From contig NZ_JAETXJ010000005.1 in assembly GCF_022508225.1 (NCBI RefSeq), positions 185,926 through 249,925 of the forward strand: 64,000 nt of DNA. The letters are read 5' to 3'. Origin of the DNA: Desulfovibrio sp. UIB00 (GTDB lineage Bacteria > Desulfobacterota > Desulfovibrionia > Desulfovibrionales > Desulfovibrionaceae). How positions within the stretch are numbered: position 1 is the stretch's first letter; each line of letters begins with the position of its first letter. The translations under genes and the position numbers were made by a program. Below, one piece after another: positions 1 to 64,000 of this stretch. Under the pieces are notes generated by a model. It did not search any database. It was not told where the DNA came from and worked only from the letters and a program-made list of their open reading frames with translations.

Positions 1-620
1 TGCCTATATTGGAGCGTTTTAATATACCTGCTACATTTTTTGTGAGTACAGGCCACGTTGAGCATGGTTGGCCCTATTGGTGGGAAGCACTAAGCATATG
101 TGGGAGATTGGCAGACCATGGGCGCATTCTGGCAATGCCCTCTTCAGAACAACATAAGGCTGTTCACGTACTGCTGGAAGCGTGTGCTCCTGCCGCAGAG
201 GCTCTGGAAGAGTGTCACCCATTAACAATTGCGGCCCTACAAGAGTTCAGCCGCCATCCCTTGGTCTGCCTTGGCGCACACACACATACTCACCCGCGTT
301 TAAGCAACCTCGGAGCTGAAGATCAATATCAAGAGATAAAAAAATCCTTGGATAAGCTGGAAAGCTGGACATCCGTCCGGCCGACTGTGGCCGCATATCC
401 CTTTGGTGCCCGTTCTCCTTTTGGCCGATTTTGCGATTACAACAAGGACAGCATAAAGGCCTGCCGCAGGCTTGGACTTAAACGCGCGGCAGCCAACTTT
501 CCTGGACAGGTTCGGCCATGGACAAACTGCTACGCCATACCGCGGCATCTCGTGCGTGATTGGGATGGGCCAGCATTCAAGATACAGCTTCGCACCTTTT
601 TGACAAGAGGATATTTTTAG
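1..620 (+). CDS. Polysaccharide deacetylase (NodB-like), 5' truncated by window edge
   Basis: This is the C-terminal part (about 205 codons, read from base 3) of a carbohydrate esterase family 4 deacetylase. The reading frame is open from the left edge, beginning PILERFNIPATFFVSTG, which is the family's beta strand after the first catalytic motif; the TFDDG metal/catalytic motif itself must lie upstream of the window. The metal-binding HxxxH-type motif is visible as HTHTHP near bases 279-296, and an AAYPFGARS segment near base 390 follows. The family removes N-acetyl groups from polysaccharide at the envelope. It is followed with one base of overlap by a glycosyltransferase, so it probably belongs to a surface polysaccharide operon. 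The substrate cannot be told. Confidence 0.82.
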   Translation, partial: PILERFNIPATFFVSTGHVEHGWPYWWEALSICGRLADHGRILAMPSSEQHKAVHVLLEACAPAAEALEECHPLTIAALQEFSRHPLVCLGAHTHTHPRLSNLGAEDQYQEIKKSLDKLESWTSVRPTVAAYPFGARSPFGRFCDYNKDSIKACRRLGLKRAAANFPGQVRPWTNCYAIPRHLVRDWDGPAFKIQLRTFLTRGYF

Positions 621-1879
621 TGCGGCCAGTTCTTTGTAATACTCTTGACTGTGGCGGCGGCGCTGCCATTGCCGCCCGACGACTCCACCGGGGGCTGCGG
701 CAGTTGGGCGATGATAGTGTCTTTGCTGTCATGCAGCAGAGCGGGGATATCCCCGGCTGCCTTGCGCTTACCAGCCGACTGCGACGCACACTTCAGCCCT
801 TCTTTAGGCAGGGCGAACGGCTGCCCCTCTTGCTTTACCCCAAGCGTGATCGGAATGTCCTTTTTTCGCCTTCCTGGAGACCATCTGGAGTTCATAGGGA
901 CATCATGGGCTTGCGCCCAGACGTGGTGCACCTGCATTGGATCGCGGACAGCTTCGTGCCGTTGCATTCTTTAGCGAGGTTGACCGCCCCTATCGTGTGG
1001 ACATTGCATGATACATGGGCGCTGACAGGCGGCTGCCATATTCTTAAAGGCTGTGAGTTCTATCGACAGGGCTGCGGGCGGTGTCCTGAACTGGGCAGTC
1101 GAACAGGCATGGACATGAGTTCGTTGGGGTATTCATTGCGCGAGGCCGCCTATAAAAAAGTACGTATGACAATTGTTGCGCCCAGTCGACACATGGAGGT
1201 GCTGGCAAAGGCGAGCCCATTATTTCAGAATCACCAGATCGTGCGTATTCCCAATGGCGTTGATACTGAGCGTTTTCGGCCGATTGATAAGCATGTTGCA
1301 CGCCATATTTTGCAGTTGCCGCAAGACGTGCCGTTGCTGGTTTTTGGAGCAGTAGCACCTGGCCGCGATCCCAACAAAGGGTTTGATCTGCTGTGTGATG
1401 CGTTGCGCGAGTTGCCGATGCCCTTGCGCGGGCGTGCACAGTGCGCTGTTTTTGGTGGGAGCATTGCAGCCTCGGAAACGCCGCTTCCCGCCATAGAGCT
1501 TGGCCGACTGCATGATGACGTATCACTGGCGCTTGTTTACTCTGCTGCAGATGTTTTTATCTGCCCTTCCCGTGAAGAGAATTTGCCTAACACGATTATG
1601 GAGTCGCTTGCCTGCGGTACCCCTGTGGTAGCCTTCCGTACCGGTGGCATCCCTGACCTGGTTGATGATGAGGAAAATGGCATGCTGGCGCCATGCTATG
1701 ATGTGAAGGCTCTGGCAGAAGGCATTACCAAGATACTGCTGAGTTCTGTAGATCAGAAACAACGGTTGTCCTGCGCGGCCCGCCAAAAAGCTGTTGACGA
1801 ATACGCCTTGCCAGACATTGCACGGCGTTATCACGACCTGTATCTGACATTGATCGCAGATTCTCAGCATTTTCATTAA
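620..1879 (+). CDS. GT4-family glycosyltransferase
   Basis: A 419-residue GT-B fold glycosyltransferase, probably cytoplasmic, adding a sugar to a lipid-linked polysaccharide precursor. The N-terminal domain has the glycine-rich CGGGAAIAARRLHRGL acceptor-side loop. The C-terminal domain carries the donor-binding PSREENLPNTIMESLACGTP motif around bases 1567-1625 followed by VVAFRTGGIPDLV, typical of GT4 enzymes such as WcaC-like transferases. I place the start at GTG 620, which overlaps the previous TAG by one base and has AAGAGG about nine bases upstream; the frame stays open further upstream (ATG 560) but that would overlap the deacetylase by 60 bases. Donor sugar and linkage are unknown. 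Confidence 0.85.
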   Translation: MRPVLCNTLDCGGGAAIAARRLHRGLRQLGDDSVFAVMQQSGDIPGCLALTSRLRRTLQPFFRQGERLPLLLYPKRDRNVLFSPSWRPSGVHRDIMGLRPDVVHLHWIADSFVPLHSLARLTAPIVWTLHDTWALTGGCHILKGCEFYRQGCGRCPELGSRTGMDMSSLGYSLREAAYKKVRMTIVAPSRHMEVLAKASPLFQNHQIVRIPNGVDTERFRPIDKHVARHILQLPQDVPLLVFGAVAPGRDPNKGFDLLCDALRELPMPLRGRAQCAVFGGSIAASETPLPAIELGRLHDDVSLALVYSAADVFICPSREENLPNTIMESLACGTPVVAFRTGGIPDLVDDEENGMLAPCYDVKALAEGITKILLSSVDQKQRLSCAARQKAVDEYALPDIARRYHDLYLTLIADSQHFH

Positions 1880-2537
1880 AGCGTGTCAGAGCATAGCCAG
1901 TTTCAGAATTTACTAAACAATGCCAACGCGGATTACTGTGTAGCGGCAACAACAGTTTTCAGAGATGCTCAAAGCGTTGTGACAGATGTTTCTACCCCTT
2001 TGTATGTGAGGCGTTAGGGACTATGGCGTGCTTCTTGGCATGTGCCAAGGTAAAGCTGTGCAACTGTTATGAACGAGGGTGGCTAGCTTGAACCGGACCG
2101 CAAAGTAAAGGAACTGGCGGTCGCAGCCTTCGAGGAATCTTGCCTCTTGGGTCGGGTGATCGTGTATTTCCCCCTTTTCAATCTGTTACGAGCGGTGTAT
2201 CTTTCGCGGCGTGTGTTGCTGCAAAGCTCTGCGCACTGTCCTTGGCAGGAATTGTGTCGCCGAACTTGATGGATTCATTGAGAGCCTTCAGCAGGTAGGA
2301 TTTTTAATGTCCTGCGAGGGGAACTCTTTGAAAAAGCACGTTTTAAGTAAGTTGCGCAAAGAATAGTATTTTGCGTATTTTTTCTATAGGTCGTATGTCT
2401 GTTGAACTTGCGGGGCGTATCAAGTTTGCCGTGTATACGGCATGTTGGCCAACTCTGCGATGCGGACTTTTTTACTTCACACAAGATTGCGTCTGTGGTT
2501 CCGTTAGAAGGAATCCAGTAGTATTGAGGACAATCAG
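1880..2537. other. Gene-poor 658-bp spacer with a possible gene remnant
   Basis: No intact gene is recognisable between the glycosyltransferase and the nucleotide-sugar dehydrogenase. On the + strand bases 2087-2269 are open for 60 codons with host-like composition, in a frame that begins right after a TAG and lacks a start codon; its translation contains KELAVAAFEESCLLGRVIVYF. I cannot assign it to a family. Just upstream another short open stretch ends at a stop near base 2018. The pattern suggests a decayed gene or insertion-sequence remnant. The promoter for the dehydrogenase/rfb run should lie in the A+T-rich part near 2340-2400. Confidence 0.4.
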
Positions 2538-3848
2538 ATGGTTTCATTTGAAGACCTGTTGGCAAAGAAATCTTCCGTGGCAGTGGTTGGTCTGGGGTAT
2601 GTTGGCTTGCCTCTGGCTGTTGCCCTTTCCCATCACTTTGATGTCATTGGCTTTGATATCAACGTGGCGCGGGTAGATGCACTCAACAAGGGGCACGATG
2701 CCACCAATGAGGTTGACGATGCTTCCCTTGCCGCCAGCACGGCCCGTTTTACCAGCGATGCTGGCGAGCTTGCCAAGGCTGGCGTGATCATTGTGGCTGT
2801 GCCTACCCCGGTAGACAGCCACCGACAGCCCGATCTTACGCCTGTGGTGGGTGCAAGCCGCACTGTTGGTCGTCATATGCCCAAGGGCTGCGTGGTGTGC
2901 TATGAGTCTACGGTGTACCCTGGCGTTACCGAGGACGAATGCATCCCTCTGCTGGAAAAAGAATCCGGCATGCGCTTTCCTGCGGATTTTACCGTGGGGT
3001 ATTCGCCCGAGCGCATAAATCCCGGCGACAAGGTTCACCGGCTTGAAACCATCCGCAAGGTTGTTTCCGGCTCAGACGCTCCTACCGCAGACCTGCTGGT
3101 TAAGGTCTATGGCGCGGTGGTGACGGCGGGCATCCACAGGGCCTCGTGTATCAAGGTGGCCGAGGCCGCCAAGGTTATTGAAAACACGCAGCGTGATATC
3201 AACATCGCCCTGATGAACGAACTGGCCCTTATTTTCAACCGCATGGGCATCGATACGCTGGAAGTGCTTGAAGCCGCCGGCAGCAAGTGGAACTTCCTGC
3301 CGTTCCGTCCGGGTCTTGTGGGCGGGCACTGCATTGGCGTGGACCCCTATTACCTGACCTACAAGGCCGAAGAAATCGGCTGCCACCCCGAGGTTATCCT
3401 TGCGGGCCGCCGCATCAACGATGGCATGGGCAAGTATGTGGCAGAAATTTGCGTCAAGCGCCTCATCAATGCGGACAAGCACGTCAAGGGCGCGCGCGTG
3501 GGCCTGCTGGGCTTTACGTTCAAGGAAAATGTGCCTGACATACGCAATACCCGCGTGGTGGACATCATCGCAGAGCTGAAGGAATACGGCATCACGGCTC
3601 TGGTGCATGATCCCGAAGCTGATGCTGCGGAAGCCCATCACGAATACGGGCAAACACTGTTGCCTCTGAGCGATCTTAAAAATCTGGATGTCCTTATCCT
3701 GGCCGTATCACACGAGAGTTTCCGCCAGCTTGATCATGCGGCCATACGCGCCATGTTTGCTGGCGATGCAGTCACGCTTATGGATATCAAGGGCTTCTGG
3801 AACAAGCAGGAAATGCTTGCTGCCGGGTTTGATCTCTGGAGGCTGTAA
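2538..3848 (+). CDS. Nucleotide sugar dehydrogenase (UDP-HexNAc 6-dehydrogenase type, TviB/WbpO-like)
   Basis: A 436-residue UDP-glucose/GDP-mannose dehydrogenase family enzyme. It oxidises the C6 hydroxyl of a nucleotide sugar to the uronic acid with two NAD+. The N-terminal Rossmann motif is VVGLGYVGLPLA (about residues 15-26); the central helix holds NELALIFNRMGID; the catalytic cysteine is C265 in GGHCIGVDPYYL; the C-terminal UDP-binding domain includes LGFTFKENVPDIRNTRV. The overall pattern resembles the VipA/TviB/WbpO group that acts on UDP-GlcNAc or UDP-GalNAc better than plain UDP-glucose dehydrogenases. It sits one base before rfbB, implying co-transcription for polysaccharide synthesis. 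Exact substrate is inferred only. Confidence 0.88.
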   Translation: MVSFEDLLAKKSSVAVVGLGYVGLPLAVALSHHFDVIGFDINVARVDALNKGHDATNEVDDASLAASTARFTSDAGELAKAGVIIVAVPTPVDSHRQPDLTPVVGASRTVGRHMPKGCVVCYESTVYPGVTEDECIPLLEKESGMRFPADFTVGYSPERINPGDKVHRLETIRKVVSGSDAPTADLLVKVYGAVVTAGIHRASCIKVAEAAKVIENTQRDINIALMNELALIFNRMGIDTLEVLEAAGSKWNFLPFRPGLVGGHCIGVDPYYLTYKAEEIGCHPEVILAGRRINDGMGKYVAEICVKRLINADKHVKGARVGLLGFTFKENVPDIRNTRVVDIIAELKEYGITALVHDPEADAAEAHHEYGQTLLPLSDLKNLDVLILAVSHESFRQLDHAAIRAMFAGDAVTLMDIKGFWNKQEMLAAGFDLWRL

Positions 3849-3849
3849 T

Positions 3850-4941
3850 TTGAACGCGCGCATGCCCTGTCAGCTGGTTACTGGTGGTTCAGGCTTTATC
3901 GGGTCCTGCTACGTTCTTCAGGCCCGACGGCAGGGTGTGCGCGTCATCAACCTCGACAAACTGACGTACGCTGGCAATCCCGCCAATGTTGAAGCGTTGA
4001 AAGACGATCCGGATTACGTCTTTGTGCGCGGCGACATTGGCAATGCCGAGCTGGTTGCCTGGCTGCTGGAAACCTTCCAGCCCGATGGCATCGTGAATTT
4101 TGCTGCGGAAAGCCACGTTGACCGTTCCATTATCGACCCCGATGCTTTTGTGCGCACCAATGTACTGGGTACGGCCACGCTGCTGAGAATGGCTGCCCAA
4201 TGGTGGCGCGCGCTGCCTGCGGAGCGCGCTTCAGCCTTTCGTTTTCTGCACGTGTCCACAGATGAAGTCTATGGTGCGTTGCAACCGGGCGATCCGTCTT
4301 TTACAGAGGCGACCCCCTACTGCCCAAACAGCCCATATTCTGCTTCCAAGGCCGCCAGCGACCACATGGCGCGCGCCTTTCACGAAACCTACGGTCTCCC
4401 GGTGCTGCTCACCAATTGTTCCAACAATTACGGGCCGCGCCAGTTCCCTGAAAAACTCATTCCCCTGATGATTTGCAATGCCCTTGATGGCAAACCTTTG
4501 CCTGTCTACGGCAAGGGGGCCAATATTCGCGACTGGCTGCATGTAGAGGACCATTGCGCTGCCATAGCCCGAGTGCTTGAAGCGGGCAGGGTGGGGCGGT
4601 GTTACAACATCGGCGGGCATGCGGAAAAGACCAACCTTGAGGTTGTGCAGACCGTGTGCGCCATCCTTGACCAATTGGTTCCTTTGGCTCGCGGGCCTTA
4701 TGCCGATCAAATCGAATATGTGGCCGACAGACCTGGGCATGATTTTCGGTACGCCATAGACTGCAGCCGAATAGAAGCGGAACTTGGCTGGAAGCCGACC
4801 CACAAGTTTGATTCCGGACTGCGTGAAACCGTCCGCTGGTATCTTGAAAATATTGCGTGGGTTGAAAATGTCCGCAGCGGCGCTTATAGGGAATGGATTG
4901 CGGTCAACTACGCCCATCGCACTTGCGGTGGGGCCAACTGA
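3850..4941 (+). CDS. rfbB: dTDP-glucose 4,6-dehydratase
   Basis: A 363-residue extended short-chain dehydrogenase that converts dTDP-D-glucose to dTDP-4-keto-6-deoxy-D-glucose, step two of dTDP-L-rhamnose synthesis. The NAD-binding motif TGGSGFIGS lies at residues 11-19, catalytic TDE at 137-139, and YxxxK at Y163/K167 (YSASKAASD), followed by NCSNNYGP. I choose TTG 3850 as start because GGAGG at 3838-3842 is seven bases before it; the in-frame ATG 3862 would leave a 19-base gap. The gene begins one base after the dehydrogenase stop and is followed by rfbA and rfbC. The reductase RfbD is not in this cluster. Confidence 0.95.
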
Positions 4942-4955
4942 AAGAAGGGGGCGGC

Positions 4956-5849
4956 ATGAACGGCTGGAAAGGCATTGTTCTTGCGGGAGGCTCTGGCTCG
5001 CGCCTGCACCCATTGACTCTGAGCGTGAGCAAGCAGCTCATGCCCATCTATGACAAACCCATGATTTACTACCCGTTGTCTATTCTGATGATGGCGGGCA
5101 TTCGGGATATCTGCTTTATTTCCACCCCTGAGCACCTGCCCCTTTACAAGGCTTTGCTGCACGACGGCTCGCAACTGGGCTGCAAGTTCAGCTACGTTGT
5201 GCAACCCCGCCCTGAGGGGTTGGCCCAGGCCTTTTTGTTGGCGGAAGATCACATTGCGGGGCATAATACCTGCCTGATTTTGGGTGATAATGTTTTCTTC
5301 GGTCATGGATTGCCAGCACTTACACACGCTGCCATGGCCCGCGAATCCGGAGCGACTATTTTTGGCTACCATGTGCGCGATCCTGAGCGTTACGGCGTTG
5401 TGGAATTTGACGATGCGCGGCAGGTAGTCAGCATTGAAGAAAAACCCGTCCTTCCAAAGTCCAACTTTGCGGTGACAGGCCTGTATTTTTATGACCAGAA
5501 GGTGCTGGATATCGCCCGCGCTGTGCGTCCCTCGGCCCGGGGCGAACTGGAAATCACAGATGTGAACAACGCCTATCTGCAACAGGGCGATCTGCATGTG
5601 GAGCTCATGGGGCGGGGCATTGCCTGGCTTGATACCGGTACGCATGATTCCCTCATGGATGCCGGTGCCTTTGTGCAGGCGGTAGAAAAACGCCAGGGAC
5701 TCAAGGTGGCCTGCCTGGAGGAAATAGCCTGGCGTAACGGCTATATTGATGCGGACGCTGTGCGCGCACTGGCAAAGCCCATGGCCAAGACCGGCTACGG
5801 GCAATATCTTCTTGAACTTGTGGATGCGGGGATTGGGCTGTGGAAGTAG
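4956..5849 (+). CDS. rfbA: Glucose-1-phosphate thymidylyltransferase
   Basis: A 297-residue enzyme that joins dTTP and glucose-1-phosphate to give dTDP-glucose and pyrophosphate, the first step of dTDP-rhamnose synthesis. The nucleotidyltransferase signature [13 protein letters not shown] is near the N-terminus, followed by [28 protein letters not shown] supplies the metal/nucleotide site and EEKPVLPKS the sugar site. ATG 4956 is chosen because of the purine-rich GAAGGGGGCGG just upstream and because the conserved core begins at residue 6. Length is normal for RmlA. It lies 14 bases after rfbB and its 3' end overlaps rfbC by ten bases. Confidence 0.96.
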
Positions 5850-6385
5850 TTCAGACGCCTATTGCCGGGTTACTTTTGGTCAAACCCAAGGTGTGGGGTG
5901 ACCAGCGCGGCTATTTTGTGGAAACATGGCAGCAGCAGCGCTACGCGGCGGCAGGCATTGATCAGCCTTTTGTGCAGGATAACCATTCCATGTCCGCCCG
6001 TGGCATACTGCGCGGTCTGCATTATCAGAAAACACGCCCTCAGGGTAAACTGGTCTATGTTTCGCTGGGCAGCGTATTTGATGTGGCTGTGGATATTCGG
6101 CGAGATTCCCCCACTTTCGGAAAGTGGTTCGGTGTAGAACTTTCACAGCAGAACCAGTGGCAGATGTGGGTACAGCCCGGCCTTGCACACGGTTTTGTAG
6201 TTACCAGCGAAATTGCTCATTTTCACTACAAGTGCACAGATTACTACTGTCCAGAGGACGAAGCGGCCATTCGCTGGAACGACCCGGCCCTCGGCATTGC
6301 CTGGCCCGTGGACGAACCTCTGCTTTCCGCCAAGGATCAAGCAGCTCCGTTGTGGGCTGAGGCTATGCAGGCCGCAGACCGCTGA
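5840..6385 (+). CDS. rfbC: dTDP-4-dehydrorhamnose 3,5-epimerase
   Basis: A 181-residue cupin epimerase that inverts C3 and C5 of dTDP-4-keto-6-deoxyglucose, step three of the dTDP-rhamnose pathway. Conserved elements include the RGLHYQ histidine, the [18 protein letters not shown] strand and GLAHGFVV. The GTG start at 5840 lies inside the end of rfbA, a ten-base overlap that implies translational coupling. Length equals the usual RmlC length. It is the last gene of the rfbBAC run and converges on hldD with a 70-bp gap that contains only a short ACCCGCT/AGCGGGT hairpin without a T-run. Confidence 0.95.
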
Positions 6386-6455
6386 ATCAATCGCAACGGA
6401 CTGCGGCATATCCTGATCAGAGTTTTACCCGCTTGGACACGTGAGCGGGTGCATT

Positions 6456-7442
6456 TCATTTGGCGGACATTTCAAGATAGGGATCGCTCTGGGCCATATA
6501 GTTGCCCACATAATCCGCAATGCCCTGTTCCAGCGACGCAAAGCTCATCGGGCAGTTTTTTTCCTGCATCCAGCTCATATCCGCCTGGGTGAAGTTTTGG
6601 TATTTCCCGCGCAAGGCTTCCGGCATGTCCATATACTCAATCTGGGGTTCTTTGCCCAATGCGGCAAATATGGCACAAGCCAGATCGTTCCAGCTTCGAG
6701 CCTTGCCCGTGCCCGCATTGAGGATGCCGTTGGCTGTCGGGTTTTCAAGCAGCCAGAGCATCAGCTCCACGCAATCCTTCACGTAGACAAAATCGCGCAT
6801 CTGGCCGCCGTCGGCAAAATCCGGCATGTTTGATCTGAAGAGTCGCAAACGCCCCGTAGCGTTGATTTCATGAAAGGCCTTGCAGGCTACGCTGCGCATG
6901 TCGCCCTTGTGGTATTCATTGGGGCCGTAGACGTTGAAAAACTTGAGGCTGACCACGCTCTCTGTAAGTTTGTTATCCAGCAGCCACAAATCAAAAAGGT
7001 GTTTGGAGTAGCCATACATGTTCAGGGGCTTGAGGCGTCTGGTCGTTTCTGGTCTGTCAGAGAAACCCTGTGAGCCATCCCCGTAGGTAGCGGCTGACCC
7101 GGCATTGATAAAGCGCGCTCCGTGTTCCAGGGCAAATCTGCACAGTTCTACAGTATAGGCCGTGTTGTTGGCCATCAGAAAGTCTGCGTCTTTTTCTGTG
7201 GTGGAAGAACAGGCCCCCATGTGCACGATTGCCTCTACCTTGCCGCCCAGCGTGTTGTCGCGCAGCATTTCCAGAAATTCAGACCTGTGTACATAGCGGG
7301 CATATCGCCGGTTGACGAGATTTTTCCACTTTTCCGTTGAACCGAGGTTATCCACCACCAGTATGTCAGTTATGCCTGCCTGGTTCAGCCGCCAGAGCAT
7401 GGCGCTGCCAATAAAACCTGCGCCACCAGTGATAATATACAT
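6456..7442 (-). CDS. hldD: ADP-L-glycero-D-manno-heptose 6-epimerase
   Basis: A 328-residue NADP-dependent epimerase that makes ADP-L-glycero-D-manno-heptose for the lipopolysaccharide inner core. The dinucleotide motif is ITGGAGFIGSAML at the N-terminus, the HMGACSSTTEKD segment is characteristic of HldD/RfaD, and the catalytic pair is in YGYSKHLFD. ATG 7442 is preferred since GAGG is six bases upstream and the Rossmann strand begins at residue 2; the frame is open 14 codons further back. It is transcribed towards the rfb genes and is monocistronic here. Confidence 0.94.
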   Translation of the reverse strand: MYIITGGAGFIGSAMLWRLNQAGITDILVVDNLGSTEKWKNLVNRRYARYVHRSEFLEMLRDNTLGGKVEAIVHMGACSSTTEKDADFLMANNTAYTVELCRFALEHGARFINAGSAATYGDGSQGFSDRPETTRRLKPLNMYGYSKHLFDLWLLDNKLTESVVSLKFFNVYGPNEYHKGDMRSVACKAFHEINATGRLRLFRSNMPDFADGGQMRDFVYVKDCVELMLWLLENPTANGILNAGTGKARSWNDLACAIFAALGKEPQIEYMDMPEALRGKYQNFTQADMSWMQEKNCPMSFASLEQGIADYVGNYMAQSDPYLEMSAK

Positions 7443-7734
7443 ACAAACCTCATTGATCCAGCATGTGGGCTCCTTGCGGAGCAAGGCGTAGAACCCGCGT
7501 CTGCGCTATCGCGCGCACCGATCATATCCCTGTCGGGCCAGACGCGTCAAAGTGTGCTCCGGGGGCCTGATCCGAGCAGATATTCATATGTGGTTGCGCG
7601 TATCTTTGCCCCTGCCCCCTTTTTGCAAAAAAAATTTTTGGCGATGGCAATGGCAAGGGGAGAATATTGCAATGCGGCTGTTACTGCTATAAGAAATTAA
7701 GTATAACTCCTGCAAGAGAACCAGCGAGGTAGAC

Positions 7735-10700
7735 ATGGTCAAATTTTTCCACACCGCATGCTGCTGCCTGCTTCTGCTGCTTCTCGCCTGTGCGAATCTT
7801 GCGCTGTGCGCGACGGATTCTTCCACGGCAGCCAGCGCAGACCCCATCACCATTGCCTGCATGAAGGATAACGAACCGCTGTCTTTTGTTTCAAAAACAG
7901 GAGAACCTGTTGGCCTGATGATTGATCTGTGGCGTCTGTGGGGCGAAAAAGTAGGCAGACCTGTGAAATTCATCATGGGCGACTGGCAGGATTCGCTTGA
8001 TGCCCTCCATTCTGGGCGGGCCGACATCCACTTCAGCATGTACATCACTCCCGACAGGGCCCGCTGGGCAAAATTTGGCCCGGCCATTTCTCCCGGCATG
8101 GGGGGGCTTTTGCTCTCAACATCTGCCGGGCAAAAAATTACTGACCCAAGCCAGTTGGGGGATGCGACCATTGTTGTGCTTGAAGGCTCGTTGCAGGAAG
8201 ATTACATGCGGGAGCACTTCCCCAAGGTTCAATTGGTGGTGGTGCGCAACGGGGCAGAAATGTTCATGTCGGTGGCCAATGGGCTGGCAGATGGCATTTC
8301 GAGCAACTTTCCTTCGGCTTATGGCACCATTGACCGGTTGGGCCTCAACAGCTTTTTTATGCCTCAGGCATTCCCCCTTTTTTCTCGCAACCTTCATCCG
8401 GCAGTGCTGCGTAACAGGGATGACCTTGCCCGGTTGATGGATGAAGGGCTTTCGCGCATATCCCGCGCTGAAATGGTGGCGCTTGAAGAAAGGTGGGTCC
8501 GTAATCCGGCGCACCGCGTTTGGGGCGACATGCCTCGCTCCCTGCTGCTCACCCCAGCGGAGAGGGAATGGCTGGCAAACCATCAGACCCTGCGTGTTGC
8601 CCTGGAGGATGATTGGCATCCCATTGAATTTATGGACAGCGAGGGCACATACAACGGCATTGGTATGAACCTCATGCAGGTTGTGGGGCGATACCTTAAT
8701 GTTGCCATACAGCCTGTTTCTTCCAATGTGCTGAAAGAAACCACAGGCCCCCGCCGGGCGGACGTGGAGCCTTTTCTGGAAGGGACGCCGCCAGAGGGTG
8801 GCCCCTGGTTGTTTACCAATCCTTTTTTGCAGCTGCCGCTGGCGGTTGCAACGCTTGACTCCGAGCGTTTGGTCACGAGCCCTGGCGACCTTGCCGGCAA
8901 AAGTGTGGCAGTGCATGATCACGCAGGTCTTGCAGGGTATTTGCGCGCCCAGTTGCCGCGATCAAAAATCGTGGAGGTCTCCAGCCTGACTGCGGGGCTT
9001 TCTGCGGTGCAGGGTGGGCAGTTCGACGCTATGGTGGGCATTGCACTTTCTGTGGAATACGCGGTGGTGAACAAAAACCTGCGCGATCTGCGCGTGGGCC
9101 TGCTGCCGCAGTTGCAGTATTCCGCCCGGGTAGCCGTACGCTCAGACTGGCCCCAGCTTGTCGAAATCATGAATAAAACACTGGATAATATCCCCCATGA
9201 GCAGATGGCCGCGATCATAAAGCGCTGGGCCAATCTGCGTATTGAGCGCGCCATGAACTGGATGCTCGTCTTGCAGATCGGCGGGGTGGTGACAGTGTTT
9301 CTGGGCAGCCTGCTTGCGGTCATTTTGATCTGGAACCGCAAGCTCGCGCAGGAATCGGCAGAAAGGCAAAAAGCTCTGGAAGCGGCCAGAGCCAGTGCTT
9401 CAGCCCTGTGGCAGCGCAAGCAGCAATTGCGCAGCATTGTGGATAATCTGCCAAGTCTCATGATGCTTAAGGATTCGCAAGCCCGCTACATTATGGCGAA
9501 CAAGTATTTTGAAACATTTACCGGCTATGCCGAATCCTACGTTGTGGGAAAGAACATAGCCGATCTGCTTTCCCCGGAGCATGCAGAACAGGGAATGCGC
9601 TTGGACAAACTGGTCATAGAAACCGGAAAAGTACATAAAACTGAAGAAGTCCGGTATGATGCAGTTGGAGAGGAACATATCCTGGATGTTGTGCGCGTTC
9701 CGCTGTTTGAGCCGGACGGCACAGTTTACGGCATGGTCTACATGGGGATAGACGTGACGGAACGCCGGGCCGCAGAACAGGCGCTGCGCCGCGCCCAAAT
9801 GGAAATGTCGCAGATATTCAATGCCGCTGGCAGCGCCATGCGGGTTATTGACCGCAGCCTGATAGTCAAGGAAGTCAACGATACCTACGTAAACTGCTTT
9901 GGCTATTCACGTGAAGAAATGGTGGGCCGCTGGTGCGGCGAATACCCCAGTGGATCAGATTGCGGCTCTGATTGTGTGGGCAAGCGCATTCTTAACGGTG
10001 AGCCTCGGGCTGCCATCCGTCAGCAGCGGCAAAAAAAAGACGGGACATGGGTATTTTGCGATCTGGTTGCCACGCCATTTCTTTCGCCTGATGGCGAGCT
10101 TCTCGGCATTATCGAAGATTGCCGGGATATTACCGACCTTGTGGAAAGCCAGCAGGCGGCGGAACAGGCCAGCAGGGCCAAGAGCGAATTTCTTGCCAAT
10201 ATGAGCCATGAAATCCGTACCCCCATGAATGCCGTTGTGGGACTTACTCATTTGACCCTGCGCACGCCTCTTAATGCAACGCAGCGTAATTATTTGAAAA
10301 ATATAGACAGCTCCGCAAAATCCCTTTTGCGGATCATTGACGACATCCTTGATTTTTCCAAGATTGAAGCTGGTCGCATGGACATGGAATATCTGGACTT
10401 TAACCTGGAAGAAGTCCTTCTTGGTCTCTCAAGTCTGGATACAACCAAATCCGGCGGGAAAAATATTGAGCTCTTGTTGCGCATCGATCGGGAGGTCCCC
10501 TTGTTTTTCAAGGGCGATCCTTTGCGGCTGGGGCAGGTACTGGTCAATCTTGTGGGCAATGCCATCAAATTTACCCCTTCGGGCGAGGTTGTGGTGCGCG
10601 TTGCGCTTGAGGAGCAAAAAGACCAGAAGGCGCAGTTGCGTTTTACCGTCACAGACACAGGCATTGGCATGGGGCAAGAGCAGCTGGACAAGCTGTTCCA

Positions 10701-11775
10701 GGAGTTTACCCAGGGGGATTCATCCACAACACGGCGTTTTGGCGGCACCGGCCTTGGCCTTTCCATCAGCAAGCGGATTGTGGAGATGATGGGGGGCGAA
10801 ATAGGCGCAGATAGCGAACTGGGCAAGGGCAGCACGTTTTACTTTACCGTCAATCTGGACTTGCAGGAAAATCCCCAGCGAAAGCCAGTCCCGGCCATGA
10901 AAAACCTTTCCGAGCGCAGGGTGCTTGTTGTGGACGATTCCTTCTCAAGCCGTGAAATTCTCCGGCAAGAGCTGGAAGATATGGGGCTGCGGTCGGGCAC
11001 GGCTGACTGCGGCGATGCCGCGCTGGAAGAACTGGTGCGCGCCGCCGAAAGCGGCGACCCCTATGATCTGGTGCTGATGGACTGGAAGATGCCCGGCAAT
11101 AACGGCATTCAGGTGGTGCGGCTGCTGCGCGGCTGCCGTGAGCTGCCCTACATTCCTACCGTCATCATGGTTACGGCCTATGGGCGGGAAGAAATCATGG
11201 AAGAGGCTCAGGCCGAGGGCATCAGCCATTTTCTCATCAAGCCTGTCAGCCCTTCACTCTTGCAACACGCCATCCTGGATGTTTTTGGGCAGCGGGTAGC
11301 TGATGAAGATGCATCCGGCTTGCCCCAGGAATTGCGCATCCCTGCCAAATACAGAGGCCGCAGGGTGCTGCTTGCCGAAGATAACGAGGTTAATCAGCTG
11401 GTGGCCAGAGAATTGCTGGAATCATCAGGCTTTGTTGTGGACATTGCCATTTCCGGTCTTGAAGCGCTGCAAAAGGCGGAAGGCACTGACTACGCAATGG
11501 TGTTTATGGATATCCATATGCCGCTGATGGACGGCATCGAAGCTGCAAAACTGCTACGCGCCCAGGCGCGCTATGCCCATACGCCGATCATTGCTCTCAC
11601 AGCCGACAGCATGGTGGGCGATCGGGAAAAAAGCCTTGCAGCGGGTATGAACGACCACCTTGCAAAACCCATTGATCCCTACCGCCTGATTGAAGTGGCA
11701 GTGCAGTGGCTGGAATGGGGAGCAGACCAGGTTGCCCAGGCTGGTGATTCAGGCCAATCCGGTCAGCCTGAATAA
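7735..11775 (+). CDS. BvgS-like hybrid sensor histidine kinase with two periplasmic binding domains and two receivers
   Basis: A 1346-residue membrane sensor. In order: a hydrophobic signal segment (residues 5-25), two SBP_bac_3-type periplasmic solute-binding domains (about 35-255 and 280-500), one transmembrane helix (about 509-532), two PAS domains (about 560-675 and 685-800), HisKA with H825 in MSHEIRTPMN, HATPase with GNAIKFTPSGE near 940 and GTGLGLSIS, then two receivers with phospho-acceptor D1116 (LVLMDWKMP) and D1259 (MVFMDIHMP). The second PAS has three clustered cysteines (C734, C743, C747). The input is probably a small solute, by analogy with BvgS/EvgS. No Hpt protein or output regulator is adjacent, so the phosphorelay partners are elsewhere. 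Confidence 0.93.
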   Translation: MVKFFHTACCCLLLLLLACANLALCATDSSTAASADPITIACMKDNEPLSFVSKTGEPVGLMIDLWRLWGEKVGRPVKFIMGDWQDSLDALHSGRADIHFSMYITPDRARWAKFGPAISPGMGGLLLSTSAGQKITDPSQLGDATIVVLEGSLQEDYMREHFPKVQLVVVRNGAEMFMSVANGLADGISSNFPSAYGTIDRLGLNSFFMPQAFPLFSRNLHPAVLRNRDDLARLMDEGLSRISRAEMVALEERWVRNPAHRVWGDMPRSLLLTPAEREWLANHQTLRVALEDDWHPIEFMDSEGTYNGIGMNLMQVVGRYLNVAIQPVSSNVLKETTGPRRADVEPFLEGTPPEGGPWLFTNPFLQLPLAVATLDSERLVTSPGDLAGKSVAVHDHAGLAGYLRAQLPRSKIVEVSSLTAGLSAVQGGQFDAMVGIALSVEYAVVNKNLRDLRVGLLPQLQYSARVAVRSDWPQLVEIMNKTLDNIPHEQMAAIIKRWANLRIERAMNWMLVLQIGGVVTVFLGSLLAVILIWNRKLAQESAERQKALEAARASASALWQRKQQLRSIVDNLPSLMMLKDSQARYIMANKYFETFTGYAESYVVGKNIADLLSPEHAEQGMRLDKLVIETGKVHKTEEVRYDAVGEEHILDVVRVPLFEPDGTVYGMVYMGIDVTERRAAEQALRRAQMEMSQIFNAAGSAMRVIDRSLIVKEVNDTYVNCFGYSREEMVGRWCGEYPSGSDCGSDCVGKRILNGEPRAAIRQQRQKKDGTWVFCDLVATPFLSPDGELLGIIEDCRDITDLVESQQAAEQASRAKSEFLANMSHEIRTPMNAVVGLTHLTLRTPLNATQRNYLKNIDSSAKSLLRIIDDILDFSKIEAGRMDMEYLDFNLEEVLLGLSSLDTTKSGGKNIELLLRIDREVPLFFKGDPLRLGQVLVNLVGNAIKFTPSGEVVVRVALEEQKDQKAQLRFTVTDTGIGMGQEQLDKLFQEFTQGDSSTTRRFGGTGLGLSISKRIVEMMGGEIGADSELGKGSTFYFTVNLDLQENPQRKPVPAMKNLSERRVLVVDDSFSSREILRQELEDMGLRSGTADCGDAALEELVRAAESGDPYDLVLMDWKMPGNNGIQVVRLLRGCRELPYIPTVIMVTAYGREEIMEEAQAEGISHFLIKPVSPSLLQHAILDVFGQRVADEDASGLPQELRIPAKYRGRRVLLAEDNEVNQLVARELLESSGFVVDIAISGLEALQKAEGTDYAMVFMDIHMPLMDGIEAAKLLRAQARYAHTPIIALTADSMVGDREKSLAAGMNDHLAKPIDPYRLIEVAVQWLEWGADQVAQAGDSGQSGQPE

Positions 11776-11808
11776 ATCAGACAAACTGAAAATATTCTGT
11801 AAAAAGCT

Positions 11809-11834
11809 GATGCGGTCGGCAAGCCGACCGCATC
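11809..11834 (-). terminator. Rho-independent terminator for lrgAB
   Basis: A perfect 12-bp stem (GATGCGGTCGGC and its complement) with a 2-base loop. Read on the minus strand it is followed by AGCTTTTT, so it ends the lrgA-lrgB transcript; on the + strand there is no T-run, though it may still stop read-through from the histidine kinase gene. Confidence 0.8.
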
Positions 11835-11866
11835 ACAAAAAAAGTTTGATCTCGTAATCGTACTGG

Positions 11867-12568
11867 CTACATCAACGGCAGCCGCTGTACTATCCAGACT
11901 GCCACAGGCGCCAGAGCCGCAGTAAGAATACCTGCCAGAATCATGGCCAGACCGCCCATTGCTCCCTGTTCCTGCCCTTCCTGCAATGCAACGGCTGTTC
12001 CCTGAGCATGCGAAATTGTGCCCATGGTCAGCCCCCGTGCAAAGGGATCCTTGATGCGTATGACATTCAGCCCCCACAAACCCAAGAGGGAGCCGAGCGT
12101 ACCGGTAGCCACCACAAAGGCCGCAGTCAGGGACGGGATGCCGCCATACATGGAGGCCACCTCAACGGCAAAGGGGATGGAAACCCCCTTGGGGAGAATG
12201 GAAATTACCACGTCGTCCGGCAGGCCGCCCAGTTTGGCAATAACCCCGGCAGAGAGCATTGCTGCAAAGGCCCCCGCGCACACGCTTGCAAGAATGGGCA
12301 AGGCATTGCGCAGGAGCAGGTGGCGATAGCGGTACAAGGGCAGCGCAAGGCTGACCGTTGCCGGGCCAATGAGCAAGGTCATGATCTGTCGGGCTGGCTC
12401 ATAGGTTTCATAGGGAACATCGCACAGCACCAGCACTGCGATGACTATGGCGGCGCTGCCAGCCACGATGTTGATGAGCGGATGCTTATAACGCATATAC
12501 AGGCTGCGCACCAGCGCATATGCCAGCACGGTGCCCGCTGAGCACAAAAATGTGTTTATGATCTGCAT
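11867..12568 (-). CDS. lrgB: LrgB/CidB-family membrane protein
   Basis: A 233-residue, strongly hydrophobic protein of the LrgB (antiholin-like, CidB) family with about six to seven transmembrane segments. The family signatures LPKGVSIPFAVEVA and GTISHAQGTAVAL are present. LrgAB pairs were first described as modulators of murein hydrolase export; later work on LrgAB/PftAB and plant PLGG1 points to transport of pyruvate or glycolate. In a lactate/pyruvate-using sulfate reducer a pyruvate or glycolate carrier is a reasonable inference. Its start overlaps lrgA by 13 bases, so the two are co-translated. A LysR-type regulator is divergent. Confidence 0.9.
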   Translation of the reverse strand: MQIINTFLCSAGTVLAYALVRSLYMRYKHPLINIVAGSAAIVIAVLVLCDVPYETYEPARQIMTLLIGPATVSLALPLYRYRHLLLRNALPILASVCAGAFAAMLSAGVIAKLGGLPDDVVISILPKGVSIPFAVEVASMYGGIPSLTAAFVVATGTLGSLLGLWGLNVIRIKDPFARGLTMGTISHAQGTAVALQEGQEQGAMGGLAMILAGILTAALAPVAVWIVQRLPLM

Positions 12569-12948
12569 GGTGCTTCTTCCTCTTTCTTTTCAGGCGTAGC
12601 GCGGCGCAGGGCCCGGGCCATAAAGCCCACAATCACCAGCGGCAGGGCTGTACTGCCCACAATGGCAGCCGCAAGCACCCATCCGTAATCATAAAAAACG
12701 CTCCCCCATTGCATCAGCCCTACCGCAATGGGCACAAAAAAGAACACAAGATGCTTCAGCAGAAATTCCGCCGCCATGCTGATGTGGCTTTCTTTCACAA
12801 TACCGGTGAGCAGCAGAAAAAACAGTACGATTATGCCCAGCACGTTGCCGGGGATGGGAATTCCTGTCAGCCGTGTGAGTTGATCGCATCCCCAGAATAT
12901 GGCTGTCAGAATTGCGGTCTGCCAAAGCAGCTTCCATGTTGCGCGCAT
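12556..12948 (-). CDS. lrgA: LrgA/CidA-family membrane protein
   Basis: A 130-residue LrgA/CidA family protein with four predicted transmembrane helices, holin-like in size and topology. Typical features are PGNVLGIIVLFFLLLTG in helix 2 and FFVPIAVGLMQ in helix 3, with a charged C-terminal tail (EKKEEE). I start at ATG 12948, with AGGAAG upstream, because the residues before it are not hydrophobic or family-like. It is the first gene of the lrgAB pair and is divergent from the LysR gene across 174 bp. Confidence 0.88.
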   Translation of the reverse strand: MRATWKLLWQTAILTAIFWGCDQLTRLTGIPIPGNVLGIIVLFFLLLTGIVKESHISMAAEFLLKHLVFFFVPIAVGLMQWGSVFYDYGWVLAAAIVGSTALPLVIVGFMARALRRATPEKKEEEAPCRS

Positions 12949-13063
12949 AGGGTCTTCCTGATGTTCAAGGTTTCTGCCGCCTCCCGTTGCCATTGGCAGA
13001 AATTTGGCAAGTGAGGGTTTTTCCTGCCAACGACAACGGGCGGCTTGCGGCATACGCTATGAG

Positions 13064-13077
13064 ATGATAGCCATCAT
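13064..13077. promoter_or_regulatory. Dyad in the lrgA-LysR divergent promoter region
   Basis: ATGAT-AGCC-ATCAT is an interrupted dyad lying between the divergent lrgA and LysR start codons, close in form to the T-N11-A boxes bound by LysR-type regulators. The surrounding 13080-13122 is A+T-rich. Assignment as the operator of the adjacent LysR protein is inferred from position. Confidence 0.4.
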
Positions 13078-13122
13078 GGCAAATGAATAAAAATGAAATA
13101 AACAGTCACAAATGGTGAACAA

Positions 13123-14010
13123 ATGGAAGTGTCAGACCTGCGCACGTTCATGGCCGTCATGGAAACCGGCAGCATAAGCCACGCCGCCAAGGCTTTACAC
13201 CGGGTGCCCTCGGGCGTTACCGCCCGCATTATGCTGATGGAAGAAGAACTGGGCATCCAGCTGTTTTTGCGGGAGAAAAAGCGCTTGCTGCCCACGGCAA
13301 GGGGACAGACGCTTTACACCTATGCCCGCCGGATAACCGCTCTGATGGATGAAGCCGAGCTGTGCGTGAAGGGCATGGAACCGGGCGGCAGGTTACGCAT
13401 TGGCGCACTGGAAAGTGCTGCTGCGGCGCGTTTGCCCGAAGTTCTGGCCCGTCTGCATGCGGAATATCCCAGCATCGAGCTCGAACTTGTAATAGGTACC
13501 AGCAGCTCCCTGTACGGGGATATTCTTGAAAACAGGCTCGATGCGGTATTTGTGGTTGATGCGCCCACAGATGAACGGCTGGAGAGGATGGAGGCCTTTA
13601 CTGAGCGGCTGGTGCTCATTGCCACCAGGGAGCATCCACCCATCCATACGCCGGACGACATAGGGCGTAAGGCCGTGTTGGCTTTTCAGGGAGGGTGCGC
13701 CTATCGGAACAGGCTGGTGAACTGGTTTCGGGCCTACGGGTGGGAACCGCAGCATATCGTTGAGCTGGCTTCGTACCACGCCATTGTGGGGGGCGTTATT
13801 GCGGGCATGGGGGTTGGCGTGGTTCCGGCATCGGTTCTTGAGCTGTGCCGCACCAACGGCATGCTTTCCGTGCACGCGCTCGAACACCCCCTGTGCAATG
13901 CCGTAACCGAGCTTGTGTGGCGTAAGGGCATGGCCTCTGCCAACGTGGCGGCTGTTTGTCGCTGTCTCACAAATTGTGAGCAAAAAACGGATGTTATTCC
14001 CGCAGGGTAG
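13123..14010 (+). CDS. LysR-type transcriptional regulator
   Basis: A 295-residue LysR family regulator. The N-terminal winged helix-turn-helix is clear (DLRTFMAVMETGSISHAAKAL then VPSGVTARIMLMEEELG), followed by the linker helix and a periplasmic-binding-like effector domain from about residue 90. Divergent orientation with lrgAB across a short spacer is the usual arrangement for a LysR protein controlling its neighbour, so I infer control of lrgAB by a small organic acid. Translation from ATG 13123 gives the standard N-terminus (MEVSDLRTF). Confidence 0.9.
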   Translation: MEVSDLRTFMAVMETGSISHAAKALHRVPSGVTARIMLMEEELGIQLFLREKKRLLPTARGQTLYTYARRITALMDEAELCVKGMEPGGRLRIGALESAAAARLPEVLARLHAEYPSIELELVIGTSSSLYGDILENRLDAVFVVDAPTDERLERMEAFTERLVLIATREHPPIHTPDDIGRKAVLAFQGGCAYRNRLVNWFRAYGWEPQHIVELASYHAIVGGVIAGMGVGVVPASVLELCRTNGMLSVHALEHPLCNAVTELVWRKGMASANVAAVCRCLTNCEQKTDVIPAG

Positions 14011-14136
14011 CTGTAGAGTCATCCACCCCTTGAGCATTGCCTCAAAATAGTCTGCGAACCGGCCAATGCACGTTGTCATCTGTGCAGTCTGAATTGCCCC
14101 CGAGCCGGCGTGTCTGCTGGGGGGGGCAGTTCTGGC

Positions 14137-16056
14137 TTATGCCAAGGACGCGGTTTCAAAAAATGTATACGTGTCCTTGCCTTTCTGCTTTGCGCGGTAC
14201 AGGGCGGCATCTGCACTTGCATACAGCTCGCTGAAGTTTTTGCCATGCAGGGGAAAGAGCGCCACGCCCATGCTTGCGGCAAGGTGGTGTTGTCCTGCGC
14301 CTCCATATGTGGTGTGGCGGATGCGATTGCAGAGTTCTTCAAGCTTTGTGGTCAATGCCTCACTGTTATGCTGGCACGTAAGAACAATAAATTCATCACC
14401 GCCGATGCGGCCCACCAGATCACCGGGCGCAAAGGCCGCCCTCAGACTCTGGGCAAATTCCTGAATGATCCTGTCGCCCGCAACATGGCCCAGCGAGTCG
14501 TTGAGCTCCTTGAAGTTGTCTATATCAAGCATAATCATGGCAAGGGTGCCAGCATCGCACGGTTGCTCCGTCAGGCGTCTGTCAATAAGCGCTTCTGTGG
14601 TCATTTTGTTGTAAAGACCCGTCAAGCCGTCCTTTTGGGCCATATCCTGAAGGCTGAGTTCCTGCCTTTTGTCGTGGTCAATGTTCTGGCGGCAAATGAC
14701 AATGTGGATGGAGTCATTCTCCGCCCAGCGCAAGATATAACCGGTTTCCCTGAACCAGATGTATTGGCCGTTGCTCTGCATGCACTGGAAATCGCAACTC
14801 AGCTTGTTGCGCTGCTCCTGCAGGGCTGCGCGTATGGATTCCGGGCTGAAGGTTTTCAGGTACAGGTTCACGTGCTCGGGCAAAATATGTTTTGCCACAA
14901 TGGTTTGCAGCATGGTGCTGTATGATGTGTTTGGTTTGAGGCCCAACTGCTGCATAAACTTTTTGGTGCCCTCGCCGCAGGCAACATCGTTGGTTATGTC
15001 AAATTCAACAATGCTGTCATAAATATGCGACGTGGCATTTTGAAGTATGGCGTGGTACTTCAGTTCTTCAGCAATGGTGAGGGAGATTATCTTGTTTTTA
15101 TATCTACGTATTATTGCTGTTACAATAAAAATGACAATTATCATTGTAAAACAAACAACAATAGCGCCGGTGTAGTATTTTGTTCTGATCTGTCTGATTA
15201 TTTCAGAGGTGTTTTTGTCTGTAATGAGGAAAAGATCCGGGGCAGGAAGGTAGCGCGTGACAGCATAGCCATCTGTGCCATGACCAGAATACCACGTGTC
15301 AGAAATTTTTGTGCTGTTCTTCTTCAGGGTGTTTTTTACTGCGGCAAAGGTTTGCGCGGAATAAATATCTTCGGCAGACCTGCCCTGCGCGGATGAAGAT
15401 ATTTGGATGGCCCCATCAGCGTTCACAAGGTAGGATTTAACCGCAAATTGCTGCTCATACTTGATAAGCATGGCCTGAATGGAGGTTACAGTAAAGCCAA
15501 CACCCACTATGCCCACGGTTTCATTATTCTTGTTTTTAACGGCGCAGTTTACAAATACCGTGATGGTGTCGTGCGCAGCTTTGTCATTATCAATATTGAG
15601 TGAAAATTCCTGATTGCTTGCAATAAATTCCCGTACCCATTTGTTCTCAGGATTAGAATGGTCAACAATGCGGTCAACACCAGAAAAATTGTAGTAACGG
15701 TCTGTCTGCATGGAGACAAGAAAAACGGAGTCGTAATTGTATTTTTTCCTGTAGGCAGCAAGGTATTCCCTGATGTTCAGCGTATATGCCGGGTTTTTCA
15801 GGTTTTCCTTTTCCTGCGAAAGAAAATTGATCAAAAAACTGTCGTGCGCCATTGTCAGTGAAATATGTATGGATTGGGCAAAAATGGCGTCAATCTGATA
15901 CATCATGCCTTCTGAAGCCAGGCGCGTCACGCTTTCCGCTTCTTTTTTCAGGGTGTCCACATTGGAACGGTAGCCTATTACAGACGTGACAGAAAAGCCG
16001 ATAACAATAATCAGGCAGATTATGAAATTGGTTCGGAAGGCGTAGTTCTTATGCAT
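14137..16056 (-). CDS. Membrane diguanylate cyclase with extracytoplasmic sensor domain
   Basis: A 639-residue c-di-GMP synthase. A first transmembrane helix (residues about 8-30), a dCache/PAS-like periplasmic domain (about 35-300), a second helix (about 310-335), a cytoplasmic PAS-like segment (about 350-465), and a GGDEF domain at the C-terminus. The active-site motif is intact as GGDEF at residues 552-556. The inhibitory I-site RxxD expected five residues earlier is APGD, so product feedback inhibition is probably absent. ATG 16056 is chosen over upstream in-frame starts since AGGA lies six bases upstream and the hydrophobic helix begins just after it. It stands alone; the ligand is unknown. 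Confidence 0.9.
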   Translation of the reverse strand: MHKNYAFRTNFIICLIIVIGFSVTSVIGYRSNVDTLKKEAESVTRLASEGMMYQIDAIFAQSIHISLTMAHDSFLINFLSQEKENLKNPAYTLNIREYLAAYRKKYNYDSVFLVSMQTDRYYNFSGVDRIVDHSNPENKWVREFIASNQEFSLNIDNDKAAHDTITVFVNCAVKNKNNETVGIVGVGFTVTSIQAMLIKYEQQFAVKSYLVNADGAIQISSSAQGRSAEDIYSAQTFAAVKNTLKKNSTKISDTWYSGHGTDGYAVTRYLPAPDLFLITDKNTSEIIRQIRTKYYTGAIVVCFTMIIVIFIVTAIIRRYKNKIISLTIAEELKYHAILQNATSHIYDSIVEFDITNDVACGEGTKKFMQQLGLKPNTSYSTMLQTIVAKHILPEHVNLYLKTFSPESIRAALQEQRNKLSCDFQCMQSNGQYIWFRETGYILRWAENDSIHIVICRQNIDHDKRQELSLQDMAQKDGLTGLYNKMTTEALIDRRLTEQPCDAGTLAMIMLDIDNFKELNDSLGHVAGDRIIQEFAQSLRAAFAPGDLVGRIGGDEFIVLTCQHNSEALTTKLEELCNRIRHTTYGGAGQHHLAASMGVALFPLHGKNFSELYASADAALYRAKQKGKDTYTFFETASLA

Positions 16057-16367
16057 GGAACGTCCTGAAGCGTGAAGGCAGATATGTCTGCAACGAGTGA
16101 TAAGACGGGATCCGGATGTGCCGAAAATGCATGCGCCCATGCTGGACGGGCAAGGCCTTTGCCCTGTGCGGGGCATGGCCCCTCCCTGCAACACGGAATG
16201 CCGTTTTGTATATCGTATTGCAGAAAGGAAGCCAAGGCATCTGCTTGGAAATATGCCGATGGGTACAAGAAAAACCGCCACGGCGCAGCAGCCGTGGCGG
16301 CTCGTTTACAGCTTGTTCGCGAGGCCTGCCCCGCAGCCAGCGTTCCCAGAGCCGGGCAGGGTGATAC
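16057..16367. other. 311-bp spacer upstream of the GGDEF gene
   Basis: Holds the promoter side of the minus-strand GGDEF gene and the terminator of the CBS-ACT gene (16266-16300). Short open frames exist on both strands because the DNA is G+C-rich, but none has a convincing start or recognisable protein. Confidence 0.5.
16266..16300 (-). terminator. Rho-independent terminator after the CBS-ACT gene
   Basis: A perfect 9-bp stem CCGCCACGG/CCGTGGCGG (16275-16283 with 16292-16300) followed, on the minus strand, by GTTTTTCTTG. It lies 68 bases after the stop codon of the CBS-ACT gene. Confidence 0.8.
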
Positions 16368-17054
16368 TTAGCCCAGATTCACGTTGGACTTAAGGTAAAA
16401 TTCGTCATCGCGCGCCCAGTAACGCAGTCCGGGATGGTCGCGGAACTGCTCAAGTGCCATATTTTGCGACATGGCATCGGGGCCCTTGAAGCGTATCTTG
16501 ACCTGTCGCATGCCATCGTTTGAAGCCGACGACAATACAGAAATAATGCTCATGCCATGCGCCTTCAGCCTGTCGAGCAGTTCGCGCAGGGTGCCGGGCT
16601 GATAGGGGACTACAAAGCCCACCTCAACGCCGGGTTGTTCTGCGCCGCTTATGTCGAGCAATGCCTTGAACACATCCCAGCCGGTGATGATGCCCACCAG
16701 TTTTTCCTCGTCATTCACCACGGGCAGGCAGGCAACGTGCCTGTCGATCATCCTTTTGGCAGCTTGTTCAATAGTGCTTTTGTACGTGATGGTAACAGGG
16801 TCGACCACCATGACATCCCTGACCTTGGTTTCGCTCATGATTTCCAGAAGCTCAATGATTTCGAGCCCAGTGGACTTGTTGGGAGCAAAACTGCGGACAT
16901 CGGAAGACGAGATGAGCCCAACCACGACATTGTTGGCGTCAACCACAGGGAGTCGGTTTATTTTGTGTTCCTTGAACAGCTTCCGGCACTGGAGCAGGGT
17001 TGCGGTCGGCGGAATGGAAATTACCTTGGATTGCATCCAGTCGAGTATCAGCAT
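16368..17054 (-). CDS. CBS-pair protein with C-terminal ACT domain (AcuB-like)
   Basis: A 228-residue soluble protein with two CBS motifs in tandem (about residues 1-60 and 75-135; DVMVVDPVTITYKSTIEQAAKRM marks the second) and an ACT domain (about 145-220). Such CBS-ACT proteins bind adenine nucleotides and small ligands and act as metabolic sensors; AcuB-like members are the nearest relatives I recall. ATG 17054 has GGGAGG just upstream. It follows frdB on the same strand after 96 bp, so it may be expressed with the fumarate operon, though a separate promoter is possible. The ligand is not deducible. Confidence 0.85.
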   Translation of the reverse strand: MLILDWMQSKVISIPPTATLLQCRKLFKEHKINRLPVVDANNVVVGLISSSDVRSFAPNKSTGLEIIELLEIMSETKVRDVMVVDPVTITYKSTIEQAAKRMIDRHVACLPVVNDEEKLVGIITGWDVFKALLDISGAEQPGVEVGFVVPYQPGTLRELLDRLKAHGMSIISVLSSASNDGMRQVKIRFKGPDAMSQNMALEQFRDHPGLRYWARDDEFYLKSNVNLG

Positions 17055-17150
17055 GGCATCCTCCCTGATGGTAGTGCGAGGGTTGCCCCTCCCGTCTGGT
17101 GGGAATGGAATGGGCGGCTTACGCCAGCCCATTCCATGAGGCAAGCGTTG

Positions 17151-17933
17151 TTATTTGGAACAGCCGCATCCACAGCCCTGCAATTTGTTGCGTATAAACT
17201 CGGGCAAAATACCGCGCACAGATTCCATTGTCACCATGCGGCGCATGATGCCCAGTTGATCCTGAAGCGGCAGTTGTTTGGGGCAGACGTTGTCGCAGGC
17301 AAGTAACCCCATGCAGCCAAATACGCCGCTGTCATCGCCGATCAGTTCATAATAGTCCGCAGGGGTGCGGTTGTCGCGCGGGTCAATGTAGAAGCGTGCC
17401 ATACGGTTGATGGCCGTTGCGCCAATAAAGTCCTCGCGCATGCGGGCCGTGCCGCAGGCCGCCACGCAGCAGCCGCACTCAATGCAGCGGTCAAGCTCGA
17501 ATATCTGGGTGGCCAGCTCGTTGTCCATGCGCTCTTCTTGCGCCTTGGGGTCAAACTCTTTTGTGGTGTGTATCCACGATTCGATCTTGGCTCCCACATT
17601 GCGAAACCACGTACCCGTATCCACCGAGAGGTCGCCCAAAAGCTTGAACACCGGCAGGGGATGCAGGGTAATGTGGCTTGGCAGGTCGCTTGTCTGCGTG
17701 TGGCAGGCCAGACCGGGCCGTCCGTTGATGACCATGCCGCACGAACCGCAGATTCCGGCGCGGCAGCAAAAGTCAAACTGCAAGGAGGCGTCCTGCGTTT
17801 CGCGGATCATGTTCAGCGCAATAAACAGCGTCATGCTGTTGTGTTCTTCAAGCTGGAATGTCTGCATATGGGGATGCGAGAGCGGATCCAGCGGATTGTA
17901 ACGGAAGATTTCAAACGTCAGATTGCGTCCCAT
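17151..17933 (-). CDS. frdB: Fumarate reductase iron-sulfur subunit
   Basis: A 260-residue electron-transfer subunit. A plant-type [2Fe-2S] domain is marked by CCRAGICGSCGMV and a later conserved Cys (PGLACHTQ). The bacterial ferredoxin half has CIECGCCVAACGTARM and CMGLLACDNVCPKQLP, supplying the [4Fe-4S] and [3Fe-4S] clusters. The sequence is of the Wolinella/delta-proteobacterial menaquinol:fumarate type. ATG 17933 has GGAGAG upstream. It is the last frd gene; the order frdC-frdA-frdB matches that type. A cysteine-rich tail (GCGCGCSK) at the C-terminus is unusual and could bind metal or be cosmetic. Confidence 0.95.
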   Translation of the reverse strand: MGRNLTFEIFRYNPLDPLSHPHMQTFQLEEHNSMTLFIALNMIRETQDASLQFDFCCRAGICGSCGMVINGRPGLACHTQTSDLPSHITLHPLPVFKLLGDLSVDTGTWFRNVGAKIESWIHTTKEFDPKAQEERMDNELATQIFELDRCIECGCCVAACGTARMREDFIGATAINRMARFYIDPRDNRTPADYYELIGDDSGVFGCMGLLACDNVCPKQLPLQDQLGIMRRMVTMESVRGILPEFIRNKLQGCGCGCSK

Positions 17934-17943
17934 ATGGCTCTCC

Positions 17944-19800
17944 TTACCCCTGTTGTGCGTACGGTACAATTTTTTCCGGGCTGATGTCGGCGGTTATGAT
18001 CTTGCCGCCGCCGTATCCACGGTCGCCGGGGGGCAGAATATAGAACGGCGTTGCCGGTTCGTACTTGAGGGTGGGCAGGGTGTCGCCTTCCTTCCAGTAG
18101 GCCAGGGTACGGTTGAGCCATTCCTTGTCGTTGCGCTCGGGGTAATCCTCGCGGGCGTGCGCGCCACGGCTTTCTGTGCGCATCAGCGCGCCGTAGGCCG
18201 TGCACAGGGCCAGCTTGAGCATGCCCGGTACGCGCAGGGCCATGGAAAGCTCGGCATTGGGGCCGGGAATGTTGCCGCTGGCAAGGCGCATGTTCTTTGT
18301 GCGCTCCAGCAGTTCCTGCAACTTGGCAACGCCTGCTTCCAGATCCTTGCCGTTACGGAAAATACCCACATGCTCCATCATGATGTCCTGCATGGCGTTG
18401 CGCAGGGTGTAACAATCATCGCCGGTACCGCGCAGCAGGGCAGAGATGCGCTCCTTGACCTTGGTGGCGGCGTCCTTCATTGCCTGGGTGGAGAAAACAG
18501 TTTCGTAACCTTTGAGGAATTCCACCAGCTTTGCGCCAACAATGCGGCCAGAAACAATGGTCTCCGCCAGTGAGTTGCCGCCCAGACGGTTGAATCCGTG
18601 CATGTCCCAGCAGGCTGCTTCGCCAGCGGAGAAAAGTCCTTCAAGGCCGTAGGCGTGCCCGTCCTTGTTGATGCGTACGCCGCCCATGCTGTAGTGGTGG
18701 GTGGGCCGCACAGGTATAAGCTGGTGGATGGGGTTTACGCCCAGGAAGTGCGTTGAGATGTCGTACACTTCGCGCAGGTTTGTGGTGATGTGCTTTTCGC
18801 CCAGATGGCGAATATCCAGCCACAAGTGCTCGCCATAGGGGCTTTGTACGCCAAGGCCCTTGCGCATGTGCTCGGTCATGCGGCGCGACACCACGTCGCG
18901 GGAGGCAAGTTCGGCTTTTTCCGGCTCATAATCGGGCATAAAGCGGTATTCGTTCACGTCCAGCAGGGTGCCGCCGTCGCCACGGCAGCCTTCCGTGACC
19001 AGAATATCCGTGGGCACGGTGCCTGTGGGGTGAAACTGCACGGCTTCCATATTGCCCAGCGGCACAACGCCTGTTTCAAGGGCCGTGATCTGGCCGCCGC
19101 CGTCACAGATGATGGCATTGGTGGTGGCCCGGTAAATGCGGCCATAACCGCCCGTGGCGATAAGCGTGGCCTTGGCGAAATAGCCCACCAGTTCGCCGGT
19201 GCGCAGATCGCGGGCAACGCAGCCCATGCAGCGCTGTCCATCATGAATCAGGGCCTCGGCCTGCATGCGGTCATGCACGTCAACGCCCAGTTGCAGCAGA
19301 CGGTTATCAAGGGTGAACAGCACGGCGTGGCCTGTGCCGTCAGATGTATAACAGGTGCGCCACTTGGCGGTGCCGCCAAAGGCGCGGGAGTGGATCAGCC
19401 CCTCGTTTTCCTTTTTTTCCGTTGCCTGAAAGGGCTTGCCGCCCTTGTAGTAGGTGTGCTCGCCAGGCACAACGCGGCTCCAGGGCACGCCCATCCAGGC
19501 CATTTCGCGCATGGCGATGGGGCCTGTCTCTGCAAACAGGCGGGCCACTTCCTGATCGCAGCCCCAGTCGGAACCCTTGACCGTATCGTTGAAGTGCACC
19601 TCTGGGCAGTCGCCCTCGCCCATGATGGAGTTGCCCAGCGCCGCCTGCATGCCGCCCATGGCGGCTGACGAGTGCGACCGCTTGGGCGGCACCAGTGAAA
19701 GACAGATAACGCTGAAACCCGCCTGAGCCGCTTCCACGGCAACGCGTTCCCCGGCCAGGCCGGCGCCTATGCAAAGAACATCGCTTTCAAAAACTCGCAT
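17944..19800 (-). CDS. frdA: Fumarate reductase flavoprotein subunit
   Basis: A 618-residue catalytic subunit with covalent FAD that interconverts fumarate and succinate. Visible features are the dinucleotide motif GAGLAGERVAVEAA, the FAD-attachment region KRSHSSAAMGGMQAALGNS, TEGCRGDGG, the HxxxGGxxxN-like HHYSMGGVRIN, SAGEAACWDMHGFNRLGGN and RTESRGAHAREDYP. The match in wording to Wolinella FrdA is close throughout. ATG 19800 is preferred, with a GGGGG run five bases upstream; an in-frame GTG two codons earlier is possible. It lies 9 bases after frdC. Menaquinone made by the mqn genes in this window is the likely electron carrier. Confidence 0.96.
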   Translation of the reverse strand: MRVFESDVLCIGAGLAGERVAVEAAQAGFSVICLSLVPPKRSHSSAAMGGMQAALGNSIMGEGDCPEVHFNDTVKGSDWGCDQEVARLFAETGPIAMREMAWMGVPWSRVVPGEHTYYKGGKPFQATEKKENEGLIHSRAFGGTAKWRTCYTSDGTGHAVLFTLDNRLLQLGVDVHDRMQAEALIHDGQRCMGCVARDLRTGELVGYFAKATLIATGGYGRIYRATTNAIICDGGGQITALETGVVPLGNMEAVQFHPTGTVPTDILVTEGCRGDGGTLLDVNEYRFMPDYEPEKAELASRDVVSRRMTEHMRKGLGVQSPYGEHLWLDIRHLGEKHITTNLREVYDISTHFLGVNPIHQLIPVRPTHHYSMGGVRINKDGHAYGLEGLFSAGEAACWDMHGFNRLGGNSLAETIVSGRIVGAKLVEFLKGYETVFSTQAMKDAATKVKERISALLRGTGDDCYTLRNAMQDIMMEHVGIFRNGKDLEAGVAKLQELLERTKNMRLASGNIPGPNAELSMALRVPGMLKLALCTAYGALMRTESRGAHAREDYPERNDKEWLNRTLAYWKEGDTLPTLKYEPATPFYILPPGDRGYGGGKIITADISPEKIVPYAQQG

Positions 19801-19809
19801 ACGCACCCC

Positions 19810-20439
19810 CTATCCCAAGAACCACACGCGGGTCAGAGCCGCCGCGCCGAGCAGAAGATAACAGCCCATGACAATCCAGGTCCACTTGCGCCACGCCGGG
19901 CGCGTGGCCTTGACGCACACGCCGAACTTGACGGCCAGGCGGTACACGCCAATGCCCGTATGCAGAATGACGCAAGGCAGAAAGAACACGTAGAAGGCCA
20001 GCCAGCCGGCGTGCAGGCGTTTGGCGCTGCCCGCCACATTGATGGGCAGGTCGGTCATAACGCTGTACACATGGTAGAAAGCGCCTGCCAGAATAACGAT
20101 GGCCGTAAAAACCTGCACCAGCCACAGCCACGTATCCACTTCCTTGAGGCCCTTGCTGTGCTGCACAAACACGCCAAGCTCATTGGCACGGAAGGGCATT
20201 TTGCGGGCTGCAATGTAAAAATGGAACAGGATCAGCAGCATGATGACGGGTGCCGCCACCTGCGCGAGCATGGTTACTTCAAGCAACCATGCAATGCCGT
20301 TGGTCAGTGCGGGGCTAAGGACGACCGTCCCTTCCAGCACGAGATGGACGCACACAAAAAGCGCCAGCACCGCGCCAGAAGCCGCTTGCCAGAAATCAAG
20401 GCGGGTTCGGTCATCGACAGGGGATCTGCTCAAGGCCAT
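19810..20439 (-). CDS. frdC: Fumarate reductase dihaem cytochrome b subunit
   Basis: A 209-residue membrane anchor with five transmembrane helices, of the single-subunit dihaem type that carries two haem b and the menaquinol site. Candidate axial histidines are in FVCVHLVLEG, LILFHFYIAARK, AGAFYHVYSV and VILHTGIGVYR. The start at ATG 20439 has AAGGAG six bases upstream. It is first of frdCAB and 93 bp downstream of the fumarase beta gene, in one minus-strand run with fumarase and a dicarboxylate carrier, which supports a malate-fumarate-succinate respiratory branch. Confidence 0.93.
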   Translation of the reverse strand: MALSRSPVDDRTRLDFWQAASGAVLALFVCVHLVLEGTVVLSPALTNGIAWLLEVTMLAQVAAPVIMLLILFHFYIAARKMPFRANELGVFVQHSKGLKEVDTWLWLVQVFTAIVILAGAFYHVYSVMTDLPINVAGSAKRLHAGWLAFYVFFLPCVILHTGIGVYRLAVKFGVCVKATRPAWRKWTWIVMGCYLLLGAAALTRVWFLG

Positions 20440-20532
20440 ACCAACTCCTTCATAAAGATATCAGGCATTATAAAACGGCGCGGCAGCCCGCGCCACGTTT
20501 CGGCACTCGGCATGCACAGGGGCGGCCGCAGG

Positions 20533-21096
20533 TCAGGATCGTCTGTACGGGGCCTGCCCTGTCTCGTAGTAATTGTCGCCCGTGCTGTCGATGACCACAA
20601 TGGCGGGAAAATCCTCCACTTCCATGGCAGCCACGGCTTCCGGCCCAAGGTCTTCGTAAGCCAGCACTGTGTATTTTTTGATGCTGCGGGCGATCAGGGC
20701 GCCTGCGCCGCCCACGGCGGCAAGATACGGCACGCCATGCTTTTTCATGGCTTCCACCACTTCGGGCTTGCGGTAGCCCTTGCCAATCATGCCTTTCAGG
20801 CCTTGATCAAGCAGACGCGGGGTGTAGGCATCCATACGCCCCGAGGTGGTTGGCCCGGCAGCGCCGATCACTTCGCCGGGTTTGGCCGGGCTTGGCCCCA
20901 CGTAATAGACCACTGCGCCCTTCAGATCCACGGGCAGGGGTTCGCCCCTGTCCAGAGTCTCTACAAGACGTTTGTGGGCCGCATCGCGCGCGGCAAGAAT
21001 GGTGCCCGAAATCAGTACCCGGTCGCCCGCGCGCAGTGAACGCGCGGTGGCTTCGTCAAAAGGAGCGCGTATTTTTTTCATCTGGTTTTCCGACAT
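20533..21096 (-). CDS. Class I fumarate hydratase, beta (C-terminal) subunit
   Basis: A 187-residue beta subunit of the two-subunit iron-sulfur fumarase. Conserved segments are GDRVLISGTILAARDAAHKRL, VYYVGPSPAKPGEVIGAAGPTTSGRMDAYTP and AVGGAGALIARSIKK. It forms, with the alpha subunit, the enzyme that dehydrates malate to fumarate for FrdABC. Start ATG 21096 has GTAGGAGG upstream; the gene begins nine bases after the alpha subunit stop. Homologous to the C-terminal half of FumA and to L-tartrate dehydratase TtdB; the frd context favours fumarase. Confidence 0.92.
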   Translation of the reverse strand: MSENQMKKIRAPFDEATARSLRAGDRVLISGTILAARDAAHKRLVETLDRGEPLPVDLKGAVVYYVGPSPAKPGEVIGAAGPTTSGRMDAYTPRLLDQGLKGMIGKGYRKPEVVEAMKKHGVPYLAAVGGAGALIARSIKKYTVLAYEDLGPEAVAAMEVEDFPAIVVIDSTGDNYYETGQAPYRRS

Positions 21097-21105
21097 GGGG
21101 GCCTC

Positions 21106-21951
21106 CTACAGCGTAACTTCGGCGTGGCGCGCCGCGTGGCAGTTGATGTTCACTGCCACAGGCAGGGAGGCAATGTGGGTGGGCGCCCATTCCACATGCA
21201 CTTTCAGCGCCGTAGTCAGCCCGCCAAGGCCCTGAGGGCCAATGCCGGTCTTGTTGATAAGCTCAAGCAGTTCTTCTTCAAAGGCCGCGTAGCGCGGATC
21301 ATGGTTGCGGCTTTCAAGGTCGCGGGCGGCGGCGCGCTTGGCGCAAATGGCGGCCATTTCCATGGTGCCGCCAAGGCCAACGCCCACCACCATGGGCGGA
21401 CAGGAGTTAGGCCCTGCTGCCAGCACGGCATCCAGCACCACCTTACGCACGCCTTCAATGCCGTCAGCGGGCACAAGCATTTTGACCACGCTCTTGTTTT
21501 CAGAACCTGCCCCCTTGGGGGCCAGGCGCAGGCGCAGAGAGTCTCCCGGCACAAGACGGGTGTGGATGACGGCAGGAGTGTTGTCGCGCGTATTTTTGCG
21601 TTCAAACAATGGCTCCGCCACACAGGATTTGCGCAGGTACCCGTCCACATAGCCCCGGCGCACGCCCTCATTGACGGCGTCTTCAAATGCGCCGCCCACA
21701 ATGCGCACATCCTGTCCCACATCGGCAAAAATGACGGCAAGGCCGGTATCCTGACAAATGGGGATGCCATCGCTGGCCGCGATTGCCGCATTTTCCAGCA
21801 GTTGTTCAAGAATGTTTTTGCCCACGGGCGAGGGTTCCGCCTCATGCGCCTTATGCATGCCGTCCACCATATCCTGCGGCAGGCGGCAGCAGGCCCGCAC
21901 TGCAAGGTCGGCAACGGCGCGCGCTATGTCCTCAACATTGATTTCCTTCAT
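21106..21951 (-). CDS. Class I fumarate hydratase, alpha (N-terminal) subunit
   Basis: A 281-residue alpha subunit carrying the labile [4Fe-4S] cluster. Candidate cluster cysteines are in ICQDTGLAV, GPNSCPPMVVGVG and INCHAARHAEV, the three positions conserved in class I fumarases. GVGLGGTMEMAAICAKRA is also typical. ATG 21951 is preceded by AAAGAGGAAG. It lies 37 bases after the SLC13 carrier gene. L-tartrate dehydratase TtdA is the main alternative, made less likely by linkage to fumarate reductase. Confidence 0.92.
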   Translation of the reverse strand: MKEINVEDIARAVADLAVRACCRLPQDMVDGMHKAHEAEPSPVGKNILEQLLENAAIAASDGIPICQDTGLAVIFADVGQDVRIVGGAFEDAVNEGVRRGYVDGYLRKSCVAEPLFERKNTRDNTPAVIHTRLVPGDSLRLRLAPKGAGSENKSVVKMLVPADGIEGVRKVVLDAVLAAGPNSCPPMVVGVGLGGTMEMAAICAKRAAARDLESRNHDPRYAAFEEELLELINKTGIGPQGLGGLTTALKVHVEWAPTHIASLPVAVNINCHAARHAEVTL

Positions 21952-21988
21952 GTCTTCCTCTTTAATAAGTACGACTGCTGCTGGCCTA

Positions 21989-23341
21989 TCAATGGAAAGG
22001 CCAGATCAGCGGGATAAGCAGCCAGCACATAATGAGCGAAATTAACTGCAAAGGCCAGCCAGCCTTGACGTAATCCATGAAGCTGTATCTGCCGGGGCCG
22101 AGCACGATGGTGTTGGGCGGGGTGGCAATGGGCGTCAGGAAGCAGCACGAGGCCGACATGGCAATGCCCATGGCGATGGGCAGGGGCGAAATGCCGCTGG
22201 CCATGGCGATGGGCAGAGCCAGCGGGGCCATCAGGGCCGCCGTGGCGGTATTGGACATGAAGTTGGTGATGGCGGCGGTGAGGGCGCAGCACACAAACAT
22301 GAGCATCCACGGGTCATTGACCGTGCTCACCACGGCATTCGCCACGATGGCGGCAGCGCCGGATTTGTCCATGGCGGCAGACATGGAAAGCATGCCCGCG
22401 AACAGAAAAATTGTTGTCCAGTCAACGCTGCGGAAGGCTTCACGCATGGTCATGCAGCCTGTAATGACCATAAGGCAGGCGCCCAGAACGGCGGCGGTGG
22501 TCAGGGGCATGACTTCGCTGGCCATCATGGCGACCACAAAGGCGAAGATCAGCACGGAATGCCACATTTTGTTGTCGCGGCGTACCTTGGCATCAACTTC
22601 AATGTCGTCTTCGCCATCGAGTTGCATTCTTTCGGGCAGCAATTTGTGGCCCGCAATGGCATAGTAAAGCAAGCCCACAACCAGCAGAGGCATGCCGATA
22701 AGGCCGAATTCAAAAAAGCCAAAGGGGCTTTGCCCTGTCTGGGCCAGCATGGAGTTTATAATGCCGTTGGGCGGCGTGCCCACAAGGGTTACCGTGCCGC
22801 CCAGTGACGAGGCAAAGGCAACGGGCATAAGCACCTTGCCGGGGGCAAGCTTGGCCTTCATGCACATGCCAAGCACCATGGGCACGGCCACAACTGTGGT
22901 GCCGGTGTTTGAAAGCACGGTTGAGAGCAGGCCGATGGCTGCCATGGTGTAGACGATGAGCTTGACGGGATTGCCCTTGGACAATTTGACAGCAAGACCG
23001 CCCACCTTGTCTGCAAAGCCGGTAATAAACGTGGCTTCGCCCACAATGAACATGGCCATGAAGAGCACAACGGTGGGGTCGCCAAAGTAGCCAAAAGCAA
23101 CCTTGGACGAAACCACATTTGTGAGCGAAAGAGCCACCGGCACAAGCAGGGCCGTGATGGGCAGGGGGACAATTTCCGTAAAAAACATCACTGCTGCAAC
23201 CAGCAGGATGCCCAGGGTGATGTATGCCTTGGTGGGGTCTTCTGGTAGCTTGATGCCAAGACTGGAAGCTGCAAATGCCTCATGTCCGGCAAAAAGAACA
23301 ATCGCAAGCAGCATAAACGCCCATAGAGCTGGTCTTTTCAT
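21989..23341 (-). CDS. SLC13-family permease, probable C4-dicarboxylate carrier
   Basis: A 450-residue transporter with 10-12 membrane segments and a cleavable or first-helix signal (FMLLAIVLFAGHEAFA). The family motifs appear twice: SNTGTTVVAVPM...GTPPNGIINSML and SNTATAALMAPL...TPIATPPNTIVLGPG, the SNT signatures that bind sodium and carboxylate in DASS carriers. Start ATG 23341 has GGAGG seven bases upstream. As first gene before fumarase and fumarate reductase it likely imports malate or fumarate, or exports succinate. Substrate is inferred from context only. Confidence 0.88.
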   Translation of the reverse strand: MKRPALWAFMLLAIVLFAGHEAFAASSLGIKLPEDPTKAYITLGILLVAAVMFFTEIVPLPITALLVPVALSLTNVVSSKVAFGYFGDPTVVLFMAMFIVGEATFITGFADKVGGLAVKLSKGNPVKLIVYTMAAIGLLSTVLSNTGTTVVAVPMVLGMCMKAKLAPGKVLMPVAFASSLGGTVTLVGTPPNGIINSMLAQTGQSPFGFFEFGLIGMPLLVVGLLYYAIAGHKLLPERMQLDGEDDIEVDAKVRRDNKMWHSVLIFAFVVAMMASEVMPLTTAAVLGACLMVITGCMTMREAFRSVDWTTIFLFAGMLSMSAAMDKSGAAAIVANAVVSTVNDPWMLMFVCCALTAAITNFMSNTATAALMAPLALPIAMASGISPLPIAMGIAMSASCCFLTPIATPPNTIVLGPGRYSFMDYVKAGWPLQLISLIMCWLLIPLIWPFH

Positions 23342-24059
23342 CCGCCAACCTCCTGCATCATGAAATTTACGGCGTCCCTGCGTGTTTTTTTGCGTTCATG
23401 GTATACAATTGCAGGGAAAATAAATGGATACCTGAAACAATGCCAGATATGAAAAATCGTGGCAACAATATTATGCTGAATGATTGATCAATCTTTATAA
23501 TTTATTCAACGTATGCAGTATGAAAGATGGTAAAATTTTTTATATCAAGTAGTATGTAATAAAAATCACAAATACGCATGTTATGCGGTATGAATATTTA
23601 TCGGTCATAAATATTGTAGTTGTTTGATCTTCATTAAATGTCTCTTTATATAAATTTTGTATCGCAATTTTTAATGAAGGTATGCTTTTTTGTGCAAGAC
23701 ACATATTCAGCGCGAACTAATCTGTATGGAAGCCCAAAGATAAAGCGCGAATGCGCGGACAAAGCTTTACCAGCCTTACTGGGGACATTGAGATTGCAGC
23801 CGCCAGTGTACAGCGCGTGTGAAAAATTCTGTCAGAACGCCTAGAAGGCTTATGCGCGGCGATCATCCAGACAAGATATGCTCTTGCATAAAGCAGGAGC
23901 ATATAAAATGAACAGCCAGACAATAAAAAAGGCTGTCCGAAAATATTTTCGGACAGCCTTGCTCACTGATATTTGCCTGTTACTGTAGTTGTGCGTTTGC
24001 CCTGCAAACGGGTAAATATTGCAGGAATATCTGCACGGTATCTCACATAGTGTCTGGTT
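23342..24059. other. A+T-rich 718-bp spacer
   Basis: Contains the promoter side of the minus-strand fumarate operon and, at its right end, the terminator of the flavodoxin-like gene. The stretch 23420-23640 is markedly A+T-rich and carries the 10-bp palindrome ATTGATCAAT at 23483-23492, whose TTGAT/ATCAA halves recall Fnr-type sites but without the usual 4-base gap. Short frames on either strand (for example 23638-23844, +) have no recognisable product and no good ribosome site. Confidence 0.5.
23926..23960 (-). terminator. Rho-independent terminator after the flavodoxin-like gene
   Basis: A perfect 32-base palindrome at 23929-23960 (arms AAGGCTGTCCGAAAAT) with TTTTTTATTG following on the minus strand. 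It lies about 100 bases after the stop codon of the flavodoxin-like oxidoreductase. Confidence 0.85.
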
Positions 24060-24683
24060 CTAGCGAATAAAGTTTGTGGGATCCCACGGTTCCGGGGTTG
24101 GGGTTGCCACGCCAGCGGCCTTGCCAGCGGCAATGCACTTGAGCAGCCACGCCATGTTGTCGCCAAGGGTGCGCATGATCTGCAAGCCTTCCTTGTCTTG
24201 CAATACCTGTTCCGGCGTATTGCCGTGCACGGCGTTCCAGTACTGGGAAGAAACCACGGGCATGCGGGCAATGGTAAAGTACTTGTTCAGCCGGTCAAAG
24301 GAGGCGCTGGCCCCGCCACGGCGGCAGCTCACCACGGCGGCAGCGGGCTTGAAGGCATAGTGGAGGGACTTGCCATAGAACATGCGGTCAAGAAAGGAGC
24401 ACACGCCGCCATTGGGGCCGGCGTAGTAAACAGGAGAACCCACAACAAAGCCGTCTGCCTCGCGCAGCAGGTCAATGGCCTCGTTAACGTGGTCGGCATT
24501 GAACACGCAATGTCCTGTATCCTTGCACTTGCCGCAGCCAATACAGCACTGTATGGGCTTTGTGCCCAACTGGAGCATCTGCGTTTCAACGCCGTTTTTT
24601 TCAAGCTGCGCCGCAACCGTGGACAGTGCGGTAAAGGTGCAGCCCTTGGGATGCGGGCTGCCGTTGAGCATGAGTACCTTCAT
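24060..24683 (-). CDS. Flavodoxin-fold NAD(P)H-dependent oxidoreductase with cysteine motif
   Basis: A 207-residue FMN reductase/iron-sulfur flavoprotein-like protein. LMLNGSPHPKGCT is the FMN phosphate loop; CIGCGKCKDTGHC (about residues 47-60) is a compact cysteine motif found in this family where it may hold a [4Fe-4S] cluster; GSPVYYAGPNGGVCSFLDRMFY contacts the isoalloxazine. ATG 24683 has AAGGAG upstream. It probably reduces a quinone, metal or small electron acceptor in the cytoplasm. It is monocistronic with its own terminator and is 328 bp downstream of the WcbI-like gene. Confidence 0.87.
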   Translation of the reverse strand: MKVLMLNGSPHPKGCTFTALSTVAAQLEKNGVETQMLQLGTKPIQCCIGCGKCKDTGHCVFNADHVNEAIDLLREADGFVVGSPVYYAGPNGGVCSFLDRMFYGKSLHYAFKPAAAVVSCRRGGASASFDRLNKYFTIARMPVVSSQYWNAVHGNTPEQVLQDKEGLQIMRTLGDNMAWLLKCIAAGKAAGVATPTPEPWDPTNFIR

Positions 24684-25011
24684 GAAAATCTCCTTTCGGG
24701 TCCAAATGGCCGCCCTCGCAGTGAGCGGAACGGCGAGGCCAGTGACCCCGTAGATTTTGTTGGTAAAAGCCAGCCAGATGTTGACGCTTGGGCGCGTCAG
24801 GCCAGCAGATGTCGGTCTGTGCAGGCTAGGCGAGTACTTGCAAGCCTGAGCGTAATTTCGTCCGTAATTTCTTGGCCTCCAACAGTACGCAATGCCCTTC
24901 ACGTGTGCAAGCCACGCTGGAGTCTGCCTCCATTGGCCCTGTGTGTACGCCGTCTGCCCGCGCCTCTGCACCAGCCTCAGCTCCTGAAGCAGCCATATCT
25001 GCAAGTCAAAA
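24684..25011. other. 328-bp spacer, possible 56-codon open frame
   Basis: No recognisable gene. On the minus strand an ATG at about 24990 opens a 56-codon frame ending near 24820 whose product would end KKLRTKLRSGLQVLA; it has no Shine-Dalgarno and I do not call it. A weak CAGGCT/AGCCTG inverted repeat occurs near 24823-24848. The promoter of the flavodoxin-like gene should lie here. Confidence 0.35.
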
Positions 25012-25881
25012 TCAGCCTGTCATATCTTTTGCGACCAGCCTCAGGGCATCCGGCGAGAGGTTTTTCAGAAAGGTCAGAAAGTCGGGCACATTGCTTGCGC
25101 GGCAGGCCATGTAGCACAGGGTATATTCCCTGTGCGTGAGCAGGGAGTGGAAGATGGGCCAGCGTTTGTCTACGCTGGCAAAGGGCAGGCCCAGCGCGCT
25201 CCCCACCGCAGGATGGATGGGCAGCCAGAAATCTTCAAGCGGGTGAACATATGCCCCGCGTGTGGAGGGGGGCAGAACGCCAAGGCCCAACAGGCGCAAC
25301 AGGCTGTCTGCCATGTGGAACAGCAGTTCACGGCCTGGGTGGTTGACCGTGATGAACATCTGTTGATCACGCCAGCGCTCGCGCAGCAGGGGCGCACAAC
25401 GTATGGGGGCATCGGCCTCCTTGGCTTCCTCACGCGCAAGCGATTCTTCAGCCTGTGCGTTGAGCGTATCGGCATTGCCCAGCAGCGAGGCTGCGCCGCG
25501 CAGATAGAGGGTCAGCGCCTCTTGCGGTGTGACTTTTTGCAGCAGCGTCTCCAGCAGGCTGTCTGCAAAGTTGATGCGGTCATCGCGGGACCAGAAGGGC
25601 CAGTAACCCTTGAAAAACAGATTGGGAATCTCAATGGCCTTGCAGTGTTGCGGCAGGCGCGGCAGCATTTGTTCTGTGGAGAGGTCGCCCCATTTTGGCG
25701 CAAGGCGCTGGTAGAGAAAAAGCTCGCAGCGTTCAATATCGCTGTCTGCAATACTCTGCCGCGTGTAATTCACATACTGGCGGATATAAAACCGGCTGGC
25801 AAAGGCCGGAGTGTTTTCCAGCAGGGGCCGCAGGGCATCGCCCTGGCAGTTGGCGTGCAGAAGACACAGAGCCTTGGTCAT
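25012..25881 (-). CDS. WcbI-family polysaccharide biosynthesis protein (putative acetyltransferase)
   Basis: A 289-residue protein with the WcbI signature at its start: LCLLHANCQGDALRPLL, where the N-C-Q-G tetrad is the conserved family core. WcbI from capsule clusters has an acyltransferase/esterase-like fold and binds coenzyme A. Further conserved pieces are FLYQRLAPKWGDLST and IPNLFFKGYWPFW. Here it is not in a polysaccharide cluster; upstream on the same strand (78 bp) is queD. Function beyond family membership is not deducible. Confidence 0.7.
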   Translation of the reverse strand: MTKALCLLHANCQGDALRPLLENTPAFASRFYIRQYVNYTRQSIADSDIERCELFLYQRLAPKWGDLSTEQMLPRLPQHCKAIEIPNLFFKGYWPFWSRDDRINFADSLLETLLQKVTPQEALTLYLRGAASLLGNADTLNAQAEESLAREEAKEADAPIRCAPLLRERWRDQQMFITVNHPGRELLFHMADSLLRLLGLGVLPPSTRGAYVHPLEDFWLPIHPAVGSALGLPFASVDKRWPIFHSLLTHREYTLCYMACRASNVPDFLTFLKNLSPDALRLVAKDMTG

Positions 25882-25959
25882 GCTGGTTCCGTCTGTCTTG
25901 GTGTGAAGGGGGCGTGTTCCTGGGGTGCGCCAACGTCCATCCCCATTCGCGTCCCTGAA

Positions 25960-26373
25960 TCAGTCGTCCACTTCCATGTAGGTGGCGCTTTGCGCGGCTT
26001 TTTCAGATACTGTGACGCTGTAAAGCCGCACTTGCCGGGCCTGTGGGTCGTCATGTGCTGCCAGCAGCTCCGCCATGCCCCGCCAGATATGCCGGGCAAG
26101 ATTTTCTGAAGAAGGATTCATGACGTCAAAGGGCGGCGTTTCGTTGAGCAGGCGGTGGTCGAGCGCGTCAAGCACTGCTTTAAGGCCGCTTTTGAGCGTT
26201 TTAAAATCAAGCAGCATTTCAGTGTCCGGGGTTAGGCGCTGCCCCTGCACAGTCAGTTCCACCGCAAAATTGTGGCCGTGCATGCGTTCGCACTTGCCCT
26301 CATAATGCCGCAAGGCATGACCAGCAGAGAAATCGTCCCGCACGGTCAGCCGCCAGAAAGCGCCCTTTGTCAT
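25960..26373 (-). CDS. queD: 6-carboxy-5,6,7,8-tetrahydropterin synthase
   Basis: A 137-residue QueD/PTPS-family enzyme of queuosine (7-deazaguanine) synthesis that converts dihydroneopterin triphosphate to carboxytetrahydropterin. Zinc histidines are H19 (FSAGHALR), H32 and H34 (MHGHNF); the catalytic cysteine is C28 in GKCERMHGHN. The glutamate near the C-terminus is in LYSVTVSEK. ATG 26373 forms an ATGA overlap with the stop of the small membrane-protein gene upstream, so translation is probably coupled. Confidence 0.9.
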   Translation of the reverse strand: MTKGAFWRLTVRDDFSAGHALRHYEGKCERMHGHNFAVELTVQGQRLTPDTEMLLDFKTLKSGLKAVLDALDHRLLNETPPFDVMNPSSENLARHIWRGMAELLAAHDDPQARQVRLYSVTVSEKAAQSATYMEVDD

Positions 26374-26537
26374 GACAGTATCCAGTAGACCACGAAGGCC
26401 GAAATAATGACAACAATGATCGCCAGCATGATGCGGGCGTTCTGGTTCCATTCAAAGCCTGGATGTGGATCATCCAGATCAGGGTCGCCAGTGGAGGGCG
26501 GCGTGAAGAGGCTTTGCATCCAGGAAAAGAAAGACAT
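26370..26537 (-). CDS. 55-residue single-pass membrane protein coupled to queD
   Basis: A small gene: ATG at 26537, 55 residues, TGA overlapping the queD ATG by four bases. The product begins MSFFSWMQSLFTPPST, has an acidic hydrophilic middle (GDPDLDDPHPGFEWNQ) and ends in one hydrophobic helix (IMLAIIVVIISAFVVYWIL). A weak GGAAA precedes the start. Coding is supported by the stop-start overlap with queD and by the clean amphipathic layout, not by any family I recognise. Its role is unknown; topology suggests an N-in, C-terminal anchor. Confidence 0.65.
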   Translation of the reverse strand: MSFFSWMQSLFTPPSTGDPDLDDPHPGFEWNQNARIMLAIIVVIISAFVVYWILS

Positions 26538-26691
26538 GAATTTCCAGTTTGTTACAGGTTATTGATTGTGCTTGCCCTTAAGCATAACAATTGCGCCGGA
26601 TAAGTCAAAATACACGTCAGAGCCATGGTTTCAGGCAGGCCGCATGCCCCGTGCAGTTGACGAAGCCGCGCAGCCCTGAAACACTTTGGGC

Positions 26692-27750
26692 ATGAAGTGG
26701 CGTACAGTACAGATAACCACCGCATCGGGGCAGGCAAGCGCCGTTGCTCCAGAGATCATTGCGGCCAGCCGGGCAACGGATATCCCGGCTTTTTACGCGC
26801 CCTGGTTTGTCAACAGGCTGCGCGCCGGATACGCCCGCTGGATCAATCCCTTCAACGGGAGGCCCCAGTTTGTGTCCTTTGCCAACACGCGGGTTGTCGT
26901 GTTCTGGAGCAAAAATCCGCTGCCTTTGCTGCCCTTGCTGCCGGAAGTGGAGGCGCGGGGCCTCGCCTGGTATCTGGAATTTACGCTCAACGATTACGAG
27001 GCGGAAGGATGGGAACCCAATTTGCCACAGCTTGATCAACGCATCGACACTTTCCGCCGTTTTGCGGATGAGGCAGGACCGGAACGGGTTGTGTGGCGCT
27101 TTGACCCCCTGATGCTGGCCGGACATCTGGCGCAAAATCCTGACGGTTGCCAGGTGTTGCTGGACAAAATGGCCCGCATCGGCAGAGCCTTGAAAGGCTG
27201 GACCCGCAAGCTGGTGTTCAGTTTTGCCGACATCGCCGACTACCGCAAGGTGCGGGAAAATCTGCGCCGGGCGGGCCTTGCCTGGCGTGATTTTACGCAG
27301 GCGGAAATGCAGGCCGTGGCAGCGGGGGTGGCCGCTCTTGCTGCGGAAATGGGCGCGGAACCCTGCACCTGCGGTGAAAAGGGCGACCTCTCGGCATGGG
27401 GAATCAGCCATAACCGCTGCACAGACCCGGAACTTATCCTCAGGCTCACCAACAGACACCCGGACATGCTGCGCCTTTTTGGCATTGCGCCGCAGCGACA
27501 ACTGGGCCTGCCTCTGGAAATGCCCTCAGGCGCAAACCTTGCCAGCACGCCGCATGAGTATCCGCGCGACACAGGCCAGCGTGCCGTGTGCCTGTGCGTA
27601 CCTTGCAAGGATGTGGGCCAGTACGACACCTGCCCCCACGGCTGCGTGTACTGCTACGCCAATACCTCACCCGCCGTTGCGGCCCGGAATTTCCGGCGGC
27701 ATGAGCCGGAGGGGGAGAGCATTTTTGCAGAGCCGGAGAGGACAGCCTGA
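26692..27750 (+). CDS. DUF1848 protein with C-terminal radical-SAM-like cysteine motif
   Basis: A 352-residue DUF1848-type protein. The N-terminal part has the family phrases EIIAASRATDIPAFY, FVSFANTRVVVFWSKNPLPLLP and FTLNDYEAEGWEPNLP, suggesting a TIM-barrel-like fold. The C-terminus carries a CxxxCxxC triad, C314-C318-C321 in CPHGCVYCYAN, which has exactly the radical SAM spacing but sits at the wrong end of the protein; two more cysteines lie in CLCVPCKD just before. I start at ATG 26692, two codons after an in-frame TTG. Function unknown; it converges on another radical SAM gene. Confidence 0.8.
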   Translation: MKWRTVQITTASGQASAVAPEIIAASRATDIPAFYAPWFVNRLRAGYARWINPFNGRPQFVSFANTRVVVFWSKNPLPLLPLLPEVEARGLAWYLEFTLNDYEAEGWEPNLPQLDQRIDTFRRFADEAGPERVVWRFDPLMLAGHLAQNPDGCQVLLDKMARIGRALKGWTRKLVFSFADIADYRKVRENLRRAGLAWRDFTQAEMQAVAAGVAALAAEMGAEPCTCGEKGDLSAWGISHNRCTDPELILRLTNRHPDMLRLFGIAPQRQLGLPLEMPSGANLASTPHEYPRDTGQRAVCLCVPCKDVGQYDTCPHGCVYCYANTSPAVAARNFRRHEPEGESIFAEPERTA

Positions 27751-27829
27751 CGACCGGCCTGACATTGGGCCTGATTCATCTACCTGATTCCTCTGGCTGA
27801 TTTTGCGCGGGGCGCAGAGCCTGTGCGGG

Positions 27830-28780
27830 CTACTGAAAAAATTTGCCGCGTGCGCGGTCAATGCGTTCACGCAACGGTGCATCCACAAAAAACAGCTCGC
27901 AAGCAAGAGTCAGTTCCTGCGCCCGATGCATAAAATACGCAGCTGCGGTAATGGAATGCTCACTGACCGCGCCAGCATTTACTTCCAGAAAATTGAAGGA
28001 CAACTGTACCTTCGCTGCACCGAATCGGCGGCAGATCTGGAAAAACTGCTCCACGTCGGCGATCTTGTTATTTTGTTCAAAAATTATGTATTTGATATCA
28101 ATTTGTTCTGGTGTGATTGCTGCAATAAAATACTTTTCCATCGAAGCCATCACATCATTCCACCAGTCGCCGCCCTTAACGCGGGCATAGGCTGCGGCAT
28201 TGCCGGAATCAAGACTGATGTTGATTTTGCCGCCGCCGCTGGAAAGCAATTCGTCAATCCAGGCAGAATGCCGCAGCGCATTGGTATGTACGTACTGAAA
28301 GTAGTCATGCTCGCGCAGCCAGCGGCCTGTGGCTTCAAAATCGGGCAACAGGGTGGATTCTCCCCCGCCCCAGCTTATGGCGCAGTTCTTTTCCAGTGCG
28401 TCCTGCTCATACAGACTCTGGATGGCAGGAAGAATGGCAATGGGGCGCGGGTGCTGCCCGGGCTTCCACAGGTCGCAGTAGATGCAACGGCAGTTGCAGA
28501 TGTGCCTGTGATGATTCAGGGAAAGAACGGCAAATTGCAATTTGGGCACACAGACGGAATGCGAAAGAGGAACAAGATCGGGGCAGCCCGCGCATACCTG
28601 GGGATTCTGCTTCTGCACTTCCTGCGCAACGCTGCCCATATGGCGGGTATATGCCTCCATATCCACCGCGCCGCCTTCAAAAGAAAAACTCGGCACCACG
28701 ATGTTGTGCGTATTGCAGCAGGGTTGCAAGGCCCTTTCTTCAAACACAAGTTCCCGAACAAACCTGGAGCAGAATAACAT
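27830..28780 (-). CDS. Radical SAM protein of unknown function
   Basis: A 316-residue radical SAM enzyme. The cluster triad is C95-C99-C102 within HICNCRCIYCDLW; GGGESTLLPDF is the SAM-binding glycine motif, and LDSGNAAAYARVKG is a later strand typical of the fold. The N-terminus holds additional cysteines (CSRFVREL, LQPCCNTHN, VCAGCPDLV) that could bind an auxiliary cluster. ATG 28780 has AAGGAGG five bases upstream. It is the last of a minus-strand run below dnaE and the phosphoesterase. Substrate is unknown; peptide or glycan modification would fit similar enzymes. Confidence 0.82.
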   Translation of the reverse strand: MLFCSRFVRELVFEERALQPCCNTHNIVVPSFSFEGGAVDMEAYTRHMGSVAQEVQKQNPQVCAGCPDLVPLSHSVCVPKLQFAVLSLNHHRHICNCRCIYCDLWKPGQHPRPIAILPAIQSLYEQDALEKNCAISWGGGESTLLPDFEATGRWLREHDYFQYVHTNALRHSAWIDELLSSGGGKINISLDSGNAAAYARVKGGDWWNDVMASMEKYFIAAITPEQIDIKYIIFEQNNKIADVEQFFQICRRFGAAKVQLSFNFLEVNAGAVSEHSITAAAYFMHRAQELTLACELFFVDAPLRERIDRARGKFFQ

Positions 28781-28834
28781 GCGGCCTCCTTCCGGAACCA
28801 GATGTCCGGGGTGTCGATCATCCCATGCCGATGG

Positions 28835-29998
28835 CTATGGAGCGGCATTGTCCGCAGAAGTAAAATGCACCGTAACCAGCAAGACCTCAGCGCGGCCTGT
28901 GGTACGCAGGGGCGGCCCCCATGTGCCAGTGCCTGCGCTGACGATAGAGTGGAAGTTGCCTTTTGTCAGCAGGCCCAGCGGGTTTTCGTATCTTAGTTCC
29001 GTCACAAAGTTAAAAGGCCAAAGTTGCCCGTTGTGCGTGTGACCTGACAGCATGAGCGCAGTGCCCGCCTGACGGGCTTCGTCAAGGGCGGCGGGCTGGT
29101 GATCCATGACCATAAGGGGCAGGCTGCGGTACTGTTCTGGCAGATCGGCCAAAATTTCCTCCATGCTGCCCCTCTGGATGCCGGTAAAACCGGGCTTGCT
29201 CAAATCATCCCTGCCAGCAAGCACGAAGCTGTTGTCCACCACAGCCCACTGGTCGCGCAGCACCTGCATACCCACAGCGCGCAGAAAATCCAGACTTTTG
29301 TCGATGGAACCAGAGATATACTCGTGGTTGCCCGGCACAGCCCAATGCCCAAGGCGCGGCTGGGCCACAGCAAGCGCTGCGGCGGTGGCTTCGGCATCCA
29401 GTTTTATGTGGTCGTCAATGATGTCGCCAACATAGAGGATTGCGTCCGGCTGCTCCGGGGCCAGTAGCTCTACTGCTCGGCTCAGCCGCCCTGCGGTGAT
29501 GAGGCGGCCCAGATGCATATCGGTAATAACGCCCAGTTTCAGGGGCTTGTCCACATAGGTGATGGGTACTGGGCCTTGTGAGCGGACAGTGATGTCGTAG
29601 TGCCGCAACGCGGGAAATGCCGCGTTGAACCAGCTGCCCACGCCCAGCAGCAGGGGCAGGCCCATGACCAGCAGCACAGCGCCCCAGCGTGGGGTGACGG
29701 GCGGCAGTGCGCCAAACAAACGTGCGGCAAGGCCCCATATGTCGGCAAGCAGCACAAGCGCAAAGGCGTAGAAAGCCACGCCCATCCAGAATGCCCCTGC
29801 CCGAATCAGCCACACGTGGGCAAGGGTATCGCCATGCCCCTTGTAGAGCAGGGGGAAGGCCGCGCCCAGAGCGAGCACAAGGATGCAGAGCGCGATGCGC
29901 AGCCAGCCAGTGCCGGAAAGCGCGCGCCACAGCCACCAGGATATCCAGCCGTTAATAATGGCCAGGCCTATGCCTGTTACCAGAAAAAATCGGAACAT
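28835..29998 (-). CDS. Membrane-anchored metallophosphoesterase
   Basis: A 387-residue calcineurin-like phosphoesterase with four N-terminal transmembrane helices (about residues 3-25, 35-52, 63-88, 103-122) and a C-terminal catalytic domain. Metal ligands are visible in ITDMHLG, YVGDIIDDH, GNHEYISG, MDHQP and SGHTHNGQ, so the domain should be active and face the periplasm or membrane surface. Similar to the YaeI/YkuE group. The gene starts six bases after the dnaE stop and is probably co-transcribed with it, a link likely of convenience. Confidence 0.88.
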   Translation of the reverse strand: MFRFFLVTGIGLAIINGWISWWLWRALSGTGWLRIALCILVLALGAAFPLLYKGHGDTLAHVWLIRAGAFWMGVAFYAFALVLLADIWGLAARLFGALPPVTPRWGAVLLVMGLPLLLGVGSWFNAAFPALRHYDITVRSQGPVPITYVDKPLKLGVITDMHLGRLITAGRLSRAVELLAPEQPDAILYVGDIIDDHIKLDAEATAAALAVAQPRLGHWAVPGNHEYISGSIDKSLDFLRAVGMQVLRDQWAVVDNSFVLAGRDDLSKPGFTGIQRGSMEEILADLPEQYRSLPLMVMDHQPAALDEARQAGTALMLSGHTHNGQLWPFNFVTELRYENPLGLLTKGNFHSIVSAGTGTWGPPLRTTGRAEVLLVTVHFTSADNAAP

Positions 29999-30004
29999 AT
30001 GGTT

Positions 30005-33000
30005 TTATGAAGCCCAGGCGGCAAGAGCTTTATCGAGATCCGGCCCGGGGCGTACTTTCAGAGTGTTGTCGAGGTGCAGAATGCACACGTGCCCATCAAG
30101 AAAAACCTGGGCATGCGCTTCTACCGGGCCGGGGAATTTCTCCAGAAGGTTGCGCAGAGCCAGCATGTCTTCGCGCCCAAGGCGGTGTTGCGGTATCTGC
30201 ACGCATATGGGGGTGTCGCTTTGCCCGCAGGCTTCAGCCAGCGAGCGGGCGGTCTGGCCCAGCAGCTTGATTTCGCGCGGGCCTTCGTCTGCTTCTTCAT
30301 CCATATCGCTATTGTCGCCGTTGTCGGTCTGGCTGTCGAGCCGCGCCACAAGGCAGATGGGCTGTTCAGAGCGCAAAAGATCGCGGCATTCGGCGTAAGG
30401 GCGGGGAAAAAACGTCACTTCAGCGTGGCCGGTGAGGTCTTCGATCCCCACAAAGGCCATGCGTTCGCCCTTGGACTTTGTCAGTACTTCCTTCACGCTG
30501 ACAACCAGCGCCGCGCAGCGGATTTCCGCACCGGGGAACAGTTCCCGCGCGTCTTCCAGCGTGGTGAGTCCCAGGCGGCGGATCTCGCGCGAGAAGGGTT
30601 GCAACGGATGGCTGGTCAAAAAGAAGCCCAGGGCCTCCTTTTCTGCCCGCAGTTTGTCGTCGTCAGCCATTTCGGGCAACGAGGCTTCGGGGCAGTCCAG
30701 GCCGATACCGGGTTGGGGCGCGCTTTCCACCACCGGGGCCATGGAGAGCAGCGAAACCTGGTTGGATGTTTTGTCCTTGGCCTTTTTTTGCGCGCGGGCA
30801 ACCACAATTTCAATGGCCGCCAGCATGGCGGCGCGGGGTACGCCAAAGCAGTCGCAGGCGCCGCCCTTGACGAGCGATTCAAGCACGCGCTTGGTGACTT
30901 TGCGCAGGTTTACCCGGCAGCACATGTCGAACAGCGAGGCAAATTCGCCGCCTTCGCCCCTGGCTTCCACAATTTCGCGTATGGCTTCATCGCCCACGTT
31001 CTTGATGCCGCCAAGGCCAAAGACCACCTTTCCGCCGTGGGCCGTAAATTCGCGCTGGCTCTGGTTTACCGAGGCCTGCACCACATTGATGTCCATGTCC
31101 TTGCAGCACGAGACATACTTGAGCAGCTTGTCCTGATTGCCCATTTCCGAGGTGAGCAGGGCGGCCATGAACTCGACCTTGTAGTGAACCTTGAGAAAGG
31201 CCGTGTAGTACGAAATAAGGGCATAGGCGGCGGAGTGCGACTTGTTGAAGCCGTATTCGGCGAACTTTTCCATCAAGTCGAAAATTTCGTTGGCCTTGTC
31301 CTTGTCGATGTTGTTCTTTTCCGCGCCGGTGACAAAGTTGACGCGTTCCTTGGCCATGGCCTCGGCTTTCTTTTTGCCCATGGCGCGGCGCAGCAGGTCG
31401 GCCCCGCCAAGCGTATAGCTGGCGATGATCTGGGCGATCTGCATGACCTGTTCCTGATAGACGATGACGCCGTAGGTATCGCGCAGGCATTCTGTAAGCG
31501 ACTGGTGCGGATACACCACGGGCACCTGCCCGTGCTTGCGCTTGATGAATTCGTCCACCATGCCAGAACCGAGCGGGCCGGGCCGGTACAGGGCCAGCAT
31601 GGCGATGACGTCTTCAAAGCACGAGGGCTTGAGCATGCGCAGATACTGCCGCATGCCCGAACTTTCCACCTGAAACACGCCGTCCGTGTCGCCACGGGCG
31701 TAAAGCTCGTAGGTTTCCGTATCCGTAAGCGGCAGGTTGTCGAGATCCGGCGGTTCATGCCCCTGAAGGGTGATGTTGTCCAGGGTGTCCTGAATCAGGG
31801 TCATGGTTTTCAGGCCAAGAAAGTCGAACTTCACCAGCCCGGCTTTTTCCGTCATGGGGCCGTCAAACTGGGTCACAAGTTCGCCGCGTTTGCCCTGATA
31901 CAGGGGGAGGTATTCCTCCATGGGCTTGTCTGAAACCACGAGCCCGGCGGCGTGGGTGGAGGCGTGGCGGGCCAGACCTTCAAGGCGGCGGGCCGTGTCC
32001 AGCAGGTGTTTGACCTTGGGGTCGGAGTGGTAAATGTTTTCCAGCTCCGGCTCTGCCTCCAGCGCCTTTTTGATGGTCATCTTGAGGTCGGCGGGCACCA
32101 GTTTGGCGATGCGGTCAGTTTCCGCAAAGCTCATGCCCAGGGCGCGGCCCACGTCGCGCACAACGCCCTTGGCCTTCATGGTGCCGAAGGTGGTGATCTG
32201 CGCCACCGAGCCTTCGCCGTAGGTTTCCACCATGTGCTTGATGACCTCGACGCGGCGGCGTTCGCAAAAGTCCACGTCGATATCGGGCAGGGAGACGCGT
32301 TCGTTGTTCAGAAAGCGTTCAAACAGCAGATTGTAGGGGATGGGATCAAGGTTGGTGATGCGCAGAGCCCACGCCACCAGCGAACCGGCGGCAGAACCGC
32401 GCCCCGGCCCCACGGGAACATTGTGGTTTTTTGCCCAGTTGATGAATTCCTGCACGATGAGGAAGTAACCGGGAAAACCCATTTCAAGGATAACGCGCAG
32501 TTCGTACTGCAAGCGGTCCCGGTAGAGCTGGACGTCTAGCGTGTCTCTGTCGGGGTGTTTTTCCAGCCGTTTTTCCAGCCCTTCTTCTGCCAGCCGCCGA
32601 AATTCGGAATCAAGGCTGGCCCCTTCCGGCAGCTTGTACACAGGGAAGTAGTGGTGGCCGAAGTCCAGCTCCACATTGCACTGCTCGGCAATGCGCATGG
32701 TGTTGGCCAGGGCTTCTGGCACGTGGGCAAAGGGCTTTTCCATCTCTTCGATGGATTTGTAGTACAGCTCATGGGTGCCAAAGCGCATGCGCTTGGGGTC
32801 GTCCATGGTGGTCTGCGTCTGAATGCAGAGCAGCACTTCGTGGGCTTCGGCATCGTCAGCGGTGAGATAGTGGCAGTCGTTGGTGGCAACCAGCGGCACG
32901 CCCGTGGTTTCCGCCAGTTCCAGCAGGGCGTTGTTGGCCTTGGTCTGCTCCGGCAGGCCGTTGGACTGCAACTCAAGATAAAAACGGTCGGGGTAGATAT

Positions 33001-33493
33001 CGGCGTATTCCCGCGTGAGGCTCAGAGCCTTGTCCATGTCGTCCGCAAGAATGGCGCGGGGGATTTCGCCCGCAATGCAGGCCGAAAGGCAGACAAGGCC
33101 CTCGGAATACTTGCGCAGCAGGGGTTTATCCACGCGGGGTTTGTAATAAAAACCCTCAAGATAGCCCTGTGTGACCAGCTTGACCAGATTGTGGTACCCC
33201 GTGGTGTTCTGGGCCAGCAGAATCAGGTGGTTGCGGCGGCGCGCCAGAGGCGAATCCGTGCTTTTATCCTTGTGGTCGTGGCAGACGTAAACCTCGCACC
33301 CAAAGATGGGTTTGACGCCGTAATCCTTGCAACCCTGATAAAAATAGGCCGCGCCAAAGAGGTTGCCGTGGTCGGTGATGGCGCAGGCGGGCATGCCGAA
33401 ATCCTTGGCGCGGGCGCACAGATCCTTGATGCGGATGGCGCCGTCAAGCAGGCTGTATTCGGTATGGCAATGAAGATGGACAAAATCTGACAT
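30005..33493 (-). CDS. dnaE: DNA polymerase III alpha subunit
   Basis: The 1162-residue replicative polymerase. The N-terminal PHP domain shows HLHCHTEYSLLDGA and ITDHGNLFG; the catalytic aspartates are in SLPDIDVDF near residue 403, and GRGSAAGSLVAW plus CGFNKSHSAAYAL-type (EYGFNKSHSAAYALISYYTA) segments mark the fingers and palm. A helix-hairpin-helix and OB-fold region follows to the C-terminus. ATG 33493 (TGGAG upstream) gives the standard MSDFVHLHCH start; the frame is open 22 codons further. Length is normal for DnaE1. First gene of the run leading to the phosphoesterase. Confidence 0.97.
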   Translation of the reverse strand: MSDFVHLHCHTEYSLLDGAIRIKDLCARAKDFGMPACAITDHGNLFGAAYFYQGCKDYGVKPIFGCEVYVCHDHKDKSTDSPLARRRNHLILLAQNTTGYHNLVKLVTQGYLEGFYYKPRVDKPLLRKYSEGLVCLSACIAGEIPRAILADDMDKALSLTREYADIYPDRFYLELQSNGLPEQTKANNALLELAETTGVPLVATNDCHYLTADDAEAHEVLLCIQTQTTMDDPKRMRFGTHELYYKSIEEMEKPFAHVPEALANTMRIAEQCNVELDFGHHYFPVYKLPEGASLDSEFRRLAEEGLEKRLEKHPDRDTLDVQLYRDRLQYELRVILEMGFPGYFLIVQEFINWAKNHNVPVGPGRGSAAGSLVAWALRITNLDPIPYNLLFERFLNNERVSLPDIDVDFCERRRVEVIKHMVETYGEGSVAQITTFGTMKAKGVVRDVGRALGMSFAETDRIAKLVPADLKMTIKKALEAEPELENIYHSDPKVKHLLDTARRLEGLARHASTHAAGLVVSDKPMEEYLPLYQGKRGELVTQFDGPMTEKAGLVKFDFLGLKTMTLIQDTLDNITLQGHEPPDLDNLPLTDTETYELYARGDTDGVFQVESSGMRQYLRMLKPSCFEDVIAMLALYRPGPLGSGMVDEFIKRKHGQVPVVYPHQSLTECLRDTYGVIVYQEQVMQIAQIIASYTLGGADLLRRAMGKKKAEAMAKERVNFVTGAEKNNIDKDKANEIFDLMEKFAEYGFNKSHSAAYALISYYTAFLKVHYKVEFMAALLTSEMGNQDKLLKYVSCCKDMDINVVQASVNQSQREFTAHGGKVVFGLGGIKNVGDEAIREIVEARGEGGEFASLFDMCCRVNLRKVTKRVLESLVKGGACDCFGVPRAAMLAAIEIVVARAQKKAKDKTSNQVSLLSMAPVVESAPQPGIGLDCPEASLPEMADDDKLRAEKEALGFFLTSHPLQPFSREIRRLGLTTLEDARELFPGAEIRCAALVVSVKEVLTKSKGERMAFVGIEDLTGHAEVTFFPRPYAECRDLLRSEQPICLVARLDSQTDNGDNSDMDEEADEGPREIKLLGQTARSLAEACGQSDTPICVQIPQHRLGREDMLALRNLLEKFPGPVEAHAQVFLDGHVCILHLDNTLKVRPGPDLDKALAAWAS

Positions 33494-33686
33494 GAAAACT
33501 CCAGAAGCGGAAAAGGCGGGCGTTACCGGCGCAAATGCCTGACAGGCGAGCGCCTGCACAGGGTGCGGCAGCGCCAGAGCAGCTTATAGCACAGGCAGGG
33601 TGGCCCTTCAAGGCGGGGCCATGAGGCCAGAAATGCGGGTTTAGCCGCGAGGGTTCGCGAGGGGCCGCGTGGAAAGGTTCAAGATC

Positions 33687-34184
33687 TCAGGCGCGTTGCA
33701 AATGCAGCAAGGCCGCAGCGCCTGCAAAAATGGGGCGGCGCTCGTGCACCAGAGCATTGCATTGGTGCACAAGCCCCTCAATGCCGCCCCTTTGAATAAA
33801 ACTTGCTTGAGGCGCCCCGTCTGCCGCCGCTGTTCTGCGTGCTTTTGTCAGCGCCATGAGGCCGCGCGCCGCCAGCGTTGCGGGCAGCTCAAGGTTGCGT
33901 TCCGCCAGCTTGAAATCAGCCACCAGAACTACTTCAGCGCTTTCAAGCGCGAGCCGCAGCAGGGCTTCTGCCTGCGCCGCAGGCAGATAAAACAGCGTAA
34001 AAGCCAAGCGCGCACAAGCCAGGGGCGCATGGCTGGCGCTTCGCAGTGTCAGCATATCTGGGTTGAGCGGAGCATGCGCGTACGCATCCGGCCACGGCAC
34101 CCGCCGCGCCAGCGCCTCCTGCGGAAAATATCCAGGGCAGACAGGCAAAGCGTCAAAACTGGCTGTCATGCGCGCTGACGTCAC
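33687..34184 (-). CDS. Small protein resembling a methyltransferase C-terminal region
   Basis: A 165-residue protein. Residues about 75-160 (VVLVADFKLAERNLELPA, later FIQRGGIEGLVHQ and ERRPIFAGAAALL) resemble the C-terminal third of class I SAM methyltransferases, but the glycine-rich SAM-binding motif is missing, so it is either a very divergent member or a shortened relic. The GTG start at 34184 overlaps the HD-gene stop by four bases (GTGA), so it is translated with it; an in-frame ATG at 34169 is the alternative. Function unknown. Confidence 0.6.
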   Translation of the reverse strand: MTSARMTASFDALPVCPGYFPQEALARRVPWPDAYAHAPLNPDMLTLRSASHAPLACARLAFTLFYLPAAQAEALLRLALESAEVVLVADFKLAERNLELPATLAARGLMALTKARRTAAADGAPQASFIQRGGIEGLVHQCNALVHERRPIFAGAAALLHLQRA

Positions 34185-34975
34185 TGCGCGCTCTCCAGAA
34201 TATGCAGCAGGCAGTCGCGGGCTTCGGCCTGCGGAACGCCGTCCGGCATGCGACGCAGCAGATTTTGCGCATGCCCGTCCGCAATGAATTTACGGCGGCT
34301 CGAAGCAAAGTGCAGATCAAAAAACCATGTCCCAAGCAGCAGGCGAAAATCGTTGACGCAGCGCAGATCCACATAGGCCGCCACGCGCTTTTCGCGTACA
34401 GCCTTGAGAACCGCCTCACTGGCGATGGTGGGGTCGTCCGGCTGTTGCAGCACCACCGTGGGATTATACGGGGCTGGGCCGCTCAAGTGTTCATCCATGA
34501 CCCGCAGAATGTCCAGCTTGTCCGCGTCACGCACCACATTTGTGACCAGAGCGATATCCTCCGGCGTCCCCTTGGGCAGGGCAAAACGGTTGTGCATGCC
34601 CACAGCAGCCATGACCAGCTTGCGCATTTGCGGTGTCTCGCTGACGAGGCGGTGTTCGGCCTTCAGAACCCGCACGCCCATCTGCCCGTGATTGCACGAT
34701 TCCCTGTCCCTGAACGTGTGGTAGCGCAGGTACTGCTCAAACCGGCCCACGTCATGGTACAGTGCTGCCAGCAGGCAGGCCCGCGCAGTCTGAGGGGCAA
34801 AACCTTCGCCTTCAACGGTGTGTCGGGCATTTTCCAGCACTTCGAGGGAGTGCCGGAGTTTGAGATCCATGGGCGAGGCATCGCCCTGTTCCATGGCTGT
34901 TTTGGCGGCGGCATATGCAGTAAACCACGCCAGATGCAAGGATATGTCGGCGGATGCTGTGACAGTGCAGTTCAT
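34181..34975 (-). CDS. HD-domain phosphohydrolase
   Basis: A 264-residue HD-superfamily protein. The metal-binding HD pair is in LAALYHDVGRFEQYLRY, with an upstream histidine (LRHSLEVLENARH) and a later VRDADKLDILRVM aspartate, so the metal site looks complete. Such proteins hydrolyse nucleotides or cyclic dinucleotides; this one has no extra domain that tells which. The next gene overlaps its stop by four bases. It starts 64 bp after the DUF3179 gene on the same strand. Confidence 0.85.
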   Translation of the reverse strand: MNCTVTASADISLHLAWFTAYAAAKTAMEQGDASPMDLKLRHSLEVLENARHTVEGEGFAPQTARACLLAALYHDVGRFEQYLRYHTFRDRESCNHGQMGVRVLKAEHRLVSETPQMRKLVMAAVGMHNRFALPKGTPEDIALVTNVVRDADKLDILRVMDEHLSGPAPYNPTVVLQQPDDPTIASEAVLKAVREKRVAAYVDLRCVNDFRLLLGTWFFDLHFASSRRKFIADGHAQNLLRRMPDGVPQAEARDCLLHILESAQ

Positions 34976-35039
34976 GGGAAATCAAATACGCTCTGGTTTT
35001 ACGCAATGCAAATGGGCTGACCCTGCTTGGGCTGTGGGG

Positions 35040-36209
35040 TTATTCCCCCGGCGGAGCTGGCGAGAGCAGCTTTTCCGGCACCTCGCCGGGGCCGGGAATG
35101 ACCAGTGTTTCCGGATTCATGCTGTACCATGCAAACCACATGGAATACGCGCCGTAAAACTGCGGCATGGACGCGCCCTTCATGTTGCCGTCAAGCGCCA
35201 CGCCCGTGGCAGGATCCCACTGGCTGCGCGTGGTCAGATCCATGAGCTTGCCGTTTTGGGATATGAAGAGGAATGGCTCGGCCCATATCTGGCGGTTAAA
35301 AAGACGCACCACCTCAAGGCCCCGGTCATAAACTGCCAGAAGGGCATTGGGCCCCACAAAAAAATTCACGGCCCCTTTTTTGCGCACATAGCCTATGTCG
35401 ATAGCCAGCAGGTATCCCTCATACTCAATGCACAGCATGGGCGTTTTGCGGGCAAAACGTTTGTCCATGCGTTCCACTGGATAAATGAGCCTGTCGTTAT
35501 CGTAGTAGGTTCCCTTGCGCAGGTAGTTGCCGTAGGGATCGCGCCCGTAGGGCTTGTTGCCGTTAGGTTTGGCAAGCACCAAGGCATGCGGAAAGGTGCG
35601 CTTTGCCGCGCCCCAGGTTGTCCAGTATACGGGCACCATGGGGAGCCCTCGGCCCAGCAGGGGGCCGTCAAAGGCCATGCCTGTTTCCTGCAGCCAGAGA
35701 CTGCCGGAATTGCGGTCAATCAGAACGCTGTTGCCATCGTAGAGGCGGCCTTCCGTGTCAAAAATAAGGTTCAGGCCCCCCATGGAAGAATCGTAGGCCA
35801 TGAAGCTGCCGGTGGTGGGACAGTAAGTGATGGCGTAGGCCTTGTCGTCCACGATTTCGTTGACAACCTGATGCCAGACCATGATGCGCTGCGGGTATAC
35901 GCGCGCGCCCCCTTGCAGCATGGCGATGAACACCACCTCGTCATCGCTGAGGCTCAGGTTTGCATCCTGAATACGGTCGTAGCGCGGGCGGTACAGGGAA
36001 GGGATGGAGCCGTATTTGACGCCAGTTTCAATCAGTTTGCCGTTGATGGCGGCAAGCTCCTGCAAGCTGCGCGGCCTGGCCTGAGCGTCATCGGCATTCC
36101 AGAGCGCCGCGAGAATGAACAGCGCGAGGGCCGCCGTGATCAGGCAAAGCGCCCGCCATTCGGGCTGGCTGGCTGGAATCCGCGCCGGGCAAGGGCCTGG
36201 TATTGTCAC
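35040..36209 (-). CDS. DUF3179 domain membrane-anchored protein
   Basis: A 389-residue protein with one hydrophobic segment (LCLITAALALFILAAL, about residues 19-36) followed by a DUF3179 domain. Recognisable family pieces are YPQRIMVWHQVVNEIVDDKAYAITYCPTTGSFMAYDS and DRNSGSLWLQETGMAFDGPLLG. The function of DUF3179 is unknown; the domain has a conserved Cys in TYCPTTG. The GTG start at 36209 overlaps the rfbD stop by four bases (GTGA), which fixes the start and shows coupling. Likely located on the periplasmic face of the inner membrane. Confidence 0.82.
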   Translation of the reverse strand: MTIPGPCPARIPASQPEWRALCLITAALALFILAALWNADDAQARPRSLQELAAINGKLIETGVKYGSIPSLYRPRYDRIQDANLSLSDDEVVFIAMLQGGARVYPQRIMVWHQVVNEIVDDKAYAITYCPTTGSFMAYDSSMGGLNLIFDTEGRLYDGNSVLIDRNSGSLWLQETGMAFDGPLLGRGLPMVPVYWTTWGAAKRTFPHALVLAKPNGNKPYGRDPYGNYLRKGTYYDNDRLIYPVERMDKRFARKTPMLCIEYEGYLLAIDIGYVRKKGAVNFFVGPNALLAVYDRGLEVVRLFNRQIWAEPFLFISQNGKLMDLTTRSQWDPATGVALDGNMKGASMPQFYGAYSMWFAWYSMNPETLVIPGPGEVPEKLLSPAPPGE

Positions 36210-37093
36210 TGCGTCCCGCCTTTGCTGGCGTGCGCGGGCAGATAGTCGCTGAAAACATAATCTCGCAGGGCCTGGGGCCACGGGCGGGGAGACTTGCCAA
36301 GAAAGGCGGCCAGCTTGCTGTTGTCCAGCACGGAAAACACAGGTCGGCGAGCTTTTTGAGGCCATTCCGCCGAATCAATGGGCACAACCCGGCACGGGGC
36401 ACCTGCCAGAGAAACAGCCTCGCAAGCCAGATCACACCAGCTTGCCTGCCCGCCGTTCACCGCATGCCAGATACCAGTGGCCCTTTTTTCCGCCAGAGCG
36501 ATGCTCCAGTGCGCCAGATCAAGGGTATAGGTGGGCGAGCCTGTCTGGTCATGCACCACGTTGATGGAGTCGCGGCGCTGGCAGGCTGCGAGGATGGTAT
36601 CCACAAAATTTTTGCGACCTGGGCCGAAAAGCCATGCCGTGCGTATGACGCACGAGCGGTCAGGCAGTGTTTCCAGAACGGCCTTTTCGCCTTCAAGTTT
36701 GGTGCTGGCATATACAGATGCCGGTTGGGGCGTATCTGTTTCTTTCCACGCGGTTTCGCCTGCACCGGAAAAAATGAAGTCCGTGCTGAACTGCACAAGA
36801 AATCCGGCCCCTTGCGCCTTGATACAGCGCGCAATGGAGGCGGGCAGGGCGCGGTTGAGCTGGCAGGCTTCGTCCTTGTGGTCTTCGGCATCATCAACAG
36901 CTGTCCATGCCACAGTGTTGAACACCACATCCGCCTGCGCCTCTGCAATGGCAGCTTGCAGAAAGGCCATGTCCAGCAGATTGCCGTTTTCACGGCCCAG
37001 TGTTGCGACTTCCCACTCGCGTGCTTTAAGCACTCGCGTCAGGGCCTGGCCCAGAAGGCCAGTTGCCCCCCCAAGTACCAGAGCTTTTGCCAT
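36206..37093 (-). CDS. rfbD: dTDP-4-dehydrorhamnose reductase
   Basis: A 295-residue NAD(P)H-dependent reductase giving dTDP-L-rhamnose, the last pathway step. The nucleotide motif is LGGATGLLGQAL, followed by FNTVAWTAVDDAEDH, the STDFIFSG catalytic Thr/Asp segment, YASTKLEGE with the YxxxK pair, and RTAWLFGPGRKNFVDT. ATG 37093 has a GGGGG run upstream. It is 30 kb from rfbBAC and is coupled to a DUF3179 gene instead, so the pathway is split over two loci here. Confidence 0.93.
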   Translation of the reverse strand: MAKALVLGGATGLLGQALTRVLKAREWEVATLGRENGNLLDMAFLQAAIAEAQADVVFNTVAWTAVDDAEDHKDEACQLNRALPASIARCIKAQGAGFLVQFSTDFIFSGAGETAWKETDTPQPASVYASTKLEGEKAVLETLPDRSCVIRTAWLFGPGRKNFVDTILAACQRRDSINVVHDQTGSPTYTLDLAHWSIALAEKRATGIWHAVNGGQASWCDLACEAVSLAGAPCRVVPIDSAEWPQKARRPVFSVLDNSKLAAFLGKSPRPWPQALRDYVFSDYLPAHASKGGTQ

Positions 37094-37289
37094 GCGACCC
37101 CCAAGGTTTGCCCGCCAGCGCTGTGCTGGTGGTATCCAGGCCATTCTCCGGCACATTATCCCCGCATTGATGCCCGGGTCAATACAATACAGACAGGTCA
37201 ACATCAATTTCATACGAAGCCGCTTGGGCATTGTCTGCCGCAAGCGCCGTTCTTGCTTCAAGGGCGCAAGTGACGTACAAAAAACCCCC

Positions 37290-38081
37290 ATGAGACACGC
37301 TATTCTTCTGGTCGCCTTTGGCGCAAGCAGCCCGCAGGGGCAGAACGCCCTCAAAGGATTTGACGCCCTTGTGCGCCAGCGTTATCCCGGTATTCCGGTA
37401 CGCTGGGCCTACACTTCGCTGCTCTTGCGCGAGCGCATGGCGCAGGCCCGCCAGAAGAGCGATTCCGTGTTCAAGGCGGTCTGCCGTCTTGGGCTTGAGC
37501 GGTTCGAGGCCGTGGCGGTGCAGCCCTTGCAGACCATCCCCGGTCAGGAGCATGGTGATGTGCGTGCCATGGTTGAAGAGGCCGCCGAACACGAGCATCT
37601 GCTCTGCCGGGTTGGGGCGCCCCTGCTGGCCACAGCGGACGATGTGCGCGCGACGGCGCGGGCGCTGGTGCGGCATCTGCCCGCAGAGCGCAACGTGGAT
37701 GAAGACGTGGTCTTTATGGGGCACGGCGCGGAACACGAGGCGGTTGCCCGCTATGTGGATCTGGCCAGCGCCGTGCACGAGCTTGACAGCCGCGTGCATG
37801 TGGGGGCCATGAACGGCGCTGTGACGCTTGAAAGTATTTTGCCCAATCTCGCTTCACGCCGGGTATGGCTTATGCCGCTTTTGTCGGTGGTGGGCCGCCA
37901 TGCTCTGGAGGACATGGCGGGCGAGAACGGGCACAGTTGGCGCAGTCGCATTGAGGCCCAAGGGCACCAATGCCTGCCCGTGCTCATGGGGACGGCTGAA
38001 TACGCCGATGTGGCTGAAATATGGCTGCGGCATCTTGAGGATGCCGTGCAATCCCTTGCCGCTGGCTGGGAGAAGAGGTGA
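37290..38081 (+). CDS. cbiK: Sirohydrochlorin cobaltochelatase, cytoplasmic CbiK
   Basis: A 263-residue class II chelatase inserting Co2+ (or Fe2+) into sirohydrochlorin for cobalamin or sirohaem synthesis. The start MRHAILLVAFGASSPQG and the metal-binding histidines in VFMGHGAEHEAVARY and HVGAMNGAV match CbiK. There is no signal peptide, so this is the cytosolic form, in contrast to the periplasmic CbiK paralogue known in D. vulgaris. ATG 37290 is the only start that begins at the conserved N-terminus, although its ribosome site is weak. A lipoprotein gene follows after three bases. Confidence 0.92.
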   Translation: MRHAILLVAFGASSPQGQNALKGFDALVRQRYPGIPVRWAYTSLLLRERMAQARQKSDSVFKAVCRLGLERFEAVAVQPLQTIPGQEHGDVRAMVEEAAEHEHLLCRVGAPLLATADDVRATARALVRHLPAERNVDEDVVFMGHGAEHEAVARYVDLASAVHELDSRVHVGAMNGAVTLESILPNLASRRVWLMPLLSVVGRHALEDMAGENGHSWRSRIEAQGHQCLPVLMGTAEYADVAEIWLRHLEDAVQSLAAGWEKR

Positions 38082-38084
38082 CGT

Positions 38085-38924
38085 ATGCGCGGATTTTTGG
38101 CGGCTATACTGGTTTCAGGTTTGTTGTTGGGCGGGTGCGGCGCTATGGGCACGGGTGATACCGGCCCCAAAGAAAAGGTGAACCTTGCGGCTGGCGTGCA
38201 GAACGCCAAGGCCAATGCTTTTAACCCCTACTTGCGTACTTCCTTGCCCAACCTGCGCACAAACGATGCGGAGAGTCAGGCCATGCTGCAAAAAATGGGC
38301 GGGCGCGTTACGTCCATCGAGGGCGAGGCCGCCTATCGGCCCCAGTGGAAAAACGAGATCTATCCCGTATTTTTTGGCGAGCCCAAGGCTCCTCACGAAG
38401 TTCTGGTGCTGCTTGATTTTGCCTCGCCGCAGAGCGAGAAGGTCTGGCATGCCGTGGCTGAGGCCAGCCGCTCGGTTTCGCCCCAGCAGTGCAAGGTGGC
38501 GGTTTTTGCCAACAGCAAGGAATACTACGGAACCGACCTCATGGGCATGGGCATCTGGATTTCTTACTCCCGCCCCGGTCAGGGCATGGCCTACATGACC
38601 TACGCGCTCTCGCGCTGGAACGAGATCAAGGCTGCCCAAAAGAAAAAAGGACACGTTGTGGCCTTTAACAATGAATATGACGCCACGGCGGAATCCTCTG
38701 ACTTCCCCATCCACTACAGCTACATGAGCAAGCTGCGGCCCCCGGTGAACCCCGCCGAGGAACTGGCCGTGGGCAAATACTGCTATAATGCGGGCAATGT
38801 GAACCTGTATCAGGCCCAGCAGATTGCCCAGTATTTTGGCATCAAGGCCCTGCCTGCCGTGATTGTTGACGGCAATGTGCTGTCGTCCGTCTCTGCCAGC
38901 AGCATTCTCAAGGCCATGGAATAG
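38085..38924 (+). CDS. Thioredoxin/DsbA-fold lipoprotein with SPQS in place of the CxxC motif
   Basis: A 279-residue lipoprotein. The lipobox LLGGC puts the lipid-bearing cysteine at C18. The body looks like a DsbA/DsbG-type thioredoxin fold: VLVLLDFASPQSEKVWHAV (strand, active-site helix) and FGIKALPAVIVDG with the cis-proline P257. The position of the active-site CPxC is S114-P115-Q116-S117, so it cannot act as a dithiol oxidoreductase. It may be a chaperone or binding protein at the membrane. It begins three bases after cbiK and shares its transcript; a strong terminator follows. Confidence 0.78.
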   Translation: MRGFLAAILVSGLLLGGCGAMGTGDTGPKEKVNLAAGVQNAKANAFNPYLRTSLPNLRTNDAESQAMLQKMGGRVTSIEGEAAYRPQWKNEIYPVFFGEPKAPHEVLVLLDFASPQSEKVWHAVAEASRSVSPQQCKVAVFANSKEYYGTDLMGMGIWISYSRPGQGMAYMTYALSRWNEIKAAQKKKGHVVAFNNEYDATAESSDFPIHYSYMSKLRPPVNPAEELAVGKYCYNAGNVNLYQAQQIAQYFGIKALPAVIVDGNVLSSVSASSILKAME

Positions 38925-39246
38925 CCGCCTGACGCAAAACATTCGGACGGCCTTTGGCCTTTTGAAACTGCACGTATAATGCCGCAAAGCCCGCTCGAAA
39001 GAGCGGGCTTTGTTTTTACCTTTCACGGACGGCAAAATCCGTTGCAGGGGCAGAAACCGGAATGGAGTGGAATGAAGGGGCCGCAGACAGTCACATGGCA
39101 GGCACTGGGTGCAGCCCTTGTTCTGATTTACCATTTATCGGCAGGGCAGACTATAAGCTGCAAGATTATTGGACCTGCGGCAAGTTTTCTTCTGCGCAGA
39201 AGTGTTGGCTAGCGCGCCCGTAGTGCCGGAGTGCGTGGTGGCGCGG
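38925..39246. other. 322-bp spacer between convergent genes
   Basis: Contains the terminator at 38986-39017 and then about 230 bp without a recognisable gene or repeat before the stop codon of the convergent Crp/Fnr gene. Confidence 0.5.
38986..39017 (+). terminator. Rho-independent terminator after cbiK-lipoprotein
   Basis: Perfect 11-bp stem AAAGCCCGCTC/GAGCGGGCTTT with a GAAA loop, followed by GTTTTT on the + strand, about 60 bases after the lipoprotein stop. Confidence 0.9.
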
Positions 39247-39942
39247 CTACAGCAGGTTGTGGTCGAGGCGGTAGATCATTTCAATGGGATTGAGCAGCAC
39301 AATGCGCCTGCCCGAGCCAACAATAAGCCCTGCATTACGAAACTGCTGTAAGGTGGCGCTGACTGTGGGCTGGGTGGAGCCGACCATGGAGGCCAACTGT
39401 TCCTGGGGAATGCTCAGCGGGATTTCGCAGGGCTTGTTCCAGCCCTCAGTTGTGCGCAGGGTTTCGTAGGCCAGAGAAATGAGCAGGCTTGCCAGCCGGT
39501 TGGCAACGTCGCTGTTCTGGCGGCGCACCAGGTCGCCCATCTGGCGCAGTCTGCGCCCAAGCAGGGTAATGACGCTGCGCGCCAGCGGATAATGCTCTTG
39601 AAGCATGCTTTCAAAATCCTGCCGGTTGATGGCGTACAGCACGGATGCGCTGGCCGTCTGCGCGCTTGCCTTGCGCGGGGAATTGTTCAGCACTTCTGAA
39701 ATGCCGAATATTTCGCCCTTCATGCGCAGCGAGAAGGTCATTTCCTTGCCTGCGCGGTCCATACAGAAGATGCGTATCAGGCCGGATTCTATATAAAAGC
39801 AGGAGTCTCCCGCGTCACCTTCAAGAAAGACCATCTCATTCTTGGACAGTTCAAGGCGCTGGGCGTTTTTTAAAAAGGCGCTCTTGGCCTCGTCAATGCC
39901 CTTGAAAAAGTCTTCCTTTTCCAGATGCCAGAATGTGTCCAT
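39247..39942 (-). CDS. Crp/Fnr-family transcriptional regulator
   Basis: A 231-residue regulator with an N-terminal cyclic-nucleotide-binding-like barrel (LEGDAGDSCFYIESGLIRIF, MKGEIFGISEVL), a dimer helix, and a C-terminal winged helix-turn-helix (IPQEQLASMVGSTQPTVSATLQQF). It lacks the N-terminal cysteine cluster of Fnr, so it does not sense oxygen by an iron-sulfur cluster there; it may bind haem or a small ligand. It is the last gene after the AprA/AprB-like pair on the same strand and is the natural candidate to control that operon. GGAAGGG precedes ATG 39942. Confidence 0.9.
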   Translation of the reverse strand: MDTFWHLEKEDFFKGIDEAKSAFLKNAQRLELSKNEMVFLEGDAGDSCFYIESGLIRIFCMDRAGKEMTFSLRMKGEIFGISEVLNNSPRKASAQTASASVLYAINRQDFESMLQEHYPLARSVITLLGRRLRQMGDLVRRQNSDVANRLASLLISLAYETLRTTEGWNKPCEIPLSIPQEQLASMVGSTQPTVSATLQQFRNAGLIVGSGRRIVLLNPIEMIYRLDHNLL

Positions 39943-39964
39943 GAATGCCCTTCCCTGTGTGATG

Positions 39965-40004
39965 CGCCAGCGTCCCGCCGTGCAAAGACGGCGGGACGCT
40001 GGCG
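39965..40004 (-). terminator. Strong intercistronic hairpin between the AprB-like and Crp/Fnr genes
   Basis: A perfect 17-bp stem (39965-39981 with 39988-40004) and 6-base loop, 26 bases after the AprB-like stop. No T-run follows on the minus strand, so it is more likely a transcript-stabilising or processing hairpin, or a partial terminator that lowers expression of the regulator gene, than a complete stop. Confidence 0.55.
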
Positions 40005-40030
40005 ACTATTTTCAATACTACTCTGCGCTA

Positions 40031-40360
40031 TCAGGCCTTGTCCAGCCTGTTCACATAGCGGTAGGTCTGTTCCTGCCCGTTGATGTCGCGGCACTTCCAG
40101 ATAATGAAGTTGGAGCCCATGATGGGGCGCAACGTGGCCTTGAAGTAGCCCAACTGGTAGGGCATCTTGATTTCAAGCGCGCCTGCAGGGCAGGCCTTGA
40201 TGCAGGACATGCAGTCCCAGCAGTCGCGGGCGGCCCGCAAGTAGGCCTTGCCCGTGGCGGGGTTCAGAGCCATGAGATCGCCGGGGCAGATTTCTTCGCA
40301 ATGGGTTTCTTCGCGCCCGTTACAGCCGTTGCATTTGTGCGTGTCGATTTTTGGCGGCAT
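40031..40360 (-). CDS. AprB-like two-cluster ferredoxin subunit, short form
   Basis: A 109-residue ferredoxin with eight cysteines, C10-C13-C21-C25 and C47-C50-C53-C57, the pattern of adenylylsulfate reductase beta subunit (AprB), including the insertion between C13 and C21. True AprB is about 150-166 residues; here the C-terminal tail that wraps around AprA is missing. It would deliver electrons to the flavin of the adjacent AprA-like subunit. ATG 40360 has AGGAG upstream. Gap to the AprA-like gene is 15 bases. Confidence 0.85.
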   Translation of the reverse strand: MPPKIDTHKCNGCNGREETHCEEICPGDLMALNPATGKAYLRAARDCWDCMSCIKACPAGALEIKMPYQLGYFKATLRPIMGSNFIIWKCRDINGQEQTYRYVNRLDKA

Positions 40361-40375
40361 TGTCTTTCTCCTGAC

Positions 40376-42148
40376 TTAGGGCTTGTACCTGTCGCCGGGC
40401 AGCAACTGCTCGTAGGGACGGGTAAAGGTTGTCATTTCTCCTGTGGCGGGATCGCGGCGCGACTCCACAAAGCAGTCAAAGTTTTCATCGTCGCGCTGGG
40501 GGTAGTCCGAGCGGGTCTGCCAGCCAGCCCAGCGGGTTTCCTTGCGGGCCTTGAGGTGGTGCACCACGGCTTCGGCCACGTCCACGCGATCCATGGTTTC
40601 GTTGGCCTGCATGAGGTCGTGCAGATCCTTGGCGCGCAGATGCTTGAACTGGCTTTGCAGAATCTTGATGTGCCGCAGGGCGTAATCAAGCTGCTGCTCG
40701 TTGACGCGATAAAACTGGCTGGAACCGCCAGCGTATTCATCCATAAGCCTTTGCAGACGTTCCTTCATTTCCAGCGGGCTTACGCCTTCTTCTTCGCGCG
40801 TGAGCAGGGGAGCGTACACGCGTTCCTTTTCCTGCGCGATCTGGGCGGCATCAAGCTCCGGCGCATCGGCAACGGCCATATATGCAAGAGCGCCGCGCGC
40901 GGCCAGTTTGCCCTCGGCGCAGCAGCCGCCCACAAACTTGTTGGGGTTGCCGCCTGCGGTTTCGCCCGCTGCAAACAGGCCGGGCAGGGTTGTCATGCGT
41001 TCCATGTCCACCCAATAGCCGCCGCCTGTGTGCCCGCCCATGATGTAGGGATCGGAACCGAAGATTTCGATGGGTTCCTTGGACGGATCCTGCCCACGGC
41101 TGGCGAGGAAGAGCACGAAGGAAGGACGCTCGTTGAGGTAGTCTTCCATCATGGCCTTGGTTTTTTCCGGGGTCATGTTGGTGGTGTCGCAGAAGCAGGG
41201 GCCGCGACCAGCCAGCCATTCCTCCATGGGAGCGTTGGCGCGGATGTAGCGCGGGGCCGCATCGCCGCCAAGGCTTGCGTAGCGGCTCATGACGCGCTCG
41301 CCCAAGGAGTTGATGATGGGCGCGCCGTAACCCACGGAGATGGTATCCACCGGGCCGCAAAAATCTTTGGTGCGCGTGGCGACCCAGCGCTGCTCAAGAC
41401 TGCTGAGTTCCGCGCCCTGGCGCAGGCCCATGGCGTAGCCGGAACCAACGCAGTAGGGGCACATCCAGATTTGCGAACCGCTGTCGGTGGAATCGGCGGT
41501 GTAGGACTTGTAAAGCGTGCCCGCGCCGCCGGTGCTCACCACAGTGGCCCGTGCGCGGAACACGTAGAACTTGCCGTCGCGCACGCCAAAGCCCGTGGCC
41601 CCTGTGCAGCGGCCATTGTGCACCAGCAGGCCCGTTGCCGCCACGCGGTTGTAGACATCCGCGCCGGTTTCAAGGGCTTTTTCTGCCATGATGGGCTTGA
41701 GCTGCTCGCCGTGGATGGAAATATCCCACTTGCCACGGTAGCGGATGTTGCCCTGCTCATCGCGGAGAATGGGCAAGCCCCAGCGCTCCAGGTCTTCAAC
41801 GCATTCGTTGAGTTCCTGAGCGTTGGAGAGGGCCAGGTCTTCGCGCAGGGGGCCGCCGCCAACCTGCGAGCGGCTCCAGCGCACGAGGTCTTCGGGCGTC
41901 TTGTTGGGCGGAATATAGGTGTTGATGGCGTCCATGCCGGCAGAACACGCGCCGGAACGCATGATGTCGGCCTTTTCCACAATAACGATCTTGGCTGCGG
42001 GGTTGAGACGCGCGGTTTCCGTTGCCACAAAGCAACCGGCATTGCCGCCGCCGATGATCAACAGGTCGGCGGTTACCTCGACGGTTTCAATATCGTTCAG
42101 GCTGGTTGGCCGAAAATCGACCGCATGTGTTGTTTTTATGCGTGCCAT
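40376..42148 (-). CDS. AprA-like FAD-dependent reductase subunit
   Basis: A 590-residue flavoprotein of the fumarate reductase/AprA superfamily. It has the FAD loop LLIIGGGNAGCFVATETA, VEKADIMRSGACSAGMDAINTY, the PYIMGGHTGGGYWVD active-site region and LFAAGETAGGNPNKFVGG. The wording, including the end (YPQRDDENFDCFVES, RPYEQLLPG), follows AprA rather than FrdA, but it is about 60-70 residues shorter than dissimilatory AprA and is not next to sat or qmoABC. Context (DASS carrier before it, AprB-like ferredoxin and Crp/Fnr after it) suggests an anaerobic reductase or dehydrogenase for an imported anion. Substrate unknown. Confidence 0.82.
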   Translation of the reverse strand: MARIKTTHAVDFRPTSLNDIETVEVTADLLIIGGGNAGCFVATETARLNPAAKIVIVEKADIMRSGACSAGMDAINTYIPPNKTPEDLVRWSRSQVGGGPLREDLALSNAQELNECVEDLERWGLPILRDEQGNIRYRGKWDISIHGEQLKPIMAEKALETGADVYNRVAATGLLVHNGRCTGATGFGVRDGKFYVFRARATVVSTGGAGTLYKSYTADSTDSGSQIWMCPYCVGSGYAMGLRQGAELSSLEQRWVATRTKDFCGPVDTISVGYGAPIINSLGERVMSRYASLGGDAAPRYIRANAPMEEWLAGRGPCFCDTTNMTPEKTKAMMEDYLNERPSFVLFLASRGQDPSKEPIEIFGSDPYIMGGHTGGGYWVDMERMTTLPGLFAAGETAGGNPNKFVGGCCAEGKLAARGALAYMAVADAPELDAAQIAQEKERVYAPLLTREEEGVSPLEMKERLQRLMDEYAGGSSQFYRVNEQQLDYALRHIKILQSQFKHLRAKDLHDLMQANETMDRVDVAEAVVHHLKARKETRWAGWQTRSDYPQRDDENFDCFVESRRDPATGEMTTFTRPYEQLLPGDRYKP

Positions 42149-42178
42149 AATGTCCTCTCGGGCAAAGGGTTGGGGCGA

Positions 42179-43726
42179 TTAAAAAGGCCAGGCTGCGGCG
42201 GGGTTCCACACGGGCATGCCGAGCAGCGCGTACCAGGGGGCCATGACGCAGACGCCGTAGGCGATAGCGATAAGCACGGCCACAGAACCCACCTTGGCGT
42301 AGTCAGCTGTGGAGAAGGTTTCTGTGCTGTGCGCAATGACTGCGGCGGTAATCTGCGTGGGCAGCAGGTAGGCGAAGGTGTCGGTATCGCAAACCAGCAG
42401 GGTAAAGGCCACAGGGTGCAGCCCAAGCTTGGGCGCCATGGCAAATACCACCGGGGCAAGCATGGCCACGGCAGCCACGTTGGAGAGCATGCCAAGGCGG
42501 ATAATGTGCGTGCCCACCATCATGGTCAGCACGGTCTGCCACCAGTTCATACCCACAACCATGCTGTGGATGTGGTCGGCAAGCCACTGTGCCACGCCAG
42601 CCTGGGTCATGGCGGTGGTCATGGTCATTGCGCCGCCCAGCAGCAAGAATGTGCCCCAGATGGTCTTTTGCTGCACGGCCTTCCATGAGCAGGGCATCAT
42701 GCCGGGGGCAAACAGCACCATCATACCAACAAGACCGATAACGCCCAAAGGCTGGCGGTGCAGTTCATAAATAAAGCTGCCCTTGCCCGTCACAAACATG
42801 AATCCGACCAGCAGAAAAATGCCCAGCAGGGTTTTTTCCGCCATGCTCATGGGGCCAAGTTCCTTGTAGCTTTTTTCAATGGTGGCGGAGCCGCCCGCAA
42901 TGGAAACGCAGTTGGTCTTGAAGTAGTAGCGCGTCCACCAGTTGGTCAGCACAAACATCCCCAGATACGGGAACTGCAGGAGCATCCAGTTGAGAAAGTT
43001 GATGTTGGTGAAGCCGTTTTTTTCAAAAATACCCACCAGAATCATGTTGGGCAGGTGGGCGGTCATGATGAACATGCCGCAGATCATGGAGCCGTAAACC
43101 AGAGACTGGATGACAAGGGCCTTTTTTGCGGCGCGTTCTTCGGGCGTATCACCCAGCAGATTGCAGATGCCCTGCACCACGGGCAGCAGGGTGGCGGCGC
43201 GGGCGTTTGCCGCAGGCACCAGAAAGCCCAGAACAATATTTACAAAAAACATGCCCCAGATAACCCGGCATACGGACGAAGCCTTGAAGCGGGCCAGAAT
43301 GCCCAGAGCGATGCGGCGGTCAAGGCCAATGAGCTGCATGACCGCTGCCACCATAAAGGCAAACAGGCACAGCCAGATAACGTGGTCGGTGAATCCGGCA
43401 AAGATGGTAGCCATGGGCGGCTTGCCGTTGTTCCAGGGCAGAGCCTGGGTGATCAGCAGCATGGTGGGAATGGAAATACCAGTCACGCCTGCGGGCATGG
43501 CCTCGCTGACCCACATGATGCTGGCCCATACCACAATGCCGAGAACGGCCATGCCGTTGTGCGTCAGCCCGTCAAAAGCGGGAATCACAGTCCACAGCAG
43601 AAAAAACGCAACCCATGCCAGGGCAAAACCCGTGAAAGCGCGCAGGGGATTTTTGCCCCTATTACGAATATTTTCACAAAGATAGCCCAAAAAAGACCGC
43701 CCTGCGGCGGAAGAAACCTGAGTCAT
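42179..43726 (-). CDS. DASS/SLC13-type anion carrier
   Basis: A 515-residue membrane protein with about 11-13 helices. DASS signatures are WVSEAMPAGVTGISIPTMLLI near the N-terminus, ANARAATLLPVVQGI in the middle (the usual SNT is ANA-R here), and SNVAAVAMLAPVVFAMA in the second half. It therefore binds a di- or tricarboxylate or a similar anion with Na+. It heads the operon with the AprA/AprB-like genes; ATG 43726 follows GGGGTAGGTAT. A perfect inverted repeat lies 22 bases upstream of the start. Confidence 0.85.
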   Translation of the reverse strand: MTQVSSAAGRSFLGYLCENIRNRGKNPLRAFTGFALAWVAFFLLWTVIPAFDGLTHNGMAVLGIVVWASIMWVSEAMPAGVTGISIPTMLLITQALPWNNGKPPMATIFAGFTDHVIWLCLFAFMVAAVMQLIGLDRRIALGILARFKASSVCRVIWGMFFVNIVLGFLVPAANARAATLLPVVQGICNLLGDTPEERAAKKALVIQSLVYGSMICGMFIMTAHLPNMILVGIFEKNGFTNINFLNWMLLQFPYLGMFVLTNWWTRYYFKTNCVSIAGGSATIEKSYKELGPMSMAEKTLLGIFLLVGFMFVTGKGSFIYELHRQPLGVIGLVGMMVLFAPGMMPCSWKAVQQKTIWGTFLLLGGAMTMTTAMTQAGVAQWLADHIHSMVVGMNWWQTVLTMMVGTHIIRLGMLSNVAAVAMLAPVVFAMAPKLGLHPVAFTLLVCDTDTFAYLLPTQITAAVIAHSTETFSTADYAKVGSVAVLIAIAYGVCVMAPWYALLGMPVWNPAAAWPF

Positions 43727-43747
43727 ATACCTACCCCACGATAAAAG

Positions 43748-43777
43748 AGTGTCAGTACGCGCGTGGGCACTGACACT
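43748..43777 (-). promoter_or_regulatory. Inverted repeat upstream of the DASS-AprA-like operon, candidate operator
   Basis: AGTGTCAGT, 12 bases, ACTGACACT: a perfect 9-bp inverted repeat 22 bases before the DASS start codon. The arms are about two helical turns apart, which suits a dimeric regulator such as the Crp/Fnr protein encoded at the end of the operon. It could also fold as a stem-loop in the 5' untranslated RNA. Confidence 0.55.
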
Positions 43778-43923
43778 AGGTTAGTTTGCTCTTCCATTCC
43801 ATGTGCTGGATGATAATTCGGAGAAAAATATTTTGGCCTGGCTGTAGGCTTTGCGGCAATTTTTAAGGCTGAGCATACCTCTGTGAATGATGGCAACTTA
43901 CTGAATTACTATGTAAATACGGC

Positions 43924-43979
43924 AAAAAAATGGAGCAGCCCGCACCACGTGCTCCGGCTGCTCCATGCCGATTTTTTTT
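43924..43979 (-). terminator. Bidirectional rho-independent terminator after mqnA
   Basis: Stem GGAGCAGCC/GGCTGCTCC (43932-43940 with 43956-43964). On the minus strand it is followed by ATTTTTTTGCC, so it ends the mqnA transcript; on the + strand ATGCCGATTTTTTTT follows. Confidence 0.8.
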
Positions 43980-44028
43980 GCCCTGCGGCCAAAATTTTTT
44001 TCAGATGAAAAATGCCCGCAGCGAATAA

Positions 44029-44880
44029 TTACAGTTTGAAAAACTCCAGAGCCGGAGCCTTGGCGATCATGCCCGCATCTGCCAGCATTTGATAAAAAAG
44101 GCTCAAGCCGCGCTGTTCTTCTTCGCCCAGTGTGTAAACAAGACCCTTGCTGTAGTAGAAGGCCAGCTCCTCGCGCGAGAGGGGGCAGCCATGGGCCGTG
44201 AGGTCGAGGATGACGTCCATGTGCTCAAGGCCCCAGTCGCGGCCCTGCCGCAGCAGCGCGCCGGGGTCGCTGGTAAAGAGTTTTGCCTCGGCGGCGGCGC
44301 GGCTGACCACCCACAGGCCAAAAATAAAGGGCAGGCCCGTCCAGTCGCGCCACGCCTCAGCCAGATCAAGACGGTGCGGATACTCGGGATGGTTGCGCAG
44401 GCGCAGGGCTTCATCGCCAATGGCCAGAAAGGCCACGGGCGGGTTTTTGCCGCGCAGGGCCGGGGTCACCTGCCCGGTGGTGAATGTGACGTTGAGCTTG
44501 AACCTGTCGCGCATGATGAGGCGCAGCAGGGCCACCGAGGTATGTGTTTCGCCGCTGATGAGGATTTCCTGCCCCTCAAGCTGATCAAAGGGCACGCGTG
44601 AGAGCAGCAGTACGCTCATGACCGGGCCGTGGGAGCCTATGGAGAGGTCTTCCACAAGCTGGTAGCGCTCCGGGCGGCTGGCGTATTCAAAACACGAGCA
44701 GGACGAAACGTGCAGTTCGCCGCGCGCCATCATGGTGTTGAGCAGGGCTGGCGGGCCGGAAACAAGCTCGTAATCGTGGGGTAGAATACCGGCTTCAAGC
44801 GGGTGATAGATGGGCAGTACATTGAGATAGCCAATGCGGCCCATGCGCAGTACAGGGGGAGTTTTCTTTTGCTCGGTCAT
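44029..44880 (-). CDS. mqnA: Chorismate dehydratase (futalosine menaquinone pathway)
   Basis: A 283-residue MqnA that converts chorismate to 3-enolpyruvyl-benzoate (3-[(1-carboxyvinyl)oxy]benzoate), the entry step of the futalosine route. The N-terminal MGRIGYLNVLPIYHPLE, the SSCSCFEYA loop and LISGETHTSVALLRL are family marks; it has a periplasmic-binding-protein fold. ATG 44880 begins just before the conserved core; its ribosome site is weak. It lies 115 bp after mqnC with a hairpin between them. Menaquinone serves the fumarate reductase in this window. Confidence 0.92.
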   Translation of the reverse strand: MTEQKKTPPVLRMGRIGYLNVLPIYHPLEAGILPHDYELVSGPPALLNTMMARGELHVSSCSCFEYASRPERYQLVEDLSIGSHGPVMSVLLLSRVPFDQLEGQEILISGETHTSVALLRLIMRDRFKLNVTFTTGQVTPALRGKNPPVAFLAIGDEALRLRNHPEYPHRLDLAEAWRDWTGLPFIFGLWVVSRAAAEAKLFTSDPGALLRQGRDWGLEHMDVILDLTAHGCPLSREELAFYYSKGLVYTLGEEEQRGLSLFYQMLADAGMIAKAPALEFFKL

Positions 44881-44944
44881 GGGGCGGAGTACCTTTTGCC
44901 AGGGGCAAAGCCGATGGGCGAAATTTGAATGTGCGGCCAAAACG

Positions 44945-44972
44945 CGTTTCCGGGGGCGAACCCCCGGAAACG
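44945..44972 (-). terminator. Intercistronic hairpin between mqnC and mqnA
   Basis: Perfect 12-bp stem with CGAA loop (CGTTTCCGGGGG and complement). On the minus strand GCGTTTTGG follows, a weak T-run; it may attenuate or stabilise rather than fully end the mqnEC transcript. Confidence 0.5.
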
Positions 44973-44995
44973 TGGAATCAATTGTGCAAGGAGCT

Positions 44996-46126
44996 TTACG
45001 CTTCAGGCTGGGGAACCACGGGCGTGTAATCCATGGTGCGCTGCACAGGGGTAAAGCCCGCCGTGCGGATGACCTTGTGGATGTCGCTGCGGTTCATGTG
45101 GAAGGAAACCCCGGCTGCGGCCACCACGTTTTCTTCAATCATCAGCGAGCCGAAGTCGTTGGCGCCGTAGAACAGGGCCAGTTGGGCCACCTGCGGTCCC
45201 ATGGTCACCCAAGAGGCCTGGATGTTGGCGATATTGTCCAGCACCAGACGCGAGACTGCCAGTAGGCGCAGGTAAGCGGGCGCGGGCAGCGGGTCGACGT
45301 CGATGCGCGTGTGCGCTGGCTGGAATGTCCAGGGAATAAAGGCCGTGAAGCCATGGGTGCGGTCCTGCACCTCGCGCACGGCAAAGAGGTGATCCAGCCT
45401 GTGAGCGGGTTCTTCCTCATGGCCGAACATCATGGTTGCGGTGGTGCGCAGGCCCAGCTTGTGGGCTTCTTCCATAACGCCGAGCCACTGCTCGGCAGTG
45501 CATTTGTTGGGCGAAACCTGGGCGCGTACGCCCGTGTGCAGAATCTCCGCCCCACCGCCGGGTAGAGATTGCAGGCCAGCTTCTTTCAGACGGCGCAGCA
45601 CTTCCGTTACGGAAAGGCCGAATTTCTCGGCCCAGAAGAAAATCTCCGGCGGTGAAAAGGCGTGGATGTGCAGTTGCGGCCATGTGGCCCGCATCCAGCG
45701 CAGCAGGTCTTCGTACCACTCCAGCGGCAGGTCGGGGTGGTGTCCGCCCTGGAGCAGCACCTGGGTACCGCCGAGGGCAAGGGTTTCCTCGATTTTCTGC
45801 GCCATTTCCTCTCGGCTGATAATGTAGCCGCCGTCCTGATCTGGCGCGCGGAAAAAGGCGCAGAAGCGGCAGGCGCACACGCACACGTTGGAATAGTTGA
45901 TGTTGCGGTCGCCCACGTAGGTGACAATGGGTTCCGGGTGCAGGCGCAGACGCCTGGCGTGGGCCAGTTGAGCAAGCGTGTGCAGGCTGGCCTTGTAGTA
46001 CAGGGCTTCGGCGGCAGCGCGGTCAAGGCGCTGACCACTGGCGGCAAGGGCTGCGGCCTGGCGCACGTCTTCAAATTCTGCGCCCGCTTCGTCAAAGGGG
46101 CTGTGCGCGGGGAAAAACGTACTCAC
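44996..46126 (-). CDS. mqnC: Cyclic dehypoxanthinyl futalosine synthase
   Basis: A 376-residue radical SAM enzyme that cyclises dehypoxanthine futalosine in menaquinone synthesis. The cluster triad is C82-C86-C89 in VCVCACRFCAFFR; PGGGAEILHTGVRAQVSP and MMFGHEEEPAHRLDHL are shared MqnC/MqnE motifs. The GTG start at 46126 overlaps the mqnE stop by four bases (GTGA). It is told from MqnE by its position after the ring-forming residues and by overall wording; the pair are paralogues. Confidence 0.92.
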   Translation of the reverse strand: MSTFFPAHSPFDEAGAEFEDVRQAAALAASGQRLDRAAAEALYYKASLHTLAQLAHARRLRLHPEPIVTYVGDRNINYSNVCVCACRFCAFFRAPDQDGGYIISREEMAQKIEETLALGGTQVLLQGGHHPDLPLEWYEDLLRWMRATWPQLHIHAFSPPEIFFWAEKFGLSVTEVLRRLKEAGLQSLPGGGAEILHTGVRAQVSPNKCTAEQWLGVMEEAHKLGLRTTATMMFGHEEEPAHRLDHLFAVREVQDRTHGFTAFIPWTFQPAHTRIDVDPLPAPAYLRLLAVSRLVLDNIANIQASWVTMGPQVAQLALFYGANDFGSLMIEENVVAAAGVSFHMNRSDIHKVIRTAGFTPVQRTMDYTPVVPQPEA

Positions 46127-47262
46127 TGGCGCGCCTCCGTGGATTCGTCGTTCAGTGTATTGAAGGTGGCGTTGCGCCGCACCGGGGTAAAGCCCGACTC
46201 GCGGATAAGGTGCTCAAGTTCCTCAATGGTCATACCCTGAGCGGACTGCGCGCCCGCCATGTGACCGATGCGCTCTTCAATGATGGTGCCGTCCAGATCG
46301 TCCGCGCCGTACCACAGGGCCACGGGGGCCAGCTTGGGGGCCATCATGATCCAGTAGGCCTTAAGGTGGGGGATATTGTCGAGCATGAGGCGCGAAACAG
46401 CCACCGTGCGCAGCTGATCCAGCCCGCGCTGGGGGCCCACCTTGTCTTCCGGCAGCTTGAGTCGGCTATGATCCGTAAGGAAGGGCAGGGGGATAAAACA
46501 GGTAAAGCCGCCGCTTTTGTCCTGCTGCTCGCGCAGTCGGCAGAGGTGGTCGATACGATGTTCGTATGATTCGATATGCCCGAACAGCATTGTGCAGTTG
46601 GTGGCAATGCCGAGGCTGTGAGCCTCGCCCTGGATGCGCAGCCATGCCTTGGCATCAGCCTTGTGCGGGCAGATCTGCGGGCGCAGTTCTTCATCAAAAA
46701 TTTCCGCGCCGCCGCCGGGCATCATCACAAGGCCCGCGTTCTGCAAGCGCTTGAGCACCTCAAGGGTGCTGATGCCTTCAAGGCGCGCAAAATGTTCAAT
46801 CTCTACGGCCGTAAAGGCCTTGACCGGCAGGTTGGGGTTGAAGGCCCGCACCGCGCGGATCATGTCTTCAAACCAGGCAAGGGGGCGCGTGGGGTGGCAG
46901 CCGCCCACAATGTGCAGCTCGTCCAGATGCAGGGGGGTCGCGTCTGCGGCGCGCAGGCGGGCCAGCACGTCATCAAGGCTCATGGCAAACGCGCCCGGCT
47001 CGTCCTCCCTGTCGCGGCGGAAGGCGCAAAAGGTGCAGCCGTTGACGCACACATTGGTATAGTTGATCTGCCGATTGACCACATAAAAGGCCTTGTGGCC
47101 GTGCAAGCGGCAGCGCACGTGCAGCGCAAGAGCGCCTACGGCTGTAATATCGGGGCAGTTGAACAGTGTCAGCCCGTCTTCGGGCGAAAGCCGCTCCCCG
47201 GAGAGCACCTTTTCGCGGATAGACGAAAGGCCCAGTGCGGCGTAGTATGTTGCGTCTAGCAT
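46123..47262 (-). CDS. mqnE: Aminofutalosine synthase
   Basis: A 379-residue radical SAM enzyme joining 3-enolpyruvyl-benzoate to the adenosyl radical to form aminofutalosine. Cluster cysteines are C72-C76-C79 (VCVNGCTFCAFRR); HIVGGCHPTRPLAWFEDM and PGGGAEIFDEELRPQICP follow. ATG 47262 is chosen as the conserved MLDATYYAALGL begins there. It is divergent from mqnD across 84 bp and coupled to mqnC. Confidence 0.93.
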   Translation of the reverse strand: MLDATYYAALGLSSIREKVLSGERLSPEDGLTLFNCPDITAVGALALHVRCRLHGHKAFYVVNRQINYTNVCVNGCTFCAFRRDREDEPGAFAMSLDDVLARLRAADATPLHLDELHIVGGCHPTRPLAWFEDMIRAVRAFNPNLPVKAFTAVEIEHFARLEGISTLEVLKRLQNAGLVMMPGGGAEIFDEELRPQICPHKADAKAWLRIQGEAHSLGIATNCTMLFGHIESYEHRIDHLCRLREQQDKSGGFTCFIPLPFLTDHSRLKLPEDKVGPQRGLDQLRTVAVSRLMLDNIPHLKAYWIMMAPKLAPVALWYGADDLDGTIIEERIGHMAGAQSAQGMTIEELEHLIRESGFTPVRRNATFNTLNDESTEARQ

Positions 47263-47346
47263 ATCTGAATCCTGTGCATGGATTGGGGGCAAAATGCCGC
47301 TCGCAGATTAAGCCCCGCCGCCGCACACTGTCAACGTGAGGAAAAA

Positions 47347-48192
47347 ATGTCTGCCTTGCCGCCGCCAAATCTGTCATTCGGTCTTTCGCCCTGCCCCAAC
47401 GATACCTATATTTTTCATGCCATGCTGCACGGGCTGGTGCCTGTTCCCGCGCCTCTCACCCCGCATATGGCCGATGTGGAAGAACTGAACAACCTTGCCC
47501 GGCAAAAGGCGCTGGACGTCACCAAAATGTCGCTTGGCGCAACCACCGAGATCATGCAGGATTATGCCCTGATGTCTTCTGGCGCGGCGCTTGGCTGGGG
47601 CTGCGGCCCCCTTGTGGTGGCGCGCAAAAACCTCAAGCCCGAAGATTGGCGCAATGCCACGGTGGCGGTGCCCGGCCTGCTGACCACAGGCAACCTGCTG
47701 CTGACCCTGCACGGCGGTTTTCAGGGGCCGCGCAAGGAAATGTTGTTCAGCGACGTTATGTCTGCCGTGAGCAATGGCGAGGCTGATCTTGGTCTGATCA
47801 TCCACGAGGGACGCTTTACCTACGCACGTCAAGGGCTTGTAAAACTGCTTGATCTGGGGCAGTGGTGGGAGGCGGAGTTTTCTCTGCCGCTGCCGCTGGG
47901 GGCCATTGCCGTGCGGCGCGACCTGCCCATACCCCTTGCCCGGCGCGTGCAGAATACCATTACTGCCAGCCTGGCTTACGCCAACGCGCACCCCGATGAT
48001 TCGCGTGAATTTATCCGTTCGCATGCGCAGGAAATGGAAGAAAGCGTCACCAGCGCCCACATCAAGACCTTTGTGACGGATTTCAGCCTTGATCTCGGCC
48101 CGGCAGGGCGTGCGGCCATTGAAACACTGGTGGGCCGGGCTGCGGATATCATGGGCAAGGCCCTGCCTTCTGAAGGGCTGTTTTTGCGCTAG
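47347..48192 (+). CDS. mqnD: 1,4-dihydroxy-6-naphthoate synthase
   Basis: A 281-residue MqnD making 1,4-dihydroxy-6-naphthoate from the cyclic futalosine product. FGLSPCPNDTYIFHAMLHG and MSLGATTEIMQDYALMSSGAALGWGCGP are family hallmarks; the HEGRFTY segment holds the active-site histidine region. ATG 47347 has GAGG upstream. The last two bases of its TAG stop are the first two bases of a MITE-like terminal repeat, so the element abuts the gene exactly. Promoter region is shared with divergent mqnE. Confidence 0.93.
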   Translation: MSALPPPNLSFGLSPCPNDTYIFHAMLHGLVPVPAPLTPHMADVEELNNLARQKALDVTKMSLGATTEIMQDYALMSSGAALGWGCGPLVVARKNLKPEDWRNATVAVPGLLTTGNLLLTLHGGFQGPRKEMLFSDVMSAVSNGEADLGLIIHEGRFTYARQGLVKLLDLGQWWEAEFSLPLPLGAIAVRRDLPIPLARRVQNTITASLAYANAHPDDSREFIRSHAQEMEESVTSAHIKTFVTDFSLDLGPAGRAAIETLVGRAADIMGKALPSEGLFLR

Positions 48193-48502
48193 GGGCTGTT
48201 TCTAAATAATTCTTTTGGCCAACTGGCTGCGTCAAAAGGCCATTTTTTACTCCAGTCATGTACCGTAAGCGCTGCTGTCTTCGCGGCAGCCGTTGCCGAA
48301 GGGCCTACGGATGGCGACAGCGATTGCAACGATGAAACCGTGTCGTTACGCGTGCTGTCTTCAAGCGTAGTTTCCTGCGTCACAACGCTTGAAGCATCCG
48401 TAGCTTCCTTTGTCGCAGCGGCTAAAGCGAGTACACTCCTTTCGTAAAAAAAACCTTTTTCCTTGCCCTTGGCACAAAATCATTTATTTAGAGACAACCC
48501 CT
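48191..48502. repeat. MITE-like element with long imperfect terminal inverted repeats
   Basis: A 312-bp non-coding element. Left end AGGGGCTGTTTCTAAATAA and the complement of the right end AGGGGTTGTCTCTAAATAA match at 17 of 19 positions, and the match extends, with small gaps, through TTTTGGCCAA versus TTTTGTGCCAA, giving ends of about 33 bp. The interior has no convincing gene (a 64-codon minus frame is low-complexity Ser/Thr/Ala). I see no clear target duplication. It looks like a non-autonomous relative of an insertion sequence, or an IS remnant. Confidence 0.65.
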
Positions 48503-48685
48503 GAAGCAGGTTACGAATGAAATGAGTTAACTGCTATAGCCAGGCAGGGCAAACCCGGCCCGTAACTCTTTTGCCTCCCCAGGTTTCGCGCGTTGCGGCG
48601 CGGACGGAACACGTTTTACCCCGGACTCTTCCGGCTTGTTCTGGCGCTGGCTTTATGCCCGCCACGGATCACCTGCGAGAACCCT
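48503..48685. other. Upstream region of the MATE gene
   Basis: 183 bp between the MITE-like element and the MATE start. The reading frame of the MATE gene is open from 48593, but residues before ATG 48686 do not look like the family. Promoter not identified. Confidence 0.4.
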
Positions 48686-50092
48686 ATGTTTGAAAAAATA
48701 TTCTCCCTTTCAGAGGCCCGCCGTTTTTATGCGGTGGGGCTGCCCATCTTCATTGCCCAGCTTTCGCAAACGGGCATGACCTTTGCCGATACTGCCATGA
48801 GCGGGCTTTACAGCGCTCAGGCTCTGGCCGCTGTGGCCGTTGCGGGTTCCATATGGGCCCCTGTGGCCCTGCTTGGCATTGGCTGCCTGCTGGCGCTCTC
48901 TCCCTTGAGCGCGCAACTGGTGGGTTCCGGGCGGCCTGACCGTGCGGCGCATCTGCTGCGGCAGGGGCTGTGGCTTACTCTTGGCCTGAGCGTTGTGCTG
49001 GTGAGCTTTTATTACGCAGTCTCGTTCCATCTGGACCTTTTTGGCCTTGAACCCGCGCTTGCAGACATGGCAGGGGCGTACCTGCGCGCCATCATGTGGG
49101 GTTTGCCGGGTTTCCTGCTTTTTGTGAACCTGCGCAGCTTTCTTGAGGGTTTTTCCCGCACTCGTCCCGCCATGGTCATAGGCCTGCTCGGGCTGGCGCT
49201 TAATGTTCCCTGCAACTACGTATTCATTTACGGCAAGTTCGGCTTACCGGAGCTTGGCGGGGTGGGCTGCGGCGTGGCCTCTGCCATCAGCTTCTGGTTT
49301 ATGGGCCTGTGCATGCTGTATTATCTGCGCCGCGACCCGCAGTATAAATGCCTGGGGCCGTTGTTTGCGCCCTTGGTCCGTGGCGGCAGCGCAGAAGAGC
49401 CGCGCTTTGACGGGGCGCTGGTTTTGCGTGTGTTCCGCATTGGCTTTCCCGGCGCGCTGGCCCTGTTTTTCGAAGTTTCGCTCTTTGCCCTCAGCGCCAT
49501 TTTGCTGGCCCCACTGGGGACGGTCATGGTGGCTGGTCATCAGATTGCCCTTAATTTTGGGGCGCTGGTGTTCATGGTCCCGCTTTCCATCAGCATGACG
49601 GCCACAATCCGCGTTGGCCGTTACCTTGGGGCGCAGCAGGCCGAGCGCGCCAAAATCGTGGCCCGCACGGCCCTGACCCTGAGCGTTGTTTTTGCGCTGC
49701 TCATTGCTACGCTTACAGTGTTGTTCCGCCATAGTATTGTGGCCATTTATACCGAGGATGCGGCGGTGGCCGCCCTGGCCATGCAACTCCTGCTTTATCA
49801 GGCCGCCTACCAGATCGTGGACGGCTTGCAGGTGACGGGCATCGGCATTCTGCGCGGGCACAATGATACGCGGATTATTTCTGCCATCTGCTTTGGGGCC
49901 TACTGGATTATCGGGCTGCCTCTGGGGTTTGCCCTGGCACGTACAAACCTTCTGGTGCCCTCAATGGGAGCGGCGGGCTTTTGGATTGCCTACATTGTGG
50001 CCCTGGGATTCGGGGCGGCATGTTACCTCTGGCGGGTGCGGCATCTGCATTCGCTTACCACGGAAGACATGCTCCAGCGCGTGAAGCGTTAG
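48686..50092 (+). CDS. MATE-family multidrug/Na+ antiporter (NorM-like)
   Basis: A 468-residue inner-membrane exporter with 12 helices in two similar halves, coupling Na+ or H+ entry to efflux of cationic compounds. Family landmarks are PIFIAQLSQTGMTFADTAMSG in helix 1, GSGRPDRAAHLLRQG, LNVPCNYVFIYGKFGLPELGGVGCG, and in the second half VAGHQIALNFGALVFMVPLS and ILRGHNDTR. ATG 48686 is chosen as the family N-terminus (MFEKIFSLSEARRFYAVGLPIF). Substrate not predictable. Confidence 0.92.
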   Translation: MFEKIFSLSEARRFYAVGLPIFIAQLSQTGMTFADTAMSGLYSAQALAAVAVAGSIWAPVALLGIGCLLALSPLSAQLVGSGRPDRAAHLLRQGLWLTLGLSVVLVSFYYAVSFHLDLFGLEPALADMAGAYLRAIMWGLPGFLLFVNLRSFLEGFSRTRPAMVIGLLGLALNVPCNYVFIYGKFGLPELGGVGCGVASAISFWFMGLCMLYYLRRDPQYKCLGPLFAPLVRGGSAEEPRFDGALVLRVFRIGFPGALALFFEVSLFALSAILLAPLGTVMVAGHQIALNFGALVFMVPLSISMTATIRVGRYLGAQQAERAKIVARTALTLSVVFALLIATLTVLFRHSIVAIYTEDAAVAALAMQLLLYQAAYQIVDGLQVTGIGILRGHNDTRIISAICFGAYWIIGLPLGFALARTNLLVPSMGAAGFWIAYIVALGFGAACYLWRVRHLHSLTTEDMLQRVKR

Positions 50093-50165
50093 GACGATGT
50101 CATAAAGTTATATATACCCTGTCCCTGTCAGAACGTTTTTTCTGCGGGCGGACTGGTGCGAGCGT

Positions 50166-50206
50166 AAAAAGAGGCGCAGACGGGCTTTGCCCGCCTGCGC
50201 CTCTTT
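50166..50206. terminator. Bidirectional terminator between MATE and the TPR protein gene
   Basis: Stem AAAGAGGCGCAGACGGGC with its near-perfect complement (one G-T pair) and a TTT loop, 50168-50206. T-runs occur on both strands, better on the minus side (CTCTTTTTACG). It serves two convergent genes. Confidence 0.85.
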
Positions 50207-50251
50207 CAATCACTGATTGCGTTGGCAGAGAAAATGAAAAGGACGTTTGCG

Positions 50252-51838
50252 CTATTTGCGGAAGGCCTGCTTCCAGGTAAATCTTACTATGGACATCATG
50301 TCCGTGAGGCTGCTTTTGCCGCCAAGCAGGCTTCCGGAGCTTTTGCCGCGCGCGAGGGGATCAAGCAGCGGCGGGATGGGGGTATTGCCAGAAATGGCAG
50401 GCTGCGCATCCTGCGCGGTGCGGGTGTTCTGCGTTGATTGGGCTGCGCCCTCATGCTCGCCCCACAAGGGGATAACTGGCGAGGAGGCACCCTGCCCGGC
50501 GCGCAGATTGCCTGCTCTGGCGGCGGAACCCTGCTGGGAGGGCATGTCCGGTTCGTCCTCGTCGGCAAGGGCAATGCCAACTTGCCCGCGTTGCCGCGCG
50601 CCAGCCAGAGGGACTGTGCCTGCGGGCTGAGCCTGATTTGTTTGCGTTTGATTTGCCTGCACATGGCCCATTTGCGCCTGACCCACCTGCATCAGAGGGT
50701 CATTTGCCCATTCTGCGGCTGCGCCTTCTGCGTCCCCGCGCTCCCTGGCGGCCTGACGGCCTGCCCGCCACTGGCGCTCGACCGCGTCCTCAATCTTTTT
50801 TGCCTCGGCCTCGCGGGTCAGGGTTTCAAGGGTGGTGCGGATTTCTGCGCTCAAGGCTTCGGCGTCAGCGCCCAGAGCCTGTTCAAGGCAGGTTTCCATG
50901 TTTTTCAGCATGTCGTCCGGGGTATCTGTTGCAAGGCATATCTGAGCCATGCGCTCACTGATCTGCTCTCTGGGGGTAATTTCATACCCCTGAGCCAAAA
51001 TTCCTGCTGCAAAATCAAAGTTGCCCTGGCGTATCTGCTGCAAGGCCTCGGACAAAAACGGGCTTCGCGCTGCGGGGTCTTCCTGAAGCATGCGGGCATA
51101 AACAGCGCGGGCGCGGTTCCACTGTCGCGCGCGCACGAAAGTGGCTGCCGCCAACGAAAGATAGTGGCGGTAGCGGGCCATGTCGCCCTTGCCCTTCCAC
51201 GCTGCGGCCATGCCCAGCTCCGCCTTGCCCTGAATAAGCGCGCCGCGCATGGCCCGCTGGAAGGCATTGATGGCGCTGTTCCATTTGCGCTGTTCAAGGC
51301 ACTGCATGCCCACGCGAAAATAGTCTTCGGGCTGGCGAATGGGCTTGAGCAGGATGCCGTAGGTGGCCACGGCTTCGTCAAAGGCCCTGGTGTCGGCAAG
51401 GTGGGCGGCTTTTTCCAGGTCATCAAGCGAAGAACGCGAGTTGGCCAGAAAATCAAGATGGGCCTTGAGCTGGCTAAAGGAGTAGGGCCTTGATATGAGG
51501 GCGCTTGCGCCGCAGCCGAGAGTGCGGAGCTGCTCCACCTCGCTGTCGTGAGGCAGAATCAGCAGTACGGGCATGTCGAGCAGCAGGGGGTGCAGACGCA
51601 GGATGGCGCAGAACTGTTCGCCGTCCATATCAGAAAGGCGCTGCGAGCAGATGACCACATCGGGCTTGAAAGAAGGGGGAAATTCGTCAAGGCCAGCCAG
51701 CATGCGGGCTGCCGCCACGCCGGAGGTCAGACCTTCAATGCGGTCAACCCCGACTTCGCGCAGTGCGCGTCTGTCCAGAGCGGCCATTGATTCGCTTTCG
51801 CTGAGAAGAAGAACATGGATCTGCCGTGGGCGGGTCAT
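50252..51838 (-). CDS. Degenerate receiver (pseudo-REC) plus TPR-like repeat protein
   Basis: A 528-residue cytoplasmic protein. Residues 5-125 have the response-regulator layout, but the phospho-acceptor is S65 (VVICSQRLSDMDG), the acidic pair is replaced (LLLSESES) and the conserved Lys is Arg (LISRPYS), so phosphorylation is not expected. Residues about 130-310 form TPR-like helical repeats (YFRVGMQCLEQRKWNSAINAFQRAM). The C-terminal third is Gln/Ala-rich and disordered (VQANQTQTNQAQ) before a short ordered end. It probably acts as a scaffold. ATG 51838 has AAGGAC upstream. Partners unknown. Confidence 0.8.
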   Translation of the reverse strand: MTRPRQIHVLLLSESESMAALDRRALREVGVDRIEGLTSGVAAARMLAGLDEFPPSFKPDVVICSQRLSDMDGEQFCAILRLHPLLLDMPVLLILPHDSEVEQLRTLGCGASALISRPYSFSQLKAHLDFLANSRSSLDDLEKAAHLADTRAFDEAVATYGILLKPIRQPEDYFRVGMQCLEQRKWNSAINAFQRAMRGALIQGKAELGMAAAWKGKGDMARYRHYLSLAAATFVRARQWNRARAVYARMLQEDPAARSPFLSEALQQIRQGNFDFAAGILAQGYEITPREQISERMAQICLATDTPDDMLKNMETCLEQALGADAEALSAEIRTTLETLTREAEAKKIEDAVERQWRAGRQAARERGDAEGAAAEWANDPLMQVGQAQMGHVQANQTQTNQAQPAGTVPLAGARQRGQVGIALADEDEPDMPSQQGSAARAGNLRAGQGASSPVIPLWGEHEGAAQSTQNTRTAQDAQPAISGNTPIPPLLDPLARGKSSGSLLGGKSSLTDMMSIVRFTWKQAFRK

Positions 51839-52000
51839 GCTTGTCCTTGTCGGAATAACCAGTTGAAAAGCTGCCGGCAGGAAGGGCAGGCAGTGGCTTC
51901 CGTAAATGCACTATACCCGCTGGAGCGGGCTTGCGCAAGAAAACTGGGGCTTGAAATTTGATGAATGCCTGTCGCGAATGAGCGTAAGCGCTTGTGCCTC

Positions 52001-52042
52001 CATAAAAAACACCTTGTCGCTGGTTGTGGCGGCAAGGTGTTT
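52001..52042 (-). terminator. Rho-independent terminator after the zinc-ribbon gene
   Basis: Stem AAACACCTTG/CAAGGTGTTT (52007-52016 with 52033-52042); on the minus strand the T-run GTTTTTTATG follows. About 26 bases after the stop codon. Confidence 0.75.
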
Positions 52043-52067
52043 ATGTGTCGTATCTGTCAGAACCAGC

Positions 52068-52466
52068 CTAATTGGCAAAGGGTATTATGCGCGCACGCTG
52101 CTGCACATCCTCGCTGGCGCAATATTCCGGCGGGCAGGAATGAACGGCGTGGCAGTATGGGCAGTGCAGCGTACCATCTGCCCGTTCAAGGCGGATGAGA
52201 CCGCCCTCGTTTTCGTAGCAGCGCGGGCAGAACGGCCCAAGATTTATATCCTTGGCCTTGAGCCAGTAGAGGCCGTTGCGGCGGAACAGGTTGCTGGCAA
52301 GCTCAACAACTTCTTCAAGGGTTTTCAGGCGGGTTTGCAACAGGTTGAGCTCATCGTGCAGGGCTATGCTGCGCGATTGCACTTCCATGAGCAGGCGGCG
52401 GGCCTGTTCGACATGCCCGGAGGCAAAAAGGTCGTTGATTTCTTTGAATAGTCGATAGTGCAGCAT
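52068..52466 (-). CDS. Small zinc-ribbon protein
   Basis: A 132-residue protein with an N-terminal helical, coiled-coil-like half (ASGHVEQARRLLMEVQSRSIALHDELNLLQTRLKTLEEVVELA) and a C-terminal zinc ribbon formed by CPRC and CPYC (about residues 80-105), followed by two further cysteines (SCPPEYC). ATG 52466 is chosen because GGGGAAG is six bases upstream, while upstream in-frame ATGs lack a site. It may contact RNA or protein; I do not recognise a named family. Confidence 0.72.
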   Translation of the reverse strand: MLHYRLFKEINDLFASGHVEQARRLLMEVQSRSIALHDELNLLQTRLKTLEEVVELASNLFRRNGLYWLKAKDINLGPFCPRCYENEGGLIRLERADGTLHCPYCHAVHSCPPEYCASEDVQQRARIIPFAN

Positions 52467-52803
52467 GGTTCGCTTCCCCATTGCTGCTAATAATCGGAGC
52501 AAGACGGTATATCTTTAGGGATCTGAAATCGGCTATTGGCGCGGGCTGAAAATTTTTATCCATGATTTTGGGCGGTTGGTGCAGCATTTTTTATTTAGAA
52601 TATTTTTAGAGTTCAGGAAAACCCCTGAATCCTCCAGGGGCAGGCTTGGCCGCGCCCGTCCCGTCATGGCCGCAAGGACTGCCGTATTGCCTCTGAAAAG
52701 CGCTGTCTGCGCGAAAAATGGGGAAAAACAGAAGATGCCCAAACCCACGCGCACATCCAAGCAATGCGGGTGTGGTAAAGATAAAGAGAATTGTTGCGGC
52801 TGG
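52467..52803. other. 337-bp spacer with a hairpin and a possible micro-gene
   Basis: Upstream region of the zinc-ribbon gene. It holds a CCCCTG/CAGGGG hairpin (52622-52640) followed by TTTT on the minus strand, likely the end of the BFN transcript, an A+T-rich block at 52540-52610, and the 5' part of a 28-codon + strand frame (52735-52821) listed separately. Confidence 0.5.
52616..52642 (-). terminator. Probable terminator after the bifunctional nuclease-family gene
   Basis: CCCCTG/CAGGGG 6-bp stem with 7-base loop and TTTTCC on the minus strand, about 160 bases after the stop codon. Short stem, so moderate confidence. Confidence 0.5.
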
Positions 52804-52821
52804 TTACATCTTGCGGCGTGA
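52735..52821 (+). CDS. Possible 28-residue SEC-C-like cysteine peptide
   Basis: ATG 52735 opens 28 codons ending at 52821. The product contains KQCGCGKDKENCCGW, close to the SEC-C zinc motif (CxCGxGKKxxxCC). An AGAAG sits directly before the ATG and a GGGG run about 11 bases before it. It overlaps the 3' end of the convergent BFN gene by 18 bases. The motif is the only support; it may be chance. Confidence 0.35.
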   Translation: MPKPTRTSKQCGCGKDKENCCGWLHLAA

Positions 52822-53418
52822 AATCGGATCAAGCGAACGCAGCATCTCGCGGTATCGGGTTTCTTCATCCGCAGAGAGGGAGGGGGGCAGCTCGCCGTGG
52901 CGCAGCAGGGCGCCGCCCAGCATATCCGCCTCTTTTTGGGCACCGACGCGGCGCACCATGTCGGTGGCGGCATCAGGAATCGGCGTGGTAACTTCCACGG
53001 CAGTGCTTTGTTCTGCCCTTTGCTGCTCCTCGGCAGAAAGGCGCAGTACTTCCTCTTCCACCAGAATGGGCGCCCCTGCGCGCATGGCCAGGGCAATGGC
53101 GTCCGAGGGGCGGCAGTCCACCCGCGTTCTGCCTTCCGGGCCGGAAAGCACAAGCACTGCGTAGAAGGTGCCTTCGCGCAGGTCGTTGATCTCCACGCGC
53201 CGCAGCTCGGCCTTGAAGGCTTTGAGCGTCATGAGAAAAAGGTCGTGCGTGAGCGGGCGGGGCAGGTTTTCGTTGTTGAGTACCAGAGAAATGGCCATGG
53301 CCTCCATGGCTCCCACCCAGACGGGCAGCACGGCATCGCCGCTGGCTTCGCGCAACACTACGATGGGTGTTTTGCTCTGCGGGTCGATGGTGAGGCCAAA
53401 AACGCGCATTTCTACCAT
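52804..53418 (-). CDS. Bifunctional nuclease (DUF151/BFN) family protein
   Basis: A 204-residue BFN domain protein. MRVFGLTIDPQSKTPIVVLRE, LPVWVGAMEAMAISLVL, RPLTHDLFLMTLKAF and CRPSDAIALAMRAGAPI are the conserved strands and helices. Proteins of this family in plants and Thermotoga have been reported to have nuclease activity; in bacteria the role is unclear. It overlaps the miaB stop by seven bases and is translated with it. The C-terminal 60 residues are charged and variable. Confidence 0.88.
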   Translation of the reverse strand: MVEMRVFGLTIDPQSKTPIVVLREASGDAVLPVWVGAMEAMAISLVLNNENLPRPLTHDLFLMTLKAFKAELRRVEINDLREGTFYAVLVLSGPEGRTRVDCRPSDAIALAMRAGAPILVEEEVLRLSAEEQQRAEQSTAVEVTTPIPDAATDMVRRVGAQKEADMLGGALLRHGELPPSLSADEETRYREMLRSLDPISRRKM

Positions 53419-54767
53419 GGTTCCCCCAATCGTTGGGCCATGAGGCTGTGTTTCTTGGCCTCAGTGATGCTCACCCGCACCATGTGGCCCGTGTGATCCA
53501 CTTGCGACGACAGCTCCACATGCACGGGCGCGCCGTAGGGGTCGCGTCCTTGCCAGCTTGGCTCCGGCCCCTGGCCTTCCTTGGGGCTGCGGTTTTCGAT
53601 CAGCAGGGTGGTTTCGCCGCCCACCCGCTGCTGCAACCAGCGCGCGCCAAGTTCATCCTGAAGGGCCTGGAGGCGCAAAAGCCTGTCCTGGGCCACATCG
53701 GCGGGGATTTTGTCGGGGAAAAGTGAGGCCCGTGTTCCCGGCCTGTCCGAGTAACAAAATGAGAAGCTGGACATGAAGTTGCTGGCGCGCATCATCTGCA
53801 ACGTATCCTGAAAATCCTGCTCGCTTTCACCAGGAAAGCCCACAATAAGATCGGTGGAGAGGGCCAGATCGGGCCGGGCTGCGCGCAGGCGTTCCACCAG
53901 ATCAAGAAAGGCCCCGCTGTCGTAGCGGCGCTTCATGCGGGCCAGCACCGCGTCCGATCCTGCCTGCATGGGCAGGTGCAGGCGGGGGCAGAGTTGGGGC
54001 AGCTCCGCAAAGGCGGCGATATCTTCCGGCCCCATATCCTTGGGATGCGGGGTAACATAGCGCAGACGCTCAAGGCCCGGCAGGGCGGCAACTTTGCGCA
54101 CCAGGGCCGCAAAGCTTGTGCCGTCGCCGCTTTTGTCCTGCCCGAATGCGTTGACGTTCTGCCCAAGCAGGGTGATTTCCCGCGCGCCGTTGTCGATCAG
54201 TGCCTTGCATTCATCAAGAATGGCCGTGCTGCTGCGCGATTTCTGGCGGCCCCGGGTAAAGGGCACAATGCAGTAGGCGCAGAAATTGTCGCAGCCCTGC
54301 ATGATATTGGCGTAGGCCACGGAACCGCTGACCACACCGGGTTCGGTTGTGCCCTCGCGCTCCACGTACTGGCTTGTAAAATCAAGCAGGGAGAGGCGCT
54401 GGGCGGGATTTTCCAGCAGGCGCTCAATGGCCTGCGGGGCATTGCCTATGCCGTCGCTGCCCGCCACAAGGCGTACCTGGCTTTCTTTTTCAAAGATGCT
54501 TTCGCCAAGCTGCTGGGCCACGCATCCGGCCACGCACACCAGCACGGCGGGGTTGCCGCCCGAAACCTGACGGATGCGGCCAAGCGTACTCATAACCTTT
54601 TGCTCCGGCTTTTCACGCACAGAACAGGTATTGACCACCACCACCTGCGCGTCTTCAAGCGGCGCTTCAAAAAAACCGCGAGCGCCGAGCGCACGCCCCA
54701 GCCAGTGGGAGTCGTGCACATTCATCTGACAGCCAAAAGTGATGATATGGTAGGTCTTTTCAATCAT
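53412..54767 (-). CDS. miaB: tRNA-2-methylthio-N6-dimethylallyladenosine synthase
   Basis: A 451-residue methylthiotransferase acting on i6A37 of tRNA. N-terminal UPF0004 cysteines C13, C48 and C82 bind the auxiliary cluster; radical SAM triad C159-C163-C166 is in GCDNFCAYCIVPFTRGR; a TRAM domain closes the protein. Length is typical. It lies between a small hypothetical gene (nine-base gap) and the BFN gene (overlap), forming a three-gene minus-strand operon. Confidence 0.95.
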   Translation of the reverse strand: MIEKTYHIITFGCQMNVHDSHWLGRALGARGFFEAPLEDAQVVVVNTCSVREKPEQKVMSTLGRIRQVSGGNPAVLVCVAGCVAQQLGESIFEKESQVRLVAGSDGIGNAPQAIERLLENPAQRLSLLDFTSQYVEREGTTEPGVVSGSVAYANIMQGCDNFCAYCIVPFTRGRQKSRSSTAILDECKALIDNGAREITLLGQNVNAFGQDKSGDGTSFAALVRKVAALPGLERLRYVTPHPKDMGPEDIAAFAELPQLCPRLHLPMQAGSDAVLARMKRRYDSGAFLDLVERLRAARPDLALSTDLIVGFPGESEQDFQDTLQMMRASNFMSSFSFCYSDRPGTRASLFPDKIPADVAQDRLLRLQALQDELGARWLQQRVGGETTLLIENRSPKEGQGPEPSWQGRDPYGAPVHVELSSQVDHTGHMVRVSITEAKKHSLMAQRLGEPW

Positions 54768-54776
54768 GATCTTGTA

Positions 54777-55151
54777 TTACTGCTCAATGTCCAGGTCTGC
54801 ATCGTACATACCATGTGCGCCTTCTTCTTCAAGGGCGGCCACGCGGTCTTCAAGCCAGTCAAGCACGGCGCGGGCCGTGTGGTAGTTGAGCAGCACGCGG
54901 CTGTGGATGCAGCGGTTCACTTCGCGCGCGTCCATCTCGCCGGGGGTCATTTCGTGGCCGATGGAGCCGTCGGGGGCGACCAGCTGCTCAGAGAAAGCGG
55001 GCAGGGCATCGCTTTCGTGATAAAAATTCATCTCGATCTCGCCCTGCGGATTTATGCCGCCCCAAACGCCGTGGGCTGTTTGCAGTCTTGCGTTTTCATC
55101 CATCTGATATTTATAGCGGATCTTTGCGGGGTGGTCACTGGGCTTGTTCAT
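54777..55151 (-). CDS. Small conserved-looking protein of unknown function
   Basis: A 124-residue acidic protein, first gene of the miaB operon. The middle (AHGVWGGINPQGEIEMNFYHES) and end (SRVLLNYHTARAVLDWLEDRVAALEE) look like a small beta-sheet plus helix domain, weakly reminiscent of DUF3467. No catalytic motif stands out. AAGGA precedes ATG 55151. Function unknown. Confidence 0.7.
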   Translation of the reverse strand: MNKPSDHPAKIRYKYQMDENARLQTAHGVWGGINPQGEIEMNFYHESDALPAFSEQLVAPDGSIGHEMTPGEMDAREVNRCIHSRVLLNYHTARAVLDWLEDRVAALEEEGAHGMYDADLDIEQ

Positions 55152-55532
55152 GCGGCATCCTTGTGGTGTGTGGTATCAGAAGCCTGGCCGCAGGCTGAGG
55201 CTCCGTTTGCAACGACATCAGCTGTGCGGCAATTGCATATGATAAAAAAGAGGCCCTGCCAAGTAAAGGCAACATGCTCTCCGCGCTGGGGACGGCATTG
55301 TTTTGTATGGATCATGCCCGGTCGGCCCGCTGCAAAAAATTTGGAGCGAAAGAATCAAATGACCGCAAAAGGCAGCGCCAGCCCCGCTCTGCGGCCCATG
55401 CAACAGCCTTGCTGCGGCAAACATGCTCTTGACGATATGCCTTGCATGGATAGAATATCTGCTGCGGCTCATAAGCACGGTCAGGCGCGGCAGCGCGCGG
55501 GCTAATCAGGCATGAGCATCCAAGGAGAACAA

Positions 55533-56114
55533 GTGAGCGAGGCAAGCAGCAAACCGTATGAAATCCGGCGGCATGAAATGCAGCCCTATTTTGATCTGGA
55601 AGCCTTCATGTCCATGAGCAAGGAAACGCGCCTTGGCGGTGCGATTCTTGAGCGTCTTGTGGGCCTGTGGGGCGAATGGCTGCCGCAACTGAACGTCTGT
55701 GAGATTGCGGCTGGCAAAATTTCGTATCTGGCTGTCTGGCTGCCGGAAGAAGTGGAAAATTTTGTGGATGAAGCCTGGGGCAAATCTGCCTCTGACGGCT
55801 TTATGATCAACAATCTTGCCCAGTTTATGTGCATGGCTGCCGTGCAGGAGGCTCTGCCCCAGGTGGAAGATGCCGGTTGCGCGCCGTCGCCGCGCCCCAC
55901 AGAAACGCTGCGTGAGGCGCTGGCCTCCTTGGGCATTGAATACCGCGAGGCATTCGGCACCCTTACGCGCCGTTATGCCGTGGTGACGCACTATCCCTTC
56001 AAGGGCGGCTGCGAAATTTGCCATCTCCAGGCCCAGTGTCCCAAGGGGCAGGGTCAGGCTGAAAGCCCGAGCATTCTTTTGCCGGGGCATGAGGCCGATT
56101 CGGGCGATAACTAA
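55533..56114 (+). CDS. Hypothetical protein with C-terminal cysteine motif
   Basis: A 193-residue protein without a family I recognise. It begins MSEASSKPYEIRRHEMQPYFDLEAFM and ends with a helical region and the motif CEICHLQAQCPKG, which could bind zinc or a cluster. GTG 55533 is chosen because AAGGAG is six bases upstream; an in-frame ATG at 55512 contains that Shine-Dalgarno within its own coding sequence. Converges on a small secreted-protein gene with a 98-bp inverted-repeat element between them. Confidence 0.7.
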   Translation: MSEASSKPYEIRRHEMQPYFDLEAFMSMSKETRLGGAILERLVGLWGEWLPQLNVCEIAAGKISYLAVWLPEEVENFVDEAWGKSASDGFMINNLAQFMCMAAVQEALPQVEDAGCAPSPRPTETLREALASLGIEYREAFGTLTRRYAVVTHYPFKGGCEICHLQAQCPKGQGQAESPSILLPGHEADSGDN

Positions 56115-56126
56115 GTGCTGGCACTG

Positions 56127-56224
56127 GCGGCTGTTTCTGAAAACGCCGTTTTGCTCCCGGCTGCGCGCCGCAAAGCGCGATCAACAGTCCTCGGGGCACA
56201 AAATGCTTTTCGGCAACAGCCGCT
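56127..56224. repeat. 98-bp inverted-repeat element between convergent genes
   Basis: GCGGCTGTTTCTGAAAA at 56127-56143 pairs with TTTTCGGCAACAGCCGC at 56207-56223 with three mismatches. The GGCTGTTTCT core resembles the end of the MITE-like element at 48191. It could be a small relative of that element or simply a long hairpin acting as a terminator for both genes. Confidence 0.45.
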
Positions 56225-56501
56225 AACGGCCTTCCATCACAAGGGTGCGGGCTACTCCGGCAGGAGTGCGCACCACAAGTTCCACAGTGCGGGCATTGCG
56301 GGCAACCGATTCAACGAGGCAGGTTTCCGTGGCGTCCTTATCGTAGTTGCGCACGTCCACCGTGTCGCCCTTGGAGGGAACACGGTCGGGGATCACCTCG
56401 ACAAGGTCGGCGGAATCGGCGTCAAAGCCGTCCCAGGCCAGCGCGGGTATGGTCATGCAAAGGCAGCCCAGCAGGGCGGCTCCGAATAGCAGGTGTTTCA
56501 T
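56223..56501 (-). CDS. Small secreted protein (DUF5334-like)
   Basis: A 92-residue protein with a clear signal peptide (MKHLLFGAALLGCLCMTIPALA, cleavage before WDGFDAD). The mature part (DLVEVIPDRVPSKGDTVDVRNYDKD then VELVVRTPAGVARTLVMEG) is a short beta domain reminiscent of DUF5334. Periplasmic; function unknown. Its ATG (56501-56499) is interleaved with the ATG proposed for divergent moaA (56500-56502). Confidence 0.7.
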   Translation of the reverse strand: MKHLLFGAALLGCLCMTIPALAWDGFDADSADLVEVIPDRVPSKGDTVDVRNYDKDATETCLVESVARNARTVELVVRTPAGVARTLVMEGR

Positions 56502-57579
56502 GCAAGCATGTGTAAATCCATTTGCCCCTCTTGGCAACTGTGCCGCCCCTGGTGAAGAACTCGCGTCATTGGCGCACCCTGCCCCTCTGTGCGATGGGCA
56601 CGGCCGCGTGGTGCGGTATCTGCGCCTTTCTGTCACTGACCGCTGCAATCTGCGCTGCGCCTATTGCCGTAGCGAGATAAATCAGAAGTTCATTCCGCAC
56701 CCCAAGGTCCTGCGCTATGAAGAAATGGCCCGCCTTGTGGGCATGATGGCCGCGCTGGGCGTTTCCAAGGTGCGGCTTACCGGGGGCGAACCCTTTGCCC
56801 GCAAGGGCTGCGACGAACTGCTGCATCTGCTGCATACGCGTTACCCCTCCCTTGATCTGCGCTTGACCACCAACGGCACCCTGCTTGAGCCGCACATTCC
56901 GCTGCTGCGCTCGGTGGGGGTGAGCGCCGTCAATCTTTCCCTCGACAGTTTTGACCGCGAAACCTTTGCCAGAGTGACCGGGCGCGACCTGCTGCCCGCT
57001 GTTCTCGCCTCGCTGGACGGGCTGCTGCAAGCGGGCATTCGCGTAAAAATCAACGCTGTCGCCATGCGCGGCGTCAATGACGGGCAGATGGACGATTTTG
57101 TTCATGCCGTGCGCACTATGCCCGTTGATCTGCGCTTTATCGAATTTATGCCCATGGGCAGCGGCACCCTCTGGGGGCCGGAGACGTTCTGGTCTGCCGC
57201 AGACATCCGGGCCGAAGCCGAGCGCCGTGTGCGCCTTGATCCCGTGCAGGACAGCAGCGCGGAGGCTGGCCCCGCCAAGATGTTTGCCGTGCAGGGGGGC
57301 AAGGGCCGCATGGGATTTATCACCGCTGTATCCTGCCATTTCTGCGGCACGTGCAACAGGCTGCGGCTTACGAGCGACGGCAACCTGCGCACATGCCTGT
57401 TTGACGACAGGGAATATCATTTGCGGGGGCTTCTGCGTCATCCGCGTTTTGATGACGAACATCTGGCCCGCGTGGTGCGCCTTGCCTGTGCGGACAAACC
57501 CATCGGTGCGGATCTGCTCAAGGCCCGCAAAAAAGGCTCCGCCGTGGCAGACAAGCAGATGGTGGGCATTGGCGGTTAA
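56500..57579 (+). CDS. moaA: GTP 3',8-cyclase
   Basis: A 359-residue radical SAM enzyme, first step of molybdenum/tungsten cofactor synthesis (GTP to 3',8-cyclo-7,8-dihydro-GTP). Triad C49-C53-C56 is in TDRCNLRCAYCR; LTGGEPFARKG binds SAM; the C-terminal cluster is CHFCGTCNRLRL with a later Cys, and the essential GG tail is present (VGIGG). The start is uncertain: ATG 56500 gives an N-terminal extension of about 25 residues; TTG 56572 would give the usual length. Sulfate reducers need the cofactor for formate dehydrogenases. Confidence 0.93.
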   Translation: MQACVNPFAPLGNCAAPGEELASLAHPAPLCDGHGRVVRYLRLSVTDRCNLRCAYCRSEINQKFIPHPKVLRYEEMARLVGMMAALGVSKVRLTGGEPFARKGCDELLHLLHTRYPSLDLRLTTNGTLLEPHIPLLRSVGVSAVNLSLDSFDRETFARVTGRDLLPAVLASLDGLLQAGIRVKINAVAMRGVNDGQMDDFVHAVRTMPVDLRFIEFMPMGSGTLWGPETFWSAADIRAEAERRVRLDPVQDSSAEAGPAKMFAVQGGKGRMGFITAVSCHFCGTCNRLRLTSDGNLRTCLFDDREYHLRGLLRHPRFDDEHLARVVRLACADKPIGADLLKARKKGSAVADKQMVGIGG

Positions 57580-57607
57580 CAGAGAGCTCCCCATTGGAAG
57601 ATTATGA

Positions 57608-57637
57608 TTGACTCTCGATATTAAGTATACTTATTAT
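57608..57637 (+). promoter_or_regulatory. Sigma70-type promoter of the SRPBCC-MarR pair
   Basis: TTGACT (57608-57613), 18 bases, TATTAT (57632-57637), 38 bases before the SRPBCC start codon. It overlaps the palindrome TAAGTATACTTA at 57621-57632, giving a plausible repressor-controlled promoter. Confidence 0.6.
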
Positions 57638-57651
57638 AAATGTACTTATTA
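57621..57651. promoter_or_regulatory. Candidate MarR operator
   Basis: The 12-base palindrome TAAGTATACTTA at 57621-57632 and a degenerate second copy (AATGTACTTATT) around 57639-57650 lie across the -10 region. Location and dyad form suit autoregulation by the MarR protein two genes on. Confidence 0.5.
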
Positions 57652-57674
57652 AACACAGCGCAAAGGAGTACGCC

Positions 57675-58100
57675 ATGCTCAAGATGTCACTTGAATTGCC
57701 GGTAAACGCCACGCCGGATAATATTTGGAGAGTCTACAGCGAATTTTCACTTCGAAGACAATGGGAAACAGATTTGGAATCGTATGAGCTTGACGGGCCA
57801 TTTGCCGAGGGTGTGGGCGGTACCATGCAGCTAGAAGGCATGCCGCCGATCCGATTTGTTTTTACAGAGGTGCAGACCAACAAGCGTTTTCGGGATGCCG
57901 TTGACCTTGGGGGTATAGGACGGCTAGAGTTCGGGCATGAAATTTCAGAGCGCGATGGGCGGCGCTTTGTGGAACATTCCATCTCGCTTCTGCCAAAATA
58001 TTGTGAAATAACAAACGAAAATTATGCATTTTTCCAAAAAGTCACTGGGGATATGACGGATGTGTTATGGCGTTTGAAAATTCTGGCAGAAAGCCTGTAG
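57675..58100 (+). CDS. SRPBCC-family (START-like) ligand-binding protein
   Basis: A 141-residue protein with the polyketide-cyclase/START-like layout: N-terminal strand MLKMSLELPVNATPDNIW, the RRQWETDLESYEL helix-strand, GPFAEGVGGTMQL, and a long C-terminal helix (NYAFFQKVTGDMTDVLWRLKILA). It likely binds a hydrophobic small molecule. AAAGGAG precedes the ATG. It overlaps the MarR-type gene by 34 bases, suggesting a ligand-linked regulatory pair. Ligand unknown. Confidence 0.8.
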   Translation: MLKMSLELPVNATPDNIWRVYSEFSLRRQWETDLESYELDGPFAEGVGGTMQLEGMPPIRFVFTEVQTNKRFRDAVDLGGIGRLEFGHEISERDGRRFVEHSISLLPKYCEITNENYAFFQKVTGDMTDVLWRLKILAESL

Positions 58101-58588
58101 TTTTTCCTTCACAGTTTCAGGGGGAGGCTGGAGCCTCCCCTGGGTTGCTTTTTATACGGGCATATAACCGCTGGCACGGTATTATCCGAAGAGCGCTCGC
58201 CAAGTGCGGCCTCACGCACCCTCAGTTCGTTTTTCTGGCCTGTACCGGCTATCTGGCGCAAAATGAGGAGTACGTGACCCAGAGCATGGTGGCAAACCTT
58301 GCCGACATGGATTTGATGACGATTTCACAGCTTGCGGTATTGTTGGAAAAAAAAGGGTTGATTCTGCGCACGACACACCCGCAGGACAGCCGCGCCAAGT
58401 CTGTGAGCCTTTCAGATGAGGGACAACTCCGGTTGAGCAACAGCCTGCCAACGGTCGAGGTTATAGATAGAGAATTTTTTGGGGTCCTTGGGAGTGGGCA
58501 GAAAGATTTTGCGCGGATGCTCCGTGTTCTTTCAGCCGTAACCGATGGGAACATCCCTGGTATTGAACCTGACGTTATTTCCAAATAA
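58067..58588 (+). CDS. MarR-family transcriptional regulator
   Basis: A 173-residue winged-helix regulator. SMVANLADMDLMTISQLAVLLEKKGLI is the recognition helix region and THPQDSRAKSVSLSDEGQ the wing. ATG 58067 starts 34 bases inside the SRPBCC gene; the N-terminal 27 residues before GLLFIRAYNRWHGII are not family-like, and an 8-bp GC-rich hairpin (58121-58140) lies in that stretch. A later TTG (58144) is an alternative. Probably represses its own operon. Confidence 0.87.
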   Translation: MAFENSGRKPVVFPSQFQGEAGASPGLLFIRAYNRWHGIIRRALAKCGLTHPQFVFLACTGYLAQNEEYVTQSMVANLADMDLMTISQLAVLLEKKGLILRTTHPQDSRAKSVSLSDEGQLRLSNSLPTVEVIDREFFGVLGSGQKDFARMLRVLSAVTDGNIPGIEPDVISK

Positions 58589-58711
58589 GGCAATTTCGGG
58601 TCAAAGTTCCACTGAGGGCGGCAGCGTCGCACACGGCAAGCGCCATTTGAAACCCTTCGCCTTTCAGTCTATGCTCTGGCTGTAGCAACCTTTACTTCTC
58701 GCAAGGAATCC

Positions 58712-59323
58712 ATGATCGCCTATCTTGAAGGCCGCCTGGCCGAAATATGGGGCAATGCCTGCCTGATCGTCACCGAAGGGGGCGTGGGATACGAAGTGGC
58801 CCTGCCCGCCCACACGCTTGCCAGCCTGCCCGGCAGAGGGGAACCCCTGGCGCTGTACACCAGCCTTGCAGTGCGTGAAGACGCGTTGGAACTTTTTGGT
58901 TTTGCCACCTTTGAAGAACGCCAGACCTTTGAAGTGCTGGTTTCCATCTCCAAGGTGGGCGCGCGCACGGCCCTTGGCATCCTTTCCATTTTTCGGCCCG
59001 ACGACCTGCGCCGGGTTGTGTTTGAGGATGACGTGCTGGCCCTTACCCGCGTTTCGGGCATTGGCAAAAAAACCGCCGAGCATGTGTTTCTTGAGCTGAA
59101 ATACAAGCTCAAGGTCGAGGACGCCCCGCAGGCGGCGGCGCTGACCACCGGGTCGCGGCCCGGTTCTGTATTCCGCGATGTGCTGGACGGTCTGGGCAAC
59201 CTTGGCTACGAGCCGGACGAATGCGCGCCCCTAGTCAAAAAACTGCTGCATGAAGAGCCTGATCTGGATGTGACCGGCGCTCTGCGCGCCACCCTCAAGG
59301 CCCTTGCCAAGGGGAAGGTCTGA
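58712..59323 (+). CDS. ruvA: Holliday junction branch-migration protein RuvA
   Basis: A 203-residue DNA-binding subunit: N-terminal OB fold ([29 protein letters not shown]), two helix-hairpin-helix motifs ([39 protein letters not shown]) and a C-terminal RuvB-binding domain. AGGAATCC precedes ATG 58712. It overlaps ruvB by one base (TGATG). ruvC is not in this window. Confidence 0.96.
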
Positions 59324-60315
59324 TGACCGATCTTGCGAATCCGTGCGTTGCGGAGTGCACCACAGGCATTGACGAAAGCGTACGCCCGCACAGCCTTGAC
59401 GACTTTATCGGGCAGGATGAACTGCGCGCCAATCTGCGCGTGTATCTGGGCGCTGCGCGCGAGCGCGGCAAGGCGCTGGACCATACGCTTTTTTACGGCA
59501 ATCCAGGGCTTGGTAAAACCACGCTGGCGCAGATCATGGCCTCCGAGCTGGGGGTCAATCTTGTCTGCACCTCAGGGCCGGTACTTGAGCGCAGCGGCGA
59601 CCTTGCCGCCATCCTCACCAATCTGAACAGGCACGACATCCTTTTTGTGGATGAAATCCACCGCATGCCCATTGCCGTGGAAGAAGTGCTGTATCCCGCC
59701 ATGGAAGATTTCAAGCTCGATCTGGTCATCGGGCAGGGGCCTGCGGCGCGCACGGTCAAGATAGACCTTGAACCCTTCACCCTTGTGGGGGCGACCACGC
59801 GCATGGGCTTGATTTCTTCGCCCCTGCGTGACCGATTCGGCATTGTGGCGCGGCTGGAATATTACAGTCCGGGCGACCTTGCCCGCGTGGTGCAGCGCAC
59901 GGCGCGCATCCTGGGTGTGGAGGTCTCCACTGACGGCGCTGCGGAAATTGGCCGCCGTTCGCGCGGCACGCCCCGCATTGCAAACCGTCTGTTGCGCCGG
60001 GTACGCGACTTTGCCCTGGTGCACGGTGACGGGCTGGTGACTGGCGAGCAGGCTTCGGCGGCGCTCAAGCGCATGGACGTGGACGAGCTGGGACTGGATC
60101 AGATGGACCGCAAGCTGCTGGAAGTGCTCATCAAACACTATGACGGCGGCCCGGTGGGCATCAAAACCCTGGCCGTTGCCTGTTCGGAAGAAGTGCGAAC
60201 CATTGAAGATATTTACGAACCCTACCTTATTCAGTGCGGCTTTTTAAAGCGCACCCCGCGTGGGCGCATGGCGACAGCTTTGGCCTACAGGCACTTGAAA
60301 ATGCTGCTTTCCTAG
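59323..60315 (+). CDS. ruvB: Holliday junction branch-migration ATPase RuvB
   Basis: A 330-residue AAA+ helicase motor. [19 protein letters not shown], Walker [13 protein letters not shown], Walker [12 protein letters not shown], sensor 1 [18 protein letters not shown] and the C-terminal winged helix ([16 protein letters not shown], then [11 protein letters not shown]) are all present. Length is standard. Follows ruvA with one base of overlap. Confidence 0.97.
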
Positions 60316-60399
60316 ACCAGATTAACGTTGAAATGCTCTAGGTGTATGATCTGCCCGGCCAGTTTTTTACACCGAACTGAAAGAAAAGGCGGAGAAAGC

Positions 60400-60777
60400 A
60401 TGCAGTTGCAAGTTATTGAAGGAAAATTCAGCGTCTGCAAGGTGGAAAACCTGCGCGCCGTCAATTTTCATGTGCCGTGGCTGTTTGTGGGCAAAACTGA
60501 TGCGGAAATTTCGGTGGTCTGCCTAACTGTGGATGTTCCTCACGCCACACTGGCGCGGGAGGATGGCTGGCGCGCACTGCGCGTGGCGGGGCAGATGGAT
60601 TTTGGCCTTACCGGTGTGATGGCGGGCTTGTCCACCGTGCTGGCCCAGGCGGGAATAAGCATTTTTGCCGTGTCCACCTTTGATACGGACTATATATTGA
60701 TGAAGGCGGAAAAGCTTGCTCCGGCTATTGAAGCGCTGGAGGCGAGCGGCTACACCGTGGAGCGCGCTGCCCTGTAA
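60400..60777 (+). CDS. ACT-domain protein
   Basis: A 125-residue cytoplasmic protein with a CASTOR/ACT-like domain in the second half: LRVAGQMDFGLTGVMAGLSTVLAQAGISIFAVSTFDTDYILMK, the usual amino-acid-binding ACT fold. The first half is a related small beta-alpha module. ATG 60400 follows GGCGGAGA. It may sense an amino acid; it is 84 bp after ruvB and may share its transcript. Partner unknown. Confidence 0.85.
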   Translation: MQLQVIEGKFSVCKVENLRAVNFHVPWLFVGKTDAEISVVCLTVDVPHATLAREDGWRALRVAGQMDFGLTGVMAGLSTVLAQAGISIFAVSTFDTDYILMKAEKLAPAIEALEASGYTVERAAL

Positions 60778-60879
60778 AAGGTCGGTCGGCGCAAGCAGGA
60801 TGCCGGATTTCGTTTTTGAGAAGATTTGCCCGCCAGTGGGGCAGAGGCGCAGCCCTGAACAGGACAGGGCCGAATATAA

Positions 60880-60919
60880 AAATCGGGGGAAGGGGCTTTG
60901 TGGCCTCTTCCCCCGATTT
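60880..60919. terminator. Bidirectional terminator between ACT-protein and P-type ATPase genes
   Basis: Perfect 13-bp stem AAATCGGGGGAAG/CTTCCCCCGATTT (60880-60892 with 60907-60919); on the minus strand ATTTTTATATTC follows. Serves the convergent ATPase gene, whose stop is at 60925. Confidence 0.88.
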
Positions 60920-60924
60920 GCTTG

Positions 60925-62934
60925 CTACACGTCTATCTTGCCAGCGCGGGCCGCGTTGAGCACAGCCATGAGGGCCACGCCTACATCGGCAAACACGGCT
61001 TCCCAAAGGCCGGAAAGGCCCACGATGCCCAGCGCCATGAACAAGCCCTTAATGCCCAAGGCCATAACAATATTCTGCCACACAATGGTACGCGTGCGGC
61101 GCGCTATGCGCAGCAGTTCCGGCAGACGGGCCGGGTTGTCATCCAGAATGACCACGTCTGCAGTTTCAATGGCGGCTTCCGCGCCGAGGCCGCCCATGGC
61201 CACGCCCACCCCTGCCGTTGCCAGCACCGGGGCATCGTTGATGCCGTCACCCACAAAGATTGTGTTCTTTACCGGGCCAAGGGCTTCGAGCGCTCCGGCC
61301 TTGTCTTCGGGCAGCAGGTCTGCGCGCAGGGTGTCCAGCTTCAGGCGCTGGGCCACGGGGAGGGCCTGTTCTTCTCTGTCGCCCGTGAGCATGGCAATGT
61401 TCTGAATGCCCAGGCGGCGCAGTTCCTGAATAGCCTCCGGCGACTGCGGCTTGATACGGTCTGCCACCACCAGCGCGCCCAGCAGCTTGCCGCCCTTGGC
61501 GACCTGCACCACGCTGCCGGTCATGGTCACTTCCATGGGCGCAATGCCACGGCTTGTGAGCAGGGCAGCGTTGCCCGCAAGAAGTTTATGACCGTCAGCA
61601 GCGGCAGCCACACCCATGCCGGGGATTTCTTCCATGCCTGAGAGTGATGCATCATCAACCACAATGCCTTGCTTCTGTGCAGCGCGCATGACAGAGCGGG
61701 CAATTGGGTGGTTGGAGCGGCTCTCCGCCAGCGCGGCAGCGGTCAGAAGATCATTGGGAGCAACACCTTCGGCGGGCAGCACGGCGTTTACTTCAAACAC
61801 GCCTTCGGTGAGGGTGCCGGTCTTGTCCAGCGCAGCCACGCGGATATCGCGCAGGTTGTCGAGCACAGCGCCGCCCTTGATAAGGATGCCCCGGCGAGAA
61901 GCCGCGCCAATGCCGCCAAAGTAGCCCAGCGGAATGGAAATAAGCAGGGCGCAGGGGCAGGAAATGACCAGCAGCACCAGAGCGCGGTAAATCCATTGAG
62001 AGAATGGGCCAAGCCCGAACAGGGGAGGCAGCACCGCCACCAGAAATGCAATACCCGTCACTGCTGGGGTGTACCAGCGGGCCATGCGGGTGATGAAGCG
62101 TTCCGTAGGGGCCTTGCGGGCCACGGCGTTTTCCACCATTTCCAGAATGCGGGCAATGGAGGAGTCGGCAAAGGCCGTTGTCACTTCAACGCGCAGGGCC
62201 GCATTCAGATTGATGGTGCCCGCGAGCACCTTGCTGTCGGGGGCAACGCGCTGGGGCACGGATTCGCCCGTAAGCGGGGAGGTGTCCACCTGCGAATCGC
62301 CTTCCAGCACTGTGCCGTCCAGCGGGATCTTTTCGCCGGGGCGCACAAGAATGTGACTGCCGGGGCCAAGGGCTTCGGGTTCCACATCTTGAGTGGCGCC
62401 GTTGTCCAGCATTTCGTGGGCAATGCTTGGCCGGGCGGCCAGCAGAGCCTTGACCGACCGACGAGAACGCCCGGCGGCGCGTTCCTGCACAAATTCACCC
62501 ACGCAGTAAAACAGCATGACGCCCACGGCTTCCGGCAACTGCCCAAGGGCTATGGCCGCGATGGTTGCGCCGCCCATCAGTGTAAATTCGTTGAAAAAAT
62601 CCTTCTTCAGGATGCTTTGCGCCCCGATGCGCAGCACATCGAAGCCGCACAATACATATGGAAGGGCGTAGAAGATGCCAATGACCAACCAGTTGGGCAT
62701 GAACTCGGCAAGGCGTTCATCCGCGATCATACCAATGGCGAAAAGCACGGCCGATATGGCCATGATGGCGATTTCGCGCTTTTCGTGGTCGTGCCCGTGT
62801 TCATGACCGTGGTCATGATCATGGCAGCAGGCGCAGCCGTGATCGTGGTCGTCTGCCTCTGGCTGAGGGGCGGCCGGGGCGCATGCAGCGCAGCATGCCT
62901 TCATGGGTAAAGGGCTAAGCTTGGTGGATTCCAT
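60925..62934 (-). CDS. Heavy-metal P1B-type ATPase (Zn/Cd/Co export type)
   Basis: A 669-residue efflux pump with the metal site C326-P327-C328 (ISCPCALLIS), phosphorylated D370 in DKTGTLTEG, TGES in SPLTGESVPQ, an HP motif (SNHPIARS) and GDGINDAPVL. The N-terminus lacks an HMA domain; it has Cys pairs (CCAACAP, CACC) and a His/Asp-rich stretch (DHDHGHEHGHDH), typical of zinc/cadmium/cobalt pumps. AGGAG precedes ATG 62934. It is 15 bases after an ArsR-type gene and is surely under its control. Confidence 0.93.
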   Translation of the reverse strand: MESTKLSPLPMKACCAACAPAAPQPEADDHDHGCACCHDHDHGHEHGHDHEKREIAIMAISAVLFAIGMIADERLAEFMPNWLVIGIFYALPYVLCGFDVLRIGAQSILKKDFFNEFTLMGGATIAAIALGQLPEAVGVMLFYCVGEFVQERAAGRSRRSVKALLAARPSIAHEMLDNGATQDVEPEALGPGSHILVRPGEKIPLDGTVLEGDSQVDTSPLTGESVPQRVAPDSKVLAGTINLNAALRVEVTTAFADSSIARILEMVENAVARKAPTERFITRMARWYTPAVTGIAFLVAVLPPLFGLGPFSQWIYRALVLLVISCPCALLISIPLGYFGGIGAASRRGILIKGGAVLDNLRDIRVAALDKTGTLTEGVFEVNAVLPAEGVAPNDLLTAAALAESRSNHPIARSVMRAAQKQGIVVDDASLSGMEEIPGMGVAAAADGHKLLAGNAALLTSRGIAPMEVTMTGSVVQVAKGGKLLGALVVADRIKPQSPEAIQELRRLGIQNIAMLTGDREEQALPVAQRLKLDTLRADLLPEDKAGALEALGPVKNTIFVGDGINDAPVLATAGVGVAMGGLGAEAAIETADVVILDDNPARLPELLRIARRTRTIVWQNIVMALGIKGLFMALGIVGLSGLWEAVFADVGVALMAVLNAARAGKIDV

Positions 62935-62949
62935 TCAGATCTCCTGACG

Positions 62950-63378
62950 TTATGCGGGGGTGCCTGCGGTTTGCGCGGCATCGTCTTCAGTGTCGTCGGC
63001 CTGATCGGCAGGCACAGGAATATGCTTCTGCTTGAAAAATTCATGGATGCTGGTGTTGTGCGAAATGCCCGGCAAGGCGGCTTCGTCCTGTGCGATTTGG
63101 GGGCAGTCTGCAAGCTCGCGGATTGTGAGCGCAAGCGCATCACGCACACAGTCTGTAGGATCTTGCGGCAGGCGATAGTAAACCCAGCGGCCATTCTTGA
63201 TGCTCTCGATCAAGCGCGCCTGACGTAGGATAAACAGATGTTTGGAGGTGGTGGACGCTGCTAGCCCAAGGAGCGTTGTTATCTCGCAAACGCACAGAGG
63301 GCGCAGGCGCAAGGCCATGAGTATGCGCAGGCGGTTTTCGTCGCCAAGGGCGCGGATAGCGGATATGTAGCTGAGCAT
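62950..63378 (-). CDS. ArsR/SmtB-family metal-responsive repressor
   Basis: A 142-residue winged-helix repressor. LGDENRLRILMALRLRPLCVCEITTLLG leads into the recognition helix LAASTTSKHLFILRQARLI; C29-x-C31 (LCVCE) in helix alpha3 is the ArsR-type metal/metalloid site. The C-terminal 50 residues are acidic. ATG 63378 has GGAG six bases upstream; an in-frame ATG 14 codons earlier has none. It is first gene of the ATPase operon, downstream of two identical operators. Confidence 0.9.
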   Translation of the reverse strand: MLSYISAIRALGDENRLRILMALRLRPLCVCEITTLLGLAASTTSKHLFILRQARLIESIKNGRWVYYRLPQDPTDCVRDALALTIRELADCPQIAQDEAALPGISHNTSIHEFFKQKHIPVPADQADDTEDDAAQTAGTPA

Positions 63379-63418
63379 GTGTACTCCGGGGGACGTGATG
63401 GAGGTGGATGTCTTTTTC

Positions 63419-63438
63419 ATTTCGTTGTGTGACGAAAT
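63419..63438. promoter_or_regulatory. ArsR operator, proximal copy
   Basis: ATTTCG-N8-CGAAAT, overlapping the -10 hexamer of the arsR-ATPase promoter. Arms identical to the distal copy; spacers TTGTGTGA and CCAAGTGA share their last four bases. Confidence 0.7.
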
Positions 63439-63464
63439 ATAAGAAGTGGGGTGGTTGAAGTCAA
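63436..63464 (-). promoter_or_regulatory. Sigma70-type promoter of the arsR-ATPase operon
   Basis: On the minus strand: TTGACT (63464-63459), exactly 17 bases, TATATT (63441-63436). Its -10 is 58 bases before the ArsR start codon and lies between the two ArsR operators. Confidence 0.8.
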
Positions 63465-63468
63465 GCAT

Positions 63469-63488
63469 ATTTCGCCAAGTGACGAAAT
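63469..63488. promoter_or_regulatory. ArsR operator, distal copy
   Basis: ATTTCG-N8-CGAAAT, just upstream of the -35 hexamer. Centre-to-centre distance from the proximal copy is exactly 50 bp, so two bound dimers would flank the promoter on related helical faces. Confidence 0.7.
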
Positions 63489-63729
63489 GTTAGTTGATAC
63501 ATCTATATATATGACAGCGAATGTATGGTTCGCTTGAACAAATTGGGGTGTGCCGTTGATGCGACCGGGCAGAGTGTGTCTTCGTTATGAAAGGGCGGCA
63601 CGCTGAGTGGTGATGGGGGGGATCGTTGGGTGAAAATGCCAGAGTGTAGATGTGGCGAGTGGTTGGAGGGCTGTAAATCGGCGCTGACCGGGCGTTTGGT
63701 TGAATATTCGTGTGAAAATGGTTTTTGTG
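63489..63729. other. 241-bp spacer between arsR promoter and the tandem promoters
   Basis: No gene recognised. Short frames on either strand have no recognisable product. G-rich runs occur near 63617-63625. Confidence 0.4.
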
Positions 63730-63758
63730 TTGACACGTCAGGGGTGTTTGCTTAAAGT
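63730..63758 (+). promoter_or_regulatory. Tandem promoter P1
   Basis: TTGACA (63730-63735), 17-base spacer, TAAAGT (63753-63758). The -35 is consensus. First of three similarly spaced promoters pointing to the right edge. Confidence 0.65.
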
Positions 63759-63824
63759 GCATTTCTCGCGTCACGGGATCGACACAATGGATCGCGGCGA
63801 AATTCGCCAAGACACAAAAAGTTG

Positions 63825-63853
63825 TTGACTTGTGAAACGAGGGGGAGCATAAA
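63825..63853 (+). promoter_or_regulatory. Tandem promoter P2
   Basis: TTGACT (63825-63830), 17-base spacer, CATAAA (63848-63853), then CGCTCCTCGCG as discriminator/leader. Lies within the first copy of an approximately 85-bp direct repeat. Confidence 0.7.
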
Positions 63854-63925
63854 CGCTCCTCGCGATTGAAGAAAACGACTTGGCTTCAAGGTGAAACGAA
63901 AGTTTCACGAAATGAAAAAAAGTTG

Positions 63926-63954
63926 TTGACTTCGAAAGCGAAGGGGAGCATAAC
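63926..63954 (+). promoter_or_regulatory. Tandem promoter P3
   Basis: TTGACT (63926-63931), 17-base spacer, CATAAC (63949-63954), 101 bp after P2 and within the second copy of the direct repeat. The reiterated strong -35s and G+C-rich discriminators are typical of rRNA operon promoters; the transcribed gene lies beyond the window. Confidence 0.7.
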
Positions 63955-64000
63955 CGCTCCTCGCGATTGAAGAAAACGACTGGCTTCACGGTGAAACGAA

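Follow-up and report, generated by a model that had tools for sequence, protein, structure and literature searches.

The window analysed here, a 64,000-nucleotide stretch of the Desulfovibrio sp. UIB00 genome, contains a unit of four minus-strand genes that encode a DASS anion carrier, an AprA-like flavoprotein (FlA), a tail-less AprB-like ferredoxin (FdB) and a Crp/Fnr-family regulator. FlA and FdB are a second, non-canonical Apr pair of this genome and likely act on a different, imported anion that is predicted to carry sulfur. The grouping of these genes into one unit, proposed in a first-pass annotation, was borne out: all four open reading frames matched their families (Table 1), and the intergenic gaps are 30, 15 and 88 bases (DASS/FlA, FlA/FdB and FdB/regulator, respectively). 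The carrier exceeded the cut-off of the DASS symporter profile (198.6 bits for TIGR00785), and the regulator carries both the cNMP-binding and the Crp-type HTH domain. The ferredoxin lies next to the flavoprotein in 34 of 34 relatives and the regulator accompanies them in 33, indicating that the unit is more than a chance arrangement; in the one relative lacking the regulator (L037), the locus stops at the contig end. Nothing else in the unit was recognisable as a known sulfur enzyme.

Table 1 Features of the unit, with positions counted from the first base of the window
Feature	Length	Position	Strand	Remarks
Crp/Fnr-family regulator	231 aa	39247..39942	-	PF00027 (cNMP-binding) 74.1 bits and PF13545 (HTH) 57.5 bits, both above cut-off
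FdB, tail-less AprB-like ferredoxin, two 4Fe-4S sites	109 aa	40031..40360	-	TIGR02060 82.6 bits
FlA, AprA-like FAD protein	590 aa	40376..42148	-	
DASS (SLC13-type) anion carrier	515 aa	42179..43726	-	PF00939 207 bits; TIGR00785 202.9 bits
Degenerate operator-like site		43800..43815	-	89 bases upstream of DASS start

FlA scored 387.2 bits against the curated AprA model (TIGR02061), below its cut-off of 641.75, and 172.6 bits against the fumarate reductase/succinate dehydrogenase (FRD/SDH) subfamily model TIGR01812 (cut-off 567.3). It did pass NF005331, a model named adenylyl-sulfate reductase subunit alpha (584.2 versus a cut-off of 557), but short forms adjoining cysDN also pass this model, and the score therefore leaves the substrate unsettled. 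In a phylogeny that omitted eleven near-identical FlA rows as well as L025, whose sequence contains masked letters, FlA and canonical AprA each formed a clade of their own (SH-aLRT 100 for both). The FlA clade was sister to AprA at 83% support, a placement subject to a long-branch warning, and lay outside a separate clade (support 98) that united Clostridial rows, 10 of 11 SHORT rows and MtPAPSR, the PAPS reductase of Methanothermococcus thermolithotrophicus (PDB 8a8o). The solved enzymes nearest to FlA are PAPS and APS reductases, and its close homologues, among the matches listed, are labelled adenylyl-sulfate reductase in public records. Both subunits are short, as had been noted: FlA is 72 residues shorter than the AprA of the same genome (662 aa; estimated earlier at about 60), and FdB is 53 residues shorter than its AprB (162 aa; about 50). 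Like AprB, FdB is a two-cluster ferredoxin with a bridging Trp, its eight Cys and W48 being conserved in 44 of 44 sequences, but all 44 (106–120 aa) lack the AprB C-terminal tail, and FdB falls below the cut-off of the curated AprB model TIGR02060 (135.65 bits). A 1051-aa fusion at L097 was considered and dropped, as the length of the frame probably reflects nothing more than its extension back over the DASS gene immediately upstream in the same stretch (L111).

The genome also encodes canonical aprBA-qmoABC and sat, on contigs other than that of the unit, which rules out FlA-FdB as its main APS reductase. The first-pass annotation had correctly placed the pair away from sat and qmoABC, and neither of the findings that it had named as fatal to its proposal, a position of FlA inside AprA or the lack of another aprBA, was obtained. 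Sat was found in 30 of 32 FlA-bearing genomes and canonical AprA likewise in 30 of 32; this co-occurrence, together with a canonical aprB some 7 kb from the unit on the same contig in L052, makes an APS-related role possible in most members. However, neither Sat nor canonical AprA was detected in four unit-bearing MAGs of unstated completeness (G489–G492; the 32-genome survey and the later Sat search of these MAGs overlap, and their counts are not additive). DsrA was matched in all nine FlA genomes tested, these four among them, and the presence of the unit and DsrA without detected Sat or canonical AprA argues against APS as the substrate.

Residues of the pocket were counted over 170 FlA rows (162 distinct, with L025 alone dropped), 14 AprA rows and, for AprA, PAPSR-type and SHORT rows combined, 146 rows. 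As judged from the alignment, FlA retains the AprA-type sulfo-binding residues: the columns of A. fulgidus N74, W234, R265, R317, H398 and K447, of which we take N74, W234, R265 and H398 to be catalytic in AprA, are kept in 170/170 rows. The W144 and F448 columns are likewise shared with AprBA (PDB 1jnr, 2fja and 3gyx). The Asn and active-site His reported earlier as conserved are N76 (A. fulgidus N74) and H373 (H398). The supposed Trp-to-Cys change in the PVWNAG segment, on the other hand, was not borne out: that column (Trp in 13 of 14 AprA rows, Phe in A. fulgidus) is Tyr in FlA (Y232), and the Cys (C233) occupies the next, which is Asn in 13 of 14 AprA rows, while the Trp that is invariant across all groups is kept (W228, equivalent to W234; 170/170).

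Three residues, D142, D268 and R300, are fixed in all 170 FlA rows. The A. fulgidus Gln 145 column, a conserved Gln named in section 9 of PMC10322725, is Gln in 14/14 AprA rows and Asp in 170/170 FlA rows. In addition, FlA has Asp in place of Gly 274, which does not vary in the three other groups; T314 is replaced by Arg and F277/L278 by Ser/Val. The R300 column is Thr throughout the 146 comparison rows (Ala in 2 AprA rows), and R300 aligned with the PRD arginine of the SdhA in 6lum, a feature that FlA shares with FRD/SDH flavoproteins (1kf6, 6lum). In these enzymes the PRD arginine acts as an acid, and the dicarboxylate is bound by the His residues of the HPTG and AHY motifs and the Arg of NRLG. 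Unlike them, FlA has none of these three residues at the aligned places and is partnered by an AprB-like ferredoxin. FlA also differs from MtPAPSR in the loop proposed for 3'-phosphate binding (residues 104–123 in the relevant portion of PMC10322725), where two of the four positions picked from our alignment (MtPAPSR R118, K120, R121 and S122) are altered: FlA has R138 (170/170), K140 (121/170), W141 (169/170) and D142 (170/170). The Arg at A. fulgidus position 144 is absent from FlA, and D142 stands where MtPAPSR has Ser.

The gene ahead of the pair varied among the 34 relatives, encoding a DASS carrier in 15, a TTT carrier in 11, a TauE/SafE carrier in seven and a PhnD-like protein in one (genes were picked by a home-made heuristic and neighbours labelled from tblastn at ≥50 bits plus hmmscan of examples; near-copy loci such as L061/L062 and L041/L042 mean that the counts are not independent). 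At least five changes between DASS, TTT and TauE/SafE carriers were counted on the FlA tree, with DASS and the more distant DASSb treated as one state and L055 given none. A carrier is present as first described, but as it is swapped between unrelated families the term dedicated needs rewording. The DASS and TSUP families include carriers of sulfate or other dianions (parts of PMC5840216), and TTT carriers move dicarboxylates and sulfolactate (parts of PMC5812351). In all eight distant loci (L104–L111) an HdrA2-like gene follows the pair, joined in three by an HdrB-like gene and in two by a membrane protein whose parts resemble HdrC and NarI. These HdrA-like proteins, though reminiscent of QmoABC/HdrABC modules, score under the curated HdrA cut-offs, and no HdrA-, HdrB- or Qmo-like gene was found adjoining the Desulfovibrio units. 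Five distant loci encode PhnD-like proteins, one of which scored best against the TtrS sensor domain, far under its cut-off.

In 28 of 43 loci (shuffle mean 0.10) a palindrome, TATC-N8-GATA, lies within the 350 bases that precede the carrier gene; it was counted in the same regions in which it was discovered and spans three carrier families. The next best 4-N8-4 palindrome reached only 6 of 43. This set omitted L113, which shares a contig with L053, did not use L121 and L122, and contained two loci without upstream bases. The site in the window retains the TATC left half and has an altered right half, and L120 and L037 have the left half at the same place. This degenerate site came to light by comparing neighbours; a window scan allowing up to one mismatch gave three matches, all of them away from the unit, and as many arose in 35 of 100 shuffles.

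Tentatively, and at somewhat less than even confidence, we favour the reading that FlA-FdB is a carrier-fed reductase acting on an imported sulfo-anion that is not APS and freeing sulfite from it. The carrier would import a dianion bearing a sulfo group, with thiosulfate, polythionates and organic S-sulfonates (S-sulfocysteine, for instance) as candidates, which would be reduced in the cytoplasm by FlA-FdB, distinct from the canonical APS reductase. Electrons may enter via FdB, from the adjacent HdrA2-like protein in distant members and possibly from QmoABC in Desulfovibrio. The sulfo group would sit at the FAD N5, held by N76, W228, R259, H373 and K404, while R300, with D142 and D268, may protonate or bind a non-AMP leaving group such as a thiolate or sulfide. 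The released sulfite would pass to DsrAB, and the Crp/Fnr protein would turn the unit on. This reading is favoured by the separate clade, the canonical set elsewhere in the genome, the DsrA-bearing MAGs without detected Sat or AprA, the constancy of the unit under changing carriers that share a palindrome, the HdrA2-like and PhnD-like neighbours, the carrier families known for sulfate and dianions, and the retained A. fulgidus residues combined with fixed D142, D268 and a PRD-aligned R300. It is weakened by the mostly carboxylate-moving TTT carriers, the degenerate operator in the window, the lack of another recognised sulfur enzyme in the unit and of detected Hdr or Qmo genes beside Desulfovibrio units, and the fact that the genomes without detected Sat and AprA are all MAGs. 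A substrate other than activated sulfate, as suggested at first pass, is likely since the pair occurs in genomes without a detected sulfate-activating gene, and the clade-fixed pocket changes point the same way.

R300 argues equally for fumarate-reductase-type chemistry, in which an imported di- or tricarboxylate, as an unsaturated or activated organic acid, would receive a hydride from FAD and a proton from R300 with no sulfur chemistry. The Thr or Ala at this column in all other groups, the di- and tricarboxylates that are common cargo of DASS and TTT carriers (parts of PMC5840216 and PMC5812351) and the absence of a recognised sulfur-specific gene would fit such a role, which is nevertheless unlikely given that the remaining FRD/SDH substrate residues are absent from the aligned positions while the AprA-type Asn, Trp, Arg, His and Lys persist in every row, that a protein of the fumarate-reductase type is already encoded in the genome (NF042982, 1031 bits for the stretch examined, cut-off 1100) and that the TauE/SafE carriers point to sulfur anions.

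It is also quite unlikely that FlA-FdB serves as a supplementary APS (or PAPS) reductase that comes into play under particular conditions, low sulfate for example; the unit would then bring its own carrier for sulfate and its own regulator, Sat would be supplied from elsewhere in the genome and, in Sat-less members, APS would come via CysDN or from neighbours. Both Gln 145 and Gly 274 are Asp in FlA, four MAGs lack detected Sat and canonical AprA, and the FlA loci have no sat, cysD, cysN, cysC or APS-kinase match, whereas cysD/N adjoin two of four SHORT control loci; TTT carriers are moreover not known for sulfate transport in the portion of PMC5812351 concerned. Set against this are the retained catalytic residues, the nearest solved enzymes, the sulfate carriers among DASS and TSUP, the frequency of Sat, an APS-kinase-like gene in the UIB00 genome and the growth of Sat-less Bilophila wadsworthia with APS in one study (excerpts of PMC11610557). 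An oxidative direction, for example consumption of toxic sulfite with carriers exporting the product, is very improbable. Pfam names TauE/SafE a sulfite exporter, but DASS and TTT carriers are mainly importers and the members keep the sulfite-reducing DsrA. AprBA is described as reversible in section 9 of PMC10322725, but MtPAPSR, in passages of the same paper, had no reverse reaction.

Extended to the family, the favoured sulfite-freeing reading would place FlA-FdB on a third branch of the AprBA fold. Such an enzyme would be a sulfo-reductase working in respiration, with the sulfo clamp of AprA and an acid arginine of the fumarate-reductase type, and would cleave S–S or S–thiolate bonds of imported thiosulfate, polythionates or S-sulfonates to sulfite in sulfidogens with and without sulfate reduction, unrelated carriers being refitted under one operator; as a whole this extension is doubtful. 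No published description of the unit was found in the available portions of open-licence PMC papers among the matches listed, one of which (PMC10504309, in part) treats AprAB and Qmo evolution. The putative AprAB of B. wadsworthia and Taurinivorans muris resemble it by description, being Apr-like pairs of Sat-less sulfidogens of the same family (parts of PMC11610557 and PMC10507020).

The Apr naming of close homologues means that genomes without sulfate activation may be counted as APS reducers and that aprA surveys may catch a different enzyme. If the favoured reading holds, FlA-FdB would provide a testable enzyme for an unassigned source of sulfite in sulfidogens: no thiosulfate reductase is known for the thiosulfate respiration of T. 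muris, for which a rhodanese has been suggested (parts of PMC10507020), and the proposal of APS cross-feeding in B. wadsworthia rests partly on low-similarity AprAB pairs (parts of PMC11610557). The exchange of three carrier families under one operator also leaves their shared substrate open to assay.

The first-pass annotation had placed a four-gene unit in the window, a DASS carrier followed by an AprA-like flavoprotein (FlA), a tail-less AprB-like ferredoxin (FdB) and a Crp/Fnr regulator, and this placement proved correct. All four genes are encoded on the minus strand, with intergenic gaps of 30, 15 and 88 bases. It had also raised the question of a separate canonical sat/aprBA/qmoABC set in the same genome (3.46 Mb, stated completeness 100%), and all of these genes are present outside the unit. 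An aprB-aprA-qmoA-qmoB-qmoC stretch lies on contig 7 (genes named by eye, from order and sequence), the canonical AprA scores 1203.5 bits with its profile (cut-off 641.75), and the single sat is on contig 8. Alongside this dissimilatory set, a single APS-kinase-like gene (93 bits, over cut-off) stands alone, with neighbours that by eye have no evident link to sulfate. The MqnA/MqnC/MqnE-like genes bordering the unit adjoin it in L120 also.

Features of the unit, its own genome (G000), and related loci (L) and genomes (G)
Feature	Location	Coordinates	Strand	Remarks
FlA	Window		minus	AprA-like, 590 aa
FdB	Window		minus	AprB-like, 109 aa
MqnA-like gene (PF02621) and MqnC-/MqnE-like genes (by eye)	Window	44029-47292	minus	Directly upstream of unit
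APS-kinase-like gene (L119)	G000 contig 1	226585-227016
dsrA half match	G000 contig 1	1-654		Model positions 1-209
dsrA half match	G000 contig 15	18956-19609		Model positions 1-209
449-aa ORF	L056	~5791-7140		Transposase-like by eye; between FdB and regulator
DASS gene	L057	~6391-7895		Matched in two pieces, as though split by frame change or assembly error
C-terminal FlA fragment	G005 contig 74	6183-6560		72% identity, one in-frame TAG; full copy elsewhere in G005
FlA + TTT carrier, DsrA present	G489			Candidatus Bilophila faecipullorum
FlA + TTT carrier, DsrA present	G490			Mailhella sp.
FlA + TTT carrier, DsrA present	G491			Desulfovibrionaceae
FlA + TTT carrier, DsrA present	G492			Candidatus Avidesulfovibrio

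In residue columns taken from the alignment and numbered after A. fulgidus, N74, W234, R265, R317, H398 and K447 are unchanged in all 170 FlA rows, while the changes from AprA at Q145 (D142), G274 (D268), T314 (R300) and F277/L278 (S271/V272) are equally fixed (170/170). The arginine of the PRD motif is the acid in SDH/FRD. R300 aligned with this arginine in SdhA (6lum) and in three other SDH/FRD/aspartate-oxidase-like rows, and a PRD-type arginine is present too in the NF006131-like protein of L125. Since the AprA-type residues are kept and R300 matches the PRD arginine, the predicted FlA pocket is a mosaic of an AprA-type clamp and a fumarate-reductase-type arginine, which points to some leaving group or acceptor different from AMP.

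FdB was found at all 34 genome-contig loci, although in L037 the contig end truncates it. The regulator was found at 33, and at four of these (L041, L042, L068 and L069) it lies upstream in divergent orientation. All 44 FdB sequences contain eight cysteines and W48 and span 106-120 aa, and the AprB tail is therefore absent from every one. The gene ahead of FlA encodes a DASS carrier at 15 of the 34 loci, TTT at 11, TauE/SafE of two types at seven and, at the remaining one, a PhnD-like binding protein (Pfam identities checked on eight examples); a 46-row FlA tree requires at least five changes of carrier state. The DASS gene of L056 is just 47% identical to that of the window. Eight distant loci (L104-L111; FlA 66-73% identical) all encode a DASS-family carrier and, after FdB, an HdrA2-like protein, in addition to HdrB-like proteins (3/8), a membrane protein that combines HdrC- and NarI-like portions (2/8), Crp/Fnr matches (6/8) and PhnD-like proteins (5/8). 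The PhnD-like protein of L108 has its best score with TtrS, a tetrathionate kinase, at 93.9 bits (cut-off 750).

The palindrome TATC-N8-GATA occurs in the 350-base stretch preceding the carrier gene at 28 of 43 loci (36 sites in total), against a Markov-shuffle mean of 0.10 loci (maximum 2 among 300 shuffles) and six loci for the runner-up 4-mer palindrome of equal spacing. It accompanies DASS (16/23), TTT (8/12) and TauE type 1 (4/5), and neither TauE type 2 (0/2) nor the more distant DASSb (0/1); the window and two near relatives have the left half only, at -89. From this co-conservation, we infer that the Crp/Fnr protein would bind the palindrome.

AprAB-like genes are reported in Sat-less relatives in parts of PMC11610557 and PMC10507020, the latter noting an incomplete sulfate pathway. 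Nothing recognisable as the FlA clade, carrier swap or operator appeared in the literature searched, and FlA-FdB is filed with the AprBA kind as a new variant, not as an APS reductase. Short AprA forms, likely an assimilatory branch, occur in other members of the phylum beside CysD/N (L114, L116) and, by eye, beside cysteine-synthase-like genes (L115). In Candidatus Bilophila faecipullorum, L125 encodes a second Apr/Frd-like flavoprotein, a distant one that reaches 294 bits with NF006131, short of the cut-off. B. wadsworthia reportedly has two AprAB pairs, and the L125 protein is possibly like one of them.

That FlA-FdB is an auxiliary APS/PAPS reductase is a serious rival, albeit an unlikely one. 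APS reduction is proposed for the AprAB-like genes of a Sat-less relative in a passage of PMC11610557; in part of PMC10322725, loop 104-123 of the PAPS reductase of Methanothermococcus thermolithotrophicus is the proposed site for the 3'-phosphate, with which the Gln 145 found in APS reductases would collide. In contrast to APS reductases, FlA has no Gln 145, and it also lacks the archaeal enzyme's Arg next to that position. The FlA loci searched, with unequal flanks and some short contigs, contained no match to sat, cysD, cysN, cysC, qmoA, qmoB or qmoC; a canonical aprB match lies ~7 kb upstream of one unit on the opposite strand (L052), and canonical apr may be similarly near in G001, whose contig 184 carries both Apr types. 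Across two overlapping sets of FlA genomes, Sat was matched in 30/32 (a 36-position piece only in G412) and 28/34. Canonical AprA was over cut-off in 30/32, the exceptions G188 (99% complete) and G412 (93%) both having some Sat match. Among the six of 34 genomes with no Sat match, G494 and G500 carry canonical AprA, and a gap is therefore possible; neither Sat nor canonical AprA was matched in G489-G492, metagenome-assembled by title and of unstated completeness. In these four, Sat-made APS cannot be the FlA substrate, unless Sat was missed, CysDN makes APS or APS is external.

DASS carriers transport dicarboxylates, sulfate and other dianions and TSUP/CysZ carriers sulfate (in parts of PMC5840216), while TTT carriers take mostly substrates with two acid groups, including sulfolactate (in part of PMC5812351). 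A sulfo-group dianion fits all three families and a plain dicarboxylate two. Enoate reduction by FlA-FdB is also a serious rival, if rather unlikely. DsrA was matched in 9/9 FlA genomes tested (over cut-off in eight), making sulfite a sensible product. The own genome has dsrA half matches only, two at 355-356 bits; as one is at a contig end, the dsr operon is perhaps cut or duplicated in the assembly. Given the carrier-family substrates and the DsrA matches, we tentatively prefer a unit in which the carrier would bring in a sulfo-anion and the reductase it feeds would liberate sulfite from it.
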